Below, in pieces: positions 1 to 64,000 of a DNA stretch of 64,000 nt. How positions within the stretch are numbered: position 1 is the stretch's first letter; each line of letters opens with the position of its first letter. The DNA is from Candidatus Methylomirabilis sp. GTDB taxonomy: Bacteria > DYJV01. The notes under the pieces are model-generated. The model saw only the letters and a list, made by a program, of their open reading frames with translations. It had not been told where the DNA came from and searched no databases. The DNA is taken from NCBI GenBank assembly GCA_020722945.1, contig DYJV01000003.1:5243-69242 (forward strand), read 5' to 3'. Position numbers and translations under genes: made by a program.

Positions 1-1145
1 GAAATCTAAAAGTGATTTTTGTATGCCAAGATGGATATGATCTTGCTCCTGCAAGGGTCAGATGCTACAATTTTTCAAAAGAGCTCAATAAACTTGGTAT
101 CAAAAGTGAAGTTTTGTCATTTTATGATAATTTGAAAGCCTCTGACCAAGTGGGGCCATGTGAAAATATGTCAGATTATGAGAAACTGAAATTAAATATT
201 AAGGCCTACGAAAAACTTAAAGATGAGAAAAATGCAATTTTTTATGTTCAGAAATCTGGTTATCACTTTTTAGCTCCATATCTTGTAGCAGAAGAGAATG
301 GGAATAAAATAATTTTCGATTACGATGATTTTGATCTCGGATGTTACCCTTTCCAGAATTTACACAAATTTATACCATCCCTTTCTCCTGACAAATTATT
401 TGAAGATTTGGTAAAAAAGAGTGAAATATGTATCGGCTCAAGTAAATTTCTTGTTGATCTTATGGCAAAACATAATCATAATTCCCACTATATAGTCACA
501 GGCGTTGATATGGATAAATTTAATTATGGCAATAACAATAAAGAGAGTAATGGAACTGTAGAGATAATATGGATGGGGCATGTATGGTCATCAGATATCT
601 TTAAAAGTTTACTTTACTGTGTTACAAATTATTTATCTATTGATAAAGAAGCAATAGATAAAAGCAGGCTCAACCTTATACTTTTCGGGACTTATAGTAA
701 GGTTCTTGAAGAGAGTATTAAAAAATATACACCCAAATTATGCAACAGTAAGATAGTTTTTCATTCTAAAAAAGCACCTGACGAAATACCTAATATATTG
801 AACAAAACAGATATAGGTCTTGCTCCACTTGATACATCAAACCCATTTACAACTATGTTTAATAAATCAAAGAGCCCTACTAAAGTTTTTGAATATATGG
901 CTTGTAAGGTTGCAGTTATTGGGACAAAGATAGGTGAAATTGAAAATCTTATAACCGATGGAAATAATGGCTATCTATTCAATAATCAAAACGAAGTTGA
1001 ATTTAAGGAGAAATTAACCAAATTAATACTTGATGATAATATGAGGAGAGAGTTTCAGAACAGAGCTTACAAAAAAGTAAAAGAACATTTTTCACTTGAA
1101 TCTATAGGTAAGAAATTGGCAAAAATAATTTATTCTAATGTATAA
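1..1145 (+). CDS. Glycosyltransferase, GT4-like (5' end probably outside window)
   Basis: This protein probably transfers a sugar from a nucleotide-sugar donor to a surface glycan. The C-terminal half has the GT-B pattern of family 4 enzymes: KVFEYMACK followed by a VAVIGT..GEI..LI segment and a NGYLF turn, which form the donor-binding side. The N-terminal half is a divergent acceptor domain. A GTG at 12 could be a start, but no ribosome binding site precedes it. The frame stays open through codons for N-L-K back to the window edge, so the true start is probably upstream. It is the first visible gene of a five-gene polysaccharide operon and ends 26 bases before the methyltransferase start. 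Sugar and acceptor cannot be told from sequence. Confidence 0.75.
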   Translation, partial: NLKVIFVCQDGYDLAPARVRCYNFSKELNKLGIKSEVLSFYDNLKASDQVGPCENMSDYEKLKLNIKAYEKLKDEKNAIFYVQKSGYHFLAPYLVAEENGNKIIFDYDDFDLGCYPFQNLHKFIPSLSPDKLFEDLVKKSEICIGSSKFLVDLMAKHNHNSHYIVTGVDMDKFNYGNNNKESNGTVEIIWMGHVWSSDIFKSLLYCVTNYLSIDKEAIDKSRLNLILFGTYSKVLEESIKKYTPKLCNSKIVFHSKKAPDEIPNILNKTDIGLAPLDTSNPFTTMFNKSKSPTKVFEYMACKVAVIGTKIGEIENLITDGNNGYLFNNQNEVEFKEKLTKLILDDNMRREFQNRAYKKVKEHFSLESIGKKLAKIIYSNV

Positions 1146-1171
1146 ATTTGATATTTGCTAAGGGGCATATT

Positions 1172-2002
1172 ATGAATGAATTTGAGGAGTATAGAAGAGA
1201 GAAGTGGAAACTGCTCGACTTTGAAGATAATGAACCACCCTATATCCCTATCAGAATTAGGGCAACAATAGAAGAGGTAGAAGATTGTTATCAGAAAAAC
1301 ACCCTTTACTTAATAAACAATTTTGAAGAATTAAAGAGAGAGAGAGTAATCCAAATTCCAGATAAAGGTTCATTTGGAGTTCACAAGTTACTTAATTTCC
1401 CTCTGACCAAAAAAGATATATCTACTCTTACACTCGAAGAGAAACTTGATACAATTTTTAATAGATGTTCAGGTTGGATTTATCCTGATGAGGATAAATT
1501 TCTTACAGATATAGCTATAAGTTACTCCAAAACAGCTTCTTGTATAGTTGAATTGGGTAGCTACTCTGGTAAATCTGCTAACTTATTTGCATTTATCCTC
1601 TCAGATGAAGAGATAACAATTAATTGCATTGATAAATTTGATTATCCTACACACGATATTATTAAAGCACCTTTCAATACTCTTTCAGGTATTCATTTTG
1701 ATCAATTTTTAAAATGGACATATTGGTTTAGAGATAAACTCAATATTATCAGATATAATACTTGGAAAGCACCAAAATTTTTTGATGATAACTCTGTTGA
1801 TATAATATTTATAGATGCTGGTCACGATTTTGACAACTGCACAAGAGATATCCTCTCTTGGATACCCAAATTAAAAAGAAATGGTCTCATGATTGGGCAC
1901 GATTATTGTCCAGAGCATCAAGATGTTATACTTGCAGTTAATTCTATCTTTGGGAAAAATTTCGACAGAGGACCAGGTCGTATCTGGTATAAAATTTTAT
2001 AA
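1172..2002 (+). CDS. Class I SAM-dependent methyltransferase (Methyltransf_24-like)
   Basis: This is a predicted small-molecule or sugar O-methyltransferase of the Rossmann type. The SAM-binding motif I is [11 protein letters not shown] near residue 125, with an acidic motif II (CIDKFD) after it. [15 protein letters not shown] segment near residue 210 is typical of the Methyltransf_24/YrrM-like group. The roughly 110 N-terminal residues do not match anything I recognise. I chose the ATG at 1172 because AGGGG lies at 1161-1165 with good spacing; a TTG at 1148 in the same frame has no such site. It lies between a glycosyltransferase and two sugar epimerases, which suggests that it methylates a glycan sugar. 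Confidence 0.7.
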
Positions 2003-2015
2003 AAAGGGGGAACTT

Positions 2016-3089
2016 ATGTCAATTGCACTTATCACAGGTTCTGCAGGACTTATTGGTTCTGAAGCTGTAAAATTTCTAATAGAAAAGGGGTTTGATGTTG
2101 TAGGGATAGACAACAACCTTAGAGAATACTTTTTTGGTAAAGATGCCTCTACAAGGTGGAATAAAGAATTCCTGACTAAAAAATATAAAAATTACTACCA
2201 TTTTGATATAGATATACGAAATGAAGAGGAGATAGCGAAAGTTTTCAAAAAGTTCAAATTTAACCTTATTATCCACACTGCAGCCCAACCATCACACGAC
2301 TGGGCGGCAAATGAGCCTTTTACAGATTTTACTGTAAATGCAAATGGGACTTTGACATTGCTTGAAAATTTTAGAAAATACTCCTCTGATGCTGTTTTTA
2401 TCTTTACATCTACTAATAAAGTTTACGGTGATACACCAAATAGATTACCACTTGTTGAGCTTGATAAAAGATTTGAAATTGCCGAGAATCATCCATTTTA
2501 CAAAGGTATAGATGAAACTATGAGTATCGACCATACATTGCATTCACTCTTTGGGGCAAGCAAAGTAGCTGCCGATATTTTGGTCCAAGAGTATGGTAAA
2601 TATTTTAATCTCAAAACAGCATGTTTCAGAGGTGGATGTCTTACTGGACCAGCACATTCAGGGACAAAACTCCATGGATTTTTATCTTACCTTATGAGAT
2701 GTTGTATATGGCAAAACAAATACTTTATTTACGGTTACAAAGGTAAACAGGTCAGGGATAACATTCACTCTTACGATTTAGTCAATATGTTCTGGAATTT
2801 TTATCAAGCTCCGAGAAAGGGTGAAGTTTACAATGCAGGTGGATCAAGACACTCTAATTGCTCTATGCTTGAAGCTATAGAATTGTGTGAGGAGATATCT
2901 GGTGAGAAGCTCAACTACGAATATGTTGAACAAAATAGAATTGGGGATCATATATGGTATATAAGTGATGTTTCAAAGTTCAAATCGCACTACCCTGAGT
3001 GGAATTTTAAATACAATTTAAGAGATATTTTAAATGAGATATACGATTATCAGAATTATCTCTATAAAAATGGGATAGTCGAAAAATAA
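2016..3089 (+). CDS. NAD-dependent sugar epimerase/dehydratase (CDP-paratose 2-epimerase-like)
   Basis: This is an extended short-chain dehydrogenase that acts on a nucleotide sugar. The NAD-binding motif GSAGLIG is at residues 8-14, and the body resembles CDP-paratose/tyvelose 2-epimerase-type proteins (FFGKD near 39-43, CLTGP, then [12 protein letters not shown] near 244). A large G-rich Shine-Dalgarno run at 2004-2010 fixes the ATG at 2016, 13 bases after the methyltransferase stop. The usual catalytic YxxxK is FxxxK here (F179, K183 in SLFGASK). I recall similar SLFGASK sequences in related proteins, so this may be a subfamily trait. The next gene is a paralogue with the normal Tyr, so the pair may act in series. 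Confidence 0.75.
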
Positions 3090-3126
3090 CTATTTTTTAA
3101 TTCCAAAACTGGCAAAGGTGAATAAA

Positions 3127-4194
3127 ATGAATATTTTAATAACAGGTGGTGCTGGATTTGTAGGGAGTAATTTGGCTATCTATCTAAAAGAAAGATACAG
3201 AGACTCCCAAATATATGTTCTTGACAACCTAAAGCGAAGAGGTAGTGAGTTTAATCTTGAAAGACTTAAAGAAAGTGGAATTATTTTTATCCATGGCGAC
3301 ATAAGGAGTATTGAAGATTTCTTTGAATTAAGGGATAAAGATATTAATTTACTAATAGAATGCTCTGCAGAACCCTCCGTTCTTGCTGGTTACAGCGGAA
3401 ATCCTTACTATCTTGTAAATACCAACTTAAATGGACTTATCAACTGTCTTGAATTTTGCAAAGATGTAAAATCAGATATAATCTTTCTATCAACAAGCAG
3501 GGTTTACCCTTACGATACTATCAATAGCATACCGGTATCAGAAAATAGCACCAGATTTGTATGGGATAAATATGACCTTAATGGATTCTCTTCTGAATTT
3601 GGAATAAGTGAGGAGTTCCCTCTTAACTCTCCAAGGACTCTTTATGGAGCAACAAAGCTTGCAGGAGAGTTTTTTATTCAAGAGTATGCCCAAATTTCAG
3701 GATTCAGATATACTATAACAAGATTTGGTGTAATAGCAGGACCATGGCAGTTTGGTAAAGTTGACCAAGGTGTTTTTACTTTATGGATAATGCACCATTA
3801 TTTCAAGAAAAATCTTAAATATATAGGATTTGGGGGTAACGGTAAACAGGTGAGAGATCTTCTTCATATTGACGATCTATGCGGCCTGATTGATTTACAG
3901 ATAAAAAACATTGATCAATTTAACGGAAAGATTTTTAATGCTGGAGGGGGATACAATGTCAGTTTATCTCTCCTTGAGACTACTCAAATCTGCGAAGAGA
4001 TCACAGGCAACAGAATAGATATTCTCAAAGATAACAATGAGAGACCTGGTGATATTATTATTTACATTACAGACAACAGAAATTTAACTAACAAATTCAA
4101 ATGGTCTCCCAAAAGATCAGCAAGAGATATTATCCAAGATACATTTTATTGGATAAAGAGTAATGAACTTAAGATAAAGAAACTTCTAAATTAA
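3127..4194 (+). CDS. NAD-dependent sugar epimerase/dehydratase (CDP-paratose 2-epimerase-like)
   Basis: This is a second extended SDR enzyme of nucleotide-sugar metabolism. It has the GGAGFVG dinucleotide motif at residues 7-13, a TSR serine region near 123, an intact catalytic YxxxK (Y173, K177 in LYGATK), and a GGNGKQVRDLLHIDD block of the CDP-tyvelose/paratose epimerase type. I place the start at the ATG at 3127. An in-frame GTG at 3118 lies inside the probable ribosome binding site AAAGGTG (3114-3120). It follows its paralogue by 37 bases. Together they imply an unusual deoxy- or epimerised hexose in the glycan; the exact substrate is unknown. Confidence 0.78.
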   Translation: MNILITGGAGFVGSNLAIYLKERYRDSQIYVLDNLKRRGSEFNLERLKESGIIFIHGDIRSIEDFFELRDKDINLLIECSAEPSVLAGYSGNPYYLVNTNLNGLINCLEFCKDVKSDIIFLSTSRVYPYDTINSIPVSENSTRFVWDKYDLNGFSSEFGISEEFPLNSPRTLYGATKLAGEFFIQEYAQISGFRYTITRFGVIAGPWQFGKVDQGVFTLWIMHHYFKKNLKYIGFGGNGKQVRDLLHIDDLCGLIDLQIKNIDQFNGKIFNAGGGYNVSLSLLETTQICEEITGNRIDILKDNNERPGDIIIYITDNRNLTNKFKWSPKRSARDIIQDTFYWIKSNELKIKKLLN

Positions 4195-4222
4195 AACTAC
4201 TTATCAACAGAGGTTTACTCAA

Positions 4223-5977
4223 ATGAGCGATGAAAGATATGAATATTGGTTACTTATAAATGATACAATCTCAAACTTTGATTCTCTGCCTAATATTGAA
4301 TTAAGAGCCAATAAGATAAAGAGTTACATCATTGACAATCTTAAAACAGGAAATATTTTTGGAAGAGAGTATCTTACGGTATATTTTATCTTTAAGAGGC
4401 TTATTCCCAAACACTCCCAACAAATAGACTCACTTATAAATTTATATATATTAGAGTATTCTAAATATCCAAAAGACTCTATTGAAGCTTTTGCCATTAA
4501 TGACAATATCTTTATACTTGAAATATTGAATGGTAATTTTAAATCTGGACTTGAAAACTACATCAAAAGGCTCTTTCTTCTTGACTATAATTTTGCAAGA
4601 AAGAATCCTCCCCAATGTCCACATAATTTTATTGGAAGTTTTCTTGTTTCTGCTAATGTCAAACCCCTATTATTCAAAATAGTTAAAGATCTTTTCTCAA
4701 TAGATTTTTACTTTTCTTTAAATAAGAGGGATAGAAGGAGTGTTGTAAACTGGGTTTGGAACACACTTTGGGGTTTTACTCCAAGAATTCTGCTAAATGA
4801 AAGAAAAGAGATAGAAGATATTTATGAGGATTTGAAAGACATTATATACAAATTAATTTCACTCGATTCAATAGATGAAGTTCTGCACTTTTCAATGTTC
4901 GTTTATAATATAGCTATCGAAGCTTTTATTCAGGGGCAAGATGAATACAAAAAATTACAAGATGAAATAGTAGCCCCATGCTCTCAATATTACAAAAAAT
5001 GGATAGAGAAAAATAAAAATGTTATTAAAGAACTCCCTTTTAAAAAGATAGAAAATGGAAAAAAGAAAAAAATAGCTCTTGTAAGACCTAATATTGGTTA
5101 TTGGTCACCCTTTATAGCTGAATATTCAATTCTTAAAGGATTAAAAGAAGATAAAAAATTTAACGATAATTATGAGATAATTGTATATTCAATGGATTAC
5201 TTTGAACTATGGAACTCTATGAGAGATGATTGTAGGGCAGATTCAAGAAAATGCTCAGAAATGTTAATGGAGATAGGTTCAGATTACAGAGTTCCTCTTG
5301 ATGAATTTCATAAAGATCTTTTTTATAACAATCACTTAAATAAAATCATCAAATTCAGAGAAAAAATCATAGAAGATCAGATTGATATCCTCATATATTC
5401 TGACCACCTATACTCTTGTGGAGAGTTTCTCTTTTTATCAAGAAGTGCACCAAAACAGATATATTGGGCACACTCTAATTTATGGTATGATGTCGAGGGG
5501 ATTGATAAAAGAATAATTCATTTTTCACCCTATGACAATAGATTCGAAGGTAATCCTTTCAAGTGGGAGTTTTTTACTGTCACAATAGATAAAAAATTTT
5601 TAAATCCAGAAGAGGAAACAAAAAAAAGAGAAGCTGAGAGAATAAAAAAGTATTTTCCAAAAGGGAGTATCTTTTTAGGAAGTATAGGGAGATTATCCAA
5701 AATTAATAATTGGGAATACCTTTCAACAGTAGCAGAGATTATGAAAAGTAATCCAGAAACTGTCTATATTGCTTGCGGAACAGGGAATGAAAATGAAATA
5801 AAGGAGAAACTAAAAAAATTAGGGATATCTGATAGATTTTATATGGTTGGTTTTGTTGACCCACATATATACGGCTATGTTATAGATATATACCTCAATA
5901 CATTTCCAGAACCAAGTGGACAAAGTGTAGTAGAATTTTTGAATAAAGGTCTAAACAAATTTTTAGTGAGCTTGTGA
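4223..5977 (+). CDS. Glycosyltransferase, 3' end truncated and fused to transposase-derived sequence
   Basis: The protein has about 280 residues of helical N-terminal sequence that I do not recognise, followed by a GT-B glycosyltransferase region beginning at KIALVRPNIGYW. The second half carries GSIGRLSKINNW, a YIACGTGNE segment and a donor-site stretch ending NTFPEPSGQSVVEFLNKG. Family members continue with a helix-strand region (roughly KPVVS and 60 or more residues), but here the frame runs into about ten unrelated residues and a TGA at 5975. The same frame then continues as IS1634-like transposase sequence, so the gene was cut by an insertion or deletion near 5950. Loss of the C-terminal donor-site helix makes activity doubtful. 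Confidence 0.65.
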   Translation: MSDERYEYWLLINDTISNFDSLPNIELRANKIKSYIIDNLKTGNIFGREYLTVYFIFKRLIPKHSQQIDSLINLYILEYSKYPKDSIEAFAINDNIFILEILNGNFKSGLENYIKRLFLLDYNFARKNPPQCPHNFIGSFLVSANVKPLLFKIVKDLFSIDFYFSLNKRDRRSVVNWVWNTLWGFTPRILLNERKEIEDIYEDLKDIIYKLISLDSIDEVLHFSMFVYNIAIEAFIQGQDEYKKLQDEIVAPCSQYYKKWIEKNKNVIKELPFKKIENGKKKKIALVRPNIGYWSPFIAEYSILKGLKEDKKFNDNYEIIVYSMDYFELWNSMRDDCRADSRKCSEMLMEIGSDYRVPLDEFHKDLFYNNHLNKIIKFREKIIEDQIDILIYSDHLYSCGEFLFLSRSAPKQIYWAHSNLWYDVEGIDKRIIHFSPYDNRFEGNPFKWEFFTVTIDKKFLNPEEETKKREAERIKKYFPKGSIFLGSIGRLSKINNWEYLSTVAEIMKSNPETVYIACGTGNENEIKEKLKKLGISDRFYMVGFVDPHIYGYVIDIYLNTFPEPSGQSVVEFLNKGLNKFLVSL

Positions 5978-6310
5978 TACATTTCAAAAATAAAATGTGA
6001 ATTACCACTTAGACCGATATACCACAGAAAAGAAAACAGGATAGAGGGACATATTTTTTCAACAGTGTTTGCCTATCATCTACTTTGTGTAATCTATAGG
6101 AAACTTAAAGAACGTGGAATAAAACACTCTTGGAATACAATCAGAACGCATATGAATAGGCATAATAGGTCAGTATTAACAATGATAAATGCTGAAGGTA
6201 AAACAATTTACATAAAAGACACATCAGAGCCAAGTGAATTTAATGTGGAGATATACCATGCATTGGGATTGAGCGAAAAACCACTAAAACGAGTAAAAAC
6301 AATAGTTTAA
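5951..6310 (+). pseudogene. IS1634-like transposase, C-terminal remnant
   Basis: Reading through the TGA at 5975 in the frame of the glycosyltransferase gives a block with LRPIYHRKENR, then IEGHIFSTVFAYHLL, and a tail ending in EIYHALGLSEKP. This is the conserved C-terminal end of IS1634/IS4-type transposases. The DDE catalytic core and both identifiable element ends are missing, so it cannot move. A GTG at 6065 would give an 81-residue product, but it sits inside the homologous block and has no ribosome binding site. A GC-containing run aactcgggttaa at about 6378 may be close to the old element end. It marks a past insertion that ended the polysaccharide operon. Confidence 0.7.
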
Positions 6311-6509
6311 GAAAATTTGTAGTGTAGAATGATTTTAAGTATCTAATAATATCAATGCTTTATAAACACTTTTAACAAACTCGGGTTAAATATTATACCT
6401 CTCATAAATCTGTATCTAATAAACATTTTTTATATTGGATGAAAATAGAGTATAATTTCCACCAACTCAACTTTCGCAAAAAAATATTAAAAAAAATATA
6501 AAAAATAAG

Positions 6510-6537
6510 TTGACTTATCTTCTATATTAGATTATAT
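6510..6537 (+). promoter_or_regulatory. Promoter of the cold-shock gene
   Basis: TTGACT at 6510-6515 and TTATAT at 6532-6537 are separated by 16 bases and resemble a sigma-70 promoter. The start of transcription would be near 6545, leaving a leader of about 50 bases before the ATG at 6595. Confidence 0.55.
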
Positions 6538-6594
6538 GTTCATACAGTATTATCAATGTATTTTACATTGATGGAAATTAATCAGGAGGCAAAA

Positions 6595-6795
6595 ATGCAA
6601 CAAGGTAAAGTAAAATGGTTTAATGAAAAGAAAGGTTATGGTTTTATCTCTATGGACAATGGTAAAGATGTTTTTGTTCATTACTCAGCGATTCAAGGAG
6701 ACGGTTTCAAAACTTTGAAAGAGGGAGATCAAGTTAGTTTTGAAATTGTAGATGGCTCAAAAGGACCTCAAGCAGATAAAGTATATAGAGCATAG
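6595..6795 (+). CDS. csp: Cold-shock protein (CspA family)
   Basis: A 66-residue single-domain nucleic-acid chaperone with the OB fold. RNP1 is KGYGFIS and RNP2 is [18 protein letters not shown] near the N-terminus is the family hallmark (Tyr replaces the more common Phe in KGFGF). It binds single-stranded RNA or DNA in the cytoplasm and melts RNA structure. The ATG at 6595 follows a strong AGGAGG at 6584; an ATG at 6556 in the same frame would add 13 unlikely residues. The gene stands alone with its own promoter and a GC-rich terminator, as is usual for csp genes. The ordinal within the csp family cannot be assigned. Confidence 0.93.
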
Positions 6796-6803
6796 CCCTA
6801 ATT

Positions 6804-6825
6804 CCCCGGGTAATCCCCGGGGTTT
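6804..6825 (+). terminator. Rho-independent terminator of csp
   Basis: A seven-base all-GC stem (CCCCGGG at 6804-6810 with CCCGGGG at 6816-6822, loop of five) follows the csp stop by eight bases and is followed by a short T run. It stands out strongly in this AT-rich DNA. The T tract is weak, and the stop codon of the convergent gene begins at 6824-6826, so the hairpin may also separate the two convergent units. Confidence 0.6.
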
Positions 6826-7660
6826 AACATATAAACTTCAAAGCAACTATCATTAAAAATCCTGCAAATATTTTTTTTAATATCTTCTGATTTAATCTTA
6901 TAGCAGTATTTAATCCAAATTTACTCGTAAAAAATCCCATTGCTCCACATATCAAGACAACTGATACATCTATAAATCCTACAAATGGTGGGTTAAACCC
7001 TACAAGCTTAAGTCCGCACATTCCATATCCTGTCATTCCACCAATTTGGTTAAACGGTATCATAGATACAGAGAAACCTTGGGCAAACATCATTGGAAAA
7101 TTAAAAAATGTTGTCAATAAAGGGATAGCAATAATTCCACCACCTATACCAAAAAATCCTGAGAAAAATCCTGTAAAGAGAGCTACAAAAACAAGGGATA
7201 CAAATTTACTTTTCATATCTTCAAGTGAAAATGAATCGAGTGAACTTCTATTTTTACTTAATGGCATAAACATCTGTATACTTACAAATATAAGCAAAAT
7301 TCCAAAATAGGTTTTTAGAGAGGCTGAATCAATTATAGAAGCAACTTTAGAACCACAAAAACCACCCAAAAATCCTATAAAAACAAATTTAAGAGTATTT
7401 TTAAATGAGAATAACCCTTTTTTGTAGTAGTCGTAAAAATTTTTTACAGATTGAATAAAGATAACACCATTTGTTGTCCCAAAAACAAACTGTGATAGGT
7501 ATTCAGGGTGTTGAAAATTGGTAGTAGAGTATAGAAAAAAGAGGGCAGGAATTATTATTGCCCCACCCCCTATACCAAGAAGACCTGCAATAAAACCACT
7601 TACAACCCCTATTAATATTATAAAAAGATAGAAAGTAAGAATATCTGATAGAAAAAACAT
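6824..7660 (-). CDS. TauE/SafE-family membrane permease
   Basis: A 278-residue inner-membrane protein with about eight hydrophobic segments and internal two-fold symmetry: GLLGIGGG in the first half and GFFGIGGG in the second, the hallmark of the TauE/SafE family (putative exporters of sulfite, sulfoacetate or other organic anions). The start is two bases after the stop of the carboxyltransferase gene, so the two are almost certainly co-transcribed and translationally coupled. The pairing suggests transport of a small carboxylate or a related anion, but nothing in the sequence names the substrate. Confidence 0.8.
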   Translation of the reverse strand: MFFLSDILTFYLFIILIGVVSGFIAGLLGIGGGAIIIPALFFLYSTTNFQHPEYLSQFVFGTTNGVIFIQSVKNFYDYYKKGLFSFKNTLKFVFIGFLGGFCGSKVASIIDSASLKTYFGILLIFVSIQMFMPLSKNRSSLDSFSLEDMKSKFVSLVFVALFTGFFSGFFGIGGGIIAIPLLTTFFNFPMMFAQGFSVSMIPFNQIGGMTGYGMCGLKLVGFNPPFVGFIDVSVVLICGAMGFFTSKFGLNTAIRLNQKILKKIFAGFLMIVALKFIC

Positions 7661-7662
7661 AT

Positions 7663-9024
7663 CTATACTTCGATAATATTTATCTTTCCCTCGTTTCTCA
7701 ACTGGAAGAATTCTGTGGCAACCTGAGGAAAAAGAGCATAAGACAATACATCTTCAACAGATTTTGCTTTATCTCCAATCTCTTTAGTGAGCTTCTCCAT
7801 TTCAGGCTCCAAAAGGTCAGCAGGTCTGACAACAATAGGAGTATCATTTTTGAGAGCCATTTTCTGAACTTCAGGGTTAAAAGGAGCAATAGATTTACCA
7901 TACATACCTTTTAATATATTGGTGGTTTCTTTTGTAAACATTGCATATCTTTTACCCATTAGAACATTAATTGTGGCTTGTGTCCCAACTATCTGACTGG
8001 AAGGTGTCACAAGTGGAGGGTAGCCTAAATCTTCTCTTACCCTTGGAATCTCTTTTAGAACATCTTCGAGCTTATCCAATTTCCCTTGAGATTTGAGCTG
8101 GGTTTCAAGGTTTGACATCATACCACCCGGAACCTGATAGATAAGAACATTAGTATCAACCCCAGTAAAAGCACTCTCGACATCTTTATAATTTTTTCTG
8201 ACATTTTTAAAGTATTCAGCCATTTCACCAAGAGCCCCAATATCAAGCCCTGTATCGTATGGTGTATTTTTGAGAGCAACTACAAGACTTTCAGTAGGTG
8301 GCTGAGATGTCCCAAGTGCAAGAGATGATATAGCTGTATCAATAATATCTGCACCTGCTTCAATCCCTTTGAGGTATGTCATACTCGCAAGTCCACTTGT
8401 GGAGTGGCAATGCATATGAACAGGCAATCCAACTTTCTCTTTCAACTTCTTCACTAAATCGTAAGCATCAAATGGTGAAAGCAATCCTGCCATATCTTTT
8501 ATACAGATGGTATCCACTCCAAGATTTGCAAGATCTTTAGCCATATTAACAAAATAATCGTTATTATGAACAGGACTAATAGTATAACTTAAAGCTCCTT
8601 CAGCAATTTTACCATATTTTTTAACATATTCGATAGATTTCTGCATATTTCTGACATCATTTAGAGCATCAAATATTCTGAATACATCTATACCATTTGA
8701 AGCAGAGCGTTCGATGAAAGATTGAAGGACATCATCAGCATAATGCCTATAACCAACTATATTCTGCCCCCTAAGAAGCATCTGTAACTTTGTATTTGGA
8801 AGTTTTTTTCTTAATACTCTGAGCCTATCCCAAGGATCTTCTTTTAAGAATCTCAAGCATGTATCAAAAGTTGCACCACCCCATACCTCTAATGACCAGT
8901 AACCCATTTTATCAAGTTTTTCACAAGCTCCAAGCATATCACTGGTTTTCATTCTGGTAGATAGAAGGGACTGATGAGCATCCCTTAGAATTGTATCAGT
9001 TATCATAACTTTTTTGTTGTTCAC
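7663..9024 (-). CDS. Carboxyltransferase subunit (pyruvate carboxylase subunit B / oxaloacetate decarboxylase alpha type)
   Basis: This is the TIM-barrel carboxyltransferase that moves CO2 between carboxybiotin and pyruvate/oxaloacetate. Signatures are ITDTILRDAHQSLL at the N-terminus, EVWGGATFD near 48, the CIKDMAG segment with the biotin-contact Lys, and the metal-binding HCHSTSG. At 453 residues it stops where typical PycB/OadA proteins (about 600 residues) continue into a biotinyl domain; here that domain is a separate gene at 9151-9360. The start is a GTG preceded by AGGAGG; an overlapping ATG is followed at once by TGA in another frame. No OadB/OadG membrane subunits are nearby, which favours an anaplerotic pyruvate carboxylase. 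The biotin carboxylase subunit must be elsewhere. Confidence 0.85.
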   Translation of the reverse strand: MNNKKVMITDTILRDAHQSLLSTRMKTSDMLGACEKLDKMGYWSLEVWGGATFDTCLRFLKEDPWDRLRVLRKKLPNTKLQMLLRGQNIVGYRHYADDVLQSFIERSASNGIDVFRIFDALNDVRNMQKSIEYVKKYGKIAEGALSYTISPVHNNDYFVNMAKDLANLGVDTICIKDMAGLLSPFDAYDLVKKLKEKVGLPVHMHCHSTSGLASMTYLKGIEAGADIIDTAISSLALGTSQPPTESLVVALKNTPYDTGLDIGALGEMAEYFKNVRKNYKDVESAFTGVDTNVLIYQVPGGMMSNLETQLKSQGKLDKLEDVLKEIPRVREDLGYPPLVTPSSQIVGTQATINVLMGKRYAMFTKETTNILKGMYGKSIAPFNPEVQKMALKNDTPIVVRPADLLEPEMEKLTKEIGDKAKSVEDVLSYALFPQVATEFFQLRNEGKINIIEV

Positions 9025-9095
9025 ATTATCCTCCTGTAATATATTTTAATTACTTGATAATTCGATGATTGCATTTTGTATCCATAACAATAGAG

Positions 9096-9127
9096 AAAAA
9101 AATAAAGCGCTGCTAATACACAGCGCT
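9096..9127 (-). terminator. Rho-independent terminator between biotin carrier and carboxyltransferase genes
   Basis: On the minus strand a perfect stem AGCGCTG/CAGCGCT with an eight-base loop (9106-9127) is followed by TTATTTTTTT (9096-9105). It lies just after the biotin carrier stop and before the carboxyltransferase start. It should end much of the carrier-only transcript, unless transcription reads through or a separate promoter serves the downstream genes. Confidence 0.75.
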
Positions 9128-9150
9128 AAATTTTCCATGATTTGATAAAA

Positions 9151-9360
9151 TTACTCTATAACTGCTAAAACAGATTCTGTCTCAACAGTATCACCATCTT
9201 TTACCTTAACTTCTTTTACTTTACCACCAGCAGGTGCAACAACAGGCATCTCCATCTTCATAGCTTCAAGTATAACTATTTCATCGCCTTCATCAACTGA
9301 ATCACCAGGCTTTACCTTAACTGATAAAATTTTCCCAACCATTGGAGCTAAAACATCCAT
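9151..9360 (-). CDS. Biotin carboxyl carrier protein (stand-alone biotinyl domain)
   Basis: A 69-residue protein that is a bare biotinyl domain: APMVGKI near the start, EAMKMEM with the biotinylated Lys at position 35, then PVVAPAGG and a closing GDTVE turn. It lacks the Pro/Ala-rich linker and N-terminal region of the fatty-acid BCCP. Upstream GGAGGG fixes the ATG at 9358-9360. It would carry carboxybiotin to the carboxyltransferase encoded next downstream. Its very small size and separate terminator suggest that it is made in excess over the enzyme subunit. Confidence 0.9.
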   Translation of the reverse strand: MDVLAPMVGKILSVKVKPGDSVDEGDEIVILEAMKMEMPVVAPAGGKVKEVKVKDGDTVETESVLAVIE

Positions 9361-9515
9361 AACACCCTCCTTAATAATTTAAATTTTTTGTTTCTATCAT
9401 AAAGTTGATTTATTTGCAAGCAAATAGAAAGATAAAAAGAGTAAGCTCTAAAAAAATATTTCAAAAATGGAGAGAGTAAAATTAAAAAGAAAGTTTTAAA
9501 AATTAAAAGCTGAAA

Positions 9516-11594
9516 CTAATTTTTTGAATCAAGATACTTTTGAATATGCTTGAAACCTTCAACTTTTACTTTATCGTAATAGTATTTAAAATTATTCTCT
9601 TTGTATATTTTATCCTCATAACTATTGTGACAAAATATACACTTACCGACTCTTAATATTTTGATAATATCCTCACTATTAAATACTTTGAAATTTTCAT
9701 TCGAAAGACTCTGATACTGTATCTTACCATCATGGGACACAATGCTCTCAAACGGGAAATCAACATTAACTCCAGAGCTTTTGATATCGTAGATAGGTTT
9801 GAAGATTATTGTATCATTGTCAGCAAGCTCAAGATACCCCTTCCCAAGACCAACTGCCATAGGATTGTTGTGACAGTCATGACATCTTTTGCTCAATTTT
9901 GTTACAGTGTGAGGTTGGACCGGTGCAACCGCAAATGAAGTAGTATTGTCATCATGTATAAAAACTTTATTATCAAAATTCTTATCTGGAAAAGTCAACT
10001 GGCTTTGGCAAAACTGCATTGGTGAAATTTTACCCTTTGAATTAATTCCCAGGACAGTATCCTCAAACCTAGTATAACTCCTATATTCATACCACATACC
10101 CATACTTTTGAAACCTGTAAGGAAATCTCGCTGAGAAAAATTTGGATTGTAACCTATATGGCAACCGTAACAGAGAGGTGTCCATTTGAAATGACATGTA
10201 TAACACTCAAAATTTTTGTTACACTGATTGGTCTTGTGTTTTGGGTCATTGCTAATAGTTTTTATTTCAAGTTTCTTATCACTTATCTTTGTAAAGAGGT
10301 AAATTTTGTTACCTTCCCTCTTGATATGACTTAGAATACTACCTTTTTTATTTTTTAGAAGCTGATCATTTATATTTATATTATCAAAACTACTTATCAA
10401 ATCATCTCTTAAACTTGATACATCATAAAATTCAGGTTTATTTTTGTAATCACCATGGCAATCTTCGCATCTAATCTCAACCACCTGCTCCATTTTGTCA
10501 TAAATCAGACCATCACCCATAATATCATTGGATGTATGACAATCTATACACTCCATCCCTTTTTGAAAATGAACATCAGCTCCCATGTGAAAAAAATTTC
10601 TCCCACCCATCAGCTCATTTTCCGAAAGAGATCCTTGACTGTAGGGTGTCCCATAAAAATCGTTTTCCATAATCCCTACGTATGATGTTCCATATCTATT
10701 GCTTCTGTTGTGACAGTGAAGACATTGGCTGGTAGGAATTTTTTTGGTCATTTTGTGAAAGGTTGGATGCCCCTCCTCGCCTCTATCAATTGTAGGATCA
10801 TCACCCTTATATTTACTGCTGTTATCATATAGGACATGGCAAGCCGAACAACCAGATGAATGATTGCTCGTAGAGTTGGGATTATTAGCCCCTATATGAC
10901 ACATACTACAAAATTTTCTAAAATGACTATCTGCTATCTCCCCAGATACTTCATACTCGTCTTGGTAAGATGGTGGAATATCATCTTTGCTGTAAAAAGG
11001 GACTCGCTTCAGAACCCTACCCTTTTTATCCTCTATATTGTTTGTAGCATAAATAGCAGATTTACTCTTTTGAGAATTCCATTGATACCTAAGATCTGCA
11101 ATTACACCACCCATAGAGAACATAAGGGAAGTCTCTACCCTCTTGATATCATTGTCGTGGCAATCCTTTGTCCCACAGGACTTATTAACAAATTTCATGT
11201 CAGAGGGATTCCTTTTGCCAATCAAACCTTTATGGGCATCATCTTTTTTTATAGAAAGAGGGTCTCCACCATGACATACTATACATCCAAAAACATTTAT
11301 AGGATGGGATTCGCTAATCTCTTCTATTCCAATATGGCATGTTATACAATACTCCTCCCTCTTCCATTTGGATACATAGATACCCCTCTTTTCAATTTTG
11401 AAGTTTCTAAAATTTTCAATATCTTTTAGGATAGCTTCATCTTTACTCTTTTGATACTGAATTTGAAGTTTCTCTATTTTATCTCTCTTATAACGCTTCT
11501 GATACTTTTTCCAATCAGAGTAAGGGTCAAAATAGTAAACAGCAATAAGGGTCAAAGATAGTAGAAATATAAGTATATGCAGCAGTCTATTCAT
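9516..11594 (-). CDS. Multiheme c-type cytochrome with 12 heme-binding motifs
   Basis: A 692-residue protein with an N-terminal hydrophobic segment (about residues 5-22) acting as a signal anchor, so it is periplasmic and probably tethered to the inner membrane. I count eleven CXXCH motifs, with first Cys at 83, 104, 229, 249, 291, 349, 376, 464, 475, 571 and 652, and one CX4CH at 140-146 (CGTKDCH). Hemes 1-2, 4-5, 7-8 and 9-10 are closely paired. It should move electrons in anaerobic respiration. I do not recognise the named family, and no partner reductase or quinol oxidase lies beside it. It appears to be a single-gene unit between the biotin carrier and a FabG-like gene. Confidence 0.85.
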   Translation of the reverse strand: MNRLLHILIFLLSLTLIAVYYFDPYSDWKKYQKRYKRDKIEKLQIQYQKSKDEAILKDIENFRNFKIEKRGIYVSKWKREEYCITCHIGIEEISESHPINVFGCIVCHGGDPLSIKKDDAHKGLIGKRNPSDMKFVNKSCGTKDCHDNDIKRVETSLMFSMGGVIADLRYQWNSQKSKSAIYATNNIEDKKGRVLKRVPFYSKDDIPPSYQDEYEVSGEIADSHFRKFCSMCHIGANNPNSTSNHSSGCSACHVLYDNSSKYKGDDPTIDRGEEGHPTFHKMTKKIPTSQCLHCHNRSNRYGTSYVGIMENDFYGTPYSQGSLSENELMGGRNFFHMGADVHFQKGMECIDCHTSNDIMGDGLIYDKMEQVVEIRCEDCHGDYKNKPEFYDVSSLRDDLISSFDNININDQLLKNKKGSILSHIKREGNKIYLFTKISDKKLEIKTISNDPKHKTNQCNKNFECYTCHFKWTPLCYGCHIGYNPNFSQRDFLTGFKSMGMWYEYRSYTRFEDTVLGINSKGKISPMQFCQSQLTFPDKNFDNKVFIHDDNTTSFAVAPVQPHTVTKLSKRCHDCHNNPMAVGLGKGYLELADNDTIIFKPIYDIKSSGVNVDFPFESIVSHDGKIQYQSLSNENFKVFNSEDIIKILRVGKCIFCHNSYEDKIYKENNFKYYYDKVKVEGFKHIQKYLDSKN

Positions 11595-11656
11595 ATAAAT
11601 AAAAATAACCTTTGTTGTAAAACTTGAATATAAAAAAATATACTCTATTAAGCCAG

Positions 11657-12394
11657 TTACATATACAATCCACCATTAATATGGTAAACTTGCCCTGTAA
11701 TATAATCTGAATTTTCATCAAGTAGAAAAGATACTACTCTTGCAACTTCCTCTGCTTTTCCTAATCTTTTCATAGGGATTTTACTCCTAACTTTATCAAG
11801 AGCCTCAGGTGGAACTTTGGCAACCATCTCTGTTTCGATAAAACCGGGTGCAACTGCATTTACAGTGATATTTTTTTGAGCAAGCTCAAGTGCAAGAGAT
11901 TTGGTCAAACCAATTACTCCGGCTTTTGAAGCAGCATAGTTACTTTGACCAATATTTCCTGAAGCAGCAATTATAGAACTTATGTTGATTATCCTACCCC
12001 ATCCATTTGCCATCATATAATCAAGAGAAGCTTTTATGCAGTAAAAACTCCCAAAAAGATTAACCTGAATAACCCTTATCCACTCTTCAAGGCTCATCTT
12101 TATAACAGTTTTGTCGTGGGTGATACCAGCATTATTAATCAGAATATCAATTTTACCATACTTTTCAACAAGTGCTTCAACAACATGTTTTACATCGTAA
12201 AAATTTTCAACACTACCCTGAAATATTTCAGCTTCACCACCATTTCTTAATATCTCATCTTTTACTTCAAGAGCTTTATTTGTATCTCTATTGTATCCAA
12301 TACCAACAATTATACCCCTCTTTGCAATTTCAATAGATATAGCTTTACCAATACCTCTGGCAGCACCTGTAACTAAAGCAACATGTTTACCCAT
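11657..12394 (-). CDS. SDR reductase, FabG / PhaB-like (3-oxoacyl-ACP or acetoacetyl-CoA reductase)
   Basis: A 245-residue classical SDR that reduces a 3-oxoacyl thioester to the (R)-3-hydroxy form with NAD(P)H. It has TGAARGIG at residues 9-16, NNAG near 86, the catalytic Ser in NISS, and YAASK with Tyr and Lys about 150-155. The GWGRIINISS block and the C-terminus ending INGGLYM resemble acetoacetyl-CoA reductase (PhaB) at least as much as housekeeping FabG. No fatty-acid genes (fabD, acpP, fabF) adjoin it, and a PHA synthase locus lies 8 kb away, so a role in polymer precursor supply is plausible. GGAGGG precedes the ATG. Confidence 0.8.
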   Translation of the reverse strand: MGKHVALVTGAARGIGKAISIEIAKRGIIVGIGYNRDTNKALEVKDEILRNGGEAEIFQGSVENFYDVKHVVEALVEKYGKIDILINNAGITHDKTVIKMSLEEWIRVIQVNLFGSFYCIKASLDYMMANGWGRIINISSIIAASGNIGQSNYAASKAGVIGLTKSLALELAQKNITVNAVAPGFIETEMVAKVPPEALDKVRSKIPMKRLGKAEEVARVVSFLLDENSDYITGQVYHINGGLYM

Positions 12395-12568
12395 CTGACC
12401 CTCCTAAATTTTTTGATATATTGGTTCTAACTAAAATCTTAAGAGAAAATATCTACAACATTATTTATATATAATAATATTTCTGAAAAGGAAAATCAAA
12501 TTTAAATAATTTTCTTGGAATATCCTCATTTTTATGTTAATTGGAAAGAAAAAATTTTGGGGATATTT

Positions 12569-13669
12569 ATGGGATTTAAATGTGGTATAGTAGGACTTCC
12601 CAATGTTGGTAAGTCCACTATCTTTTCAGCTTTGACAGCCAATCAGGTTGATGCTTCAAATTACCCTTTCTGCACAATAGAACCTAATATCGGGATTGTA
12701 AAAGTATTTGACGAGAGGTTACTCAATCTTGCAAAACTAATAAACCCCGAGAAAATCATCTACACTACTATGGAATTTGTTGATATTGCAGGGCTTGTAA
12801 AGGGTGCAAGTAAAGGTGAGGGTTTGGGTAACCAATTTTTATCAAATATACGAAATGTCGATGCAATAGCTCATATCGTCAGATGTTTTGAAGATAGAGA
12901 TATAGTCCATGTTGAAGGTGATGTTGATCCTGTAAGAGACATCAAGATAATAAATCTTGAGCTTATACTTGCAGATCTTGACACAGTCTCCAAGAAGCTT
13001 GATAGAACAGAGAGGCTTTTAAAAAAGGGAGAAAAGAGCATAAAACTTGAATATGAAATTTTATCAAAATTAAAAGATTCCCTCGATAACGAAATTCCCG
13101 CCAGATACACCAAAATCAACTCTGATAGTGAAGAGGAGGTTGCGATATTTAAGTCTCTCAATCTTCTGACTGCCAAACCTATTTTATATGTTGCAAATGT
13201 TGATGAAAATTCCCTCTCTGGTAACCACTTTACAGAGCAGCTAATCAACTTCGTAAAAAATGAAGATTCCAAGATTATTCTGATCTCAGGTAAAATTGAA
13301 AATGAGTTATCTTCTCTCTCTGATGATGAGAGGAAAGCTTTTATGGATGACCTCAAAATGGAGATATCAGGCTTGGATAGAATGATAAAAGAGGGTTATG
13401 ATCTTCTCGGACTAATAACCTTTATCACAGCAGGCAAACCTGAAGTGAGGGGATGGACCATTACCCAAAATACCAAAGCTCCACAAGCAGCAGGGAAAAT
13501 CCATTCAGACTTTGAGAGAGGATTTATAAGAGCAGAAGTTATCTCATACGATGATTACATAAAAGCAAAAAGCGAGCATAAAGCAAAAGAGCTTGGGTAT
13601 CTGAGACTTGAAGGTAAAGATTATATTATAAAAGATGGCGATATTGTCCATTTTAGATTCAACGTATAA
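12569..13669 (+). CDS. ychF: Ribosome-associated GTPase/ATPase YchF (OLA1 family)
   Basis: A 366-residue cytoplasmic P-loop protein of the Obg superfamily that prefers ATP. G1 is GLPNVGKST, G3 is DIAGLVKGASKGEGLGNQFL, and the C-terminal TGS-like domain includes AAGKIHSDFERGFIRAEVI and ends in a DGDIVHFRFNV tail, all diagnostic. I chose the ATG at 12569, preceded by GGGG at 12559-12562, giving the usual family length; upstream in-frame codons from 12515 look noncoding. It heads a plus-strand run that continues with a lipoprotein gene 11 bases downstream. Confidence 0.93.
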   Translation: MGFKCGIVGLPNVGKSTIFSALTANQVDASNYPFCTIEPNIGIVKVFDERLLNLAKLINPEKIIYTTMEFVDIAGLVKGASKGEGLGNQFLSNIRNVDAIAHIVRCFEDRDIVHVEGDVDPVRDIKIINLELILADLDTVSKKLDRTERLLKKGEKSIKLEYEILSKLKDSLDNEIPARYTKINSDSEEEVAIFKSLNLLTAKPILYVANVDENSLSGNHFTEQLINFVKNEDSKIILISGKIENELSSLSDDERKAFMDDLKMEISGLDRMIKEGYDLLGLITFITAGKPEVRGWTITQNTKAPQAAGKIHSDFERGFIRAEVISYDDYIKAKSEHKAKELGYLRLEGKDYIIKDGDIVHFRFNV

Positions 13670-13680
13670 CAAAAAGTGAA

Positions 13681-14508
13681 ATGACCCGTATAACCTTATT
13701 TTTACTATTTATATTCACATTCAGTAGCTGTAGCAGCTCATTTTTGGATAGGATCAATCCAAATATAGTTGCAAAAGTTGATAATGATCGCATTAAACTT
13801 AGCGAAATTAAAAAAAAGATAAATAAGGATAATGAGGGTTCAGACATCACCAAACCTCTAATTCTATTTTACATAAAGGAGAGAATTAACGAAATAATAA
13901 TTGAAAATGAATTTAAGAAACTAAAATTTACAATTGAAGATTCTGACAGAGCTGATCTCGATATCTTCTCTAAACTGAATAAAGAGGAGCTTGAAAAGAT
14001 CATAATCTTCAAAAAAGTCAAAAATTATATCGTTAGAAAGATAACACCACCTACCGAGAAAGAGTGTATGAAGTATTACAACGATCACATAAAAGATTAC
14101 GAACAGGGTGAGCAGATAATTACAAAATATATAGTTACCAATGACGAAACCATCGCTAACGAAGTTTATAAGGTGACCAAAACTTCAGGTTTAGACAAGG
14201 CTCTAAAAGATAAGAATCTCAATTATAGTTTTAAAGGTCTAATAAAAGTTGAAAATATTCCTGATGAAATTAAAAAACAGATCAATTACCAAAAAGAGAA
14301 TTCAACTTGGTTTCTAAAAACATCAGGAGATTATTTTTACATAATATATATAGAAAAATATTACTCAAAAGTTATACCTTTCGAACAACTCAAAGAGAAA
14401 ATCAACAGAACACTACTTGATGATAAGCAGAATAAATATTTTAAACTTTGGCTCAAAAACCAAATTGATAATTCAAAAGTAATCATTTTTCACAACAAAA
14501 TAGAGTAA
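13681..14508 (+). CDS. SurA/PpiC-like lipoprotein, divergent
   Basis: A 275-residue exported protein. The first 16 residues are hydrophobic and lead to a lipobox-like FSSC (Cys17), so it is probably lipid-anchored. The segment after it (VAKVDNDRIKLSEIKKKI) matches the N-terminal chaperone region of SurA/PrsA-type peptidyl-prolyl isomerases, followed by a PTEKECMKYYNDH linker typical of that group. The region where a PpiC parvulin domain should sit is short and lacks clear isomerase motifs, so it may be only a chaperone for outer-membrane or secreted proteins. It sits 11 bases after ychF and nine before the next gene. Confidence 0.6.
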   Translation: MTRITLFLLFIFTFSSCSSSFLDRINPNIVAKVDNDRIKLSEIKKKINKDNEGSDITKPLILFYIKERINEIIIENEFKKLKFTIEDSDRADLDIFSKLNKEELEKIIIFKKVKNYIVRKITPPTEKECMKYYNDHIKDYEQGEQIITKYIVTNDETIANEVYKVTKTSGLDKALKDKNLNYSFKGLIKVENIPDEIKKQINYQKENSTWFLKTSGDYFYIIYIEKYYSKVIPFEQLKEKINRTLLDDKQNKYFKLWLKNQIDNSKVIIFHNKIE

Positions 14509-14517
14509 ATTTAATTT

Positions 14518-15510
14518 ATGAGACAAATTGGAATTACTACAACTGTTCCGATCGAAATAATTTACGCATCAGGTGCAGTTCCGATAGATCTAAATAATCT
14601 TTTTATTACTTACAGTGACCCACAAACTCTTGTAAATATCGCCGAAAACAAAGGATTCCCAAGGACTACATGCACTTGGATAAAAGGGCTATACTCAATA
14701 GCAATGCTAAAAGGGATAAAAGAGATAATTACTGTTCTTGAAGGGGATTGCTCTAATACTCATGCACTCTCTGAAATATGGCAGCAGGAAGGTATAACAA
14801 CTATCCCATTCTCGTTCCCATACAATAAAGATTTAATTTTTTTTAAACACAACTTTAATTTTTTACAAGATTACTTTAAAGTTACCACAAAAGATATCTA
14901 CAATACAAAAGGTGAACTTGACAAGATAAGAGATAAATTGCAAATTATCGATACAATGACATACAGAGAAAATATTGTATCAGGTTTTGAAAATCATCTA
15001 TTTCTGGTCAGCAGTTCAGATTTTTTATCTGATCCTAATCTTTTTGAAGGTAAGATAGATAATCTCCTTTACGATTTAAAACATAGGGAGCCTTTTCGGG
15101 AGAGAGTCCGTCTCGGGTTGATCGGGGTTCCACCCATAATATTAAACATTTACCAAGAGATAGAGAGACTTGGTGCAAGAGTTGTTTTCAACGAAATCCA
15201 ACTCCAGTTTGCAATGCTGAATAATTGTCAAGACATATATGAGCAATACCTTCAATACACATACCCTTATTCAGTATTTGGCAGAATAGAGAACATAAAA
15301 AAAGAGATAGCAATAAGGAATTTAGATGGGATTATACACTATACTCAATCTTTCTGTTTCAGGAATATTCAGGATCAGATATTCAAAAAGATGATAAATA
15401 TCCCAATACTTACACTTGAAGGGGATAAACCTGAACCTCTCGATCAGAGGAACAAAATTAGGCTTGAAAGTTTTATAGATATGCTTATGATAAAAAAAGA
15501 GAGAAGATAA
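14518..15510 (+). CDS. 2-hydroxyacyl-CoA dehydratase D-component-like protein (HgdB/BcrB family)
   Basis: A 330-residue protein of the family that includes the [4Fe-4S]-bearing subunits of 2-hydroxyacyl-CoA dehydratase and benzoyl-CoA reductase. Family features are the start region [15 protein letters not shown], a conserved Cys in TTCTWIKG (C52), [11 protein letters not shown] (C78), and later Cys residues in NNCQD and FCFRN. The usual partner subunit and the ATP-dependent activator (HgdC) are not adjacent, so the true substrate may not be an acyl-CoA. It is co-directional and tightly packed with a lipoprotein gene and serS, which does not help to define its role. Confidence 0.72.
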
Positions 15511-15536
15511 AATATCAAATTTATAAGGAGTTAGGT

Positions 15537-16817
15537 ATGCTTGATGTCAAATTTATCAGACAAAATATCGAAAAAGTTGAAGAGATGCTACAAAATAGAA
15601 ATACAAAAGTGAATCTAATCGAATTTAAGGATCTTGAAGAGAAGCGTAGAAAGCTTATTACCGAAGGTGAAACCTTAAAAGCGGATAAAAACAGAAGAAG
15701 CAAAGAGATAGCAGAGTCTAAAAAACAGGGTTTAATAGATGACAATCTTATAAAAGATCTGCAAATTATATCAGACAGAATTAAAATCGTTGACAATGAA
15801 TTAAAAGATATAGAGGATAAATTTGAATTTATATCCCTCAACATCCCTAATATGCTGCATAGCTCAGTCCCTATTGGTAAAGATGAAAGCAGCAATACTG
15901 TTTACAAAACTTTTGGGCAACCTCACAAATTCAATTTCACTGCAAAACCACACTGGGATATTGCAGAGAAATTGGGTATTATTGATTTTGAAAGAGCAAC
16001 CAAGATTACAGGTTCAAGATTTTCACTCTACTTTGGCAACGGAGCAAAACTTGAAAGAGCTATAATAAACTTTATGCTCGATCTCCATACCACAAAACAT
16101 GGCTACAAAGAGGTTTTACCACCATTTATGGTAAATAGGCAAACTATGACAGGCACAGGACAGCTTCCAAAATTTGAAGATGATCTATTTAGAATTGACT
16201 CTGTTGATTACTTCCTTATCCCCACAGCAGAAGTCCCAGTTACAAATATCTACGCAGATGAAATATTATCAGAAGATGAACTCCCTATATATTTTACAGC
16301 ATACACACCATGCTTCAGAAAAGAAGCAGGCTCTTATGGTAAAGATACAAAAGGTTTAATCAGACAACATCAATTTAATAAAGTAGAGTTAGTCAAATTT
16401 TCAAAACCGGAAGATTCATACGAAGAGCTTGAGAAACTTCTACTCAATGCAGAAGAGGTGTTGAAGTTGTTGAATATCCCTTACAGAGTTGTAACTCTTT
16501 GCAGCGGAGATACCGGGTTCTCCTCCGCCAAAACTTACGACATAGAGGTATGGTTACCGGGTCAAGATTGTTATAGGGAGATATCTTCATGTTCAAATTT
16601 TGAAGATTTTCAGGCAAGGAGAGCAAAAATAAGATTCAAAAAGAAAGGTCAAAAAGGAACTGAGTTTGTCCATACTTTAAATGGGTCGGGACTTGCAGTA
16701 GGGAGAACTTTGGTTGCTATTCTTGAAAATTACCAACAAGAAGATGGCTCTGTTGTAATACCTGAAGTTTTGAGAAAATATATGGACAACAAAGATATAA
16801 TAAGAGGGGTTGTATGA
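15537..16817 (+). CDS. serS: Seryl-tRNA synthetase
   Basis: A 426-residue class II synthetase that charges tRNA-Ser. The first 100 residues form the long antiparallel coiled-coil arm that grips the tRNA. The catalytic core shows a TAEVPVTN segment, motif 2 in [15 protein letters not shown], and motif 3 in [25 protein letters not shown] at 15524-15529 fixes the ATG. Its stop overlaps the start of the protease gene (ATGA), so the two are translationally coupled. Confidence 0.97.
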
Positions 16818-17443
16818 TCGCTCAATATCTCACAGAAATATCTTTACTCCTAATTCCTGTTCTTGTGGCAGTTACAATTCATGAAACCGCTCATGGATAT
16901 GCGGCATATTTTAGTGGGGATATGACCCCTAAATATGCTGGACGCTTGTCACTCAATCCACTCAAACATCTTGATCCAGTAGGAAGCATTGTGTTTTTAA
17001 TTACAAGAATGATAGGATGGGCCAAACCTGTCCCTATAAATCCCAATAACTTCAAAAATCTAAAAAGAGATACAGTAATTGTATCACTTGCAGGTCCACT
17101 TTCAAATATGGCACTTGCAGTAATATTTGCTTTTTTACTTAAAGGATTGACTCTTTTTCCTATTGGTTCAACATTTATCTACTATAAGATAATGGTTCCA
17201 ATTGCCATAATATGTAAGCTTGCAGTCCAGATAAATATAGCTTTTGCTCTGTTTAATCTGATACCAATACCACCACTTGATGGGAGTAAGGTTTTATACG
17301 AGATACTCCCTTATAATCTTGCTTTTCAATACCAGAAACTTGAACCTTATGGATTTATTATAATATTGGTGCTACTGATTGCAAATGTTTTTGACTACAC
17401 ATTATGGCCGATTGTAAGATTTTTTACTGGAGTGTTACTGTGA
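16814..17443 (+). CDS. Site-2 protease family membrane metalloprotease (M50)
   Basis: A 209-residue polytopic inner-membrane protein. The zinc site HExxH is HETAH (residues 23-27), with a conserved [12 protein letters not shown] helix and the third ligand region [12 protein letters not shown]. This is the compact S2P-like form without a PDZ domain, common beside aminoacyl-tRNA synthetase or segregation genes. It cuts membrane-embedded substrates; the target is unknown. It overlaps serS by four bases and its stop overlaps the GTG start of cobQ. Confidence 0.85.
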
Positions 17444-18939
17444 AAACATTAATGATACAGGGGACTGGCTCAAGTGTTGGCAAAAGCGTTATTGCAGCTG
17501 GGCTATGTAAAATATTTTCTGACCTTGGGTATAAGGTTACCCCTTTTAAATCTCAAAACATGGCTCTTAACTCCTTTATAACAAAAGATGGTAAAGAGAT
17601 GGGACGGGCACAGGTTGTTCAAGCAGAAGCAGCAGGTATAGAACCTCACTCTGACATGAATCCTATCCTGATCAAGCCAAATAGTGATACCGGTGCACAG
17701 ATAATAATACATGGTAAAGTATATGGGAATATGAGTGCAAAGGATTATCATTCATTTAAAAAAGAGGCCAAAAATTTTGTAATTGAGAGTTTTAATAGGC
17801 TGAAAAAAAATTTTGATATAATGATTATAGAGGGTGCAGGTAGCCCTGCAGAGATCAATCTTATGGATAATGATATTGTAAATATGGGAATGGCTGAAAT
17901 TGCAGATGCACCTGTAATCCTTGCAGGTGATATTGACAAAGGGGGAGTTTTTGCATCTCTTGTAGGGACAATAGAGTTACTGCCAGATATCCACAAAAAT
18001 AGAGTAAAAGCTTTTCTAATAAATAAATTCAGGGGTGATAAAACTCTTTTACAACCCGGTCTTGACTCAATAACATCAAGGACAAATATCCCTTTTATCG
18101 GAGTTATCCCATATATGAAGGATCTTTATATCCAAGAGGAGGATGGTGTTGTTGTTGAAAACTATCTAAAAAATGAGATAAATTTAAAAAGTATAAAGGT
18201 TGCAATTCTGAAACTCCCTCATATATCAAACTTTACAGATTTTGATGCTTTCAGCAAAGAACCTGATGTTTCAACAAAATATATTGAAATAGGTGACTCA
18301 CTTGAACAATTTGACATACTTATAATTCCGGGGAGTAAAAATACAATAGAGGATCTCAGCCTGTTCAGGAGTAAAAATTTTATACCCGTGATAGAAGAGT
18401 TTGTTAGTCATGGGAAAACATTAATTGGAGTGTGTGGAGGCTTTCAAATGCTGGGTCTTAAAATATTTGATCCATATCATGTTGAAAGCAATTTAGATAA
18501 TATTAATGGACTTGGATTCCTCAAATTCACTACAACTATGGAGAGAGAGAAAACTACAAAACAGGTCAAAGTTCGAACCAACAATCTAAATAATTACTTT
18601 GCTGTTGAAGATATTTTGGAAGGTTATGAGATACATATGGGTAAAAATGATTGTTTTGAAAAAAATTTTATTTTTAAAAATATTGATGATAATTCAGAAG
18701 ATGGATTATTTAGTGAAAATGGAAATATCTGGGGGACATATATACATGGAATATTTGATAATGACTCTTTCAGAAGGAAGATAATAAACTCTGTAAGGGT
18801 GAGAAAAGGTCTAAAAACTCTTCAGAAAGATGAAGCATTAAAGTATGCTTCTATGAAAAAAAGTGGGTTTGAAAAACTTGCATTATGTATAAAAGAGAAT
18901 ATTGATATTAAAATGCTTAACAATATCATATTTAAATAA
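17440..18939 (+). CDS. cobQ: Cobyric acid synthase
   Basis: A 499-residue amidotransferase that adds four amides to adenosylcobyrinic acid diamide in cobalamin synthesis. The N-terminal DRTB synthetase domain begins MIQGTGSSVGKS and has TPFKSQNMALNS and the INLMDNDIVNM block. The C-terminal class I glutamine amidotransferase has the Cys nucleophile in GVCGGFQMLG and the His in GTYIHGIFDN. I chose the GTG at 17440, which overlaps the upstream TGA and has GGAG at 17429; an ATG at 17404 would lie deep inside the protease gene. No other cobalamin gene is in the window. Confidence 0.92.
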   Translation: MKTLMIQGTGSSVGKSVIAAGLCKIFSDLGYKVTPFKSQNMALNSFITKDGKEMGRAQVVQAEAAGIEPHSDMNPILIKPNSDTGAQIIIHGKVYGNMSAKDYHSFKKEAKNFVIESFNRLKKNFDIMIIEGAGSPAEINLMDNDIVNMGMAEIADAPVILAGDIDKGGVFASLVGTIELLPDIHKNRVKAFLINKFRGDKTLLQPGLDSITSRTNIPFIGVIPYMKDLYIQEEDGVVVENYLKNEINLKSIKVAILKLPHISNFTDFDAFSKEPDVSTKYIEIGDSLEQFDILIIPGSKNTIEDLSLFRSKNFIPVIEEFVSHGKTLIGVCGGFQMLGLKIFDPYHVESNLDNINGLGFLKFTTTMEREKTTKQVKVRTNNLNNYFAVEDILEGYEIHMGKNDCFEKNFIFKNIDDNSEDGLFSENGNIWGTYIHGIFDNDSFRRKIINSVRVRKGLKTLQKDEALKYASMKKSGFEKLALCIKENIDIKMLNNIIFK

Positions 18940-18940
18940 A

Positions 18941-18966
18941 GTAAGGGGGGTTACCCCTCACCTTTT
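18941..18966 (+). terminator. Terminator between convergent cobQ and nitroreductase genes
   Basis: AGGGG (18944-18948) pairs with CCCCT (18954-18958) across a five-base loop; GT/AC pairs extend the stem after one mismatch. A TTTT run and more T residues follow on the plus strand, and TTTATTT follows on the minus strand. It could serve both convergent genes. Confidence 0.55.
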
Positions 18967-19522
18967 AAAATTTTTTTACACCATAACTATCTTTATAGAT
19001 GAATTCAGAGATATCTTTTCTTGGTGGACATTTTGAATCAGCCGCTGGATAACCAATAGGTGTCATCGCAACAACAGCAATATTTTCAGGAAGATTAAGT
19101 ATTTTCCCAGCTTGTTCAGCATCAAACAGACCTAATATAACTGTCCCCAGCCCCATACTATGTGCAGCAAGGCATAAAGTCTGCATAGCTATTCCAGCAT
19201 CATACATATACCAATTGTCTCCCTTATTGGTCATAGGTTCACCCTTTTTAAAACCTGATTTACCTTTAATCCCAAGCTCAACTATCATAATAGGTGCCTC
19301 AGAACATGCCTTTCTTGCAGGATTACCTTCAGGCATACTATTTATAAGCTTATCTTTTATATGTTTGTCTGTAACAAGAACAAATTCCCATACTTGAGTA
19401 TTTGCCCATGATGGAGACATTTTTACAAGGTTAAATAGCTCTTTAAGGGTCTGTTCGGAAACTAAATCACTTTTATAACTCCTTATACTTCTTCTTGATA
19501 AAATAGCTTCTTTCAAATCCAT
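18965..19522 (-). CDS. Nitroreductase family FMN-dependent oxidoreductase
   Basis: A 185-residue flavoprotein. The FMN phosphate-binding SRRSIRSYK is at residues 9-17, followed by SPSWANTQVWEF, a central helix with GLGTVILG, and a closing MTPIGYP segment, all typical of the nitroreductase family. Such enzymes use NAD(P)H to reduce nitro compounds, quinones or flavins; the physiological substrate cannot be told. GAGG precedes the ATG. It is the last gene of the minus-strand run that includes the PHA locus, 28 bases after the DUF3141 gene, but its link to PHA is only positional. Confidence 0.82.
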   Translation of the reverse strand: MDLKEAILSRRSIRSYKSDLVSEQTLKELFNLVKMSPSWANTQVWEFVLVTDKHIKDKLINSMPEGNPARKACSEAPIMIVELGIKGKSGFKKGEPMTNKGDNWYMYDAGIAMQTLCLAAHSMGLGTVILGLFDAEQAGKILNLPENIAVVAMTPIGYPAADSKCPPRKDISEFIYKDSYGVKKF

Positions 19523-19550
19523 ACTTGATCCTCCTCAAAAATTATAAATA

Positions 19551-21452
19551 TTAATTTTTATTTGATTTTTTACTATCAACTTCTTTATCCATGTAGATAG
19601 ATTTGAAAAGCCATTCGTAATAATTATCCCTAAACTCTCTATAAGAGTCAAGTATTGTAACTATGTTGTTGGAAATTTTATTTTCAGATATTTTGAAAAA
19701 GTTCTTTTGATCAACTTTTTGCCTATTAATCTTGATATATTCAGAGATATATTCTACTGTCTTCATAAAAGGATTTATAGAATCAGAGAAAATCAATCTT
19801 GAAAATCTTGCAGGGTGAGTCCATTTGAAAAATTCTGCAGTATATTCGTTGCAGAAAGGTTTTATGAATGGTCTCATATAGTTTTCATAAAAATATTTAT
19901 TTGCTTTGGATATAAAATTAACATACTCAAAATCCTCTTTATCGTAATCTAACTTTATATCTTCAAGATTTTTCTCTATAAATTCAACTTCAAATTGAGC
20001 TTCTGAAATGTTTTTATTGAATGTTTCACTCTTTATCTTCATTTCATACAAGCCAGGGGCAAGGTTTCTTATATTTTCGATATTTTCAATTATAGCTCTA
20101 TGCTCTCTATTTGCCACCTTACCTGAAACAAAGATTCCGAGATGTCCTATATCAGGATGTATAAGATAAATTATTCTCTGCCCATTATTTTTAAGGTCTT
20201 CAGTAGTCTTATAAACTTCACTTATCCACTGTAAACCCTGCTCTGGAGGCGATATATTGTCACCCTCTGATGCAAATATCACAAAAGGTTCTTTTATTTT
20301 TCTCAAATCTATCTTTTCACCAAGTGGTGAAAGCATCTCACCCTTTTCAAGCTTGTTGCCAATAAAGAGATTATTTACGATAGCAACAATTTCACTCTCA
20401 GTAAAGAAATAGAATCCTGTCCACCATTTTTCAAATTCGAGGTAACGAGAATCCTCTTTATCAACATTATGAAAAACATTAAACTCTTTCTTCCAAAATG
20501 TATTTGCAGGATTTAACATTTCAAAATTATAAACAAGCCATGCTCCATCAAATATGCCATTACTTAAATCTGAAATAAGCATTGAGAGCCATACTCCACC
20601 TGTCAATCCACCTGTAACTCTCATCGGATTGATTTTATCCCTACCAGCCCAGTAAGATAAAGGAGTCCCATTGATAACAAGAGGACCCGTAAGATCAGGT
20701 CTCGTTGCAGCAATCATTGAAACGATCCAGCCTGCCTGACAATTTGCATAAATAACTGGTGGATTATCAGGGTGTAAATCGTGCATTATATCAATGAATG
20801 TAAGGAGAGCCAATCCAACATCATCAAGAGTCTGACCGGGACAAGGCTCTGGAAAGAAACCTACTAAATAACATTGATGCCCCTCTTGCATTGCTATACC
20901 AGCTTCTGAATCTTTCTTAAAAGCACCAATCCCAGGTCCATGCCCTGCTCTTGGATCAAATATCATAATAGGTCTTTTATTAGGGTCTATTTCAACACCC
21001 TTGTCAGGAAGAATTTTGTAGAGGATAAAATTTGCTGGTCTTTCAAATCCTCTTGCATCCATAATCTCTTCATATTTGAAGTTAACAAGTGGTGGCATAC
21101 CTTTTTGGTAATGATCAAGCATTATATTACCACGCTTTCTTAGAACATCAATAAAGAGAATGTATCTCTGACAATAATCAACAAAATAGTTAATAAACTC
21201 AATATAGTTATCAAAAATATCTTTAAATGAATCTGTAGAAATTTTGACATAATAATCTCTTAAAATTTTATCATTAAGAGGATTTTTGTCAATCTTATCA
21301 AGTAATAGTGCAACATCAGAAGGATTTTTGTAATCAATCTTTAGTTGTTTAAAAAGATCCTCAAAAAAATTGAGAAATTTCTTGTTGTTCGGTGAAAATA
21401 ACTTATCTCCTATCTGAAACGGATTTAACTTGATAATTTCATTATTCAGCAT
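19551..21452 (-). CDS. DUF3141 protein, PHA-synthase-like alpha/beta hydrolase
   Basis: A 633-residue protein whose central part is an alpha/beta-hydrolase fold like PHA synthase. The nucleophile elbow is ANCQAGW, so the nucleophile is Cys238 as in PhaC, not Ser. Plausible partners are Asp398 in SEGDNISPP and His437 in DIGHLGIF, giving a Cys-Asp-His set. The N-terminal 130 and C-terminal 180 residues are helical and unrecognised. There is no signal peptide, so it is cytoplasmic and perhaps granule-bound. It directly follows the phasin-like genes and lies downstream of phaC and phaE. It may make, trim or transfer hydroxyacyl chains; the reaction is not established by the sequence. Confidence 0.75.
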   Translation of the reverse strand: MLNNEIIKLNPFQIGDKLFSPNNKKFLNFFEDLFKQLKIDYKNPSDVALLLDKIDKNPLNDKILRDYYVKISTDSFKDIFDNYIEFINYFVDYCQRYILFIDVLRKRGNIMLDHYQKGMPPLVNFKYEEIMDARGFERPANFILYKILPDKGVEIDPNKRPIMIFDPRAGHGPGIGAFKKDSEAGIAMQEGHQCYLVGFFPEPCPGQTLDDVGLALLTFIDIMHDLHPDNPPVIYANCQAGWIVSMIAATRPDLTGPLVINGTPLSYWAGRDKINPMRVTGGLTGGVWLSMLISDLSNGIFDGAWLVYNFEMLNPANTFWKKEFNVFHNVDKEDSRYLEFEKWWTGFYFFTESEIVAIVNNLFIGNKLEKGEMLSPLGEKIDLRKIKEPFVIFASEGDNISPPEQGLQWISEVYKTTEDLKNNGQRIIYLIHPDIGHLGIFVSGKVANREHRAIIENIENIRNLAPGLYEMKIKSETFNKNISEAQFEVEFIEKNLEDIKLDYDKEDFEYVNFISKANKYFYENYMRPFIKPFCNEYTAEFFKWTHPARFSRLIFSDSINPFMKTVEYISEYIKINRQKVDQKNFFKISENKISNNIVTILDSYREFRDNYYEWLFKSIYMDKEVDSKKSNKN

Positions 21453-21461
21453 GTAACCCTC

Positions 21462-21749
21462 TTATTTTTTATTTGTTGTTTTGTCATCTAAAGAAACACT
21501 CTTCTGATATACAGAATCAATATACTCCAAACCTTTTAATACCATATTTTTGTAATCACTCAGAGCCATTTCAGAATTTTTTATCCACTCTTTGTAAACC
21601 TTTAATAAATTTTCTCTATATACTTCAGGCTGTTTCTGAATAAATATCTCTACAAATTTTAACTGCTGTTTGTTTATTAGGTTGAAGTTGTCCATGGATA
21701 AAGAGTAGAATAGTTTTATATTTTTAAAAAAGTTTTCATCATAGTTCAT
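21462..21749 (-). CDS. Small phasin-like protein (paralogue 1)
   Basis: A roughly 95-residue, fully helical, amphipathic protein with the core NFNLINKQQLKFVEIFI, a Pro-containing turn (QPE) and EWIKNSEMALSDYKNMVLKGLEYI. This layout (two long amphipathic helices, no Cys) fits phasin-type granule coat proteins. By eye more than 60 of the first 86 residues match the next paralogue, so they arose by recent tandem duplication. Two ATGs lie in tandem; the second (ending at 21749) has better spacing from GGAGG and aligns with the other paralogues. The charged tail DDKTTNKK is unique to this copy. Confidence 0.65.
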   Translation of the reverse strand: MNYDENFFKNIKLFYSLSMDNFNLINKQQLKFVEIFIQKQPEVYRENLLKVYKEWIKNSEMALSDYKNMVLKGLEYIDSVYQKSVSLDDKTTNKK

Positions 21750-21835
21750 CATAAACCTCCTAATATCTTAATAAAGGATATAAAGTAGAAATTTTATACC
21801 CACATATTCAATTAAAAATATCTGTTAGTCGTTCA

Positions 21836-22108
21836 CTACCTGTTAACATCAGAAATTGCTTTCTGGTATACAAAATCAATATACTCCAAACCTTTTATTA
21901 CCATATTTTCATAATCTGTGAGTGCTAACTCAGAATTTTCTATCCACTCTTTGTATATTTTGAGTAATCTCTCCCTATCCTTTTCAGGCTGCTCTTGAAT
22001 AAATAGCTCTACAAATTTTAGCTCTTGTCTATTTATGAGATTGAAGTTATCCATAGAAAGAGCATAAAATGACTTTCTGTTCATAAAGAAGTTTTTGTCA
22101 TTGTTCAT
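21836..22108 (-). CDS. Small phasin-like protein (paralogue 2)
   Basis: A 90-residue helical protein nearly collinear with paralogue 1: MDNFNLINRQELKFVEL, EQPEKDRERLLKIYKEW and MVIKGLEYIDFVYQKA. Charged residues vary while the hydrophobic faces are kept, as expected of a protein that lies on a lipid or polymer surface. It has its own strong Shine-Dalgarno GGAGG and spacers of about 85 bases on both sides, unlike the tight packing of phaE and phaC. Granule-coat function is inferred from the neighbours. Confidence 0.65.
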   Translation of the reverse strand: MNNDKNFFMNRKSFYALSMDNFNLINRQELKFVELFIQEQPEKDRERLLKIYKEWIENSELALTDYENMVIKGLEYIDFVYQKAISDVNR

Positions 22109-22192
22109 ATTTAACCTCCTTAAATTAGAGTTAATATGATATTCAATAAACTTCTTATAAATAAAAAATTGTCAAATATCAGGTAAAATAGA

Positions 22193-22462
22193 CTATTTTT
22201 GTTTATCTACTGCTTTTTTATAAGAAGTCTCTATGTAGTCCAAACCTTTTAGAACCATATTTTTGTAATCATTAAGTGCTATTTCAGAATTTTTTGTCCA
22301 CTCCTGATAAATTTTTAATAAGTTGTCTTTGTAAGCATCAGGCTGAGTCTTTATAAAAAATTCGACCATCTGCTCCTGCTGCTTATTTATAAGATTAAAA
22401 TTGTCGAGTGTAAGGTTGTAGTAATTCTTGATATTGTTAAAAAAATTGTCGTTGATCTCCAT
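22193..22462 (-). CDS. Small phasin-like protein (paralogue 3)
   Basis: An 89-residue helical protein of the same family: LDNFNLINKQQEQMVEFFIK, a QPDAY turn, EWTKNSEIALNDYKNMVLKGLDYIE. It is a little more distant from paralogues 1 and 2 than they are from each other. It lies 17 bases downstream of paralogue 4 on the transcript and has its own GGAG site. A role as PHA granule coat or PHA synthase activator is inferred only from similarity of form and position. Confidence 0.65.
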   Translation of the reverse strand: MEINDNFFNNIKNYYNLTLDNFNLINKQQEQMVEFFIKTQPDAYKDNLLKIYQEWTKNSEIALNDYKNMVLKGLDYIETSYKKAVDKQK

Positions 22463-22479
22463 ACTCGTCTCCTTATTTA

Positions 22480-22740
22480 TTAAACTTTCATGTTTTTTGT
22501 AAATACTTCATTAAGATTGTCTAAACCTTTTAGAACAACATCTTTAAACATATCCAAACCCTTTTCAGTAGAAGTTACCCATTCGTTGTAAACTGACATC
22601 ATATAATCTGAATTTGGGACTTTACTGTTCTTAAGCATCATTTCAAAAATATTTTTCTGCTGCTCTGTAAGCATTTTAAAATTTTCAAAAGCCAACTCAT
22701 AAACATTTTTTAAATTAACAAACATATTCTCTGTTCCCAT
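22480..22740 (-). CDS. Small phasin-like protein (paralogue 4, most divergent)
   Basis: An 86-residue helical protein that keeps the family frame (YELAFENFKMLTEQQKNIFEMML, EWVTSTEKGLDMFKDVVLKGLDNL) but differs at most surface positions and is Met-rich. It is the copy closest to phaC (18 bases downstream of its stop), so it is probably the ancestral phasin-like gene from which the other three were copied. AGGAGG lies before the ATG. Confidence 0.65.
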   Translation of the reverse strand: MGTENMFVNLKNVYELAFENFKMLTEQQKNIFEMMLKNSKVPNSDYMMSVYNEWVTSTEKGLDMFKDVVLKGLDNLNEVFTKNMKV

Positions 22741-22758
22741 GTTAAAACCTCCTATTTT

Positions 22759-23811
22759 TTATTTTAAAGAATGCTCAAATATCCATTTCCCCACAGATGG
22801 TGCTAACTCTTTCTGAGATTTTGAACTTACATATAATCCTATATGCCCACCCTTAAACGATAACATAGTCTTATCTTTTGAAGATACTAAATCGTTTAAA
22901 GGTTTTGTAGATGCAGGTGGGACAAGATGATCTTGCTCTGCATATATTGTAAGTAGTGGCATTGAAATATTTTTTAAATTCACTTTCCTTCCATTTAGAG
23001 TAAATTCACCCTTTACAAGCTTATTACCCTGATAAAGATCTTTTAAGAACTTTCTATATGCTTCACCTGCTTGTGCAGGACTATCAAATATCCACTTCTC
23101 CATTCTTAAAAAATTTTTTATATCTTCAACTGAAGTGGTATCCTTGACAAAATTGTAATATTTTTCAAAATTAAGCTGAAAAGGTTTAAGCATCAGATAA
23201 CCAATATTCATAAAATCACCAGAAACATTACCAGAAGAATCAACTAAGGCATCAATATCTATATATTTTGACCATACATTTAGAAGACCATCCTCAACAT
23301 CAAAATCAACAGGAGTAACCATAGTAACAAGATTTTTTATCTTTTCAGGATATAAAGCTGAATAGATAACAGAGAACGTCCCACCTTGACAAACACCAAG
23401 AAGGTTGATCGCATCAAGTTTATGCTTATCTCTTAGGTAATCAACGCAATTGTTAATAAACCCATCTATATAGTCTTCCATAGTGAGGTATCTGTCAGCT
23501 CTTTCTGGGTATCCCCAATCTATTATATAGATATCTAATCCTTGGTCAAGAAGTCTCTTTATGAAACTTTTATCAGCTTGAAGATCCATCATATAATATT
23601 TGTTGACAAGGGCATATACAATAAGAAGCGGAGGGTGTGGCTTTTGGGAATCTTTGTTCTGGTCGTAATGATAAAGTTTGACATTACCAAATTCAAGTTC
23701 TGTGCTTTTTGGAGTAGGCTGAACATCTATTGTATCAATATTTTTCATATCATTCATAAGATTAAATAATTTATAGTTGATATCAAGAATATCATTAGTA
23801 AAATTAATCAC
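22759..23811 (-). CDS. phaC: Class III poly(3-hydroxyalkanoate) synthase, catalytic subunit PhaC
   Basis: A 350-residue polymerase that joins (R)-3-hydroxyacyl-CoA units into PHA. It has the alpha/beta-hydrolase fold with the lipase-like box GVCQGG (nucleophile Cys141), Asp294 in AEQDHLVPP and His323 in GGHIGLYVS, at spacings matching class III enzymes. Its length (about 350, not 560-600) and the adjacent phaE define class III. Translation starts at a GTG three bases after the phaE stop, using a GGAGG inside the phaE tail, so the two subunits are coupled. Confidence 0.93.
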   Translation of the reverse strand: MINFTNDILDINYKLFNLMNDMKNIDTIDVQPTPKSTELEFGNVKLYHYDQNKDSQKPHPPLLIVYALVNKYYMMDLQADKSFIKRLLDQGLDIYIIDWGYPERADRYLTMEDYIDGFINNCVDYLRDKHKLDAINLLGVCQGGTFSVIYSALYPEKIKNLVTMVTPVDFDVEDGLLNVWSKYIDIDALVDSSGNVSGDFMNIGYLMLKPFQLNFEKYYNFVKDTTSVEDIKNFLRMEKWIFDSPAQAGEAYRKFLKDLYQGNKLVKGEFTLNGRKVNLKNISMPLLTIYAEQDHLVPPASTKPLNDLVSSKDKTMLSFKGGHIGLYVSSKSQKELAPSVGKWIFEHSLK

Positions 23812-23814
23812 TGA

Positions 23815-24786
23815 TTACTCCTCCATTTTTGTTTTCTTTACAGATTTTGCTTTTGCATCTGTAGGGACTTCACCTTTTAAAGTTTTTATAATATCTTTTA
23901 GTTCTTTAATCTCTTTTCTTATCTCCTGATTATCTTGTTTAACAATGTAAAGCTCTTTGTAAGCTCTGTCAAGTTCTGTTTTGGTAGCAATATTGGAATC
24001 CTTTAGGACTTCGTAGGTGTATCTATCAAGGGATAATTTTAGTTTGGAGCCTGCTTTTACAAGCTCTCCAAGTGTAGAGCCAAAATCTTTACTTTTAAAA
24101 AAACTATGAAAAACAGATTCATTTTTGTTTACCCATTTTTTAAAAAATTCATCAAAATTTTCTATATTAGGATGTTTGATAATTTCATTAATAAAATCTT
24201 GGAACCCTTTTTCAGATTCTTTGTTTATGATTGCTTTAAACTTCTCAACATTCCCCATATAAGCTTTAAAATCTTCAACAATATTTTTTATCATATCATT
24301 ATACTCCCTCGTCAAACCTATTGAAGGGAGCTTCAACATATCATCAAAAAATTCAAAATTAACTTTTGAGAAATTATTGAGAACACCAAGATTACTTTCA
24401 CTATTCTCAATAAAAAACTTTAAATTATTATAGATATTCATATCTGAAAAAGGTTTTGTAAAATCATTAAATACTTTTTCAGGAGTCAAATCAGAGAGGT
24501 TGAATATCTTAAGAACTATATCATTATAATTTTTCTGAAAATTTTTGAATAAATTCTGATAATCAAAAACATCAAGTTTATTTTCTCTTTTAAAAAAAGC
24601 ATCATTGAAGTTTTTATAGAAACTAAATAGGTCTGTGTATACTTGTGTCCCTTTATCTATCTGAAAATAAGGGGTAAACATATCTCTCTGTATTGACGAA
24701 AGATCAAAGTATTTATAGTTGTTTGGTTTAAAAGAATTTTGCCACATTTCAAAAAACTTTTTCTGCATTTCCGTAAAATTGTCCAT
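23815..24786 (-). CDS. phaE: Class III PHA synthase subunit PhaE
   Basis: A 323-residue helical protein that pairs with PhaC and is needed for its activity. Sequence conservation in PhaE is low, but the family signs are present: an aromatic N-terminus (MQKKFFEMWQNSF), a mid-region YNDMIKNIVEDFKAYM, a Leu-rich stretch LSLDRYTYEVLKDSNIATKTELDRAYKELY, and a charged C-terminal coiled coil (about residues 265-308). GGGAGG precedes the ATG. It is the second gene of the PHA operon after the SDR reductase, 114 bases downstream. Confidence 0.85.
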   Translation of the reverse strand: MDNFTEMQKKFFEMWQNSFKPNNYKYFDLSSIQRDMFTPYFQIDKGTQVYTDLFSFYKNFNDAFFKRENKLDVFDYQNLFKNFQKNYNDIVLKIFNLSDLTPEKVFNDFTKPFSDMNIYNNLKFFIENSESNLGVLNNFSKVNFEFFDDMLKLPSIGLTREYNDMIKNIVEDFKAYMGNVEKFKAIINKESEKGFQDFINEIIKHPNIENFDEFFKKWVNKNESVFHSFFKSKDFGSTLGELVKAGSKLKLSLDRYTYEVLKDSNIATKTELDRAYKELYIVKQDNQEIRKEIKELKDIIKTLKGEVPTDAKAKSVKKTKMEE

Positions 24787-24900
24787 TGTGAAACCTCCCT
24801 TGTTGTAAAAGAAATTTTAATGAGTAAAATAAAGTATTTGAAAAAGGTATAGAATATAAGAATTAATAATTTATAAAGAAATTGTAAATATTTTGCAAAA

Positions 24901-25662
24901 TCATAATCTCAAACCACCATCTACTTCTATAGTTCTGCCATTAACATAGTCATTTTTAATAATAAAAAATAAAGTATCTGATATCTCTTTTTTATCTGCA
25001 AACCTATCAGCAGGTATTGTCTTTTTGATTTTTAGTTTTATAGTTTCTGGGATAAACTCTGTCATCTCTGTATCAACATACCCTGGAGCAATAGCAACTG
25101 ACCGTATCTTGTATGGTGCAAGTTCCTTTGCCCATACAACAGTCATTGCAGCTACACCTGCTTTTGAAGCAGTATAATTACTCTGTCCAAGATTTCCAAC
25201 TCTCGATATAGAAGATATTGATACAATTACCCCATGTTTATTGAATTTAACCATTTGAAAAGCAGCTTCTCTCGCACATAAAAATACACCTGTAAGATTG
25301 ACATCTATAACCTTCTTCCACTTCTCAAAAGGCATTCTTACAATATTGCCGTTTTTATCGGTTTTCACCATAAAAGAATCAGCAGTAACCCCACTATTGT
25401 TTACAGATATATCTACCCCAGAATACTTTTCAGCAACAGACTCATAAAAGTTTATTACATCATATTCAAGGCTTACATCAGCAACATAAGAGTCTACACT
25501 TACACCCTCTTTTTCAAAAAAAATTTCAGCATCGTGAAGATTTTTCTTACTTATGTCACATATAGATACTTTTGCACCTGCTTTGGCAAGATCTAATGCA
25601 AATTGTCGTCCAAGTCCCCTTGCACCCCCTGTAACAATAGCTATTTTATTATTAATATTCAT
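24901..25662 (-). CDS. SDR reductase of the PHA locus (PhaB/FabG-like)
   Basis: A 253-residue classical SDR with GGARGLG in the cofactor-binding loop, NNSG (usually NNAG) in the core, SISS with the catalytic Ser, and YTASK with Tyr and Lys. The C-terminus ends VDGGLRL. Leading phaE-phaC, it probably reduces acetoacetyl-CoA or a longer 3-ketoacyl-CoA to the (R)-3-hydroxy monomer. The first in-frame ATG (25686) would add eight residues; I prefer the ATG ending at 25662, nine bases from GGAG, though the ATG between them is also possible. Confidence 0.8.
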   Translation of the reverse strand: MNINNKIAIVTGGARGLGRQFALDLAKAGAKVSICDISKKNLHDAEIFFEKEGVSVDSYVADVSLEYDVINFYESVAEKYSGVDISVNNSGVTADSFMVKTDKNGNIVRMPFEKWKKVIDVNLTGVFLCAREAAFQMVKFNKHGVIVSISSISRVGNLGQSNYTASKAGVAAMTVVWAKELAPYKIRSVAIAPGYVDTEMTEFIPETIKLKIKKTIPADRFADKKEISDTLFFIIKNDYVNGRTIEVDGGLRL

Positions 25663-25700
25663 TACCATTATCTCCAAAAAAAACATCCATTACTATTCTA

Positions 25701-25729
25701 TAAGTAATAATAACAAGAATAGAAGTCAA
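25701..25729 (-). promoter_or_regulatory. Possible promoter of the PHA operon
   Basis: On the minus strand TTGACT (25724-25729) and TACTTA (25701-25706) are 17 bases apart, about 40 bases before the SDR start. The -35 box is good and the -10 box is weak. Confidence 0.35.
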
Positions 25730-25833
25730 GAGATATTTAATAAATTAATTAAAATTAATCACTAATTTTAGAGATAATCAAGTAATTACAAGAAAATATA
25801 AAGAAAAAAATCAGATGATAATTTAGATTGAAA

Positions 25834-25862
25834 TAAAAAAGCGGAGCAAAATGCTCCGCTTA
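25834..25862 (-). terminator. Rho-independent terminator of the porin gene
   Basis: On the minus strand the stem AAGCGGAGC/GCTCCGCTT with a five-base loop (25840-25862) is followed directly by a T run. It lies 22 bases after the porin stop and is the clearest terminator in the window. Confidence 0.85.
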
Positions 25863-25884
25863 AATAAATCATAATGAGTTGGTA

Positions 25885-27294
25885 TTAGAAATTGTATCTT
25901 ACCCTTGCAGTTGATACAAATATATCCTCATCTGCATTGCCATCTTTGTCAGATTCCCAATAATCCATAGCATCTCCTGCGAATAAATAACCTGCATTTA
26001 TTGCAAATTCAAGATTATCGTATAGTTTGTATTTTACATAAGCATTGACTTCAAGACCAAGTGCATCATCACTCTGAGACTTGCCATTGTTGTCTTTATA
26101 CTCAAGGTCTTCAGCAAGCATCATATATAAAAGACCACCACCAATTGTAGTCTTTTTAGAAGTTTTCCATGCAAATAAAAGTTCATTCATTATGAAACCT
26201 TTGTCTCCAATGTATGGGGTCTCTACAAAATAATCATCATCTGTATAAGGTCCCTCCATCAAGACAACACTATCAAATGTATCAACATCAACTGCCATAT
26301 ATCCATTGAAATCTGAATCATCAGAATCATCATCACCAGATGCATACCAGAATCTGTAAGTTAATTTCATATCACAGCAGAAATTATAACCTAAATCTAA
26401 ACGAGCAAACCATGCATTTAGGTCATAGTTATCATCTGGAGCTGTATTACCAAGGTAATCTTTGTATGAAACTTTATCTACACTTCCACCCTGATAAATA
26501 AAATCAAATCCTCCAAAAAAATTACCAGATTTGAAATCTCCACCAAGACCTATTGTGAATATGTCAAGCTCTGCAGCTTTCATTAGTTTAGCTTCATACC
26601 ATTCACCCTGTTTTGCACTAACTCCAACAAGCTCAGAGCCACCATCGAGGTTTTTAAATAGATAATCAGCCCAAATATTCATTTTGAAATTGTCAGCAGG
26701 TTTGAAATCTACCTTAGCATAGATAGAATCAAGACTTGTAGTATCATCATTCTTTTTCACTGATCTGTATTCATCCCCTCTTGTCCATCCAAAAATAAAA
26801 TTTGAACCACTAAGACCACCATAAAGTTGAACACCCATTTGAGTTTCTTCCCAGAAATATTTGTTTAGTTTGAGAGGGAAAAGACCCATTTTAACACCAA
26901 GTTTATCATTCCATGGAAGTTTGAAATCAGTATACAACCATCTTGTTTCGATGTTTACAGCATCACCAGAGAAACCACCACCTGCACTTTTACCAACGCT
27001 TCCACCTGCACCATACTCAAGAGCTCCCCACTCTGCTGCATATACACCTTTTACTTTGCCATTGTTAGTAGAGAAATCTGCCCAAAGTCTATACTTTGCC
27101 TCACCCCATAAATTGGTAACACTACCATCTTCAAGAGGTCCACCACCAGAACCATTAAACCACTCATCATGATTGCTGCCCAGCATAAATCTGTTGTTAA
27201 AATCGCCATGCACTTGCATGTCAGCAGCAGAAACAAGAAGTGGAGTAACAGCCAAAGAAACAACTGCTAATAGAAAAAACAATACTCTTTTCAT
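25885..27294 (-). CDS. Outer-membrane porin-like beta-barrel protein
   Basis: A 469-residue exported protein. A classic signal peptide (MKRVLFFLL..., cleavage near VSA-AD, about residue 24) is followed by alternating, aromatic-rich strands separated by Gly/Asp-rich loops. It ends in RVRYNF, the terminal Phe that marks outer-membrane barrels. It probably forms a channel for small solutes. Acidic loops (DDDSDDSDF) might bind cations. A GTG and an ATG stand in tandem; the ATG ending at 27294 has six-base spacing from GGAGG. It is a one-gene unit with its own promoter and a strong terminator, which suggests high expression. Confidence 0.82.
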   Translation of the reverse strand: MKRVLFFLLAVVSLAVTPLLVSAADMQVHGDFNNRFMLGSNHDEWFNGSGGGPLEDGSVTNLWGEAKYRLWADFSTNNGKVKGVYAAEWGALEYGAGGSVGKSAGGGFSGDAVNIETRWLYTDFKLPWNDKLGVKMGLFPLKLNKYFWEETQMGVQLYGGLSGSNFIFGWTRGDEYRSVKKNDDTTSLDSIYAKVDFKPADNFKMNIWADYLFKNLDGGSELVGVSAKQGEWYEAKLMKAAELDIFTIGLGGDFKSGNFFGGFDFIYQGGSVDKVSYKDYLGNTAPDDNYDLNAWFARLDLGYNFCCDMKLTYRFWYASGDDDSDDSDFNGYMAVDVDTFDSVVLMEGPYTDDDYFVETPYIGDKGFIMNELLFAWKTSKKTTIGGGLLYMMLAEDLEYKDNNGKSQSDDALGLEVNAYVKYKLYDNLEFAINAGYLFAGDAMDYWESDKDGNADEDIFVSTARVRYNF

Positions 27295-27372
27295 CACTTT
27301 CCTCCTTTTTTAATTTAAATTAATATTACAAAAAAATAAAACACTCTCTTAAATTAAAGAAATTTAACTTCT

Positions 27373-27399
27373 ATTAAAGAAAATGGCTCACTTTGTCAA
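27373..27399 (-). promoter_or_regulatory. Probable promoter of the porin gene
   Basis: On the minus strand a perfect TTGACA (27394-27399) and TTTAAT (27373-27378) are 15 bases apart, leaving a leader of roughly 70 bases. The spacing is short; TAATAG at 17 bases is the alternative -10. Confidence 0.42.
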
Positions 27400-27516
27400 T
27401 AAGTTTTTGTTTTAACTATATACTTTTTACATTTATTTTACAAAAAAAATATTTAACAAAAAGTGGTTAACTTATAAATTCAGAGCTGTAAATAGTAGTT
27501 ATTGAAGTAAAGTTTA

Positions 27517-27545
27517 TTGCTTTTATATTTTTTCTGATGTATAAT
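27517..27545 (+). promoter_or_regulatory. Promoter of trpS
   Basis: TTGCTT (27517-27522) and a perfect TATAAT (27540-27545) are separated by exactly 17 bases. The leader before the trpS ATG at 27592 would be about 40 bases. It may also drive tgt and genes beyond. Confidence 0.65.
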
Positions 27546-27591
27546 CAAAACTCATTATTATAATAATTAATAGCCAATATTGGAGGGATTA

Positions 27592-28578
27592 ATGAACAAT
27601 GTTTTAAGTGGAATGAGACCTACCGGGAAACTTCATTTAGGTCACCTGCACGGAGTTCTCGAAAATTGGATAGAGCTACAACACAAATACAACTGTTACT
27701 ATTTTGCAGCAGATTGGCACGCTCTTACAAGTGATTACAAAGATACCTCAAACATAAAAAATAATATTTATGATATGATAGCAGACTGGATAAGTGTAGG
27801 TATCGACCCAGAAAAAGTAGCTATATTCATACAGTCTCACATAAAAGAGCATGCTGAGCTTCACCTTCTCATCTCAATGATAACACCTTTAGGCTGGCTT
27901 GAACGAAATCCTACATACAAAGAAGTGAAAGAAGAGCTTAGTGAAAAAGATATAAACAGCTACGGTTTTTTAGGCTACCCTGTTCTTCAGACTGTTGATA
28001 TAATTTTATACAAAGCAAAATATGTCCCTATCGGAATAGACCAACTTCCACACCTTGAATTATCAAGAGAGATAGCAAGAAGATTCAATTTTTTATACAA
28101 CAGGGAAGTATTTATAGAACCACAGCCACTTTTTACAAAAGTTACAAAATTATCAGGGATAGACGGAAGAAAAATGAGTAAAAGTTACGGTAACTCAATA
28201 TATATCTCAGATTACGGGAAAACTTTATCTGACAAAGTTCTTAATCTTATTACAGATACAAATAGAGTTAGAAGAAAAGATCCTGGTGACCCAGACAAAT
28301 GTATGGCATTTGAATTCCATAAGCTATACCTATCAGAAGAAGAGATTTTAATGATAAAAAGAGAGTGTCCAACTGCTGGGATAGGTTGTTTTGACTGTAA
28401 GAAGATTCTTCTTAACAGAATTGTTGAGAAATTATCTCCTATTCACCATAAACGTGAGGAGCTTCTCTCAAAAAAAGACTACCTCAATGATATTATAGCA
28501 GATGGGGATAAAAGAGCCAAAGCTAAAGCAAGTGAAACTCTCAAAGAGTGTCTCGAAGTTATGAATCTCAATTACTAA
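27592..28578 (+). CDS. trpS: Tryptophanyl-tRNA synthetase with four-Cys (Fe-S type) motif
   Basis: A 328-residue class I synthetase that charges tRNA-Trp. HIGH is HLGHLHG (15-21) and KMSKS is at 194-198. Near the anticodon-recognition region four Cys (237, 259, 266, 269) form C-x21-C-x6-C-x2-C, nearly the pattern that holds a [4Fe-4S] cluster in Thermotoga maritima TrpRS. I chose the ATG at 27592 after GGAGGG; an in-frame TTG at 27580 lies ahead of that site. It starts a plus-strand run with tgt six bases downstream. Confidence 0.95.
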   Translation: MNNVLSGMRPTGKLHLGHLHGVLENWIELQHKYNCYYFAADWHALTSDYKDTSNIKNNIYDMIADWISVGIDPEKVAIFIQSHIKEHAELHLLISMITPLGWLERNPTYKEVKEELSEKDINSYGFLGYPVLQTVDIILYKAKYVPIGIDQLPHLELSREIARRFNFLYNREVFIEPQPLFTKVTKLSGIDGRKMSKSYGNSIYISDYGKTLSDKVLNLITDTNRVRRKDPGDPDKCMAFEFHKLYLSEEEILMIKRECPTAGIGCFDCKKILLNRIVEKLSPIHHKREELLSKKDYLNDIIADGDKRAKAKASETLKECLEVMNLNY

Positions 28579-29694
<1,116 letters not shown>

Positions 29695-29695
29695 A

Positions 29696-29722
29696 AAGAT
29701 ATTAAAAAGCATATCTTATATT
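29696..29722 (+). terminator. Possible weak terminator after tgt
   Basis: AAGATAT (29696-29702) pairs with ATATCTT (29711-29717), an all-AT stem except one GC pair, with a loop of eight and a loose T-rich tail. It could give partial termination between tgt and queD. Confidence 0.3.
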
Positions 29723-29828
29723 TATACAGCCAAAATCTAAAGCCACACAGCACTGCTCACTTTATACTTTTTGTTGTCATATAAAATTTTATATGTTAAG
29801 GTTGAAAAATTTTAACATAGGAGGATTT

Positions 29829-30206
29829 ATGTATTACCTAAAAATCACTTCCTCTTTTGCTGCTGCTCATAATCTTCTCAATTACAATGGGAAGTGTGAG
29901 GCTCTTCATGGTCATAATTGGAAAATAGAAGTAGTGGTAAGGGGGAACGACCTTGACAAATCAGGTATGGTGGTTGATTTTAAAATTTTAAAGAATATCC
30001 TTAATGAAATAGAGGATACTCTTGACCACAAATATCTCAACGAACTTGACTGCTTTATAGGAGTTAGTCCATCTTCAGAAAATATCTCTAAATTCATCTT
30101 TGAAGAGTTTGAAAAGAGATTGAGTAAATTTAGTAAAGATGTTGAAGTTTTTGAGGTCTCAGCTTGGGAATCAGACAACGCTGTTGCTTCTTTCAGGAGG
30201 TCATAA
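29829..30206 (+). CDS. queD: 6-carboxy-5,6,7,8-tetrahydropterin synthase
   Basis: A 125-residue member of the PTPS/QueD family that converts dihydroneopterin triphosphate to 6-carboxytetrahydropterin, the second step to queuosine. The zinc His residues are in SFAAAHNL and LHGHNW, the catalytic Cys in NGKCEALHGH, and the Asp/His pair in LDHKYLNE. AGGAGG ahead of 29829 fixes the ATG; in-frame codons from 29793 are upstream of that site. The folE2 start follows the queD stop with no gap. Confidence 0.92.
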   Translation: MYYLKITSSFAAAHNLLNYNGKCEALHGHNWKIEVVVRGNDLDKSGMVVDFKILKNILNEIEDTLDHKYLNELDCFIGVSPSSENISKFIFEEFEKRLSKFSKDVEVFEVSAWESDNAVASFRRS

Positions 30207-30989
30207 TTGTTACTAAAAGATATTCATAGTCAGGGAGAACATATAAAAATACCAATAGATAAAGTAGGGGTAAAAAACATCAATTACCCTATAATAGTTC
30301 TCGACAAAACCAAAAAATACCAGCACACAATTGCTTCTATAAATATGTATGTAAACCTTCCTCACCATTTTAAAGGGACACATATGAGTAGATTTATCGA
30401 AATACTTAACAAATATAGAGACGAAATAAGTATAAACAACTTTCATCAAATACTTGACGATATGTTAGACAAACTTCAGTCTGAATCAGCTCACCTTGAA
30501 GTATCCTTTCCATACTTTATAGAGAAGAAAGCACCTGTTACAGGAGCTGAAGGAGTAATGGATTATTTATGCACTTTCCTTGGAAGCAAAAATAAAAATG
30601 AAGATATAGACTTTATGATTACAGTCAAAGCACCCGTTACATCATTATGTCCATGTTCAAAAGAGATAAGTGATTTTGGTGCCCACAATCAGAGAAGTAT
30701 TGTGACTGTTTCATTTAGATTCAGAAAACTTATATGGATAGAGGATATTATCCAAATTATAGAATCTTGCTGTAGTTCCCCTGTTTACTCAATACTAAAA
30801 AGACCAGATGAAAAATATGTCACAGAAAAAGCCTACAATACCCCAATGTTTGTTGAAGATATAGTCCGTGAGCTTGCAGAAAAGTTAAGAAATCATACTA
30901 ACATCAAATGGTTTATAGTAGAATCAGAAAATTTTGAAAGTATACACAATCATAGTGCTTACGCATCTATAGAGAGTTCTAATATATAG
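30207..30989 (+). CDS. folE2: GTP cyclohydrolase FolE2 (type IB)
   Basis: A 260-residue GTP cyclohydrolase of the zinc-independent type IB (COG1469) that makes dihydroneopterin triphosphate, precursor of both folate and queuosine. Hallmarks are LPHHFKGTHMSRF, the conserved Cys in SLCPCSKEIS, and GAHNQRS. Translation starts at a TTG immediately after the queD TAA. AGGAGG at the end of queD lies six bases before it, and there is no better start, so the pair is coupled. Placement with tgt and queD argues for a main role in queuosine. Confidence 0.92.
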   Translation: MLLKDIHSQGEHIKIPIDKVGVKNINYPIIVLDKTKKYQHTIASINMYVNLPHHFKGTHMSRFIEILNKYRDEISINNFHQILDDMLDKLQSESAHLEVSFPYFIEKKAPVTGAEGVMDYLCTFLGSKNKNEDIDFMITVKAPVTSLCPCSKEISDFGAHNQRSIVTVSFRFRKLIWIEDIIQIIESCCSSPVYSILKRPDEKYVTEKAYNTPMFVEDIVRELAEKLRNHTNIKWFIVESENFESIHNHSAYASIESSNI

Positions 30990-30996
30990 GGACAAA

Positions 30997-32535
30997 ATGA
31001 TTGATACAAAAATCTTAATCAACCACGATAAGCTTGAAACACGAATAGCTGTCCTCGAAAATAATACTCTTGTAGAGATCTATGTCGAAAGGAGGAAGGA
31101 GCTTAATCTTCTTGGAAATATATACAAGGGTAAAGTAGTAAAGATACTCCCCGGAATGCAGTCTGCTTTTGTTGACATAGGTCTTGAGAAAGCTGGTTTT
31201 TTATATGTATCTGATGTATTTAACTATCTCAATCTGGATAATCTCTTCCTTTCAAATGAATGTATAGATGATCTTGATAATTTTGAAGAACCTCATTTAG
31301 AGAGAAATTACCATATTGAAGATCTCCTTAAAGAGGGTCAGGAGATATTAGTTCAGATAGCCAAAGAACCATTGGGAAGTAAAGGAGCAAGGCTCACATC
31401 TCATATTACAATTCCCGGTAAACATTTAGTATTACTACCTACTCTGACTCATATAGGCATTTCAAAAAAAATATATGATGAAAAAGAGCGTGACCGCCTC
31501 AAAATAATTCTTGAGAGTAACCGTGGCAATGACAAGTATGGTGTAATAGCAAGAACTGCAAGCGAAGGAGTTTCTCCTGAAGAGTTGAGAAATGACAAAG
31601 ACTTTCTTGTAAAAATATGGGATGAAATCAAAAAAAAATATGAGCAGACTACAGGCATCTCACTACTTCATAGGGATCTTAACTTACCTTCAAGAGTAAT
31701 TAGAGATTTTTACTCCGCAAATATTTCTGAGATAATAGTTGACAATAGTGAGCATTACGATACTCTCAAAAATTTTATAGATATTTATCTCCCCAAATTC
31801 AAAAATAGGATCTCTTTTTACAACGAAAAAGAGATGTTGTTTGAAAAATTTAACATAGAAATCGACTACAAAAAATTACTCAATCGAAGAATATGGCTTA
31901 AATCAGGTGGTTATATAGTTATAGATAAGACTGAAGCTCTCACTGCAATAGATGTCAATACAGGTAAGTTTGTTGGGAAAGTAGAGCTTGAGGAGACTGT
32001 TTTCCAGACTAATATAGAAGCTGCAAAAGAGATAGCTTACCAGCTACGGCTCAGGAATATAGGTGGAATAATCGTAATAGATTTTATTGATATGCACAAG
32101 AAGGAGTATAAAGAGAAAGTTTCTAAAATATTTGAAGATGAGTTAAAAAATGATAGGAACAGAGTCAATATTCTGAAAATATCAGAACTTGGTCTTATAG
32201 AGATGACAAGAAAGAGGACCCAAGATGACATTATAAGCAATCTTACAACCACATGCCCTATATGTGAAGGGAAGGGGCTCATCAAATCAGCAACATATAT
32301 TTTATGTTCAATCTACCGAAACATAATCAAAAATCAGTCACTATACAGAAACAGAAAACTTATACTAACTGTCCATCCATACATTGGTGAAATAATAATG
32401 GAGGATGAGAGAGATACATTAGAGTGGATTGAGAGAGAGCTTGAGATACAACTTGAAATAAAATTTTTTAAGAAAACCTTTTCAAACAATATAGAGACTT
32501 ACGAAATAGAAACTGAAGAGAAAACAATCTTATAA
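30997..32535 (+). CDS. rng: Ribonuclease G (RNase E/G family)
   Basis: A 512-residue endoribonuclease for rRNA and mRNA processing. An S1 domain near the N-terminus contains GNIYKGKVVKILPGMQSAFVDIGLEKAGFLYVSD. The catalytic Mg-binding Asp residues are in TAIDVNTGKFVG and GGIIVIDFIDM, and the zinc-link Cys pair is in TTCPICEGKG. It lacks the long C-terminal scaffold of RNase E. It lies eight bases after folE2, so it is the last gene of the trpS-tgt-queD-folE2 run. Confidence 0.94.
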   Translation: MIDTKILINHDKLETRIAVLENNTLVEIYVERRKELNLLGNIYKGKVVKILPGMQSAFVDIGLEKAGFLYVSDVFNYLNLDNLFLSNECIDDLDNFEEPHLERNYHIEDLLKEGQEILVQIAKEPLGSKGARLTSHITIPGKHLVLLPTLTHIGISKKIYDEKERDRLKIILESNRGNDKYGVIARTASEGVSPEELRNDKDFLVKIWDEIKKKYEQTTGISLLHRDLNLPSRVIRDFYSANISEIIVDNSEHYDTLKNFIDIYLPKFKNRISFYNEKEMLFEKFNIEIDYKKLLNRRIWLKSGGYIVIDKTEALTAIDVNTGKFVGKVELEETVFQTNIEAAKEIAYQLRLRNIGGIIVIDFIDMHKKEYKEKVSKIFEDELKNDRNRVNILKISELGLIEMTRKRTQDDIISNLTTTCPICEGKGLIKSATYILCSIYRNIIKNQSLYRNRKLILTVHPYIGEIIMEDERDTLEWIERELEIQLEIKFFKKTFSNNIETYEIETEEKTIL

Positions 32536-32653
32536 ACCTTTAATCTGCAACATAGAATTATTTCTCACATTTTTATTTTCTATCCCCATTTGACTTTTAT
32601 AAATAAATTTTGTACCTTATAAGTATAAAAATTTTATAATGTAGGTGTTTATA

Positions 32654-33343
32654 ATGCTTTACCAAACCACCTTTAAACTGACAGATGCTTCCATATTCTA
32701 CCTTGAGAAAAATAATATTACCAAAAAAGATATTAATGAAATAATATCAAAATTCAAAATACCTCCACTATATAGTGATAAAGCTATTTTTATAGCTAAA
32801 CTTTTTACTAATTACGAAACAAAAATCCTTATAGATTTTGCAAATGAAAATAGCTATATCAAGGAATTAACCTATACCAAAATAGACCCTTCAACACTTG
32901 ATGATCATATTATCCCCTACTCAAAAATAGCAAAGAAATCTGATGAGCATGGCTCAAATTGGGAGATAATATCTTTCGGTCAGATAAACAATATGTTTGT
33001 ATCAGGATATGGAAAGGTAAAGGAGAACAACAACCTTAGAAAAAAAGAGCGGAATTATAAAGCATCTATATTGCTACTCAAGCTTATAAACATCCCCACA
33101 ACATCAAAAAATATAAATACTCTACAAGATTACCTGATAAATATCAAAAAGCTTGATGATGTATCTATCTTCCTAAATGACTTATTGGAGTGTAAAGAAA
33201 ACAATACTGAAAAGTTTTATAATGAAATTAGTAAAATATTATCCATTAGTAACTTTGAATATTCTGAAAACTTCAAAAATATAGAGGGGTGTATATCAGA
33301 TAAAAAAATTATCAAAATACCAACAGGGAACTGGCAATACTAA
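32654..33343 (+). CDS. Hypothetical protein
   Basis: A 229-residue soluble protein, Lys/Asn/Ile-rich, without signal peptide, membrane helix or metal motif that I can see. The only eye-catching segment is WEIISFGQINNMFVSGYGKVKENNNLRKKERNYKA near residue 100, which may be a short beta region followed by a basic helix. The ATG at 32654 follows AGG with fitting spacing; a GTG at 32645 overlaps that site. It stands after rng (118-base gap) and its stop overlaps the stop of the convergent rplI by four bases. Codon use matches its neighbours, so I think it is real, but I cannot assign a family. Confidence 0.55.
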   Translation: MLYQTTFKLTDASIFYLEKNNITKKDINEIISKFKIPPLYSDKAIFIAKLFTNYETKILIDFANENSYIKELTYTKIDPSTLDDHIIPYSKIAKKSDEHGSNWEIISFGQINNMFVSGYGKVKENNNLRKKERNYKASILLLKLINIPTTSKNINTLQDYLINIKKLDDVSIFLNDLLECKENNTEKFYNEISKILSISNFEYSENFKNIEGCISDKKIIKIPTGNWQY

Positions 33344-33359
33344 TTGCCAGCTACCTGTT
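33322..33359. terminator. Inverted repeat at the convergent gene ends (possible bidirectional terminator)
   Basis: CTGGCAAT (33331-33338) and ATTGCCAG (33343-33350) form a perfect eight-base stem with loop ACTA. Outer arms AACAGG/CCTGTT add six pairs after a 3x3 internal loop. The loop and stem contain both overlapping stop codons. No T tract follows on either strand, so intrinsic termination is uncertain. Confidence 0.4.
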
Positions 33360-33801
33360 CCTCTTCTACTACATTAATTTTAAGATTAGCATGAACTTCA
33401 GGGTGTAATTTGATTTCTAAATTAAAATTACCAAGTGTCTTTATAGGTTCTTTAAGTAATATTTTCTTTCTGTCGATGTTAAGATCGTAATTTTGAAGTT
33501 CTTTCTCTATCATAATAGCAGTAACTGCTCCAAAAAGTTTTCCACTTTTACCTAACTTCTGTTTAATGTTAATCTCTATTGACTCTAATTTATTTTTAAG
33601 TTCTTCAGCTTGTATCTTTATTTTGTTAAGTTTTAAAGATATCATCCTTTTGTGGTGTTCAAATTCCCTTATATTTTTAGGGTCTGCTTTAACAGCAAAT
33701 CCCTTAGGGATAAGGTAATTTCTTGCATAACCATCCTTTACTTTTACAGTTTCTCCGATATTACCAAGAGCTTTTACATCCTCTTTAAGTATTATTTTCA
33801 T
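33340..33801 (-). CDS. rplI: 50S ribosomal protein L9
   Basis: A 153-residue ribosomal protein. The N-terminal RNA-binding domain shows [34 protein letters not shown], followed by the long connecting helix (HHKRMISLKLNKIKIQAEELKNKLESIEI) and the C-terminal domain with KLFGAVTAIMIEKEL. The start overlaps the end of the DUF2232 gene by 17 bases. It closes the rpsF-ssb-rpsR-DUF2232-rplI operon. Confidence 0.97.
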   Translation of the reverse strand: MKIILKEDVKALGNIGETVKVKDGYARNYLIPKGFAVKADPKNIREFEHHKRMISLKLNKIKIQAEELKNKLESIEINIKQKLGKSGKLFGAVTAIMIEKELQNYDLNIDRKKILLKEPIKTLGNFNLEIKLHPEVHANLKINVVEEEQVAGN

Positions 33802-34750
33802 CTCTGCCTCCCAAATTATTATTGTTAATTATTTTTCTAAAATTAAACCAATTGTCAAATAAACCTGCTAATGCTACTAAAATAAGTAGAAACTGTGAAA
33901 AAAATATAAAAATATAAAAGATATTCTTCATAATCTTTGAGTAATTAAGCTTTTCAAAGCAAAACTCAATAACCGAAAATCCTTGTATCAGAAATAGATA
34001 ACAACAGAGAATCAAAATATTAAAGGTTATCCATTTGATAGGAGGATATTTTATAAGAAAAATCTCAAAACCTGCTAATATAAACACCCAGACAACCCAA
34101 AATGGTAAGCTCCAGTTTGATATATCAACTATACCTATATCACTTTTTACTGCTCTTCTGACAATAGAGAGGTTAAGAAAAAATAAGCTACTATAAAAAA
34201 TTATCATTAGTGAAGGTAGTATCCTCACTATAAGATAACTTATCTTGCTCAGATTATTTTTGATAGTGGCAATATCTGACTCACTTACCCCTATCTCCTT
34301 GTAACTTTGAAGAACAGCTTGAAAATTACTGTTAATGAATGAGGTGAAATCATTAGTTAGAGAGTATATATCCCATCCACTAAAAAGTAATATAAGGAGA
34401 ATCGAGAGGAAAGTAGTCAATACCGATACTATAAAAATTGTATTAACACCTTTAAACCCTCTATTAAAAAATTCAAAGAGCAGAAAAAATGGCATTATAT
34501 ATTGTATAAGGTAAAGAGCCAAACTAAATTTTCCTGAAACAACAAACACCAAAATTGAAGATAGAGCTATACATATATATAACAAATAATTTTTGTTAGT
34601 TACTCCAATGTAAACAAGCGGCAATGGAGCAAAAAAGTTCAAAATACCACCAACCAAAGGTGAAATCAATGCTGACAAATATAGAGATGACGACAGCAGT
34701 GAAGCAAGAAGAACATTTCTTATATCAATATCATTTCCTCTTATAATCAT
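33785..34750 (-). CDS. DUF2232 (YybS-like) membrane protein
   Basis: A 321-residue polytopic inner-membrane protein with about eight hydrophobic segments, many Ile/Leu/Phe, and a [11 protein letters not shown] region before the last helices as in the DUF2232/YybS family. That family is often found between rpsR and rplI, as here. Its role is not established; some members are thought to help S6/S18/L9-linked or envelope functions, but that is not shown. The only usable start is the ATG ending at 34750, inside rpsR (20-base overlap) with no Shine-Dalgarno, so translation must depend on coupling to rpsR. Confidence 0.75.
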
Positions 34751-34988
34751 TAGCAGTTGTATATGGAAGTAAAGCCATATTTCTTGCTCTCTTAATTTCT
34801 TTTGCTAATTTTCTTTGATGAGCTGCACATGTTCCTGTAATTCTACTTGGGAGAATTTTACCTCTATCAGTAATAAATCTTTTGAGTAACTCATACTTTT
34901 TGTAATCAAGTTCAGATTCTTTGTTCCCACAGAAGTAACATATCTTCTTTTTAGGAAATTTTCTTATAGCAGATGTTCTATTTAACAT
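34731..34988 (-). CDS. rpsR: 30S ribosomal protein S18 (zinc-type Cys motif)
   Basis: An 85-residue S18 with the conserved [41 protein letters not shown] core. Cys17 and Cys20 (CYFC) with Cys54 and His57 (CAAH) form a CxxC...CxxH set that could hold zinc; many S18 proteins lack it. It binds S6 on the 30S platform, and rpsF is in the same operon. The start overlaps ssb by 11 bases. Confidence 0.96.
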
Positions 34989-35298
34989 TTAGTTTTCCTC
35001 CTCTTTCAATAAAATTAATAGTTTCACCAATTATCTCTATTTTGGTTCTATGTTCACCACTTTTTAAAAAGAAATTTGAAAATTTAAGTTTACCTTCAAC
35101 AATTATCTTTGAATCTTTTGTAAGTTTCTCTTTACACACTTCTGCAAGTTTTGAATACACAACAACATCAAAAAAGTTAACTCTATTCTGGTTGACAACC
35201 ATAATATTCATTCTGGTCAAGGGATTATTTGATGAGTTGTAGAATATTTCAGGGTCCCTGGTAAGCATTCCTGAAATAAAAACCCTGTTTATATCCAT
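34978..35298 (-). CDS. ssb: Short single-stranded DNA-binding protein
   Basis: A 106-residue OB-fold protein of the SSB family: [15 protein letters not shown] at the start, a MNIMVVN strand, [30 protein letters not shown] and a [13 protein letters not shown] closing strand. It ends in GGKLNVK and lacks the Gly/Pro-rich linker and the acidic DDDIPF-like tip that recruits repair proteins, so it may serve another role or be a second SSB. Its ATG overlaps the rpsF stop by one base and it overlaps rpsR by 11. Confidence 0.85.
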
Positions 35299-35630
35299 TA
35301 ACTTTCAGTTGATTCAACAGGCTCTTTACTCTCTTTAGGCTGCTCGTCACCTAAAACAACAAAGAGATATCTAAAAATATTTTCATTGATCTTAAACTTT
35401 CTCTCTATCTCTTTGACAAGCTGGTAATCAGCATTGAGGTATGCAATAAAATAGTATCCGGTATTTTTTTTGTTTATCGGATAAGCAAATCTTTTGAGAC
35501 CCCATTCATCAACTTTTACAATAGAACCTTTCATCTCTTCAACAAGAGACTTAAACTTTTCAAGCTCCTCTGTGGCAAGCTCTTTACTTAGCTCCCCATT
35601 AACAATAAACATTAACTCATAATACTTCAT
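35298..35630 (-). CDS. rpsF: 30S ribosomal protein S6
   Basis: A 110-residue ribosomal protein: MKYYELMFIVNGELS, DEWGLKRFAYPINKKNTGYYFIAYL and an IFRYLFVVL strand, followed by an acidic tail that is typical of S6. AAGGAG precedes the ATG. First gene of the operon rpsF-ssb-rpsR-DUF2232-rplI; S6 and S18 form a pair on the ribosome. Confidence 0.97.
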   Translation of the reverse strand: MKYYELMFIVNGELSKELATEELEKFKSLVEEMKGSIVKVDEWGLKRFAYPINKKNTGYYFIAYLNADYQLVKEIERKFKINENIFRYLFVVLGDEQPKESKEPVESTES

Positions 35631-35689
35631 ATCAACTCCTTATGGTTTTTTAGCCCTTTTTTAAAGAGCAAGGATAAATAGTTGGTGTC

Positions 35690-35716
35690 AATATAACAAT
35701 AAATAAAAAAAATCAA
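35690..35716 (-). promoter_or_regulatory. Possible promoter of the rpsF operon
   Basis: On the minus strand TTGATT (35711-35716) and TATATT (35690-35695) are 15 bases apart, about 60 bases before rpsF. A TTGACA overlaps the -10 on its downstream side but has no matching -10. I see no clear S6:S18 leader structure. Confidence 0.38.
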
Positions 35717-35849
35717 GTTTTTTTAGAAAATATTTTAAATAACTATCTCTTTTTTAATATTGATATTGATAACTCTATTTTATCAAAAATCTTGTAATTT
35801 TAATATTATTGTGGCAGAAAAGATTAAAATAATTATACAAGAGGTAAAA

Positions 35850-36947
35850 ATGGATAAAATAATAACTTCAATGCTAAAGGACCTTCAACAGTTAGCAGAA
35901 CCTTCATTAAAGGAGTTTAAAACAACAGAATATATAGTGAACTTTCTAAACAAACATAATATCCCTATCGATAAAAATTTAAAAACAGGTTGTTTTGGAA
36001 CAATCAATGCAGATTCTAATAGAACTATTGCTTTTAGAGCAGATATAGATGCACTCCCTTTAGACAGAGAAAAAACAACCTACAAACATCTTTGCGGACA
36101 CCATTCTCATACCGTAGGATTACTCCTTGCCCTCAAAAATATTATCAACAGAAAAGATAGATTGAAATCCAATATACGATATATTTTCCAGCCAGCAGAG
36201 GAGACAGGTGGAGGTGCAAAATTTATGATAGAAAATAACGCTCTAACAGATGTAGATGAGATATATGGCCTTCACGGTTATCCAAAAATGAAGTTAGGTG
36301 AGATAGGGGTGAAAAAAGGGGAAGTCATGGCTGGCTCATGTATCTTCAAACTTGAAATATCAGGTAAAAGCACCCACGCAGCATACCCAAATCAAGGTAA
36401 CGATGTTGTTGTAGCATTGAGCGACTATATAAATCTTTGTCAAAAAATAATATCAAGGATTAAAAATCCTGTAAAAAGTGGGGTAATCTCTTTCTGCATA
36501 ATAAATTGCGGTTCAGCTCCTAATATACTTCCTGAAAATATAGAAACAGAAGGAACATTCAGATACTTTGCTAAAGAGGAGAAAGAACTTATCAAAAACA
36601 GTATGGAAAAATTCCTTCAAGCAGTAGAGATTGGTTACAATGTTAAAGGAAACCTTATCACAAGCTGCAACAATGAGCCTGTTGTCAACAACGATATTCT
36701 ATCTGACAAATTAGTAAATATATTAAAAGGTAATACTGATTTTAGGATCATTGATAATTTTACCCCAGAGATGGGTGCAGAAGATTTTTCAGCTTATCTT
36801 CAAATGGTCAATGGTGTTTATATAAAAGTAGGGATAGCTGAGAATGAGAATCATCCACCACTTCACAACAAAAATTTTTATGTTACTCAAGAGGGTGTAA
36901 AAAATTACATTAAACTCTGGGAGGCACTATCTTTTGTTGACTTATAG
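35850..36947 (+). CDS. M20-family amidohydrolase/peptidase
   Basis: A 365-residue metal-dependent hydrolase of the N-acyl-amino-acid amidohydrolase group (M20D). Metal-site motifs are RADIDALP, CGHHSHTVG (family norm CGHDGHT), FQPAEETGGGA, GLHGYP and, near the end, GAEDFSAY plus HPPLHNKNF. It removes acyl groups from amino acids or cleaves short peptide-like amides in the cytoplasm. The GAGG before 35850 selects that ATG; an ATG at 35760 in the same frame begins noncoding-like sequence. The replaced Asp (D to H) in the CGH box is unusual. Confidence 0.82.
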   Translation: MDKIITSMLKDLQQLAEPSLKEFKTTEYIVNFLNKHNIPIDKNLKTGCFGTINADSNRTIAFRADIDALPLDREKTTYKHLCGHHSHTVGLLLALKNIINRKDRLKSNIRYIFQPAEETGGGAKFMIENNALTDVDEIYGLHGYPKMKLGEIGVKKGEVMAGSCIFKLEISGKSTHAAYPNQGNDVVVALSDYINLCQKIISRIKNPVKSGVISFCIINCGSAPNILPENIETEGTFRYFAKEEKELIKNSMEKFLQAVEIGYNVKGNLITSCNNEPVVNNDILSDKLVNILKGNTDFRIIDNFTPEMGAEDFSAYLQMVNGVYIKVGIAENENHPPLHNKNFYVTQEGVKNYIKLWEALSFVDL

Positions 36948-36967
36948 GCATCACTCTTAATTTTTTT

Positions 36968-38239
36968 ATGGGAAGAAAAATTACTAAAAAAGAGCCTCTA
37001 AAAGTTTTATACATACTGTCCCAAAAACCGGGTAACACAGGGAGTGGAATTTATTTAAAATATATTACAAAGGAAGCCCTCAGATACAATATAGATATGA
37101 GGGTAATCATCGGTATTTCAGAGATAAATGAGATTTCAGAGCTTTACCATATCCCTCAAACCCAAATTTTCCCTCTAATATTTACCAAAGATATCCCTTT
37201 TATAATCACAGGTATGAGCGATGTTATGCCTTATCCAAGCACAAAATTCTCCGATTTTACTGATGAGATGTTTTATAGCTACTGCAAAGGTTTTAAGGCT
37301 ACTCTTAAATATGCAACAGAGAATTGGACTCCAGATATACTTCACTCAAATCATCTATGGGTTGTATCAGCATTAGCAAGATCTACATTTAAAGATATCC
37401 CTCTTGTTGTATCTTGCCACGGCACAGAGTTAAGACAGAGAATTACTGCAGCTAAGATAGAAAAAAAGATAGTTAAAGATTTAAAAAAAGTCGATATAAT
37501 CTTGGCACTTACTGAAGAGCAGAAGAGCACTATACTCAAATGGCTCAAAATTCCTGAACAAAAAGTAGTTGTTACAGGGAGTGGGTATGCAAACGATATC
37601 TTTTACTGCAATCAAAATATTAATTTACAAAATAAAGATTTTTTCACAGTTATCTATGCAGGAAAGATAAGCTCTGCAAAAGGCGTTCCTTACCTAATTG
37701 ATGCTTTTAAAGGGCTTAATGAGAAAGTGAGAAATAAAATAAAACTCTACATAGTTGGTGATTACAGCTCAGCAGAGGGTGAGAGGATAAGAAATAGTAT
37801 CGTATCAGAACATTTCCCAAATATATATTTTTTTGGAAAACTGTCTCAACAAGAGCTTGCAGATAAATTAAGAGAATCCCAGCTTTTTATTCTACCATCA
37901 TTTTTTGAGGGGCTGCCACTTGTTGTAATGGAATCTATTGCCTGTGGTTGTGCTGTGGTAGTAAGTGAACTACCTGATATTTCACTATGGATAAACAGAG
38001 AGCTTGTTGACAACGAGGTTGTAAAATTTATTCAGCTACCAGAGATGGAATCAATTGACACACCTATAGATTCACAGATAGATTATTTTACAAATAATAT
38101 AAAAGAAGCAATCCTTTGCTATGCAAATAAATTCTTTAATAAAGAGTATCCCGATGTAAAAAGATTTAGAAGTTTTATAACTCAACACTCTTTTGAGAAT
38201 CTGTTTAAAAAAATTGTTGGGATATACAGCAGAATATAA
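36968..38239 (+). CDS. Glycosyltransferase family 4 (GT1-type)
   Basis: A 423-residue GT-B glycosyltransferase. The N-terminal half (KVLYILSQKPGNTGSGIYL) is the acceptor domain with a glycine-rich loop; the donor domain shows VIYAGKISSAKGVPYLIDAF, IVGDYSSAEGERI, and the E-x7-E motif in FFEGLPLVVMES. It adds a sugar to an unknown acceptor. There is no Shine-Dalgarno at the ATG, only an AT-rich leader after the amidohydrolase stop. It converges with the STAS genes, with three bases between the stops. Confidence 0.82.
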   Translation: MGRKITKKEPLKVLYILSQKPGNTGSGIYLKYITKEALRYNIDMRVIIGISEINEISELYHIPQTQIFPLIFTKDIPFIITGMSDVMPYPSTKFSDFTDEMFYSYCKGFKATLKYATENWTPDILHSNHLWVVSALARSTFKDIPLVVSCHGTELRQRITAAKIEKKIVKDLKKVDIILALTEEQKSTILKWLKIPEQKVVVTGSGYANDIFYCNQNINLQNKDFFTVIYAGKISSAKGVPYLIDAFKGLNEKVRNKIKLYIVGDYSSAEGERIRNSIVSEHFPNIYFFGKLSQQELADKLRESQLFILPSFFEGLPLVVMESIACGCAVVVSELPDISLWINRELVDNEVVKFIQLPEMESIDTPIDSQIDYFTNNIKEAILCYANKFFNKEYPDVKRFRSFITQHSFENLFKKIVGIYSRI

Positions 38240-38242
38240 GGG

Positions 38243-38578
38243 TTACAATGAGGTAATTTTTTTTATAAAAGTATCAAAAGTCGTAACCTGAAATAAAGAC
38301 TCAACCCTCTCATTAGCACCGTAATAATACATCTGACCATTTTTCTCTTTTATATTATCATATATCTTTATGATAACACCCAAACCTGTAGAATCAAGCT
38401 CAACCAACTCATTAAAAATAAATACTACTTTTACATCGTGCCTGCTATCCAACCATAGAGATATATCTTTTTTCATTTTATCAAGAGTTTCAATAGTATC
38501 TACTGTCATAGATGATGCAACTGTAACATTAAGGGTATTATAATCTTTCTCTTTTAATGAATACAAATGATTAACCAT
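38243..38578 (-). CDS. STAS-domain protein (anti-sigma factor antagonist type) 1
   Basis: A 111-residue single STAS domain. The phosphorylation-site loop is VELDSTGLGVIIKI, with Ser as the likely target of a partner kinase, as in SpoIIAA-type antagonists. No kinase (SpoIIAB/RsbW) or PP2C phosphatase gene is adjacent. It is a paralogue of the next gene upstream, separated by 37 bases, and both probably share a transcript. Confidence 0.82.
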   Translation of the reverse strand: MVNHLYSLKEKDYNTLNVTVASSMTVDTIETLDKMKKDISLWLDSRHDVKVVFIFNELVELDSTGLGVIIKIYDNIKEKNGQMYYYGANERVESLFQVTTFDTFIKKITSL

Positions 38579-38615
38579 TTCTAACTTATATTAGTTAAGA
38601 TACAAACTATAAGCC

Positions 38616-38960
38616 TTATAAACTTTTTAATGCATCATCAAGAGAATCATAACATTTTATGAGATTATCCATTGTGGTCATCTCTAATAAAACTTTGATC
38701 TTTTCATTAATGTTGCACATCTTAAAAACTCCATTTTTTCTTCTTAGCTGCTCATATATCCTTATAAGATTTCCAAGACCTGTAGAATCAATAAAATCAC
38801 ACTCTTCAAGATTCATAATAACATTAGGATTTTCCTTTTTACTCAGCCATGAAAGGATTTCATTCTTCATCTCCTGAACAAGCTCAAGATTTTGAATCTC
38901 AATGTTAAATTTAGGAGTTATTATAATCGAATTTTGGTCATGCTCTTTCTTTGTGAACAT
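38616..38960 (-). CDS. STAS-domain protein (anti-sigma factor antagonist type) 2
   Basis: A 114-residue single STAS domain with CDFIDSTGLGNLIRIYEQLRRKNG, the canonical SpoIIAA loop, and a closing MTTMDNLIKCYDSLDDAL helix. It is the better-conserved of the two copies. GGGG before the ATG gives a ribosome binding site. Partner-switch signalling is inferred from the family; the target sigma factor or enzyme is not in the window. Confidence 0.84.
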   Translation of the reverse strand: MFTKKEHDQNSIIITPKFNIEIQNLELVQEMKNEILSWLSKKENPNVIMNLEECDFIDSTGLGNLIRIYEQLRRKNGVFKMCNINEKIKVLLEMTTMDNLIKCYDSLDDALKSL

Positions 38961-39030
38961 AAAAATCCCCCTTGTTTATTATATTTTTTGGTATATATAA
39001 AAAATTTTACAAATTTCAACAAAAAATGTT

Positions 39031-39717
39031 TCATTTGAGTCTGTTTATTTTATAAATAAGTGGATCTTCAAACCCTGCATCTTTAAAGCCTTTAAGTCTG
39101 ATAAGACAGCTATCACATACTCCGCAAGGTCGCCCTATATTATCAGGATTGTAGCAGCTTGTCGTTATCCCAAAATCTACACCAAGCTCCAAACCTCTCT
39201 TTATAATCTGACTTTTCCCAAGTTTTATCAAAGGCGTGTGTATAACCACCCCTTTATCTTCAACTCCTATCTTAGTTCCGAGATTGACACTCTTTTGAAA
39301 AGATTCTATAAACATAGGTGTGCAGTCAGGATAATTTGAGAAATCAATAGCATTAACACCTATAAATATATCTGAAATATTGTTGGCTTCAGCAATACTT
39401 ACAGCATAAGATAAAAAAATAATATTCCTTGCAGGGACATATGTAGCTGGTATCCCCTCCCTATTTAACTTCCCAGCAGGGACATCAATACTTCTATCTG
39501 TAAGAGCAGAACCACCAATATCTTCAAGAGGGACCTTTAAGATAATATGCTTCTTTACACCAAAAAATTTTGCAACTTCTGAAGCTCTGGTAAGCTCAAA
39601 CTTATGTCTCTGATTGTAATCAAAAGATAGTGAAATTATATCAAATCCCAAATCTTTGGCAATCGCGATTACGACTGTTGAATCCAAACCTCCACTTGAT
39701 AAAACAATAGAGTCCAT
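39031..39717 (-). CDS. queC: 7-cyano-7-deazaguanine synthase
   Basis: A 228-residue ATP-dependent enzyme that turns 7-carboxy-7-deazaguanine into preQ0. The PP-loop is LSSGGLDST at residues 6-14, and the zinc site is in CYNPDNIGRPCGVCDSC near the C-terminus. It follows aspS by four bases on the minus strand. It complements tgt, queD and folE2 at 28.6-31 kb; queE and queF are not in the window. Confidence 0.95.
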   Translation of the reverse strand: MDSIVLSSGGLDSTVVIAIAKDLGFDIISLSFDYNQRHKFELTRASEVAKFFGVKKHIILKVPLEDIGGSALTDRSIDVPAGKLNREGIPATYVPARNIIFLSYAVSIAEANNISDIFIGVNAIDFSNYPDCTPMFIESFQKSVNLGTKIGVEDKGVVIHTPLIKLGKSQIIKRGLELGVDFGITTSCYNPDNIGRPCGVCDSCLIRLKGFKDAGFEDPLIYKINRLK

Positions 39718-39721
39718 TGTG

Positions 39722-41479
39722 CTAAATAGTGAGCTTGATAGATAGCTCTTTTAGTTGCTTTGAATCAACATCAGAAGGTGCATCAGTCATCATACAAGTA
39801 GCTTTTTGGGTTTTCGGAAAAGCAATAATATCTCTTATAGAATCAGCTCCTACAAGAAACATCATCAATCTATCAAAACCCAAAGCTATACCGCCATGAG
39901 GTGGAGCTCCAAACTGAAGAGCTTCAAGTAGGAAACCAAATTTTAAATTTGCCTCCTCCTCATTTATCTTAAGCAGATTAAATATCTTCTCCTGAATATC
40001 TCTTCTATGTATTCTTATACTACCACCTCCGATTTCTATCCCATTAAGGACAAGATCGTAAGCTTTCGCCCTTACTTTTAGTGGGTCTGATGATAACATA
40101 TCGATATCTTCATCAAAAGGCATTGTAAATGGATGGTGCTTAGAAGCATAGCGTTTCTCATCTTCGTCCCATTCAAATAGAGGAAATTCTGTAACCCATG
40201 CAAAACAAAATTCATCATCATTTATCAAATTAATCCTCTTTGCTATCTCTTTTCTCAAACGTCCTAACGACTCATTTACAACATTATAAGAATCTGAACC
40301 AAAAATAACCAAATCGTTAACTTTGAGCTCAAGTCTCTCTTTAAGAGTATCTTTTTCGTAATCAGTAAAAAACTTAACAATCGGCGATTGCCATTCACTC
40401 TCTTGGATTTTGATCCACGCCATCCCTTTTGCACCGTAAACTTTTACAAACTCTGTAAGTTCGTCAAGGTCTTTCCTTGTAAAACTTGCACCATTTGAGA
40501 TTTTGAGTGCTTTGATTACTCCACCATTTTTGACTGTGGTTTCAAAAACTTTAAAAGTAGTAGCTTTAAAAATATCTGTAACTTCAACAAGTGGAAGCTC
40601 AAATCTAAGATCGGGAGCATCCAGACCATATTTGTCCATAGCTTCATTGTAAGGTATTCTTGGGAAAGGTTTGTCAAATTTGATACCTCTAATATCTGAA
40701 AATAGTTTCTTTATCATCTGCTCCATAATGTTCATAATATCTTCAGTATCAACAAATGAAAGCTCCATATCGACCTGAGTAAATTCAGGTTGCCTATCAG
40801 CTCTCAGATCCTCATCCCTAAAACATTTTACAATCTGATAATATCTATCAAAACCAGACACCATAAGAAGTTGTTTAAAGAGCTGAGGAGATTGTGGAAG
40901 TGCATAAAATTTACCAGGGTTGACCCTGCTTGGAACAAGATAATCTCTCGCACCTTCAGGTGTGCTTTTGGTAAGGAAAGGGGTCTCTATCTCAAGAAAA
41001 TCGTTTTCATTAAGGAAATTCCTCATTATTTGAGCACTTTTGTGTCTTGTGATTAAATTTTTCTGCATAGATGGTCTTCGTAGGTCAAGATATCTGTATT
41101 TTAGTCTAAGGTTTTCTGTAGTATACATATTGTCATCAGTAGAAATAGGCGGAGTTTTAGAAGTATTTAGTAGTTCAACTTTATTCACAATAACTTCAAT
41201 TTCACCTGTAGATAGTTTGGGGTTGGTGGTGCCATCAGGACGCTTCTCAACTACCCCTTCAACCTCAATAACATATTCACTTCTGAAATCTTTAGCCTTT
41301 TCAAAAACATTGTTTTTGGCATCAGGATTAAAAAGTATCTGGGTAACTCCGTAACGGTCCCTCAGATCTATAAATATTATTCCGCCATGATCACGCCAAT
41401 TTTCAACCCAGCCACATAAAGTGACCTGCTCCCCTCTATTTGATAACTTAAGAGCTCCGCAAGTATGGGATCTTTTCAT
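39722..41479 (-). CDS. aspS: Aspartyl-tRNA synthetase
   Basis: A 585-residue bacterial-type class II AspRS. The N-terminal OB anticodon-binding domain includes LCGWVENWRDHGGIIFIDLRDRYG; the core contains FLEIETPFLTKSTPEGARDYLVPSR, FRDEDLRADRQPEFTQ (motif 2) and GIALGFDRLMMFLVG (motif 3), with the GAD insertion between. The length matches the bacterial form. It heads aspS-queC; discriminating or nondiscriminating type cannot be settled by eye. Confidence 0.97.
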   Translation of the reverse strand: MKRSHTCGALKLSNRGEQVTLCGWVENWRDHGGIIFIDLRDRYGVTQILFNPDAKNNVFEKAKDFRSEYVIEVEGVVEKRPDGTTNPKLSTGEIEVIVNKVELLNTSKTPPISTDDNMYTTENLRLKYRYLDLRRPSMQKNLITRHKSAQIMRNFLNENDFLEIETPFLTKSTPEGARDYLVPSRVNPGKFYALPQSPQLFKQLLMVSGFDRYYQIVKCFRDEDLRADRQPEFTQVDMELSFVDTEDIMNIMEQMIKKLFSDIRGIKFDKPFPRIPYNEAMDKYGLDAPDLRFELPLVEVTDIFKATTFKVFETTVKNGGVIKALKISNGASFTRKDLDELTEFVKVYGAKGMAWIKIQESEWQSPIVKFFTDYEKDTLKERLELKVNDLVIFGSDSYNVVNESLGRLRKEIAKRINLINDDEFCFAWVTEFPLFEWDEDEKRYASKHHPFTMPFDEDIDMLSSDPLKVRAKAYDLVLNGIEIGGGSIRIHRRDIQEKIFNLLKINEEEANLKFGFLLEALQFGAPPHGGIALGFDRLMMFLVGADSIRDIIAFPKTQKATCMMTDAPSDVDSKQLKELSIKLTI

Positions 41480-41509
41480 ATTTTTCCTCTCTTTTATAAA
41501 AATCTGTTT

Positions 41510-41538
41510 TTACTAAAATTTTTTGTTATCTCTGTCAA
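41510..41538 (-). promoter_or_regulatory. Possible promoter of aspS-queC
   Basis: On the minus strand a perfect TTGACA (41533-41538) is 17 bases from TAGTAA (41510-41515), 30 bases before the aspS start. The -10 box is weak. Confidence 0.35.
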
Positions 41539-41581
41539 GAAGAAAAGAGATAAATCTTTTAAATATAATACTTTTAGCAGA

Positions 41582-42016
41582 TTATTTTTCTCGTCTCTGT
41601 TCCCTTTCGATATCCCTCTTCTTTATATCTTCACGCTTATCCCGGACATTTTTACCTTTACACAAACCAAGCTCAATTTTTATAAGCCCTTTATTAACAT
41701 AGACTTTAATAGGTATTAATGTGAGTCCCTTCTCCTTTATCTTGCCTGTAATTTTGTCAATCTCTGAACGATGTAGGAGTAATTTTCTTGTTCTTGTAGG
41801 TTCATGATTATAAATATTCCCATGATTGTAAGGACTTATGTGGGCATTAAATAATAATATCTCCCCATCCTTTATATTAGCATAGCTATCTTTAAGATTT
41901 ATCTTACCTTGCTTAGCAGCTTTAACCTCTGTCCCCTGCAAAACCACTCCAGCCTCAAATTTATCAAGAATAAAATACTCAAAATAAGCTTTCCTATTAT
42001 CAGTTAATACTTTCAC
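41582..42016 (-). CDS. smpB: tmRNA-binding protein SmpB
   Basis: A 144-residue partner of tmRNA in rescuing stalled ribosomes. Conserved parts are DNRKAYFEYFILDKFEAGVVLQGTEVKA, GKINLKDSYANI, HISPYNHGN and the RKLLLHRSEI segment, with a basic disordered tail (DKREDIKKRDIEREQRREK) that enters the ribosomal channel. The tmRNA gene was not seen in this window. Confidence 0.97.
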   Translation of the reverse strand: MKVLTDNRKAYFEYFILDKFEAGVVLQGTEVKAAKQGKINLKDSYANIKDGEILLFNAHISPYNHGNIYNHEPTRTRKLLLHRSEIDKITGKIKEKGLTLIPIKVYVNKGLIKIELGLCKGKNVRDKREDIKKRDIEREQRREK

Positions 42017-42139
42017 AGATTCTGCTTATAACATTAATGAAAATTTTTCAAGATTGATTTAATAAAAAATTAGTTGAATAATGTTTACTAATTTGTTAGT
42101 TTAGATACTCTTATTAAAAAATAGGGAGTTTAGTAAAAA

Positions 42140-44758
42140 ATGGAACATTACGATTTTAACAAAATTGAGAGTAAGTGGTACAAATTTTGGGAAGATAACG
42201 GTTTTTTCAAAGGAGATGAGAACTCTCCAAAACCACCCTACTCTATTGTGATACCTCCACCTAATGTTACAGGTTCACTACATATGGGGCATGCACTCAA
42301 CAATACACTTCAAGATGCTCTCTGTCGCTACAAAAGATTAAAAGGCTTCAATGTTCTCTGGGTCCCCGGGACAGACCATGCTGGCATTGCAACTCAAAAT
42401 GTTGTTGAGAGAAATCTTGCAAACGACAAAATATCAAGACACGACCTTGGAAGAGATAAATTTATAGACAAAATCTGGGAGTGGCGGGAAAAGTATGGAC
42501 ACACTATCATAAACCAGCTCAAAAGACTTGGAGCATCGTGCGACTGGGAAAGAGAAAGATTTACAATGGATGAAGGCTTATCAAAAGCAGTAAGGGAAGT
42601 CTTTGTCAATCTTTATGAACAAGGATTAATCTACAAAGGTGATTACATAATAAATTGGTGTCCAAGATGTCACACCGCACTCTCTGACCTCGAAGTTGAG
42701 ATGGATGAAGGGAGCAATGGCTATTTATGGTATATAAAATATCCAATCAAAGATCAAACTTCCTCTCTTGTTGTTGCAACTACACGACCAGAGACAATCC
42801 TTGGAGATACAGCAGTAGCAGTCAATCCATCTGATGAAAGATACAAAGATCTTGTGGGTAAAAGCGTTATTTTACCAATAATCAACAGAGAAATTCCAAT
42901 AATAGCAGACGACTATGTGGAGAAAGATTTTGGAACAGGTGTTGTCAAAATAACTCCAGCACACGATTTTAACGATTTTATGGTTGCACAGAGGCACAAT
43001 CTCCCTTCAATCAATGTTATGACAAACGATGCAGTTATGAATGAGAATGCAGATAAGTTTGAAGGTCTTGATAGATTTGAATGCAGAAAAAAGATTATTG
43101 AAGATTTGAAGCATCTTGGAATGATTGATAAAATAGAAGATTACAAACTTGTAGTCGGACACTGTTACAGGTGTAAGAGTATTGTTGAACCAAGATTATC
43201 AAAACAGTGGTTTGTCAAAATCAAACCACTTGCAGAAAAAGCTATAGATGCAGTAAAAAAAGGTGAAACAAGAATCATCCCTGAACAGTGGGAGAACAAC
43301 TATTTTGGCTGGATGGAAAATATCAGGGATTGGTGTATCTCAAGACAGATATGGTGGGGGCATAGGATACCTGCATGGCTCTGTTCCGATTGTGGGAAAT
43401 ACTCTGTTTCAAAATCAGATATAAAAAAATGTTTACATTGCAATAGCAGTAATATTTCTCAAGAGGATGATGTCCTCGATACTTGGTTTAGTTCTGCTCT
43501 TTGGCCATTTTCCACAATGGGCTGGCCAAACAGAACAAAAGAGCTTGAAGTTTACTACCCTACATCAGTTTTGGTGACAGGTTTTGACATACTTTTTTTC
43601 TGGGTTGCAAGAATGATGATGATGGGATTATGTTTTATGAAAGATGTCCCTTTTCGCCATGTTTATATCCATGCATTAGTTAGGGACGAGAATGGTGAGA
43701 AGATGTCTAAATCAAAAGGGAATGTTATCGATCCACTTGTTGTCATAGATAAGTTTGGGGCTGACTCACTAAGGCTTACGTTATCTGCATTTGCTGCACA
43801 AGGTAGGGATATTAAGCTATCAGAGAGTAGAGTAGCTGGTTACAAAAATTTTATAAACAAAATATGGAATGCTACAAAGTTTATCCTGATAAATACTCAA
43901 GATTACAAAGATACTGAAGTAGCCACCGATAATCTTTCAATTATTGACAAATGGATACTCCATTCATTAAAGGAGACTATTACAAATTACGAAGCCTCAT
44001 TAGAAGAGTATAGATTTAATGATGCTGTTTCAACAATTTATCAATTCGCATGGTATGAATTTTGTGATTGGTTTATTGAAGCATCCAAAATAAATTTAAG
44101 TAATGATAACTCAAAGTATCCAACACAAAAGACACTGATAAATGTTTTTAAACAAATTTTACAGATGCTCCACCCATTCACCCCTTTTGTAACAGAAGAG
44201 CTATGGCAGAATTTTGATAAATCTTCAATAATGCTCTCAACCTTGCCATCAGCTTCAGATCTTGACGATTATCCTGAAGAGTTCAAAAAGATGGAGAAGA
44301 TAAAACATCTAATCAGCGGCATTAGGAATATCAGGGGGGAGTTGAATATATCTCCATCCCGTTTCTTAAATTTATACTTCTACTGTGAGGATCAAGAAAC
44401 AAATAGTTTAATACAGGAGAACAGCAGTTATATCAACAAACTTGCAAATCTCAAATTTATAAAGTTTAAAGATGGTGAGCTAACCATCAAAACAATTAAA
44501 GATATTGTTGATAAAATTGAAGTTTTTATAGATATCGAAGGTGCAATTGATATAAGTGAAGAGACCAAAAGATTATCAAAAGAGATTGACAAAACAAGGG
44601 ATGAGCTTGCAAAACTCGAAAATAAATTAAGAAATGACGATTTTATAGCAAAGGCAAAACCTGATATTGTAGAGAAGAGCAAAGAGAAATATAATGAGCT
44701 CTCTTTAAAATTAGAGAAAGCCGAACAGAGCCTTTCAAGAATTAAAAATTTAAATTAA
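42140..44758 (+). CDS. valS: Valyl-tRNA synthetase
   Basis: An 872-residue class I synthetase. HIGH is SLHMGHAL in PPNVTGSLHMGHALN, the editing domain (CP1) spans about 180-380 with TTRPETILGDTAVAV, and KMSKS is in GEKMSKSKGN. Two zinc-like Cys pairs (CPRC; CSDC...CLHC) flank the insertion. The C-terminus is a coiled coil (TKRLSKEIDKTRDELAKLENKLR) typical of ValRS. It opens a plus-strand run valS-lipoprotein-kdsD-tsaD-rsmA. Confidence 0.97.
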   Translation: MEHYDFNKIESKWYKFWEDNGFFKGDENSPKPPYSIVIPPPNVTGSLHMGHALNNTLQDALCRYKRLKGFNVLWVPGTDHAGIATQNVVERNLANDKISRHDLGRDKFIDKIWEWREKYGHTIINQLKRLGASCDWERERFTMDEGLSKAVREVFVNLYEQGLIYKGDYIINWCPRCHTALSDLEVEMDEGSNGYLWYIKYPIKDQTSSLVVATTRPETILGDTAVAVNPSDERYKDLVGKSVILPIINREIPIIADDYVEKDFGTGVVKITPAHDFNDFMVAQRHNLPSINVMTNDAVMNENADKFEGLDRFECRKKIIEDLKHLGMIDKIEDYKLVVGHCYRCKSIVEPRLSKQWFVKIKPLAEKAIDAVKKGETRIIPEQWENNYFGWMENIRDWCISRQIWWGHRIPAWLCSDCGKYSVSKSDIKKCLHCNSSNISQEDDVLDTWFSSALWPFSTMGWPNRTKELEVYYPTSVLVTGFDILFFWVARMMMMGLCFMKDVPFRHVYIHALVRDENGEKMSKSKGNVIDPLVVIDKFGADSLRLTLSAFAAQGRDIKLSESRVAGYKNFINKIWNATKFILINTQDYKDTEVATDNLSIIDKWILHSLKETITNYEASLEEYRFNDAVSTIYQFAWYEFCDWFIEASKINLSNDNSKYPTQKTLINVFKQILQMLHPFTPFVTEELWQNFDKSSIMLSTLPSASDLDDYPEEFKKMEKIKHLISGIRNIRGELNISPSRFLNLYFYCEDQETNSLIQENSSYINKLANLKFIKFKDGELTIKTIKDIVDKIEVFIDIEGAIDISEETKRLSKEIDKTRDELAKLENKLRNDDFIAKAKPDIVEKSKEKYNELSLKLEKAEQSLSRIKNLN

Positions 44759-44774
44759 GAGAAAAATTTCAAAG

Positions 44775-45503
44775 ATGTTAAAAATCAAAATTTTTTTTAT
44801 TATCACTCTTGCTATATTTATATCCTCTTGTATTGGAGTAAAAGAAGTTATCAAATACAAAACTTACACCTTCAACGAGTATATCCAGCTCCAATCACTC
44901 AAATTCAAACCATTTATAAGTGATGATTCATTTAAAGCCAAAATCAAGCTAACTCTTGCAAGCGGGAAAAGTTACTCCTTTTACGGAATGATCTACCTTG
45001 ACAGGAGTGGCAATATCTACAGAATATTTACATATTCACTATTTGGTAAAAATATAATCGACATATTTTTTGACAAAGATAAAAACTATGTTACCCTTGA
45101 AAAAGAGGAGATACTCTATGTAGTCGAAACAGACAACAAGGTTGATTCTGAAAAAAGTTTATTTTACTTCCTCAAAAATATCCTTGCAGGGATAAAAGTA
45201 GAAAATGCAATTATAGAAAACTCTTGTGTATCTGGATATTTTCAAGATTTTTATGTAAAGAGCTGTGAAATAGACAACTATAAAAAGATATTTTTCTACA
45301 AAAACTCCCAACTTGAAAAATATTTTGAATTTCCAGATGATAAAGAGATGATTTTTGAGATAGGGAGTGAAAAATTAGAGATAGAGCTAAAAGATAAGAT
45401 AGAAAATAAAGATTTTGTGAGCAATTTTCTTAATTATACAAAAAATTTTAAGATTGTTAAGCAGGAGAGCCTAAAAGAACTTGAAGATAGAATATTGAAG
45501 TAA
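44775..45503 (+). CDS. Putative lipoprotein, LolB-like
   Basis: A 242-residue exported protein. Residues 1-18 form a signal peptide ending in a lipobox-like FISSC (Cys19). The body shows an N-terminal YIQLQSLKFKPFISDDSFKAKIKLTLASGKSYSFYG segment and a YRIFTYSLFGKNIIDIFFD strand pattern that resembles the open beta-barrel of LolB and DUF4292-type lipoproteins, but similarity by eye is weak. An outer-membrane anchoring role is inferred. Its stop is one base ahead of the kdsD start. Confidence 0.5.
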   Translation: MLKIKIFFIITLAIFISSCIGVKEVIKYKTYTFNEYIQLQSLKFKPFISDDSFKAKIKLTLASGKSYSFYGMIYLDRSGNIYRIFTYSLFGKNIIDIFFDKDKNYVTLEKEEILYVVETDNKVDSEKSLFYFLKNILAGIKVENAIIENSCVSGYFQDFYVKSCEIDNYKKIFFYKNSQLEKYFEFPDDKEMIFEIGSEKLEIELKDKIENKDFVSNFLNYTKNFKIVKQESLKELEDRILK

Positions 45504-45504
45504 A

Positions 45505-46479
45505 ATGGAAAAATCAGACATCATAAATTATGCAAAAAATATCATAAAAACAGAGATAGAGGCATTATCACCACTTATCGAATCTATCGATGACAATTTT
45601 TGCAACATATTGGAAACAATACTTAATTGCAAAGGGAAGATAATACTCACAGGCATTGGGAAATCTGGATTAGTCTGTCAGAAAATATCTGCCACTTTAT
45701 CAAGCACAGGGACACCCTCATTCTTCCTTCACCCAGCAGAAGCAATACATGGAGATATTGGTGCAGTTGATAAAAAAGATATAGTAATAGCTGTATCATC
45801 AAGTGGAGAGACAGAGGAGCTTCTTATAATAATTCCTATTCTAAAAATCTTATCAGATAAAGTTATAGCAATTACTTCAAAGAGTGATTCAAGGCTTGCA
45901 AAAACTGCTGATTACCTCTTTGTCATACCAGCCTCAAAAGAGGCGTGCCATCTCAATCTCGCCCCTTCAAGCTCAAGCACAGCCACACTTGTTTTTGGAG
46001 ATACACTTGCTTTATCTCTATCTTGGTTAAAGGGTTTTAGCTACGAAGATTTTGCACTTCGACATACAGGTGGGTTGATCGGGAAGAAACTAATCCTCAA
46101 AATAGAGGATATTATGCATTCAGGCTCAGATATTCCAAAAGTGAAAGAAGCAACATTGATAAAAGATGTTATTATTGAAATGAGCAGCAAACGACTTGGA
46201 TGTGTGGGAGTATTTGACGATCAAGGTTCTTTTAAGGGTATCATAACAGATGGAGATTTGAGAAGAGCAATGGAGAAGCATAAAAATATTATCGAGTTAA
46301 AAGCAGCAGATATTATGACCATAAATCCAAAAACAATATTTGAAGATGAACGTGCACTCAACGGTCTAATTTTAATGGAGAAATACTCTATAACCACCCT
46401 ATTTGTAAAAAATAAAGATGGTGCGATAAATGGTGTGGTTCATCTACACGATCTTCTAAAATCAGGATTGAAACTTTAA
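45505..46479 (+). CDS. kdsD: D-arabinose-5-phosphate isomerase
   Basis: A 324-residue enzyme that converts ribulose-5-phosphate to arabinose-5-phosphate for Kdo of lipopolysaccharide. The SIS domain (about 1-195) has GIGKSGLVCQKISATLSSTGTPSFFLHPAEAIHGDIG and VSSSGETEEL, with the SSSSTATL region; two CBS domains follow (MHSGSDIPKV and MTINPKTIF). It indicates an outer membrane with Kdo-containing lipid. Tight packing with its neighbours (one-base gaps) indicates an operon. Confidence 0.93.
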   Translation: MEKSDIINYAKNIIKTEIEALSPLIESIDDNFCNILETILNCKGKIILTGIGKSGLVCQKISATLSSTGTPSFFLHPAEAIHGDIGAVDKKDIVIAVSSSGETEELLIIIPILKILSDKVIAITSKSDSRLAKTADYLFVIPASKEACHLNLAPSSSSTATLVFGDTLALSLSWLKGFSYEDFALRHTGGLIGKKLILKIEDIMHSGSDIPKVKEATLIKDVIIEMSSKRLGCVGVFDDQGSFKGIITDGDLRRAMEKHKNIIELKAADIMTINPKTIFEDERALNGLILMEKYSITTLFVKNKDGAINGVVHLHDLLKSGLKL

Positions 46480-46480
46480 T

Positions 46481-47470
46481 ATGCTTTCACTCGGCATCGA
46501 AACATCTTGCGATGAAACCGCTGTTGCAGTTGTTGATAACAACTTTAACATCTTAAGCAATGAGCTCTACTCTCAAATAAAGGAACATTCAGCATTTGGA
46601 GGAGTTGTCCCTGAAATTGCATCAAGGAAACATATAGAGAAAATAGATATCATCGCCAATCTATCATTAGAAAAAGCAGGGATCAAAGTAAAAGATATCG
46701 ATATAATAGCAGTAACAGTCGGTCCAGGTCTGATAGGTTCAATACTTGTAGGGCTCAATTTTGCAAAAGGTCTTGCATATGCAACTAAAAAACCTCTATA
46801 CCCTATTCACCATATAGAGGGACATATATTATCACTTCTTTTCGATAATAATTTAGATTTTCCATTTATATCACTTGTTGCTTCAGGGGGACACACTAAC
46901 CTTTTCTTAGTAAATAGTATAGGGAATTACACACTACTTGGGAAAACTCTCGATGATGCAGCCGGTGAAGCCTTTGATAAAGTTGCAAAGATGCTTAACC
47001 TTGGGTATCCTGGTGGACCTATCATCGAAAAACTCGCATTAAAAGGGAAAAACTGTATAAAATTGCCCCAATCATTCATCGTAAAGGAGAACTTAAATTT
47101 TAGTTTTAGCGGAATAAAAACCTCTGTTCTTAACTTCATAAAAAACAACAGTTTCAAAATTGAAGACCTATGTGCATCATTCCAAAATAGCATTGCAGAA
47201 ACTTTTATCTTCAAACTTCAGGAAGCATCAAGAATTTTTGGAGTTAAAAACATTGCATTAGCAGGCGGGGTTTCCTGTAACTCTTTTATCCGGAATAAAA
47301 TATCAGAATTTGCAAAGAATACAGGGAAGAAATTATACCTTCCCTCAAAATCCCTCTCCACAGACAATGCTGCAATGATAGCAGCTGCTGGAATATCAAA
47401 GCATTCAAGAGATAGTATCAACTTTCCATTTGACTTTACACTCAATGCAAAATCAAGATTAAATATTTGA
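46481..47470 (+). CDS. tsaD: tRNA N6-adenosine threonylcarbamoyltransferase
   Basis: A 329-residue ASKHA-fold enzyme that finishes the t6A37 modification of tRNA. Signatures are SLGIETSCDETAVAVVD at the N-terminus, the metal-binding HHIEGH, GGHTNLFLV, and the DDAAGEAFDKVAKMLNLGYPGGP region, with AGGVSCNSFIR and TDNAAMIA near the end. It starts one base after kdsD. Confidence 0.97.
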   Translation: MLSLGIETSCDETAVAVVDNNFNILSNELYSQIKEHSAFGGVVPEIASRKHIEKIDIIANLSLEKAGIKVKDIDIIAVTVGPGLIGSILVGLNFAKGLAYATKKPLYPIHHIEGHILSLLFDNNLDFPFISLVASGGHTNLFLVNSIGNYTLLGKTLDDAAGEAFDKVAKMLNLGYPGGPIIEKLALKGKNCIKLPQSFIVKENLNFSFSGIKTSVLNFIKNNSFKIEDLCASFQNSIAETFIFKLQEASRIFGVKNIALAGGVSCNSFIRNKISEFAKNTGKKLYLPSKSLSTDNAAMIAAAGISKHSRDSINFPFDFTLNAKSRLNI

Positions 47471-47487
47471 ATATAGAGTAACTTCAA

Positions 47488-48294
47488 ATGGACAAAACAA
47501 GATATTTTAAAAGAAGTCTTGGTCAAAACTTTCTTATTGATAACAATATCAAATCTAAGATAGTTCAAGCTCTTGAAATAAAGAGTGGCAATGAAAATGT
47601 AATAGAGGTAGGTCCTGGAAATGGAGCTCTTACAGAAAAGATAGTTTTACTTACAAATTCAGTTATACTTGTTGAAAAAGATGACTCACTTATTGATGAG
47701 CTTAAAAGTAAATTTCCAAATTTACAAATTATCAATCAAGATTTTCTTGATTGGGAATTTCCAAAAGACCTTAAAAATATTAATATCATAGGAAATCTAC
47801 CTTACAATATTGCCTCTCAGATTATATTTAAAGTATTAAGGAATAGTCAAATATTCACTAAAGCTATCTTCATGGTTCAGAAAGAGGTTGCAGAGAGAAT
47901 TACATCTAAAAATACAAATAAAGATTACTCTCTTCTTTCAGTTATATGCCAAACATTTTCCAATCCAATAAAATTGTTTAATGTTTCCCCAAACTGTTTC
48001 TTCCCCAAACCTAAAGTAACTTCAACAGTTTTAAAGTTTGAGATAAAAAAAGAGGATATCCCAGATAACTTTGATCTATTTCTCATCTTTTGTAAATCAC
48101 TATTTTATACAAAGAGAAAAAAATTACTTAACACATTGAAACAAAATCCATTTTTAACTTACAACAGCAAGTTTTTTGAATATTTAGAAGAGAATTTTGA
48201 TAAAAATATCCGTATTTCAGATATACCAAAAGATGATATTTTAAAAGCTTACAACTACTATACAAAAATTATTGATAACCCTATCTCAAAATAA
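47488..48294 (+). CDS. rsmA: 16S rRNA dimethyladenosine methyltransferase
   Basis: A 268-residue KsgA-family enzyme that dimethylates A1518 and A1519 of 16S rRNA. It has SLGQNFLIDNNI at the start, the SAM motif VIEVGPGNGALTEKI, motif IV NLPYNIASQI, and FFPKPKVTSTVLKFE. It follows tsaD by 17 bases and is the last gene of the valS run. Confidence 0.95.
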   Translation: MDKTRYFKRSLGQNFLIDNNIKSKIVQALEIKSGNENVIEVGPGNGALTEKIVLLTNSVILVEKDDSLIDELKSKFPNLQIINQDFLDWEFPKDLKNINIIGNLPYNIASQIIFKVLRNSQIFTKAIFMVQKEVAERITSKNTNKDYSLLSVICQTFSNPIKLFNVSPNCFFPKPKVTSTVLKFEIKKEDIPDNFDLFLIFCKSLFYTKRKKLLNTLKQNPFLTYNSKFFEYLEENFDKNIRISDIPKDDILKAYNYYTKIIDNPISK

Positions 48295-48445
48295 TCAAAA
48301 AAATATAGTTAAAAAATATCTTTATATAGCTATACCAAAAAGAGTGAATATTAAAATAACAAATTAATTACATATAGTTACAAAAATAACAGATATTATA
48401 CAATTTTAAGTTTTAAAATTTAAATTATAAAGCAAATCTTTTATG

Positions 48446-48472
48446 TTGAATTTTTGTTCAAAATTTTATAAT
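48446..48472 (+). promoter_or_regulatory. Probable leaderless promoter of murA
   Basis: A perfect TATAAT lies at 48467-48472, with TTGAAT at 48446-48451 (15 bases apart). Transcription would begin at about 48479-48481, on the murA ATG itself, and no Shine-Dalgarno precedes that ATG. Confidence 0.5.
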
Positions 48473-48480
48473 GCTTGACT

Positions 48481-49737
48481 ATGGATAAAATAATTATTGA
48501 AGGGTGCAGCAGGCTTTTTGGTGAAGTTGAGATAAGTGGCTCCAAAAATGCCGTTCTACCTATAATATCAGCATCAATTCTCCTCGATTCACCTATAGTT
48601 ATAAAGAATGTCCCTTATCTTAGAGATGTAGTTACATTTATGAAGCTTCTTGAAATACTTGGTGCTAAAATCAATTACGACAAAAAATCTTTATTCATAG
48701 ACCCAACTACGATAAACAACTTTGAAGCCCCATACGATCTGGTCAAAACAATGAGGGCATCAATTTTAGTTTTAGGACCACTTGCTGCCAAATTTGGCAA
48801 AGCCAAAGTCTCTCTTCCCGGAGGTTGTGCTATTGGTGCAAGACCTGTAAATTTTCACGTTTCAGCAATGAAGAAGTTTGGTGCTAATGTTGAAATTGAA
48901 GATGGCTACATAAATTTAAATTCAAAGAAACTTAATGGCTGTTTCTACTGCTTTGATATCCCTTCTGTTACAGGCACCGAAAATGTAATGATGGCTGGAA
49001 CACTCGCTGACGGGGATACAATCATAGAAAATGCAGCTACAGAACCAGAAGTTACAGATCTTGCCAATTTTCTTGTTGCCTCTGGAGCAAAAATTGACGG
49101 GATAGGGACAAACAAATTAACTATCAAAGGTGTTACAAAGCTCAAGCCTAAAAAAGATTACTCCGTAATAGCTGACAGGATAGAAACTGCTACATTTATG
49201 ATTGCTTCAGCTATTACAGAAGGGAACATCTTAATTAAAAACTCAAATATAAACCACCTCGATGCTGTAGTCAACAAACTTAGAGATGTTGGTGTAAAAA
49301 TAACCAAAGAATCTGATGGCATAAGGGTAGTTGGTCCAGGAGTTATAAAATCTGTCGATATTCAAACATCCCCTTACCCCGGTTTCCCAACAGATGTTCA
49401 AGCTCAACTTATGGCTCTAATGTGTTTCTCAAAAGGTTTATCAGTAATAAAAGAGACTATCTTTGAAAATAGATTTATGCACTCCAACGAATTAATGAGG
49501 ATGGATGCAGATATACAAATTCAGGGCAATACAGCAATTGTCCGTGGCAAAGAATCACTCACCGGAGCCAAAGTGATGGCTTCAGATCTAAGGGCAAGTG
49601 CCTCACTTATCCTTGCAGGATTAAGAGCTAAGGGGAAAACTGAAGTTTCGAGGATATACCATCTTGATAGGGGGTATGAAAGATTCGATCTCAAATTAGA
49701 GAAGCTAAATGCAAAGATAGAGCGTTCAAAAGAGTAA
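48481..49737 (+). CDS. murA: UDP-N-acetylglucosamine 1-carboxyvinyltransferase
   Basis: A 418-residue enzyme that transfers enolpyruvate to UDP-GlcNAc, the first committed step of peptidoglycan synthesis. The loop with the catalytic Cys is LPGGCAIGARPV (Cys116), which predicts fosfomycin sensitivity; GSKNAVLPI is near the start and the DLRASASLILAGL block near the end. I take the ATG at 48481; a TTG six bases earlier overlaps the promoter. The mRNA may be leaderless. The gene stands apart after a 186-base gap, ahead of the HD-GYP gene. Confidence 0.95.
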   Translation: MDKIIIEGCSRLFGEVEISGSKNAVLPIISASILLDSPIVIKNVPYLRDVVTFMKLLEILGAKINYDKKSLFIDPTTINNFEAPYDLVKTMRASILVLGPLAAKFGKAKVSLPGGCAIGARPVNFHVSAMKKFGANVEIEDGYINLNSKKLNGCFYCFDIPSVTGTENVMMAGTLADGDTIIENAATEPEVTDLANFLVASGAKIDGIGTNKLTIKGVTKLKPKKDYSVIADRIETATFMIASAITEGNILIKNSNINHLDAVVNKLRDVGVKITKESDGIRVVGPGVIKSVDIQTSPYPGFPTDVQAQLMALMCFSKGLSVIKETIFENRFMHSNELMRMDADIQIQGNTAIVRGKESLTGAKVMASDLRASASLILAGLRAKGKTEVSRIYHLDRGYERFDLKLEKLNAKIERSKE

Positions 49738-49770
49738 CATCTATATACTTTATAACCCCAGAGGCTTTAA

Positions 49771-50967
49771 ATGCCATACAAAAAGATTGTTGAAAATTCT
49801 ATCTCATTTCTCCAGCTCAACGATTATGACACTGTATTAGAAACCATCCTTACAGAAACCAAGCAATTCCTTAACGCAGATGCAGGGACAATATACATAG
49901 CTGAAGATGGTAATTTAATTTTTCAATACACACAAAATGATACATTACAGTTCAAAAGATCAGAAGTAAGTGCACTAAAATACTCCAACAAAAAGATCAA
50001 GATAGATGATTCATCTATTGCAGGTTATTCCGCTCACTACTTACAAACATTGAATATCCCTGATGCTTACAACTTAAACCCTGCTCTACCCTTCAAATTT
50101 AACAAAAATTTTGATAAAACATCAGGATACAAAACAATTTCTATTCTAACATCCCCAATTACAAATTCTGCCAATAAACTTTTAGGTGTTATACAAGTAA
50201 TAAATAAAAAGGATACTTATGGCAAGATTATCCCATTTTCAGAAGATGATGAGAAGATCATAATAAAATATTTTGGAATTCAATCAGGTATTGCTATTCA
50301 AAGAGCCAAACTCACATCAGAGATAATATACAGAATGGTAAGAATGGCAGAGCTGCGAGACCCAAAAGAGACAGGCAGCCATGTCAAAAGAGTAAGTAAC
50401 TACTCTGCTGTTATTTATAGAAACTTATCAGAACAAATGGGACTTAATCAAAAGGAGATTACAAAAAACATAGACATTATAAAATCTGCCTCCCTCCTTC
50501 ACGATGTAGGTAAAGTAGGTATCCCTGATGCCATTCTAAAAAAGAGTGGGAAACTATCTGAAGATGAGTATAAATATATGAAAATGCATACTGTTTTTGG
50601 AGCTAAATTGTTTGACAATACATCTGAACCATTGGATATTGCTTCTAAAGATATTGCTCTTAACCATCACGAACGATGGGATGGGAAAGGTTATCCCGGT
50701 GATATTGATATAACAAATGCTCAGATCAACGATATCTCCGCTAAACCCAAAAAAGGGGAGGAAATCCCTTTATTTGCAAGGATAGTAGCAGTTGCTGATG
50801 TATTTGATGCACTCACTTCAAATAGATCATATAAAAATTCTTGGACATTTGAAGATTCTGTAAATGAAATAAATAGAAATTCAGGGACCCAATTTGATCC
50901 GCTAATTGTTAGAATTTTTAACGATTCGCTAAGTGAGATAAAAAATATTTTAGAGTATTATTTATAA
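49771..50967 (+). CDS. GAF and HD-GYP domain protein (probable cyclic-di-GMP phosphodiesterase)
   Basis: A 398-residue signalling enzyme. The N-terminal half (about 15-175) is a GAF sensor domain (FLNADAGTIYIAEDG; ILTSPITNSANKLLGVIQVINK). The C-terminal half has HD-GYP motifs: KRVSNYSA, the HD in SLLHDVGKVGIPDAIL, HHERWDGKGYPG, DVFDALTSNRSYK and GTQFDP. It likely breaks down cyclic-di-GMP in response to a ligand bound to GAF. Its stop overlaps the start of the Crp-like regulator by one base, so the two are made together. Confidence 0.88.
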   Translation: MPYKKIVENSISFLQLNDYDTVLETILTETKQFLNADAGTIYIAEDGNLIFQYTQNDTLQFKRSEVSALKYSNKKIKIDDSSIAGYSAHYLQTLNIPDAYNLNPALPFKFNKNFDKTSGYKTISILTSPITNSANKLLGVIQVINKKDTYGKIIPFSEDDEKIIIKYFGIQSGIAIQRAKLTSEIIYRMVRMAELRDPKETGSHVKRVSNYSAVIYRNLSEQMGLNQKEITKNIDIIKSASLLHDVGKVGIPDAILKKSGKLSEDEYKYMKMHTVFGAKLFDNTSEPLDIASKDIALNHHERWDGKGYPGDIDITNAQINDISAKPKKGEEIPLFARIVAVADVFDALTSNRSYKNSWTFEDSVNEINRNSGTQFDPLIVRIFNDSLSEIKNILEYYL

Positions 50968-51659
50968 TGAAAAGTAGTCTAAATATATTAAATTTTTTAA
51001 AAAAAGTAATCTTATTCTCAAACTTTTCAGATGATGAGGCACTTCTTATATCAAATATCCTAAAAATTATAAAGGTATCAAAAAAAGAGATAATTTTTGA
51101 AGATGGTGGAGAAGCATCTGGTTTCTATATTGTTTATAATGGGAAAATCAAAATATTCAAAACATCTTACGAAGGAAAGGAGCATATTTTACATATTTTT
51201 GGTCCTTCCCAGATATTTGGAGAGGTTCCTGTATTTTCAAACAAAAATTTTCCCGCATCTGCACTTGCTATTGAAGATTCAGAGCTTTTATTTATACCAA
51301 AAGATGATTTTATAAATCTGATTAACAAATATCCAAAGTTAGCATTAAATATGTTGTCAGTCTTATCTCTAAGGTTACACACTTTTACTAATGTAATTGA
51401 AGAGCTTTCATTAAAGGATGTCCCTGCAAGGCTCGCCTCTTACCTCTTACTCGTAAAAGATAGCAGTAAATCTCAAACTTTCGAGCTTGACATCACCAAA
51501 AATCAACTTGCATCTTTACTTGGGACTATTCCTGAAACATTATCAAGAGTATTAAACAAATTTCTGCAAAGTGGCATTATTGAATATAATGGAAAGAGTA
51601 TAATTCTAAAAGATATTGAAACAATTGATAATATATCAAAAGGTTTTGAAAAGATATGA
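50967..51659 (+). CDS. Crp/Fnr-family transcription regulator
   Basis: A 230-residue regulator with an N-terminal cyclic-nucleotide-binding-like barrel (SGFYIVYNGKIKIFKTSYEGKEHILHIFGPSQIFGEVPVF) and a C-terminal winged helix whose recognition region is TKNQLASLLGTIPETLSRVLNKF. No Cys cluster at the N-terminus, so it is not FNR-like for oxygen. Direct coupling to the HD-GYP enzyme suggests that it senses or serves the same second-messenger circuit. DNA target unknown. Confidence 0.88.
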   Translation: MKSSLNILNFLKKVILFSNFSDDEALLISNILKIIKVSKKEIIFEDGGEASGFYIVYNGKIKIFKTSYEGKEHILHIFGPSQIFGEVPVFSNKNFPASALAIEDSELLFIPKDDFINLINKYPKLALNMLSVLSLRLHTFTNVIEELSLKDVPARLASYLLLVKDSSKSQTFELDITKNQLASLLGTIPETLSRVLNKFLQSGIIEYNGKSIILKDIETIDNISKGFEKI

Positions 51660-51711
51660 TGAAAGGTAATTAACAACAATATTTTTTTCAATACAAGGAG
51701 AATTATAATTT

Positions 51712-52698
51712 ATGAGTAATATATTAGTTGAGGTTACAAGAGGTGAATTTCCTGAAAATATTCACAGAGGGCATATATGTGTAGTCAACCATGACAATTA
51801 TGTAACAAAATCTATAGGAGATATCAATTTTCTTACATTTTTACGCTCGTGTGCCAAACCTATCCAAGCAATCCCTGTAATTACTTCTGGAGCTATGGAA
51901 AAGTTCAGAATAACTGAAAAGGAGATTACTATATTTTCAGGGTCTCTAAATGGTCAATGTTTCCAAATTGAGATTCTAAAAGCAATACTGAATAAACTCG
52001 GATTAGATGAAAATGCACTCCAATGTGGAATTCATCCACCTTCACATATCGAAACAAGGAAAAATACACCTAAATTTTCAGTTTTACACAACAACTGTGC
52101 AGGCAAACATATTGCTATGCTGACATTGTGCCAATTTTACAATTTTCCTATAGAAAATTACTACAAAATTGAACATCCTGTTCAACAGATAATACTTGAT
52201 GAAATTTCATATTTTACAGAAGTTCCAAAAAATGAGATTAAAATTGGGATTGATGGATGCGGAGTCCCAGTCTTTGCAGTTCCTATCTTTAATTTTGCTT
52301 CTGCTTACCAAAAATTATCTGATCCAGAAAAGATATCTGACACAAAAAAGTCATCTGCAGTGAAACTTTTAATAAAAAATAGTATCAAATACCCTGAATT
52401 AATTGCTGGTGATGAGCGAATATGCACTGAACTTATGAGAGTTAAAAGCAACCTTTTCGCTAAAGTTGGAGCAGATGGGAGTTATGGTATTGCAATCCCA
52501 AAGGAGAAAATTGGGATTGCAATAAAAATAGAAAGTGGTAATATGACTGTTCTTCATTTAGTAGTCTTGGAAACCTTAAAACAACTTAAAATTCTTAACG
52601 ATAATGACATCGACAAATTAAAAATTTTCTACGACATAAAAGTAACAAACCACAGAAAAGAGATAGTTGGGATGTTTAAACCTATATTCAAACTTTAA
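51712..52698 (+). CDS. L-asparaginase, Rhizobium type II-like (AsnA/ReAV family)
   Basis: A 328-residue protein of the COG4448 asparaginase family, unrelated to E. coli asparaginases. The Ser-x-x-Lys pair is in LRSCAKPIQA (Ser46, Lys49), and the metal/catalytic Cys-Lys pair is in NNCAGKH (Cys129, Lys132), with further conserved Cys183 (DGCGVP) and Cys238 (ERICTELM). The usual ASHSGE motif reads IFSGSLNGQ (about 74-82), keeping Ser but losing the His and Glu. AAGGAG precedes the ATG. It hydrolyses asparagine or a related amide, with altered site residues leaving the exact activity open. Confidence 0.78.
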   Translation: MSNILVEVTRGEFPENIHRGHICVVNHDNYVTKSIGDINFLTFLRSCAKPIQAIPVITSGAMEKFRITEKEITIFSGSLNGQCFQIEILKAILNKLGLDENALQCGIHPPSHIETRKNTPKFSVLHNNCAGKHIAMLTLCQFYNFPIENYYKIEHPVQQIILDEISYFTEVPKNEIKIGIDGCGVPVFAVPIFNFASAYQKLSDPEKISDTKKSSAVKLLIKNSIKYPELIAGDERICTELMRVKSNLFAKVGADGSYGIAIPKEKIGIAIKIESGNMTVLHLVVLETLKQLKILNDNDIDKLKIFYDIKVTNHRKEIVGMFKPIFKL

Positions 52699-52718
52699 AA
52701 AGGATTAAATATTTTTGT

Positions 52719-55235
52719 TTATGTATGGAGAAGATCTGTCTCATACAAAAACTCTTGAAGTCTCATCTCAATATCATCAGGATTGGCATTTATTCTTGCA
52801 ACACCCATCTCTATAGCTTTTTTGGCAACTGCTGAGGCAACTTTTATAGGAACTTTAAGGTCTAAACCATTTGGGATAATGTGATTCGGAGATAATCTAC
52901 AAAGTGCAAGTTTTGAAATTGCCTCTGCAGCCTCTATTTTCATCTCATCATTAATCTCCTTTGCTCTTACATCAAGAGCACCTCTGAATATTCCTGGAAA
53001 AGCAAGACAGTTGTTTACCTGATTCGGAAAATCTGAACGACCAGTAGCTATAATCTTCGCACCACCAGCTTTTGCTTCCTCTGGCATTATCTCAGGGGCA
53101 GGATTGGCAAGAGCAAAAACAATAGCATCCTTATTCATACTCTTAACATGATCTTTTGTAAGAAGATTTGCTTTTGAAAGACCTATAAAAACATCAGCAC
53201 CCTTAATAACATCATAGATAGTGCCCTTCTCCTTATTAAGATTTGTCACTTTAGCCATTTCATCTTTATAAGGATTCATACCTTCAGCCCTACCTTCATA
53301 GATAGCTCCATTTGTGTCACACATAATAAGATTCTTGCACCCTGCTTTAAGTATTAATTTTGAGACAGCAGTTGCCCCAGCTCCTGCTCCATTTACAACC
53401 ACTCTAACAGCATCAATTTGCTTATTTACTATTTTAAGAGCATTTTTAAGACCAGCCAAAACTACAATAGCTGTCCCATGCTGATCATCATGAAAAACAG
53501 GGATATCAAGTAGTTTTTTTAGCTCTGATTCAACATGAAAACATCTCGGAGCAGATATATCTTCAAGGTTAATACCACCAAAATTAACAGATATAGCTTC
53601 AACTGTCTGAATTATCTCTCTTGGATTTTGAGTTTTTATACATATAGGAAAAGCTTCAACTCCACCAAAGGTTTTAAATAGGAGTGCTTTACCCTCCATA
53701 ACCGGCATACCTGCCTCAGCTCCTATATTTCCAAGTCCAAGAACTGCAGAACCATCTGAAATAACAGCAACAAGATTACTCTTACAAGTATATTCATAAA
53801 CTTTTTCAATATCTTTTGATATTAGTTTGCATGTTTCTGAAGCAGTTTTAGAGGAGTAGAGAAGATTAAATATATATTTATCTCTTATTGGAAGTTTATT
53901 TTTTATCTCTATAACACCAGTATGTCTTCTGTGCAAAATAACTGATTCTCTATTTACATCAACTTTTTCATCAAATCTAAATCTTAGCTTCTCTTTACTC
54001 TCAAAGTTCTCTCCCTCATATAAAAGATTAAACAATCTTTTGGTAACAAGCTCAGGGTCTATATCTATCCTATTGATTTTACACTCTATGGCTTTCTTTG
54101 CTACAACACCTGCAATAACAGGTGAAACACGAAAATCAAAAAGATCAGGAAGGATATTGATGTCATTTAGGTTGTCACCTACAAGAGCTGCCAAAGCCTC
54201 TGCTGCTGCAATTTTTATATCATAATTAATCTCAATTGCTCCAACATCAAGGATACCTCTCATAAAACCAGGTATTATAAGGGCTGATGTAAAGTGATTG
54301 GGGTAATCAACCCTACTTGTAGCAACTATCTTAGCACCTGCATCCTTTGCATCACGATAATTTATTTCAGGCTCAGGACTTGAAAGAGCAAATACAATAG
54401 GATCTTTTTTCATCAATTTAATCATATCGTATTGGACAACTTTACCAATAGAAACACCTATAAAAACATCAGCATTCTTAAGAGCATCTTTTAACTCACC
54501 CTTTTCTTGAGAAATATTTATACTTTTTGATATTTCACTTTTAACCCAGTTCATATTGTAAGGTCTATCTCTGTAAATTATACCCTTATTATCACATAGA
54601 AGAATATTTTTTATTCCGTAGTATAGAAGCAACTTTGTGATACCTATCCCAGCAGCACCTGCTCCATTTATTACAACTTTTATTTTATCTTTCTTTTTAC
54701 CTATTATTTTTAGAGCGTTGATTAAGGCAGCAAGAACAACCATAGCATTAGCATCTTGGTCTCCATGAATAACAGGGACAGATAGACATTTTCTCAACAT
54801 ATCTTCAATTACAAAACAGTTAGGCGATCTTATATCTTCAAGGTAAAACCCTCCAAATGTAGGCTCAAGGTTCCTTATGCTGTCAATAATACTATTTTCA
54901 TCTTTACCTTTAATAGCAAGGGGTAGTGCATCGATATTTGCAAATGTCTTAAAAAAAACAGAGTAACCCTCAAGCATAGGTATAGCACCGGATGGAGTAA
55001 CATTACCTATCCCAAACACAGATGTCCCATCTGAAATTATTCCGATAGTATTGCCCCTGCATGTAAGTTTGAATGACTCAACACTATTTTTTTCAATCTC
55101 TCTACAGCACTCAGCAACTCCTGGTGTATATACCAAACTCAAAATAGAGCTATCTCTCAATTCTACTTTACTATTTATACCTATAAGACCTCTAAATTTT
55201 TTTCTCAATTCAAGAGATGTTTTTTCCATTTTCAT
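52719..55235 (-). CDS. Double malic enzyme (two tandem malic-enzyme modules in one chain)
   Basis: An 838-residue protein built from two malic-enzyme modules (about 1-425 and 426-838), instead of the usual single module, which in MaeB carries a C-terminal phosphotransacetylase domain. Each keeps the active-site Lys (K96, K521), LEDI metal ligands and a Rossmann GAG motif (191-196; 616-621). Module 1 keeps VYTPGVA (35-41) but its DDQHGTA motif has become GDQDANA (158-164). Module 2 keeps FHDDQHGTA (581-589) but has lost TPGVA, reading LYSSKTA (459-465). Malate to pyruvate conversion with NAD(P) is the family reaction. Whether one or both modules work, or one regulates, is open. Confidence 0.85.
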   Translation of the reverse strand: MKMEKTSLELRKKFRGLIGINSKVELRDSSILSLVYTPGVAECCREIEKNSVESFKLTCRGNTIGIISDGTSVFGIGNVTPSGAIPMLEGYSVFFKTFANIDALPLAIKGKDENSIIDSIRNLEPTFGGFYLEDIRSPNCFVIEDMLRKCLSVPVIHGDQDANAMVVLAALINALKIIGKKKDKIKVVINGAGAAGIGITKLLLYYGIKNILLCDNKGIIYRDRPYNMNWVKSEISKSINISQEKGELKDALKNADVFIGVSIGKVVQYDMIKLMKKDPIVFALSSPEPEINYRDAKDAGAKIVATSRVDYPNHFTSALIIPGFMRGILDVGAIEINYDIKIAAAEALAALVGDNLNDINILPDLFDFRVSPVIAGVVAKKAIECKINRIDIDPELVTKRLFNLLYEGENFESKEKLRFRFDEKVDVNRESVILHRRHTGVIEIKNKLPIRDKYIFNLLYSSKTASETCKLISKDIEKVYEYTCKSNLVAVISDGSAVLGLGNIGAEAGMPVMEGKALLFKTFGGVEAFPICIKTQNPREIIQTVEAISVNFGGINLEDISAPRCFHVESELKKLLDIPVFHDDQHGTAIVVLAGLKNALKIVNKQIDAVRVVVNGAGAGATAVSKLILKAGCKNLIMCDTNGAIYEGRAEGMNPYKDEMAKVTNLNKEKGTIYDVIKGADVFIGLSKANLLTKDHVKSMNKDAIVFALANPAPEIMPEEAKAGGAKIIATGRSDFPNQVNNCLAFPGIFRGALDVRAKEINDEMKIEAAEAISKLALCRLSPNHIIPNGLDLKVPIKVASAVAKKAIEMGVARINANPDDIEMRLQEFLYETDLLHT

Positions 55236-55522
55236 TGTTTATCATCCTTTTAATGCGTTTTTAAAAAATCAAGTGAGAAAATTACATTTTATCAATTAAC
55301 TAAAGCAAATTAAATATTTGAAAGATTATTCATATTAAAACCATAAACATTCATAAAAAATATGAAAGCAACAAGCATACCACAACAACAAGAAGAGAAT
55401 AAATTTAAAACTACCTGTAATTATTAAAAACATTAACTAAATGCAAAAAATATAAAATCTTTTATAGTGAGAGATTACAACAGTAGTATAATTTTTTCAT
55501 CAAAAGATATTTTTGAATTAAC

Positions 55523-55541
55523 TGTTTCAAGTATTGAAACA
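55523..55541. repeat. Inverted repeat TGTTTCAA-gta-TTGAAACA
   Basis: Perfect eight-base arms with a three-base centre, in the long gap between the malic enzyme and yebC. It could be a binding site for a dimeric regulator of either divergent gene or a small hairpin. Arms of this length can arise by chance in AT-rich DNA. Confidence 0.35.
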
Positions 55542-55707
55542 AAATAGAAATACCAAATTATAATTCTCAACCAGATCAAAATATCATTTTATAAAAAATT
55601 TTTTATTACTCTACATTAAGAGCAGGTGGATTAAACATCGATTAAATTATTAAGAATAAGGGAAATAGAGTTAAATTATTTAAAATTTTAAAAATATTGG
55701 GAAATTT

Positions 55708-55716
55708 TGCTATAAT
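55708..55716 (+). promoter_or_regulatory. Extended -10 promoter toward yebC
   Basis: TGC followed directly by a perfect TATAAT (55711-55716) makes an extended -10 element, with only a poor -35. It would give a leader of about 150 bases. Confidence 0.45.
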
Positions 55717-55732
55717 AATAGCCAAACACATC

Positions 55733-55761
55733 TTGACATTCAAAAATTTTTAATATATCTA
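55733..55761 (+). promoter_or_regulatory. Second candidate promoter of yebC operon
   Basis: A perfect TTGACA (55733-55738) is 17 bases from TATCTA (55756-55761). The leader would be about 105 bases. Confidence 0.42.
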
Positions 55762-55875
55762 TTTCTCTCTTTTATTTTATTAATGAGCAGTTTATTATCT
55801 ATCTGCTTAAACAAACTACTCCAAACATAAAAATTATATTACTTTTTTTCTTTATATAAATATATAGGAGGTTCT

Positions 55876-56631
55876 ATGTCAGGTCACAGTAAATGGAGCA
55901 CAATAAAGCGTAAAAAAGCAGATATTGACTCTAAACGAGGTAAGCTATTCACCAAAATAATCAAAGAGATTACAGTTGCAGCAAAAACAGGTGGAGGCGT
56001 TCCAGAGTCAAATCCCCAGTTAAGAACAGCTATTTTGGCAGCAAAAGAGGTAAATATGCCAAAAGACAATATAGAAAAAGCAATTAAAAGAGGGACAGGC
56101 GAGCTTGAGGGTGTTTCTTATGAGGAGATTATCTATGAGGGTTACGGACCGGGCGGAGCTGCTGTTCTTGTTCATTCACTTACAGACAATAGAAATAGAG
56201 CAGCATCAGATATAAGAAATATCTTTACGAAATGCAATGGAGCATTGGGTGAAGCAGGCTGCGTAGGTTGGCTCTTCCAGCGTAAAGGGTTTATCACTGT
56301 TCCTGCAAACGGGGTAGAGGAGAGTAAACTTTTTGATTTAGTTATAGAAGCAGGGGCTGAAGATATGAAACTTGATGATGATTCTGCTTATTTTGAGATT
56401 TTATCTTCACCATCTGACTTTGAAAATGTAAAGCAAATACTTTCAGAGAACAAAATCACATTTGATAGTGCAGAAGTTACAATGCTTCCACAAAACACAA
56501 TAAAACTTACAGGGAAAGATGCTGAAAATATGCTCAAACTAATGGATACTCTTGAAGATTGCGATGATGTCCAGAAAGTTTACTCTAATTTTGATATTGA
56601 TGACACTTTTTTAGAGCAGTTTTCAAAATAG
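55876..56631 (+). CDS. yebC: YebC/TACO1 family protein
   Basis: A 251-residue protein of the YebC/PmpR family, linked to transcription control and to translation of proline-rich stretches. It starts with the invariant [27 protein letters not shown] and contains [25 protein letters not shown] and the [11 protein letters not shown] segment. AGGAGG gives a strong start. It leads the ruvC-ruvA-ruvB cluster, a common order, and overlaps ruvC by one base. Confidence 0.95.
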
Positions 56632-57122
56632 TGGTTGTAATAGGGATCGACCCCGGCTCAAAGATAACAGGCTTTGGAATAATAAGAAAATCGGGGCAAG
56701 ATATTGACTATCTTTCAAGCGGCACTATTAATTTAGAAAATATCAGCGATACACAACTGAAACTAAAAAAAATTTATAATGAATTCTCATCTCTGATAAA
56801 GATACATCATCCAGAATCAGTGGCTGTTGAGGATATTTTTTATGCCACCAATGTTAAATCAACCATCAAGCTTGGGTATGTAAAAGGGGTCATACTTCTT
56901 GCTGCAATAGACAACAATCTACAAACTTTTGAATACTCCCCCACAAATATCAAGTCTGCTGTTACTGGTAATGGAAGAGCAGACAAAGAATCTGTTAAAA
57001 ATATGCTCAGATATCTCGTAAAAGGATTGCCTGATACATTTCATTATACTGATGAAAGTGATGCAATAGCAATAGCATACTGTCATATTAATACTATATC
57101 TTTTAATAGAAGAGTCCAATGA
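56631..57122 (+). CDS. ruvC: Holliday junction resolvase RuvC
   Basis: A 163-residue endonuclease that cuts Holliday junctions. Acidic catalytic residues are in GIDPGSKITGFG (Asp7), AVEDIFYA and DESDAIAIAYCH near the end. The start is a GTG overlapping the yebC stop. Its stop overlaps ruvA by four bases (ATGA). Confidence 0.95.
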   Translation: MVVIGIDPGSKITGFGIIRKSGQDIDYLSSGTINLENISDTQLKLKKIYNEFSSLIKIHHPESVAVEDIFYATNVKSTIKLGYVKGVILLAAIDNNLQTFEYSPTNIKSAVTGNGRADKESVKNMLRYLVKGLPDTFHYTDESDAIAIAYCHINTISFNRRVQ

Positions 57123-57718
57123 TTGCTTTTTTAAAAGGTGAGATCTTACAAAAAAATCTCGATTCTCTTATTCTCAATGTCAATAATGTCGGTTACGAAC
57201 TATTTTCTCCCCTCTCTACCCTCTCAGTGCTCGAAAATAGCAGTAAAAGTGAAGTCCAACTTTATGTAAAAACAGTTGTTCGTGAAGATTCAATTACTTT
57301 ATACGGTTTCCTTACAGAGGAGGAGAAAAATCTTTTCAATATGCTGCTCTCTGTCTCCAAAGTAGGACCCAAACTTGCACTCTCAATCTTGTCAGGATTG
57401 GCACCCAAAAAAATAATTAGAGCAATAAAAGAGAGAGATATCAAATTATTATCATCTATTCCGGGTCTTGGAAGTAAAATAGCCGAGAGAGTATGTTTTG
57501 ATCTAAAAGACAAACTTCAAGGTGTCGATATATCACCTGATGACCGTCAACCATCTTCCACGGAGGGTAAAGAGCAGGATCTGATCTCTGCACTTCTGAA
57601 TCTTGGCTACAAACTATCAGAGATAAAACTTTTAGTCTCAAAAATAGTGAAAAGTCATCCTGAAAAGAGCATTGAAAATTTACTTAAAGAGATCCTCAAC
57701 GAGCTTTACAATGTATAA
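57119..57718 (+). CDS. ruvA: Holliday junction DNA helicase subunit RuvA
   Basis: A 199-residue junction-binding protein that pairs with RuvB. The N-terminal OB domain starts MIAFLKGEI; the helix-hairpin-helix motifs are [19 protein letters not shown] and [21 protein letters not shown]; the C-terminal domain III ([15 protein letters not shown]) contacts RuvB. It overlaps ruvB by eight bases. Confidence 0.95.
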
Positions 57719-58706
57719 AAAAGATTTAGTCCTCAAAGATGAATTTGACGACAAATTAAGACCTCAAAAGATAGACAATTTTATTGGACAGGAGAAACTG
57801 AAAAAAAATCTGAAAACTTTTATACAAGCAGCAATAAAAAGAAATGAAGCTCTTGACCATCTTTTATTCTATGGTCCTCCAGGTCTTGGGAAAACTACAC
57901 TTGCAAATATAATCGCATCAGAGCTTAATGTAAATATCCATACAACATCAGGTCCCATATTGGAACGTGGTGGAGATTTGGCGGCAATACTTACAAATCT
58001 TGGAAATCATGATGTTCTATTTATTGACGAGATACATAGAATGAATAGAGTAGTAGAGGAGATACTCTACCCTGCTATGGAAGATTTTAAAATAGATCTG
58101 ATAATAGGTAGCGGACCAAGTGCAAAAAGTGTCAAACTTAATTTAAACAGCTTTACTCTCATAGGGGCAACTACACGGGCAGGGCTTCTTACATCACCTC
58201 TTAGAGATAGATTTGGATATATAGGTAGACTCGAATATTACGATCTTGAAGACCTTGAAGGGATAATAAAAAGATCAGCCAAAATTCTGAAAATAGAGAT
58301 TAAAACTGACGGTGCAGTTGAAATAGCAAGAAGATCAAGGGGCACTCCAAGAATAGCCAACAAACTATTACGAAGAGTTAGAGATTTTGCAGAGATACAT
58401 GGCGAGGGGATCATTGACCAAAAAATAGCTGATTTTGCTCTCAAACATCTCGATATTGACCAAAAAGGTCTCGACTCTATGGATAGAAAATTTATCCTAT
58501 CAATAATCGAGAAATTCAATAATGGTCCAGTAGGTATCGATACCATCTCTACTTACCTTGATGAGGAGAAAGACACAATAGAGGATGTTTATGAGCCTTA
58601 CCTCATTCAGATAGGATTTTTAAAAAGAACATCGAGAGGCAGGGTAGTCACAAATCATGCTCTTGAATATTTCGGCAAAAATGTAAAACAGGGGATATTT
58701 GAGTAA
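57711..58706 (+). CDS. ruvB: Holliday junction DNA helicase RuvB
   Basis: A 331-residue AAA+ motor for branch migration. [20 protein letters not shown] precedes Walker [10 protein letters not shown], Walker [10 protein letters not shown], sensor 1 LIGATTRAG and the arginine finger PLRDRFGY region, with a C-terminal winged helix ending in ALEYFGK. I prefer the ATG at 57711 because it gives the usual N-terminus; a TTG at 57672 lies further inside ruvA. Confidence 0.96.
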
Positions 58707-58711
58707 TAGTT

Positions 58712-59368
58712 ATGAAATACTTTATTACAGGCACAGATACAGGTGTTGGAAAAACTTTTGTTACAATTCTTCTTGCTAAACACTTTACAAGTCAAGGTTT
58801 AAAAACAGGAGTTATCAAACCCATAGAAACAGGCATTGGAAATAACCCCTCCCCAGATTTCAAACTCATAGCAAAAGCTATAGATGACAAGATAAAAAGT
58901 ATTTACAATTTTAAAGAACCTCTTGCACCATACATTGCTTCATCACTTGAAAATATAGATATAGATATTTCCAAAATAGTAAAGTTTATACACAACGACA
59001 TACTTGAAAATAGTTATCAGGTATATCTTGTTGAAGGTGCAGGTGGCTTATTAGTTCCTCTTACATCTGATAAGTTGATTATTGATCTAATAAAAGCACT
59101 ACAATTTGAAGTCATACTTGTAAGTAGGAGCAATCTTGGCACAGTCAATCACACTCTCCTTTCAATCGAAGCATTAAAAACAAGGGGTATTAAAATAAAA
59201 GAGGTTATACTAAATGAAGTTGTCCCAACATCTGACTCTGAAATATCACAGAATATCAATATGATAGAGAAGTTTTCAGGGATAAAAGTAAGAAACATTA
59301 TCAGGCATACTAATTTAAATATAGAGGAAATTCTAAAAAATAAAAAAAGCAGGATAATTTGGGACTAA
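58712..59368 (+). CDS. bioD: Dethiobiotin synthetase
   Basis: A 218-residue P-loop enzyme that forms the ureido ring of biotin from diaminopelargonic acid, CO2 and ATP. GTDTGVGKT is the P-loop, KPIETG the substrate Lys site and LVEGAGGLLVPL the conserved middle motif. It is the only biotin gene here and rides at the end of the ruv cluster. Biotin serves the carboxyl carrier at 9.3 kb. Confidence 0.94.
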   Translation: MKYFITGTDTGVGKTFVTILLAKHFTSQGLKTGVIKPIETGIGNNPSPDFKLIAKAIDDKIKSIYNFKEPLAPYIASSLENIDIDISKIVKFIHNDILENSYQVYLVEGAGGLLVPLTSDKLIIDLIKALQFEVILVSRSNLGTVNHTLLSIEALKTRGIKIKEVILNEVVPTSDSEISQNINMIEKFSGIKVRNIIRHTNLNIEEILKNKKSRIIWD

Positions 59369-60561
59369 AATTACTCTTTAATACCCTTAATTTTGATTAT
59401 GTTCCTAAAAATGAGATATATTCAAGGATAAAATCTATCCAGAATATATTACAGGTAAAAAATTTAGATGTTCTTATTATAACTTCAAAAGTCAACAATT
59501 ACTATTTTACGGGGACAAATCAAGAACAGATACTAATTATCCCTGCCAATGACCCGCCTACCCTTTTTGTAAAGAGAGACCTCGAAAGAGCAAAGATTGA
59601 ATCTCCACTTAATATTCGCAATTTTAAAGGGTTTAAAGATATATTGTCAGTAATAGGTAGCAATAAAAAAATTGGACTCGAATACAACTATCTGACAGTC
59701 AAAGAGTTCTTCAAACTTCAGGAGATATTTGGGAGTAACACTACTGATATCAGCAGAGATATAAGTTTATTAAGAGCAGTAAAATCTGAATGGGAGATTA
59801 AAACCACCAAAAAAGCAGCGGCAATAGCCGAAACTACCTACACTGAAGCAGCAAATTATCTCAAATCAGGAATCAGAGAGATAGAGTTTGGCTCCATACT
59901 ATTTTCAATAGCCCAAAAAAATGGACACGAGGGATTTTTAAGGAGTGCTTCTTCACATTTTGAACCTGTTTCTTGGCATATATTGAGCGGAATATCTGGG
60001 TGTATCCATGGTCAATACGATGCACCAGCATCTGGACTTGGATTATCCCCTGCTTTTCCAAATAGTGCGAGCAACAAAAAGATAGAGCCAAACGAACCTA
60101 TAATGGTTGATTTTGGGATTTCATATATGGGGTATCAGGTTGATACAACAAGGATGTATTCTATCGGAGAGCCTGACGAAAAATTTTACCAAATTTTTCA
60201 AAAAGCAGAAAAACTACAAGAAGTAGCTTTGAGAGAGCTTACTCCGGGTAAACCTGTAAAAACTGCTTTCCAAAAAAGTATTGAAAAAGCAGAAGAGCTA
60301 AATATATTGGGAAATTTTCTTGGAATAGGTAAAAATAGGAAAAAGTTTATCGGTCACGGAATCGGGCTTGAAACCACTGAATATCCTATAATTGCAGAGA
60401 GCTTTGAAGATATTGTTCAAGAAAATATGTTGATAGCCATAGAACCAAAAATAGTTATCGAAAATTTTGGAATCATAGGTATAGAAAATACAAATTTAGT
60501 TAGTAGAGATTCTACCACATCTATTACAAATTTTCTCAATAACATCATAAAAGTAAGATAA
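59359..60561 (+). CDS. M24-family aminopeptidase (Xaa-Pro peptidase type)
   Basis: A 400-residue metallopeptidase. The N-terminal creatinase-like domain has LDVLIITSKVNNYYFTGTNQEQ; the pita-bread catalytic domain has the metal ligands in VDFGISYMGYQVDTTRM (two Asp), HGIGLETTEYPI (His), and Glu residues in IAIEPKI and GIENTNLV. It likely removes residues ahead of proline. Translation appears to begin at a TTG at 59359 inside bioD (AGG five bases upstream); no ATG lies in frame nearby. Confidence 0.86.
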   Translation: MGLKLLFNTLNFDYVPKNEIYSRIKSIQNILQVKNLDVLIITSKVNNYYFTGTNQEQILIIPANDPPTLFVKRDLERAKIESPLNIRNFKGFKDILSVIGSNKKIGLEYNYLTVKEFFKLQEIFGSNTTDISRDISLLRAVKSEWEIKTTKKAAAIAETTYTEAANYLKSGIREIEFGSILFSIAQKNGHEGFLRSASSHFEPVSWHILSGISGCIHGQYDAPASGLGLSPAFPNSASNKKIEPNEPIMVDFGISYMGYQVDTTRMYSIGEPDEKFYQIFQKAEKLQEVALRELTPGKPVKTAFQKSIEKAEELNILGNFLGIGKNRKKFIGHGIGLETTEYPIIAESFEDIVQENMLIAIEPKIVIENFGIIGIENTNLVSRDSTTSITNFLNNIIKVR

Positions 60562-60570
60562 GGAGATGAA

Positions 60571-60804
60571 ATGTTATTTTCAAGAGATGATGTCCAAAGA
60601 GAAGTTGACAATCTTATCAAAATAAGAAACGAATTTTATAACTATCTTGATCAAAATATACCTAAAAAAGATTTTAATATCTACGATTTCTCAACCAAGC
60701 CAACTCTCGATGCAGAAGAGGTATATCAATTATTTTTTAAACTTGATTATCAAGCAAGGAAGTTAAGGGGCATCCTTGTCAATGATTATAAATTAAAACC
60801 TTAG
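60571..60804 (+). CDS. Small hypothetical protein
   Basis: A 77-residue cytoplasmic protein, mostly helical and acidic/aromatic: SRDDVQREVDNLIKIRNEFYNYLDQ, then a loop with FSTKPTLDAEE, then VYQLFFKLDYQARKLRGILV. AAGGAG gives a strong start, and codon use fits the neighbours, so it is expressed. No family recognised. It lies nine bases after the peptidase and 14 before the histidine kinase, which suggests co-expression, perhaps as an accessory of the kinase. Confidence 0.6.
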   Translation: MLFSRDDVQREVDNLIKIRNEFYNYLDQNIPKKDFNIYDFSTKPTLDAEEVYQLFFKLDYQARKLRGILVNDYKLKP

Positions 60805-60818
60805 AAGGGGCAGTTGAT

Positions 60819-63374
60819 TTGAAACTCAAAACCAAAATACTACTTATCAACTCATTTGTTTTTATAATCCTTTTTACAATCGTATCAGCGGGCAGCTACA
60901 TACTCAAAAATAGACTTATCGAAAGCTTCAAAGGGGATACGGAAAAGTTATTCTCAATCTTGACATCACTATTAGAGCAGAAAAATAAAATAATAGTAAC
61001 CAATATAGAAGATATTATGCTTGATCAGACTTTAAAATTAGGATTTACTATCATAAATGATGACATACTTACAAATATCTCCCATAAAAAAATTATTACA
61101 AATAGATTCATTATGATAGCTTACTACAACAGCGATGGGAGTATCTTCAAAACATTTGCAGCAAACAATATTTTTGAAGAGTCTCAAATAAAACTATTAA
61201 ATTATTTAAATATTATTCCCCCTGAAGAGATACATTTTTTACCCTTGTCAAATAAGCTCTACATTGTTACCAAAAAAGCCTTCTTTGACTATAAAAACAG
61301 TAAAATAGGTTTTATAGGAATTGTGCTTCCCTACCCTTCAGAAAGTTTCTTTACAGATCTTCTGATAATGTCAGATAGTGAGTTTTATGCAGCATTATGG
61401 TCAGAAGATTCCCTTGTAGCTGGTAACTACAATCTTTTTTACTCTGAAAAATATAAAAATTCACCACCTCACCAATCAGAAAGATTTTTTAATCTTAATA
61501 GTGACACTACTCTCTTCTGCATATCTAAGACAACCAACTTACCACTCCTTGCAAGCAAAGTAGCCGCTGCATTCAGAATGGAGATTCTAAGGGACACTAC
61601 ACCTTTGAACAAAAATATAAAATTTGTTCAAAATTATACCATTTATACAACCCTTGCACTATTCATAATCTTTACTATTGTTCAATTAGCACTTATATTT
61701 AACATCCTCAAACCTGTTAGAAAACTAATAAATGCAGCTGATATGGTCATAAAGGGGAAAAGATTACCCGAATTATCAACAGACAGAAAAGATGAATTTG
61801 GGGAGCTACTAAACAAAATATATGAAATGGCAATCAAACTATACAATTCCAAATTAAAAGCAGAAGAGGCAAACAAAGCAAAATCAGAGTTTCTTGCAAA
61901 TATGAGCCATGAAATAAGAACACCTCTAAATTCAATACTCGGATTTACTCAAATAATGGATGGTTTTGAAGAGCTTCCTCCTGAGCATCGTGAATATATA
62001 AAAAATATAATGAATTCTGGAGAACATTTACTCAATCTTATTAACCAGGTCCTTGATATAGCCAAAATAGAAAGCTCTGCAATTGAACTTGAATCAAAGA
62101 ATTTTAATCTTGAGTTTTTAATAGAGGAAGTTTGCAAGATAATCAGAGGAAAGATCAAAGAAGATGTTGATTATATCATAAATCTACCTGATAAATCTCT
62201 ATTAGTATCAGGTGATCAACTTAGAATAAAACAGATACTGATAAACCTTCTTAACAATGCAATTAAATTTACCCAAAAAGGCTACATTAATCTTGGAGTC
62301 GAAATATCTATGGAAACTTCTGATTTTTACAAATTCCTATTTTATATAAAAGATACAGGTAAAGGGATTAATAAAGATAATCTAAACAAAATATTCCAAA
62401 GCTTCACTCAGGAAGATAGCAGCATAAGCAGGGAGTATGGAGGGACAGGTCTTGGGCTCACGATAACAAAGAAACTCATAGAAAAAATGGGTGGGGAGAT
62501 ATGGGTTGAGAGTGAAATAAATAAAGGGACAACCTTTTTCTTTACACTACAACTTCCAAAAGCAGATATGGTAACTTCTGAAGAGATTAAGCCATTAGAT
62601 AATTACGAAATATTAAAAGATAAAAAAATTATCTTTATAGATGATACCCCCCTAAACATCAAAGTTGGAGAAAAGATTCTATCAAAGTATATTAAAGATA
62701 TTGTTGTATTTGACAATCCTGAAAAGTTGAAATCTCTTCTAAATAAAGAATATTTAGATAATATCGATATTGTGATAACAGACTATAGGATGCCCAATCT
62801 TTCAGGTAAAGATATAGCTAAAACAGTCAAAGATATAGATAAAAACAAATATGTTGTCTGTATAAGCTCCGAAATGATTCCAAAACAAGATAAAAATCAA
62901 TTTGATGCACTCCTTTACAAACCAATATTAAAAAATGAGCTTCTTTCAGCTCTCACACAACTATTTTACCAAAAGAGTCCAGAAACTAAATCTCCACCTT
63001 TAGAAGAGAGAAAGATTGATACCAATACAAAGATACTAATAGCAGAAGACAACAAAATGAACCAGCTTATGATGAGAAATCTACTAACCAAAATTGGTTA
63101 CAAAAATTTCAAGATAGTTGATAATGGACAGTTAGCTTTGGATGAGGCGATAAAAGATTCTTTTGATTTTATACTCATGGATATCAATATGCCTATTATG
63201 GATGGATATACAGCAGCTAAAATGATTTTAGCTGAGAAACCTGAAAGTAAAATTTATGCTCTTACAGCAAATACATTAGAGGGCGACACTGAAAAATGTA
63301 TAGAGATAGGAATGAAAGGTGTAATTCCAAAACCTTTTAAAATCAATGATTTGATAAAGATTCTCTCATCCTAA
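60819..63374 (+). CDS. Hybrid sensor histidine kinase with two receiver domains
   Basis: An 851-residue membrane kinase. TM1 is about residues 7-28, then a periplasmic sensor of about 240 residues, TM2 about 273-296, HAMP to about 348, and a HisKA with His364 in NMSHEIRTPL. The ATPase domain (about 455-582) has NLLNNAIKF, DTGKGI and GGTGLGL. Receiver 1 (about 603-713) has Asp655 in ITDYRMP; receiver 2 (about 737-851) has Asp788 in LMDINMP and a KPF Lys. No Hpt domain is present, so a separate phosphotransfer or response protein is needed. Start is a TTG with GGGG upstream. Confidence 0.9.
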   Translation: MKLKTKILLINSFVFIILFTIVSAGSYILKNRLIESFKGDTEKLFSILTSLLEQKNKIIVTNIEDIMLDQTLKLGFTIINDDILTNISHKKIITNRFIMIAYYNSDGSIFKTFAANNIFEESQIKLLNYLNIIPPEEIHFLPLSNKLYIVTKKAFFDYKNSKIGFIGIVLPYPSESFFTDLLIMSDSEFYAALWSEDSLVAGNYNLFYSEKYKNSPPHQSERFFNLNSDTTLFCISKTTNLPLLASKVAAAFRMEILRDTTPLNKNIKFVQNYTIYTTLALFIIFTIVQLALIFNILKPVRKLINAADMVIKGKRLPELSTDRKDEFGELLNKIYEMAIKLYNSKLKAEEANKAKSEFLANMSHEIRTPLNSILGFTQIMDGFEELPPEHREYIKNIMNSGEHLLNLINQVLDIAKIESSAIELESKNFNLEFLIEEVCKIIRGKIKEDVDYIINLPDKSLLVSGDQLRIKQILINLLNNAIKFTQKGYINLGVEISMETSDFYKFLFYIKDTGKGINKDNLNKIFQSFTQEDSSISREYGGTGLGLTITKKLIEKMGGEIWVESEINKGTTFFFTLQLPKADMVTSEEIKPLDNYEILKDKKIIFIDDTPLNIKVGEKILSKYIKDIVVFDNPEKLKSLLNKEYLDNIDIVITDYRMPNLSGKDIAKTVKDIDKNKYVVCISSEMIPKQDKNQFDALLYKPILKNELLSALTQLFYQKSPETKSPPLEERKIDTNTKILIAEDNKMNQLMMRNLLTKIGYKNFKIVDNGQLALDEAIKDSFDFILMDINMPIMDGYTAAKMILAEKPESKIYALTANTLEGDTEKCIEIGMKGVIPKPFKINDLIKILSS

Positions 63375-63720
63375 CAACAATTTTTATTTTTTTAATAGAA
63401 AACTATTTTACGAATATTGTTTTTGAATTATCTGAATACAGATACAACATTAACACCTATTATTTTAAAACAATACCAATAATTTAGTTATCTTATATTT
63501 AACATAATATTTTTCATAGTGGTAAAATTGCTCTCTCCAAAACAATTTTCAAATAATTTTACTTGAAATATTTTAGAAATTATATTACTCAGGTTTTAGT
63601 AGAAAATATAAAGAGTAAATGAAATTAATTTTTATTAATATGTAATCACAATTACATATTAATTTTTTATTTTTATTTATAAAGTAAAAAATTGGTAAAA
63701 TCATTAAAAAGGAGGAAACA
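63375..63720. other. 346-base noncoding region before the pilin gene
   Basis: Very AT-rich and without a plausible open frame in either strand. It contains a long perfect inverted repeat at 63634-63663 followed by T runs, and the ribosome binding site of the pilin. I found no sigma-54 -24/-12 pair; the TATAAA at 63678 has no fitting -35. Confidence 0.6.
63634..63663. repeat. Perfect 13-base inverted repeat ahead of the pilin gene
   Basis: ATTAATATGTAAT (63634-63646) and ATTACATATTAAT (63651-63663) are perfect reverse complements around CACA. T-rich sequence follows. It may be an AT-type terminator of the kinase transcript or an operator for the pilin. Confidence 0.5.
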
Positions 63721-64000
63721 ATGATTTCAGATTTTAGAACAAAAATGAAAGAGAAAAAAGGTTTTACATTAATCGAGTTATTGATTGTTGTTGCCATTAT
63801 CGGTATTTTGGCTGCTATTGCTATCCCTCAGTTTGCAAAGTATAAGAAAAATGCTGCAGCAAGAGCTACTGAAGGTTCACTTGCAAATTGCATAAGCCAA
63901 TTAGCTGTATCTTATGCAGACGATTCAAATAAAACAACTTGGAACTGTTCAATTGCAAAAGCAACTGCTGGTTCACCTGTAAATCTTACATTATACCCTG
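63721..64000 (+). CDS. pilA: Type IV pilin (PilA-like), 3' end outside window
   Basis: A type IV pilin precursor. Its 14-residue basic leader ends in KEKKG, and prepilin peptidase cuts before FTLIELLIVV, which is followed by the hydrophobic helix AIIGILAAIAIPQFAKY. Glu5 of the mature chain is kept. The globular part (CISQLAVSYADDSNKTTWNC...) begins with two Cys before the window ends at residue 93. AAGGAGG fixes the ATG at 63721 over a second ATG at 63745. The gene is longer than shown. Confidence 0.93.
   Translation, partial: MISDFRTKMKEKKGFTLIELLIVVAIIGILAAIAIPQFAKYKKNAAARATEGSLANCISQLAVSYADDSNKTTWNCSIAKATAGSPVNLTLYP

Follow-up and report, generated by a model that had tools for sequence, protein, structure and literature searches.

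The window analysed here, i.e., the whole stretch of 64,000 nucleotides, holds on its minus strand one open frame (52719-55235) of 838 residues plus a stop codon, which represents a tandem malic-enzyme gene. The original prediction had recognized two malic-enzyme modules in this frame, and the Pfam scan of the chain bore this out: the malic (PF00390) and Malic_M (PF03949) domains were each retrieved twice, with 128.1 and 124.9 bits, over the curated cut-off and in two stretches each, which assigns the chain to the malic enzyme superfamily. The two modules share 43% identity over 404 residues, with one gap.

The tandem gene stands alone in the window; its convergent neighbour is an asparaginase II gene (51712-52698), and its divergent one a yebC-like gene at 55876. 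The genome (G000) is 98% complete, with a bin contamination of 5.79%, and no malic enzyme other than the tandem was found in it, as is also the case for G135 and G397. At 19551-25686, the window embeds a polyhydroxyalkanoate-like gene run (a DUF3141 protein, a PhaC-like hydrolase of 350 aa, a coiled protein of 323 aa, and an SDR reductase); this set would depend on NADPH, and a malic enzyme could provide it. Neither tRNAs nor Rfam families at the gathering score were found in the 64,000-nt window. The features of the gene are the following:

52719..55235, minus strand: tandem malic-enzyme gene, 838 aa plus stop, with full-length relatives in 12 other genomes
55065..55235, minus strand: tail 1 (aa 1-57), N-terminal crossover segment, kept and predicted to lie on body 2 (profile scores, structural comparison)
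55113..55130, minus strand: YTPGVA of tail 1 (aa 36-41), with Y36 as the putative donated tyrosine (YTPGV in 13/13 tandems; role by correspondence with Y52, PMC7902834)
54015..55064, minus strand: body 1 (aa 58-407), pseudo-catalytic, nucleotide-binding fold kept (residue counts, profile scores)
54963..54965, minus strand: Y91 replacing the general acid/base lysine, EGK to EGY (Lys in all 116 single enzymes; the module 1s have R, K or Y)
54744..54764, minus strand: GDQDANA (aa 158-164) at the DDQHGTA position, G158 being the site of the lysine-holding Asp (D in 116/116 single enzymes and 0/13 module 1s)
54378..54380, minus strand: S286 at the site of the ANP asparagine, which is N300 in the MaeB of Bdellovibrio (alignment)
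53958..54014, minus strand: linker between the modules (aa 408-426), with low model confidence at 410-423
53811..53957, minus strand: tail 2 (aa 427-475), decayed crossover segment (profile scores)
53841..53858, minus strand: YSSKTA (aa 460-465) at the YTPGVA position, with a Tyr here (Y460) and a Ser in f136 relatives (alignment)
52722..53810, minus strand: body 2 (aa 476-838), intact catalytic body (residue counts, profile scores)
53688..53690, minus strand: K516, general acid/base lysine, kept (13/13 module 2s)
53469..53489, minus strand: DDQHGTA of body 2 (aa 583-589), kept (13/13 module 2s)

The signatures on which the original prediction was built are all present, that is, VYTPGVA (aa 35-41) and GDQDANA (aa 158-164) in module 1, and LYSSKTA (aa 459-465) and FHDDQHGTA (aa 581-589) in module 2; the LEDI and Rossmann GAGA motifs occur in both modules, as had been stated. 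The catalytic lysine, which had also been assigned to both, is kept as K516 in module 2, but its place is taken by Y91 in module 1. The losses of module 1 extend beyond those already listed to the EGK lysine, to the equivalent of N300 (S286), and to the PNQVNN pattern, which reads PNHFTS. The possibility, raised with the prediction, that the catalytic residues had simply moved to other positions does not apply, since those of module 1 are missing and not displaced. The metal-ligand acids are retained in module 1, and so are the NADP-site residues matching those of MaeB (D215, R224, and K232, in 13/13 module 1s). In body 2 of the window, every residue conserved in malic enzymes is present; moreover, D640, R649, and K657 correspond to the residues assigned to NADP in MaeB, the Lys of this NADP-type trio being found in only 5/13 module 2s and thus less strictly kept than in module 1.

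The meaning of this pattern depends on how the active site of these enzymes is assembled. Small bacterial malic enzymes form a tail-swapped dimer in which the crossover region gives Y52 to the opposing active site (PMC7902834); in that paper, this donation in small enzymes generally is credited to the 5CEE structure. In the Bdellovibrio MaeB, K107 is the general acid/base lysine of EGK, and D174 holds that lysine (PMC7902834); the assignment of the metal acids likewise comes from a solved relative. Since the tail tyrosine is donated in trans, one active site consists of the tail of one subunit and the body of the other. This, in turn, implies that the losses of tail 2 and of body 1 fall in the same composite site, and that the other one, which pairs tail 1 with body 2, is complete. 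The idea of a complementary divergence yielding a built-in heterodimer is therefore well supported, whereas the notion that each module had lost a signature of its own site is not, because the tyrosine acts in trans.

The same crosswise decay was found in all 13 tandems considered (the window and its 12 full-length relatives). Among 116 single malic enzymes, the EGK lysine, the first Asp of DDQHG, the tail Tyr, and the Asn of ANP are each present in 116/116 sequences, so that the replacements seen in the tandem lie far beyond chance. In the tandems, the K107 site (Bdellovibrio MaeB numbering) is a Lys in 13/13 module 2s and in 3/13 module 1s, and the D174 site is an Asp in all 13 module 2s and in none of the module 1s; module 1 lacks the catalytic lysine in the window tandem as well as in every f109 copy, and keeps it in the f136 group. 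Conversely, the G and V of YTPGV are kept in 13/13 module 1s, while in module 2s the former occurs in three and the latter in none; the Tyr of tail 2 is present in ten tandems and replaced by Ser in three f136 copies. According to a profile of the single enzymes, tail 1 scores 1.37-1.83 bits per column vs. 0.23-0.84 for tail 2, and body 1 scores 1.34-1.88 vs. 2.41-2.59 for body 2, so that tail 1 exceeds tail 2 and body 2 exceeds body 1 in every tandem, with ranges that do not overlap. The pattern arose once, however, and the 13 sequences do not represent 13 independent events.

One aspect of tail 1 is not predicted by a simple model in which tail 1 serves body 2. All 13 module 1s carry R11 and L17 (window 55185-55205) at the positions of the His and Lys of the "LH....GK" segment, two residues that are conserved in 97% of the single enzymes and of which the His is retained in 12/13 module 2s. 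As a guess, this part of tail 1 may serve its own body. The Tyr surviving in ten of the 13 tail 2s and the Lys kept by module 1 of the f136 group likewise speak against the simple model.

The predicted structure points in the same direction. An AlphaFold2 model built from an alignment of 65 sequences reached a mean pLDDT of 92.3 and a pTM of 0.92, albeit with a predictor that had been trained on the solved dimers, and was poor only at 410-423 and at the last residues; the pTM value implies that the placement of the modules relative to each other is predicted with confidence. An earlier model from 12 sequences (pTM 0.47, tails poor) was set aside. The short enzymes with swapped tails superpose on approximately residues 424-838 of the model (5CEE with 1.0 A over 386 of 387 residues), the tail of module 2 itself being in the swapped position. 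In the large-type malic enzymes, a single chain provides both the tyrosine and the remainder of the site; all 31 of those among the matches listed (human, pigeon, plant, nematode, trypanosome, and others) superpose from model residue 21-24 to 837-838, these ranges giving the first and last aligned residue only. The natural reading is that tail 1 lies where a same-chain tail would be on body 2. Furthermore, phmmer aligned 5CEE with query residues 2-51 plus 477-814, i.e., with tail 1 plus body 2. The model and the superpositions thus agree on a predicted docking of tail 1 on body 2.

A search for the same architecture in other genomes, suggested together with the original prediction, retrieved the fusion from 12 further genomes belonging to two other phylum-level groups, plus one more copy truncated at the end of a contig. 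Among 386 genomes sampled across bacteria, it was found in three f109 genomes, whose tandems share 52-55% identity with that of the window over the whole length, and in G135. The phylum of f109 (12 genomes) harbors nine copies with both modules in one frame and one cut by a contig end, and the phylum of G135 harbors three tandem copies; the phylum of the window's genome counts two genomes in the collection searched. Two of the carriers, G244 and G389, are single-contig genomes. No tandem was found in the phyla of G378 (4 genomes), G163 (3), and G025 (3), nor among 396 genomes of one large phylum, at a cut-off of 1e-145 or stricter, at which weak cases could be missed. Module 1 alone, used as the query against the named genome contigs, gave no match; a scan with a module 1 motif, dominated by single enzymes, showed no tandem among the 80 matches listed, a result that has no bearing on absence.

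Two candidates were reclassified. The first (L065), considered a single enzyme with the losses of module 1, is a tandem cut by a contig end; the second, an open frame of 1323 aa in G002 considered a tandem, consists of two adjacent genes, for an enzyme of 751 aa and a malic enzyme of 453 aa. The latter locus (L030; G002:C1:67000-78000) may represent a two-gene relative: the 453-aa single enzyme has DDQQGTA in place of DDQHGTA, and the 751-aa gene beside it begins with a malic enzyme and has a length that fits a MaeB hybrid.

In the f109 loci L058, L059, and L060, a gene for a glcD-like FAD oxidase directly follows the tandem gene, and in L058 and L060 a glcF-like Fe-S gene follows as well; the set has the look of an operon, which suggests a tie to the oxidation of lactate or glycolate to pyruvate or glyoxylate; no such neighbours are found beside the window gene.

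In a tree built from 26 modules plus 42 single enzymes, all the module 1s fell into one clade (99/97) and all the module 2s into another (100/99), the two clades being sisters (97/90) and containing the same three subgroups. Since each module type forms its own clade and these are sisters, a single old duplication-fusion would explain them; the simplest reading is one such event followed by inheritance or by transfer, which the tree does not separate. Both modules are under strong purifying selection, with dN/dS values between close relatives of 0.037-0.061 for module 1 and 0.034-0.094 for module 2; the low value of module 1 indicates that this half is not decaying now.

On the whole, we consider it very probable that the protein is a single-chain pseudo-dimer with one complete composite site (tail 1/body 2) and one dead site, whose activity, cofactor, and number of working sites we infer. 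The following scenario can be depicted. An ancestral short malic-enzyme gene would have been duplicated and the copies fused. In the ordinary homodimer, each tail gives its YTPGVA tyrosine to the body of the partner, forming two identical composite sites; the fusion would have retained one of them, with Y36 of tail 1 placed on body 2 (K516, E558, D559, D583, D584, N711, and PNQVNN), and let the second (tail 2 on body 1) decay in both its contributions. Module 1 would then persist as a structural partner and indispensable source of the tyrosine, with its nucleotide-binding fold intact. The tail 1/body 2 site would oxidize and decarboxylate malate, module 2 catalyzing the conversion to pyruvate, probably with NADP, as the match of D640, R649, and K657 with the NADP residues of MaeB suggests. 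The nucleotide motif and the NADP-type residues kept in all 13 module 1s imply that module 1 may bind a nucleotide as well, for structure or for control. Module 1 may act as a sensor in addition to donating its tail. In this extension, which we consider less likely than not, NADP(H) or some other metabolite would occupy the conserved pocket of the dead half and control the live site by way of tail 1, the decayed twin site having become a built-in sensor.

A different role for module 1 would be that of an allosteric sensor, mainly, for NADP(H), a metabolite or a metal, with module 2 working alone, e.g., as a module 2:module 2 dimer formed by two chains. A parallel exists in MaeB, whose dead PTA domain senses acetyl-CoA, and module 1 has retained features in agreement with it, namely the Rossmann motif, the acids that bind the metal, and the D215/R224/K232 set. 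Nevertheless, such a pair would place the decayed tail 2 on body 2, with a Ser for the Tyr in the f136 tails, and a purely regulatory half would have no reason to keep a perfect YTPGV; we regard this role as improbable. The composite site might also be active on another substrate or in another direction, such as the carboxylation of pyruvate to malate or a lactate-linked reaction. The glcD-like and, at two loci, glcF-like genes downstream of the f109 tandems, resembling those of D-lactate or glycolate dehydrogenases, speak for this, but body 2 has all the residues conserved in malic enzymes and the window gene lacks these neighbours, so that we consider a change of reaction unlikely. An enzyme with two reactions, both modules being active on altered or different substrates, would account for two halves that are confidently folded in the model and strongly constrained; it is made very improbable by a module 1 devoid of the general acid/base lysine in the window tandem and every f109 copy, of the lysine-holding Asp in all 13 tandems, and of the PNQVNN pattern on the substrate side. 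Lastly, a misassembly or a decaying pseudogene, to which the contamination of the bin might point, can practically be dismissed: the fusion recurs in 12 other genomes, single-contig ones included, so that the sequencing error envisaged with the original prediction, a fusion of two separate genes, is refuted for the family, and dN/dS is low in both halves of the relatives.

If the pseudo-dimer with one complete site is the correct reading, this family represents a natural experiment in which a shared-site homodimer turned asymmetric: after the fusion, selection would have retained one composite site and released the other in both its separate pieces, and the one-site state would have lasted through divergence to about 50-55% identity. 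It would also provide an evolutionary test, outside crystals, of the use of the trans-donated tyrosine in short malic enzymes, and offer a single-chain, one-site malic enzyme for kinetic work. As for annotation, such genes should be taken neither for two active malic enzymes nor for MaeB.

No solved malic enzyme with two modules in one chain was present among the structure matches, and no published fused or tandem malic enzyme was retrieved by a search of mostly non-subscription literature. The components have been described before, and so have fused dimers of other enzymes in which one site is dead, as in rice glyoxalase I; for the malic-enzyme case, no description was found. The closest relatives are the short bacterial malic enzymes (Candidatus Phytoplasma 5CEE, Pyrococcus 1WW8/2DVM, and Thermotoga 1VL6), with which module 2 shares the fold (Z 30-38, E 1e-121, vs. 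Z 20-26, E 1e-21 for the large type), the catalytic residues of body 2, and, according to the predicted structure, a tail reaching the partner. They are one-module proteins of about 400 aa and homodimers with two like sites, whereas the tandem has two modules in 838 aa and would be a dimer in one chain with one complete site; the full catalytic set of the short type (tail Tyr, Lys, Glu, three Asp, and Asn) is not carried by each module, module 1 lacking the Lys, Asp, and Asn. The hybrid MaeB (Bdellovibrio 6ZNG, E. coli 9KRW) shares the malic module, the tyrosine donated in trans (predicted for the tandem), and an attached dead homolog of an enzyme; however, its C-terminal part is a phosphotransacetylase domain, which was not found in the tandem by the Pfam scan, the dead part here being a second malic enzyme, and its hook insert (369-386 in Bdellovibrio) is absent, module 2 showing a 15-residue gap vs. 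6zn4. Nor does the tandem belong to the large type (eukaryotic, SfcA) of about 550-600 aa, with its same-chain tyrosine.

Outside malic enzymes, the fused glyoxalase I OsGLYI-11.2 of rice is likewise a shared-site homodimer turned into one chain with one dead site (PMC4833937), its fold and reaction being unrelated to those of malic enzyme. In the trypanosome AdoMetDC/prozyme pair (PMC5201418, PMC6221367), a dead paralog is needed by the live one; there, unlike in the tandem, the two are separate chains, and the prozyme relieves autoinhibition.
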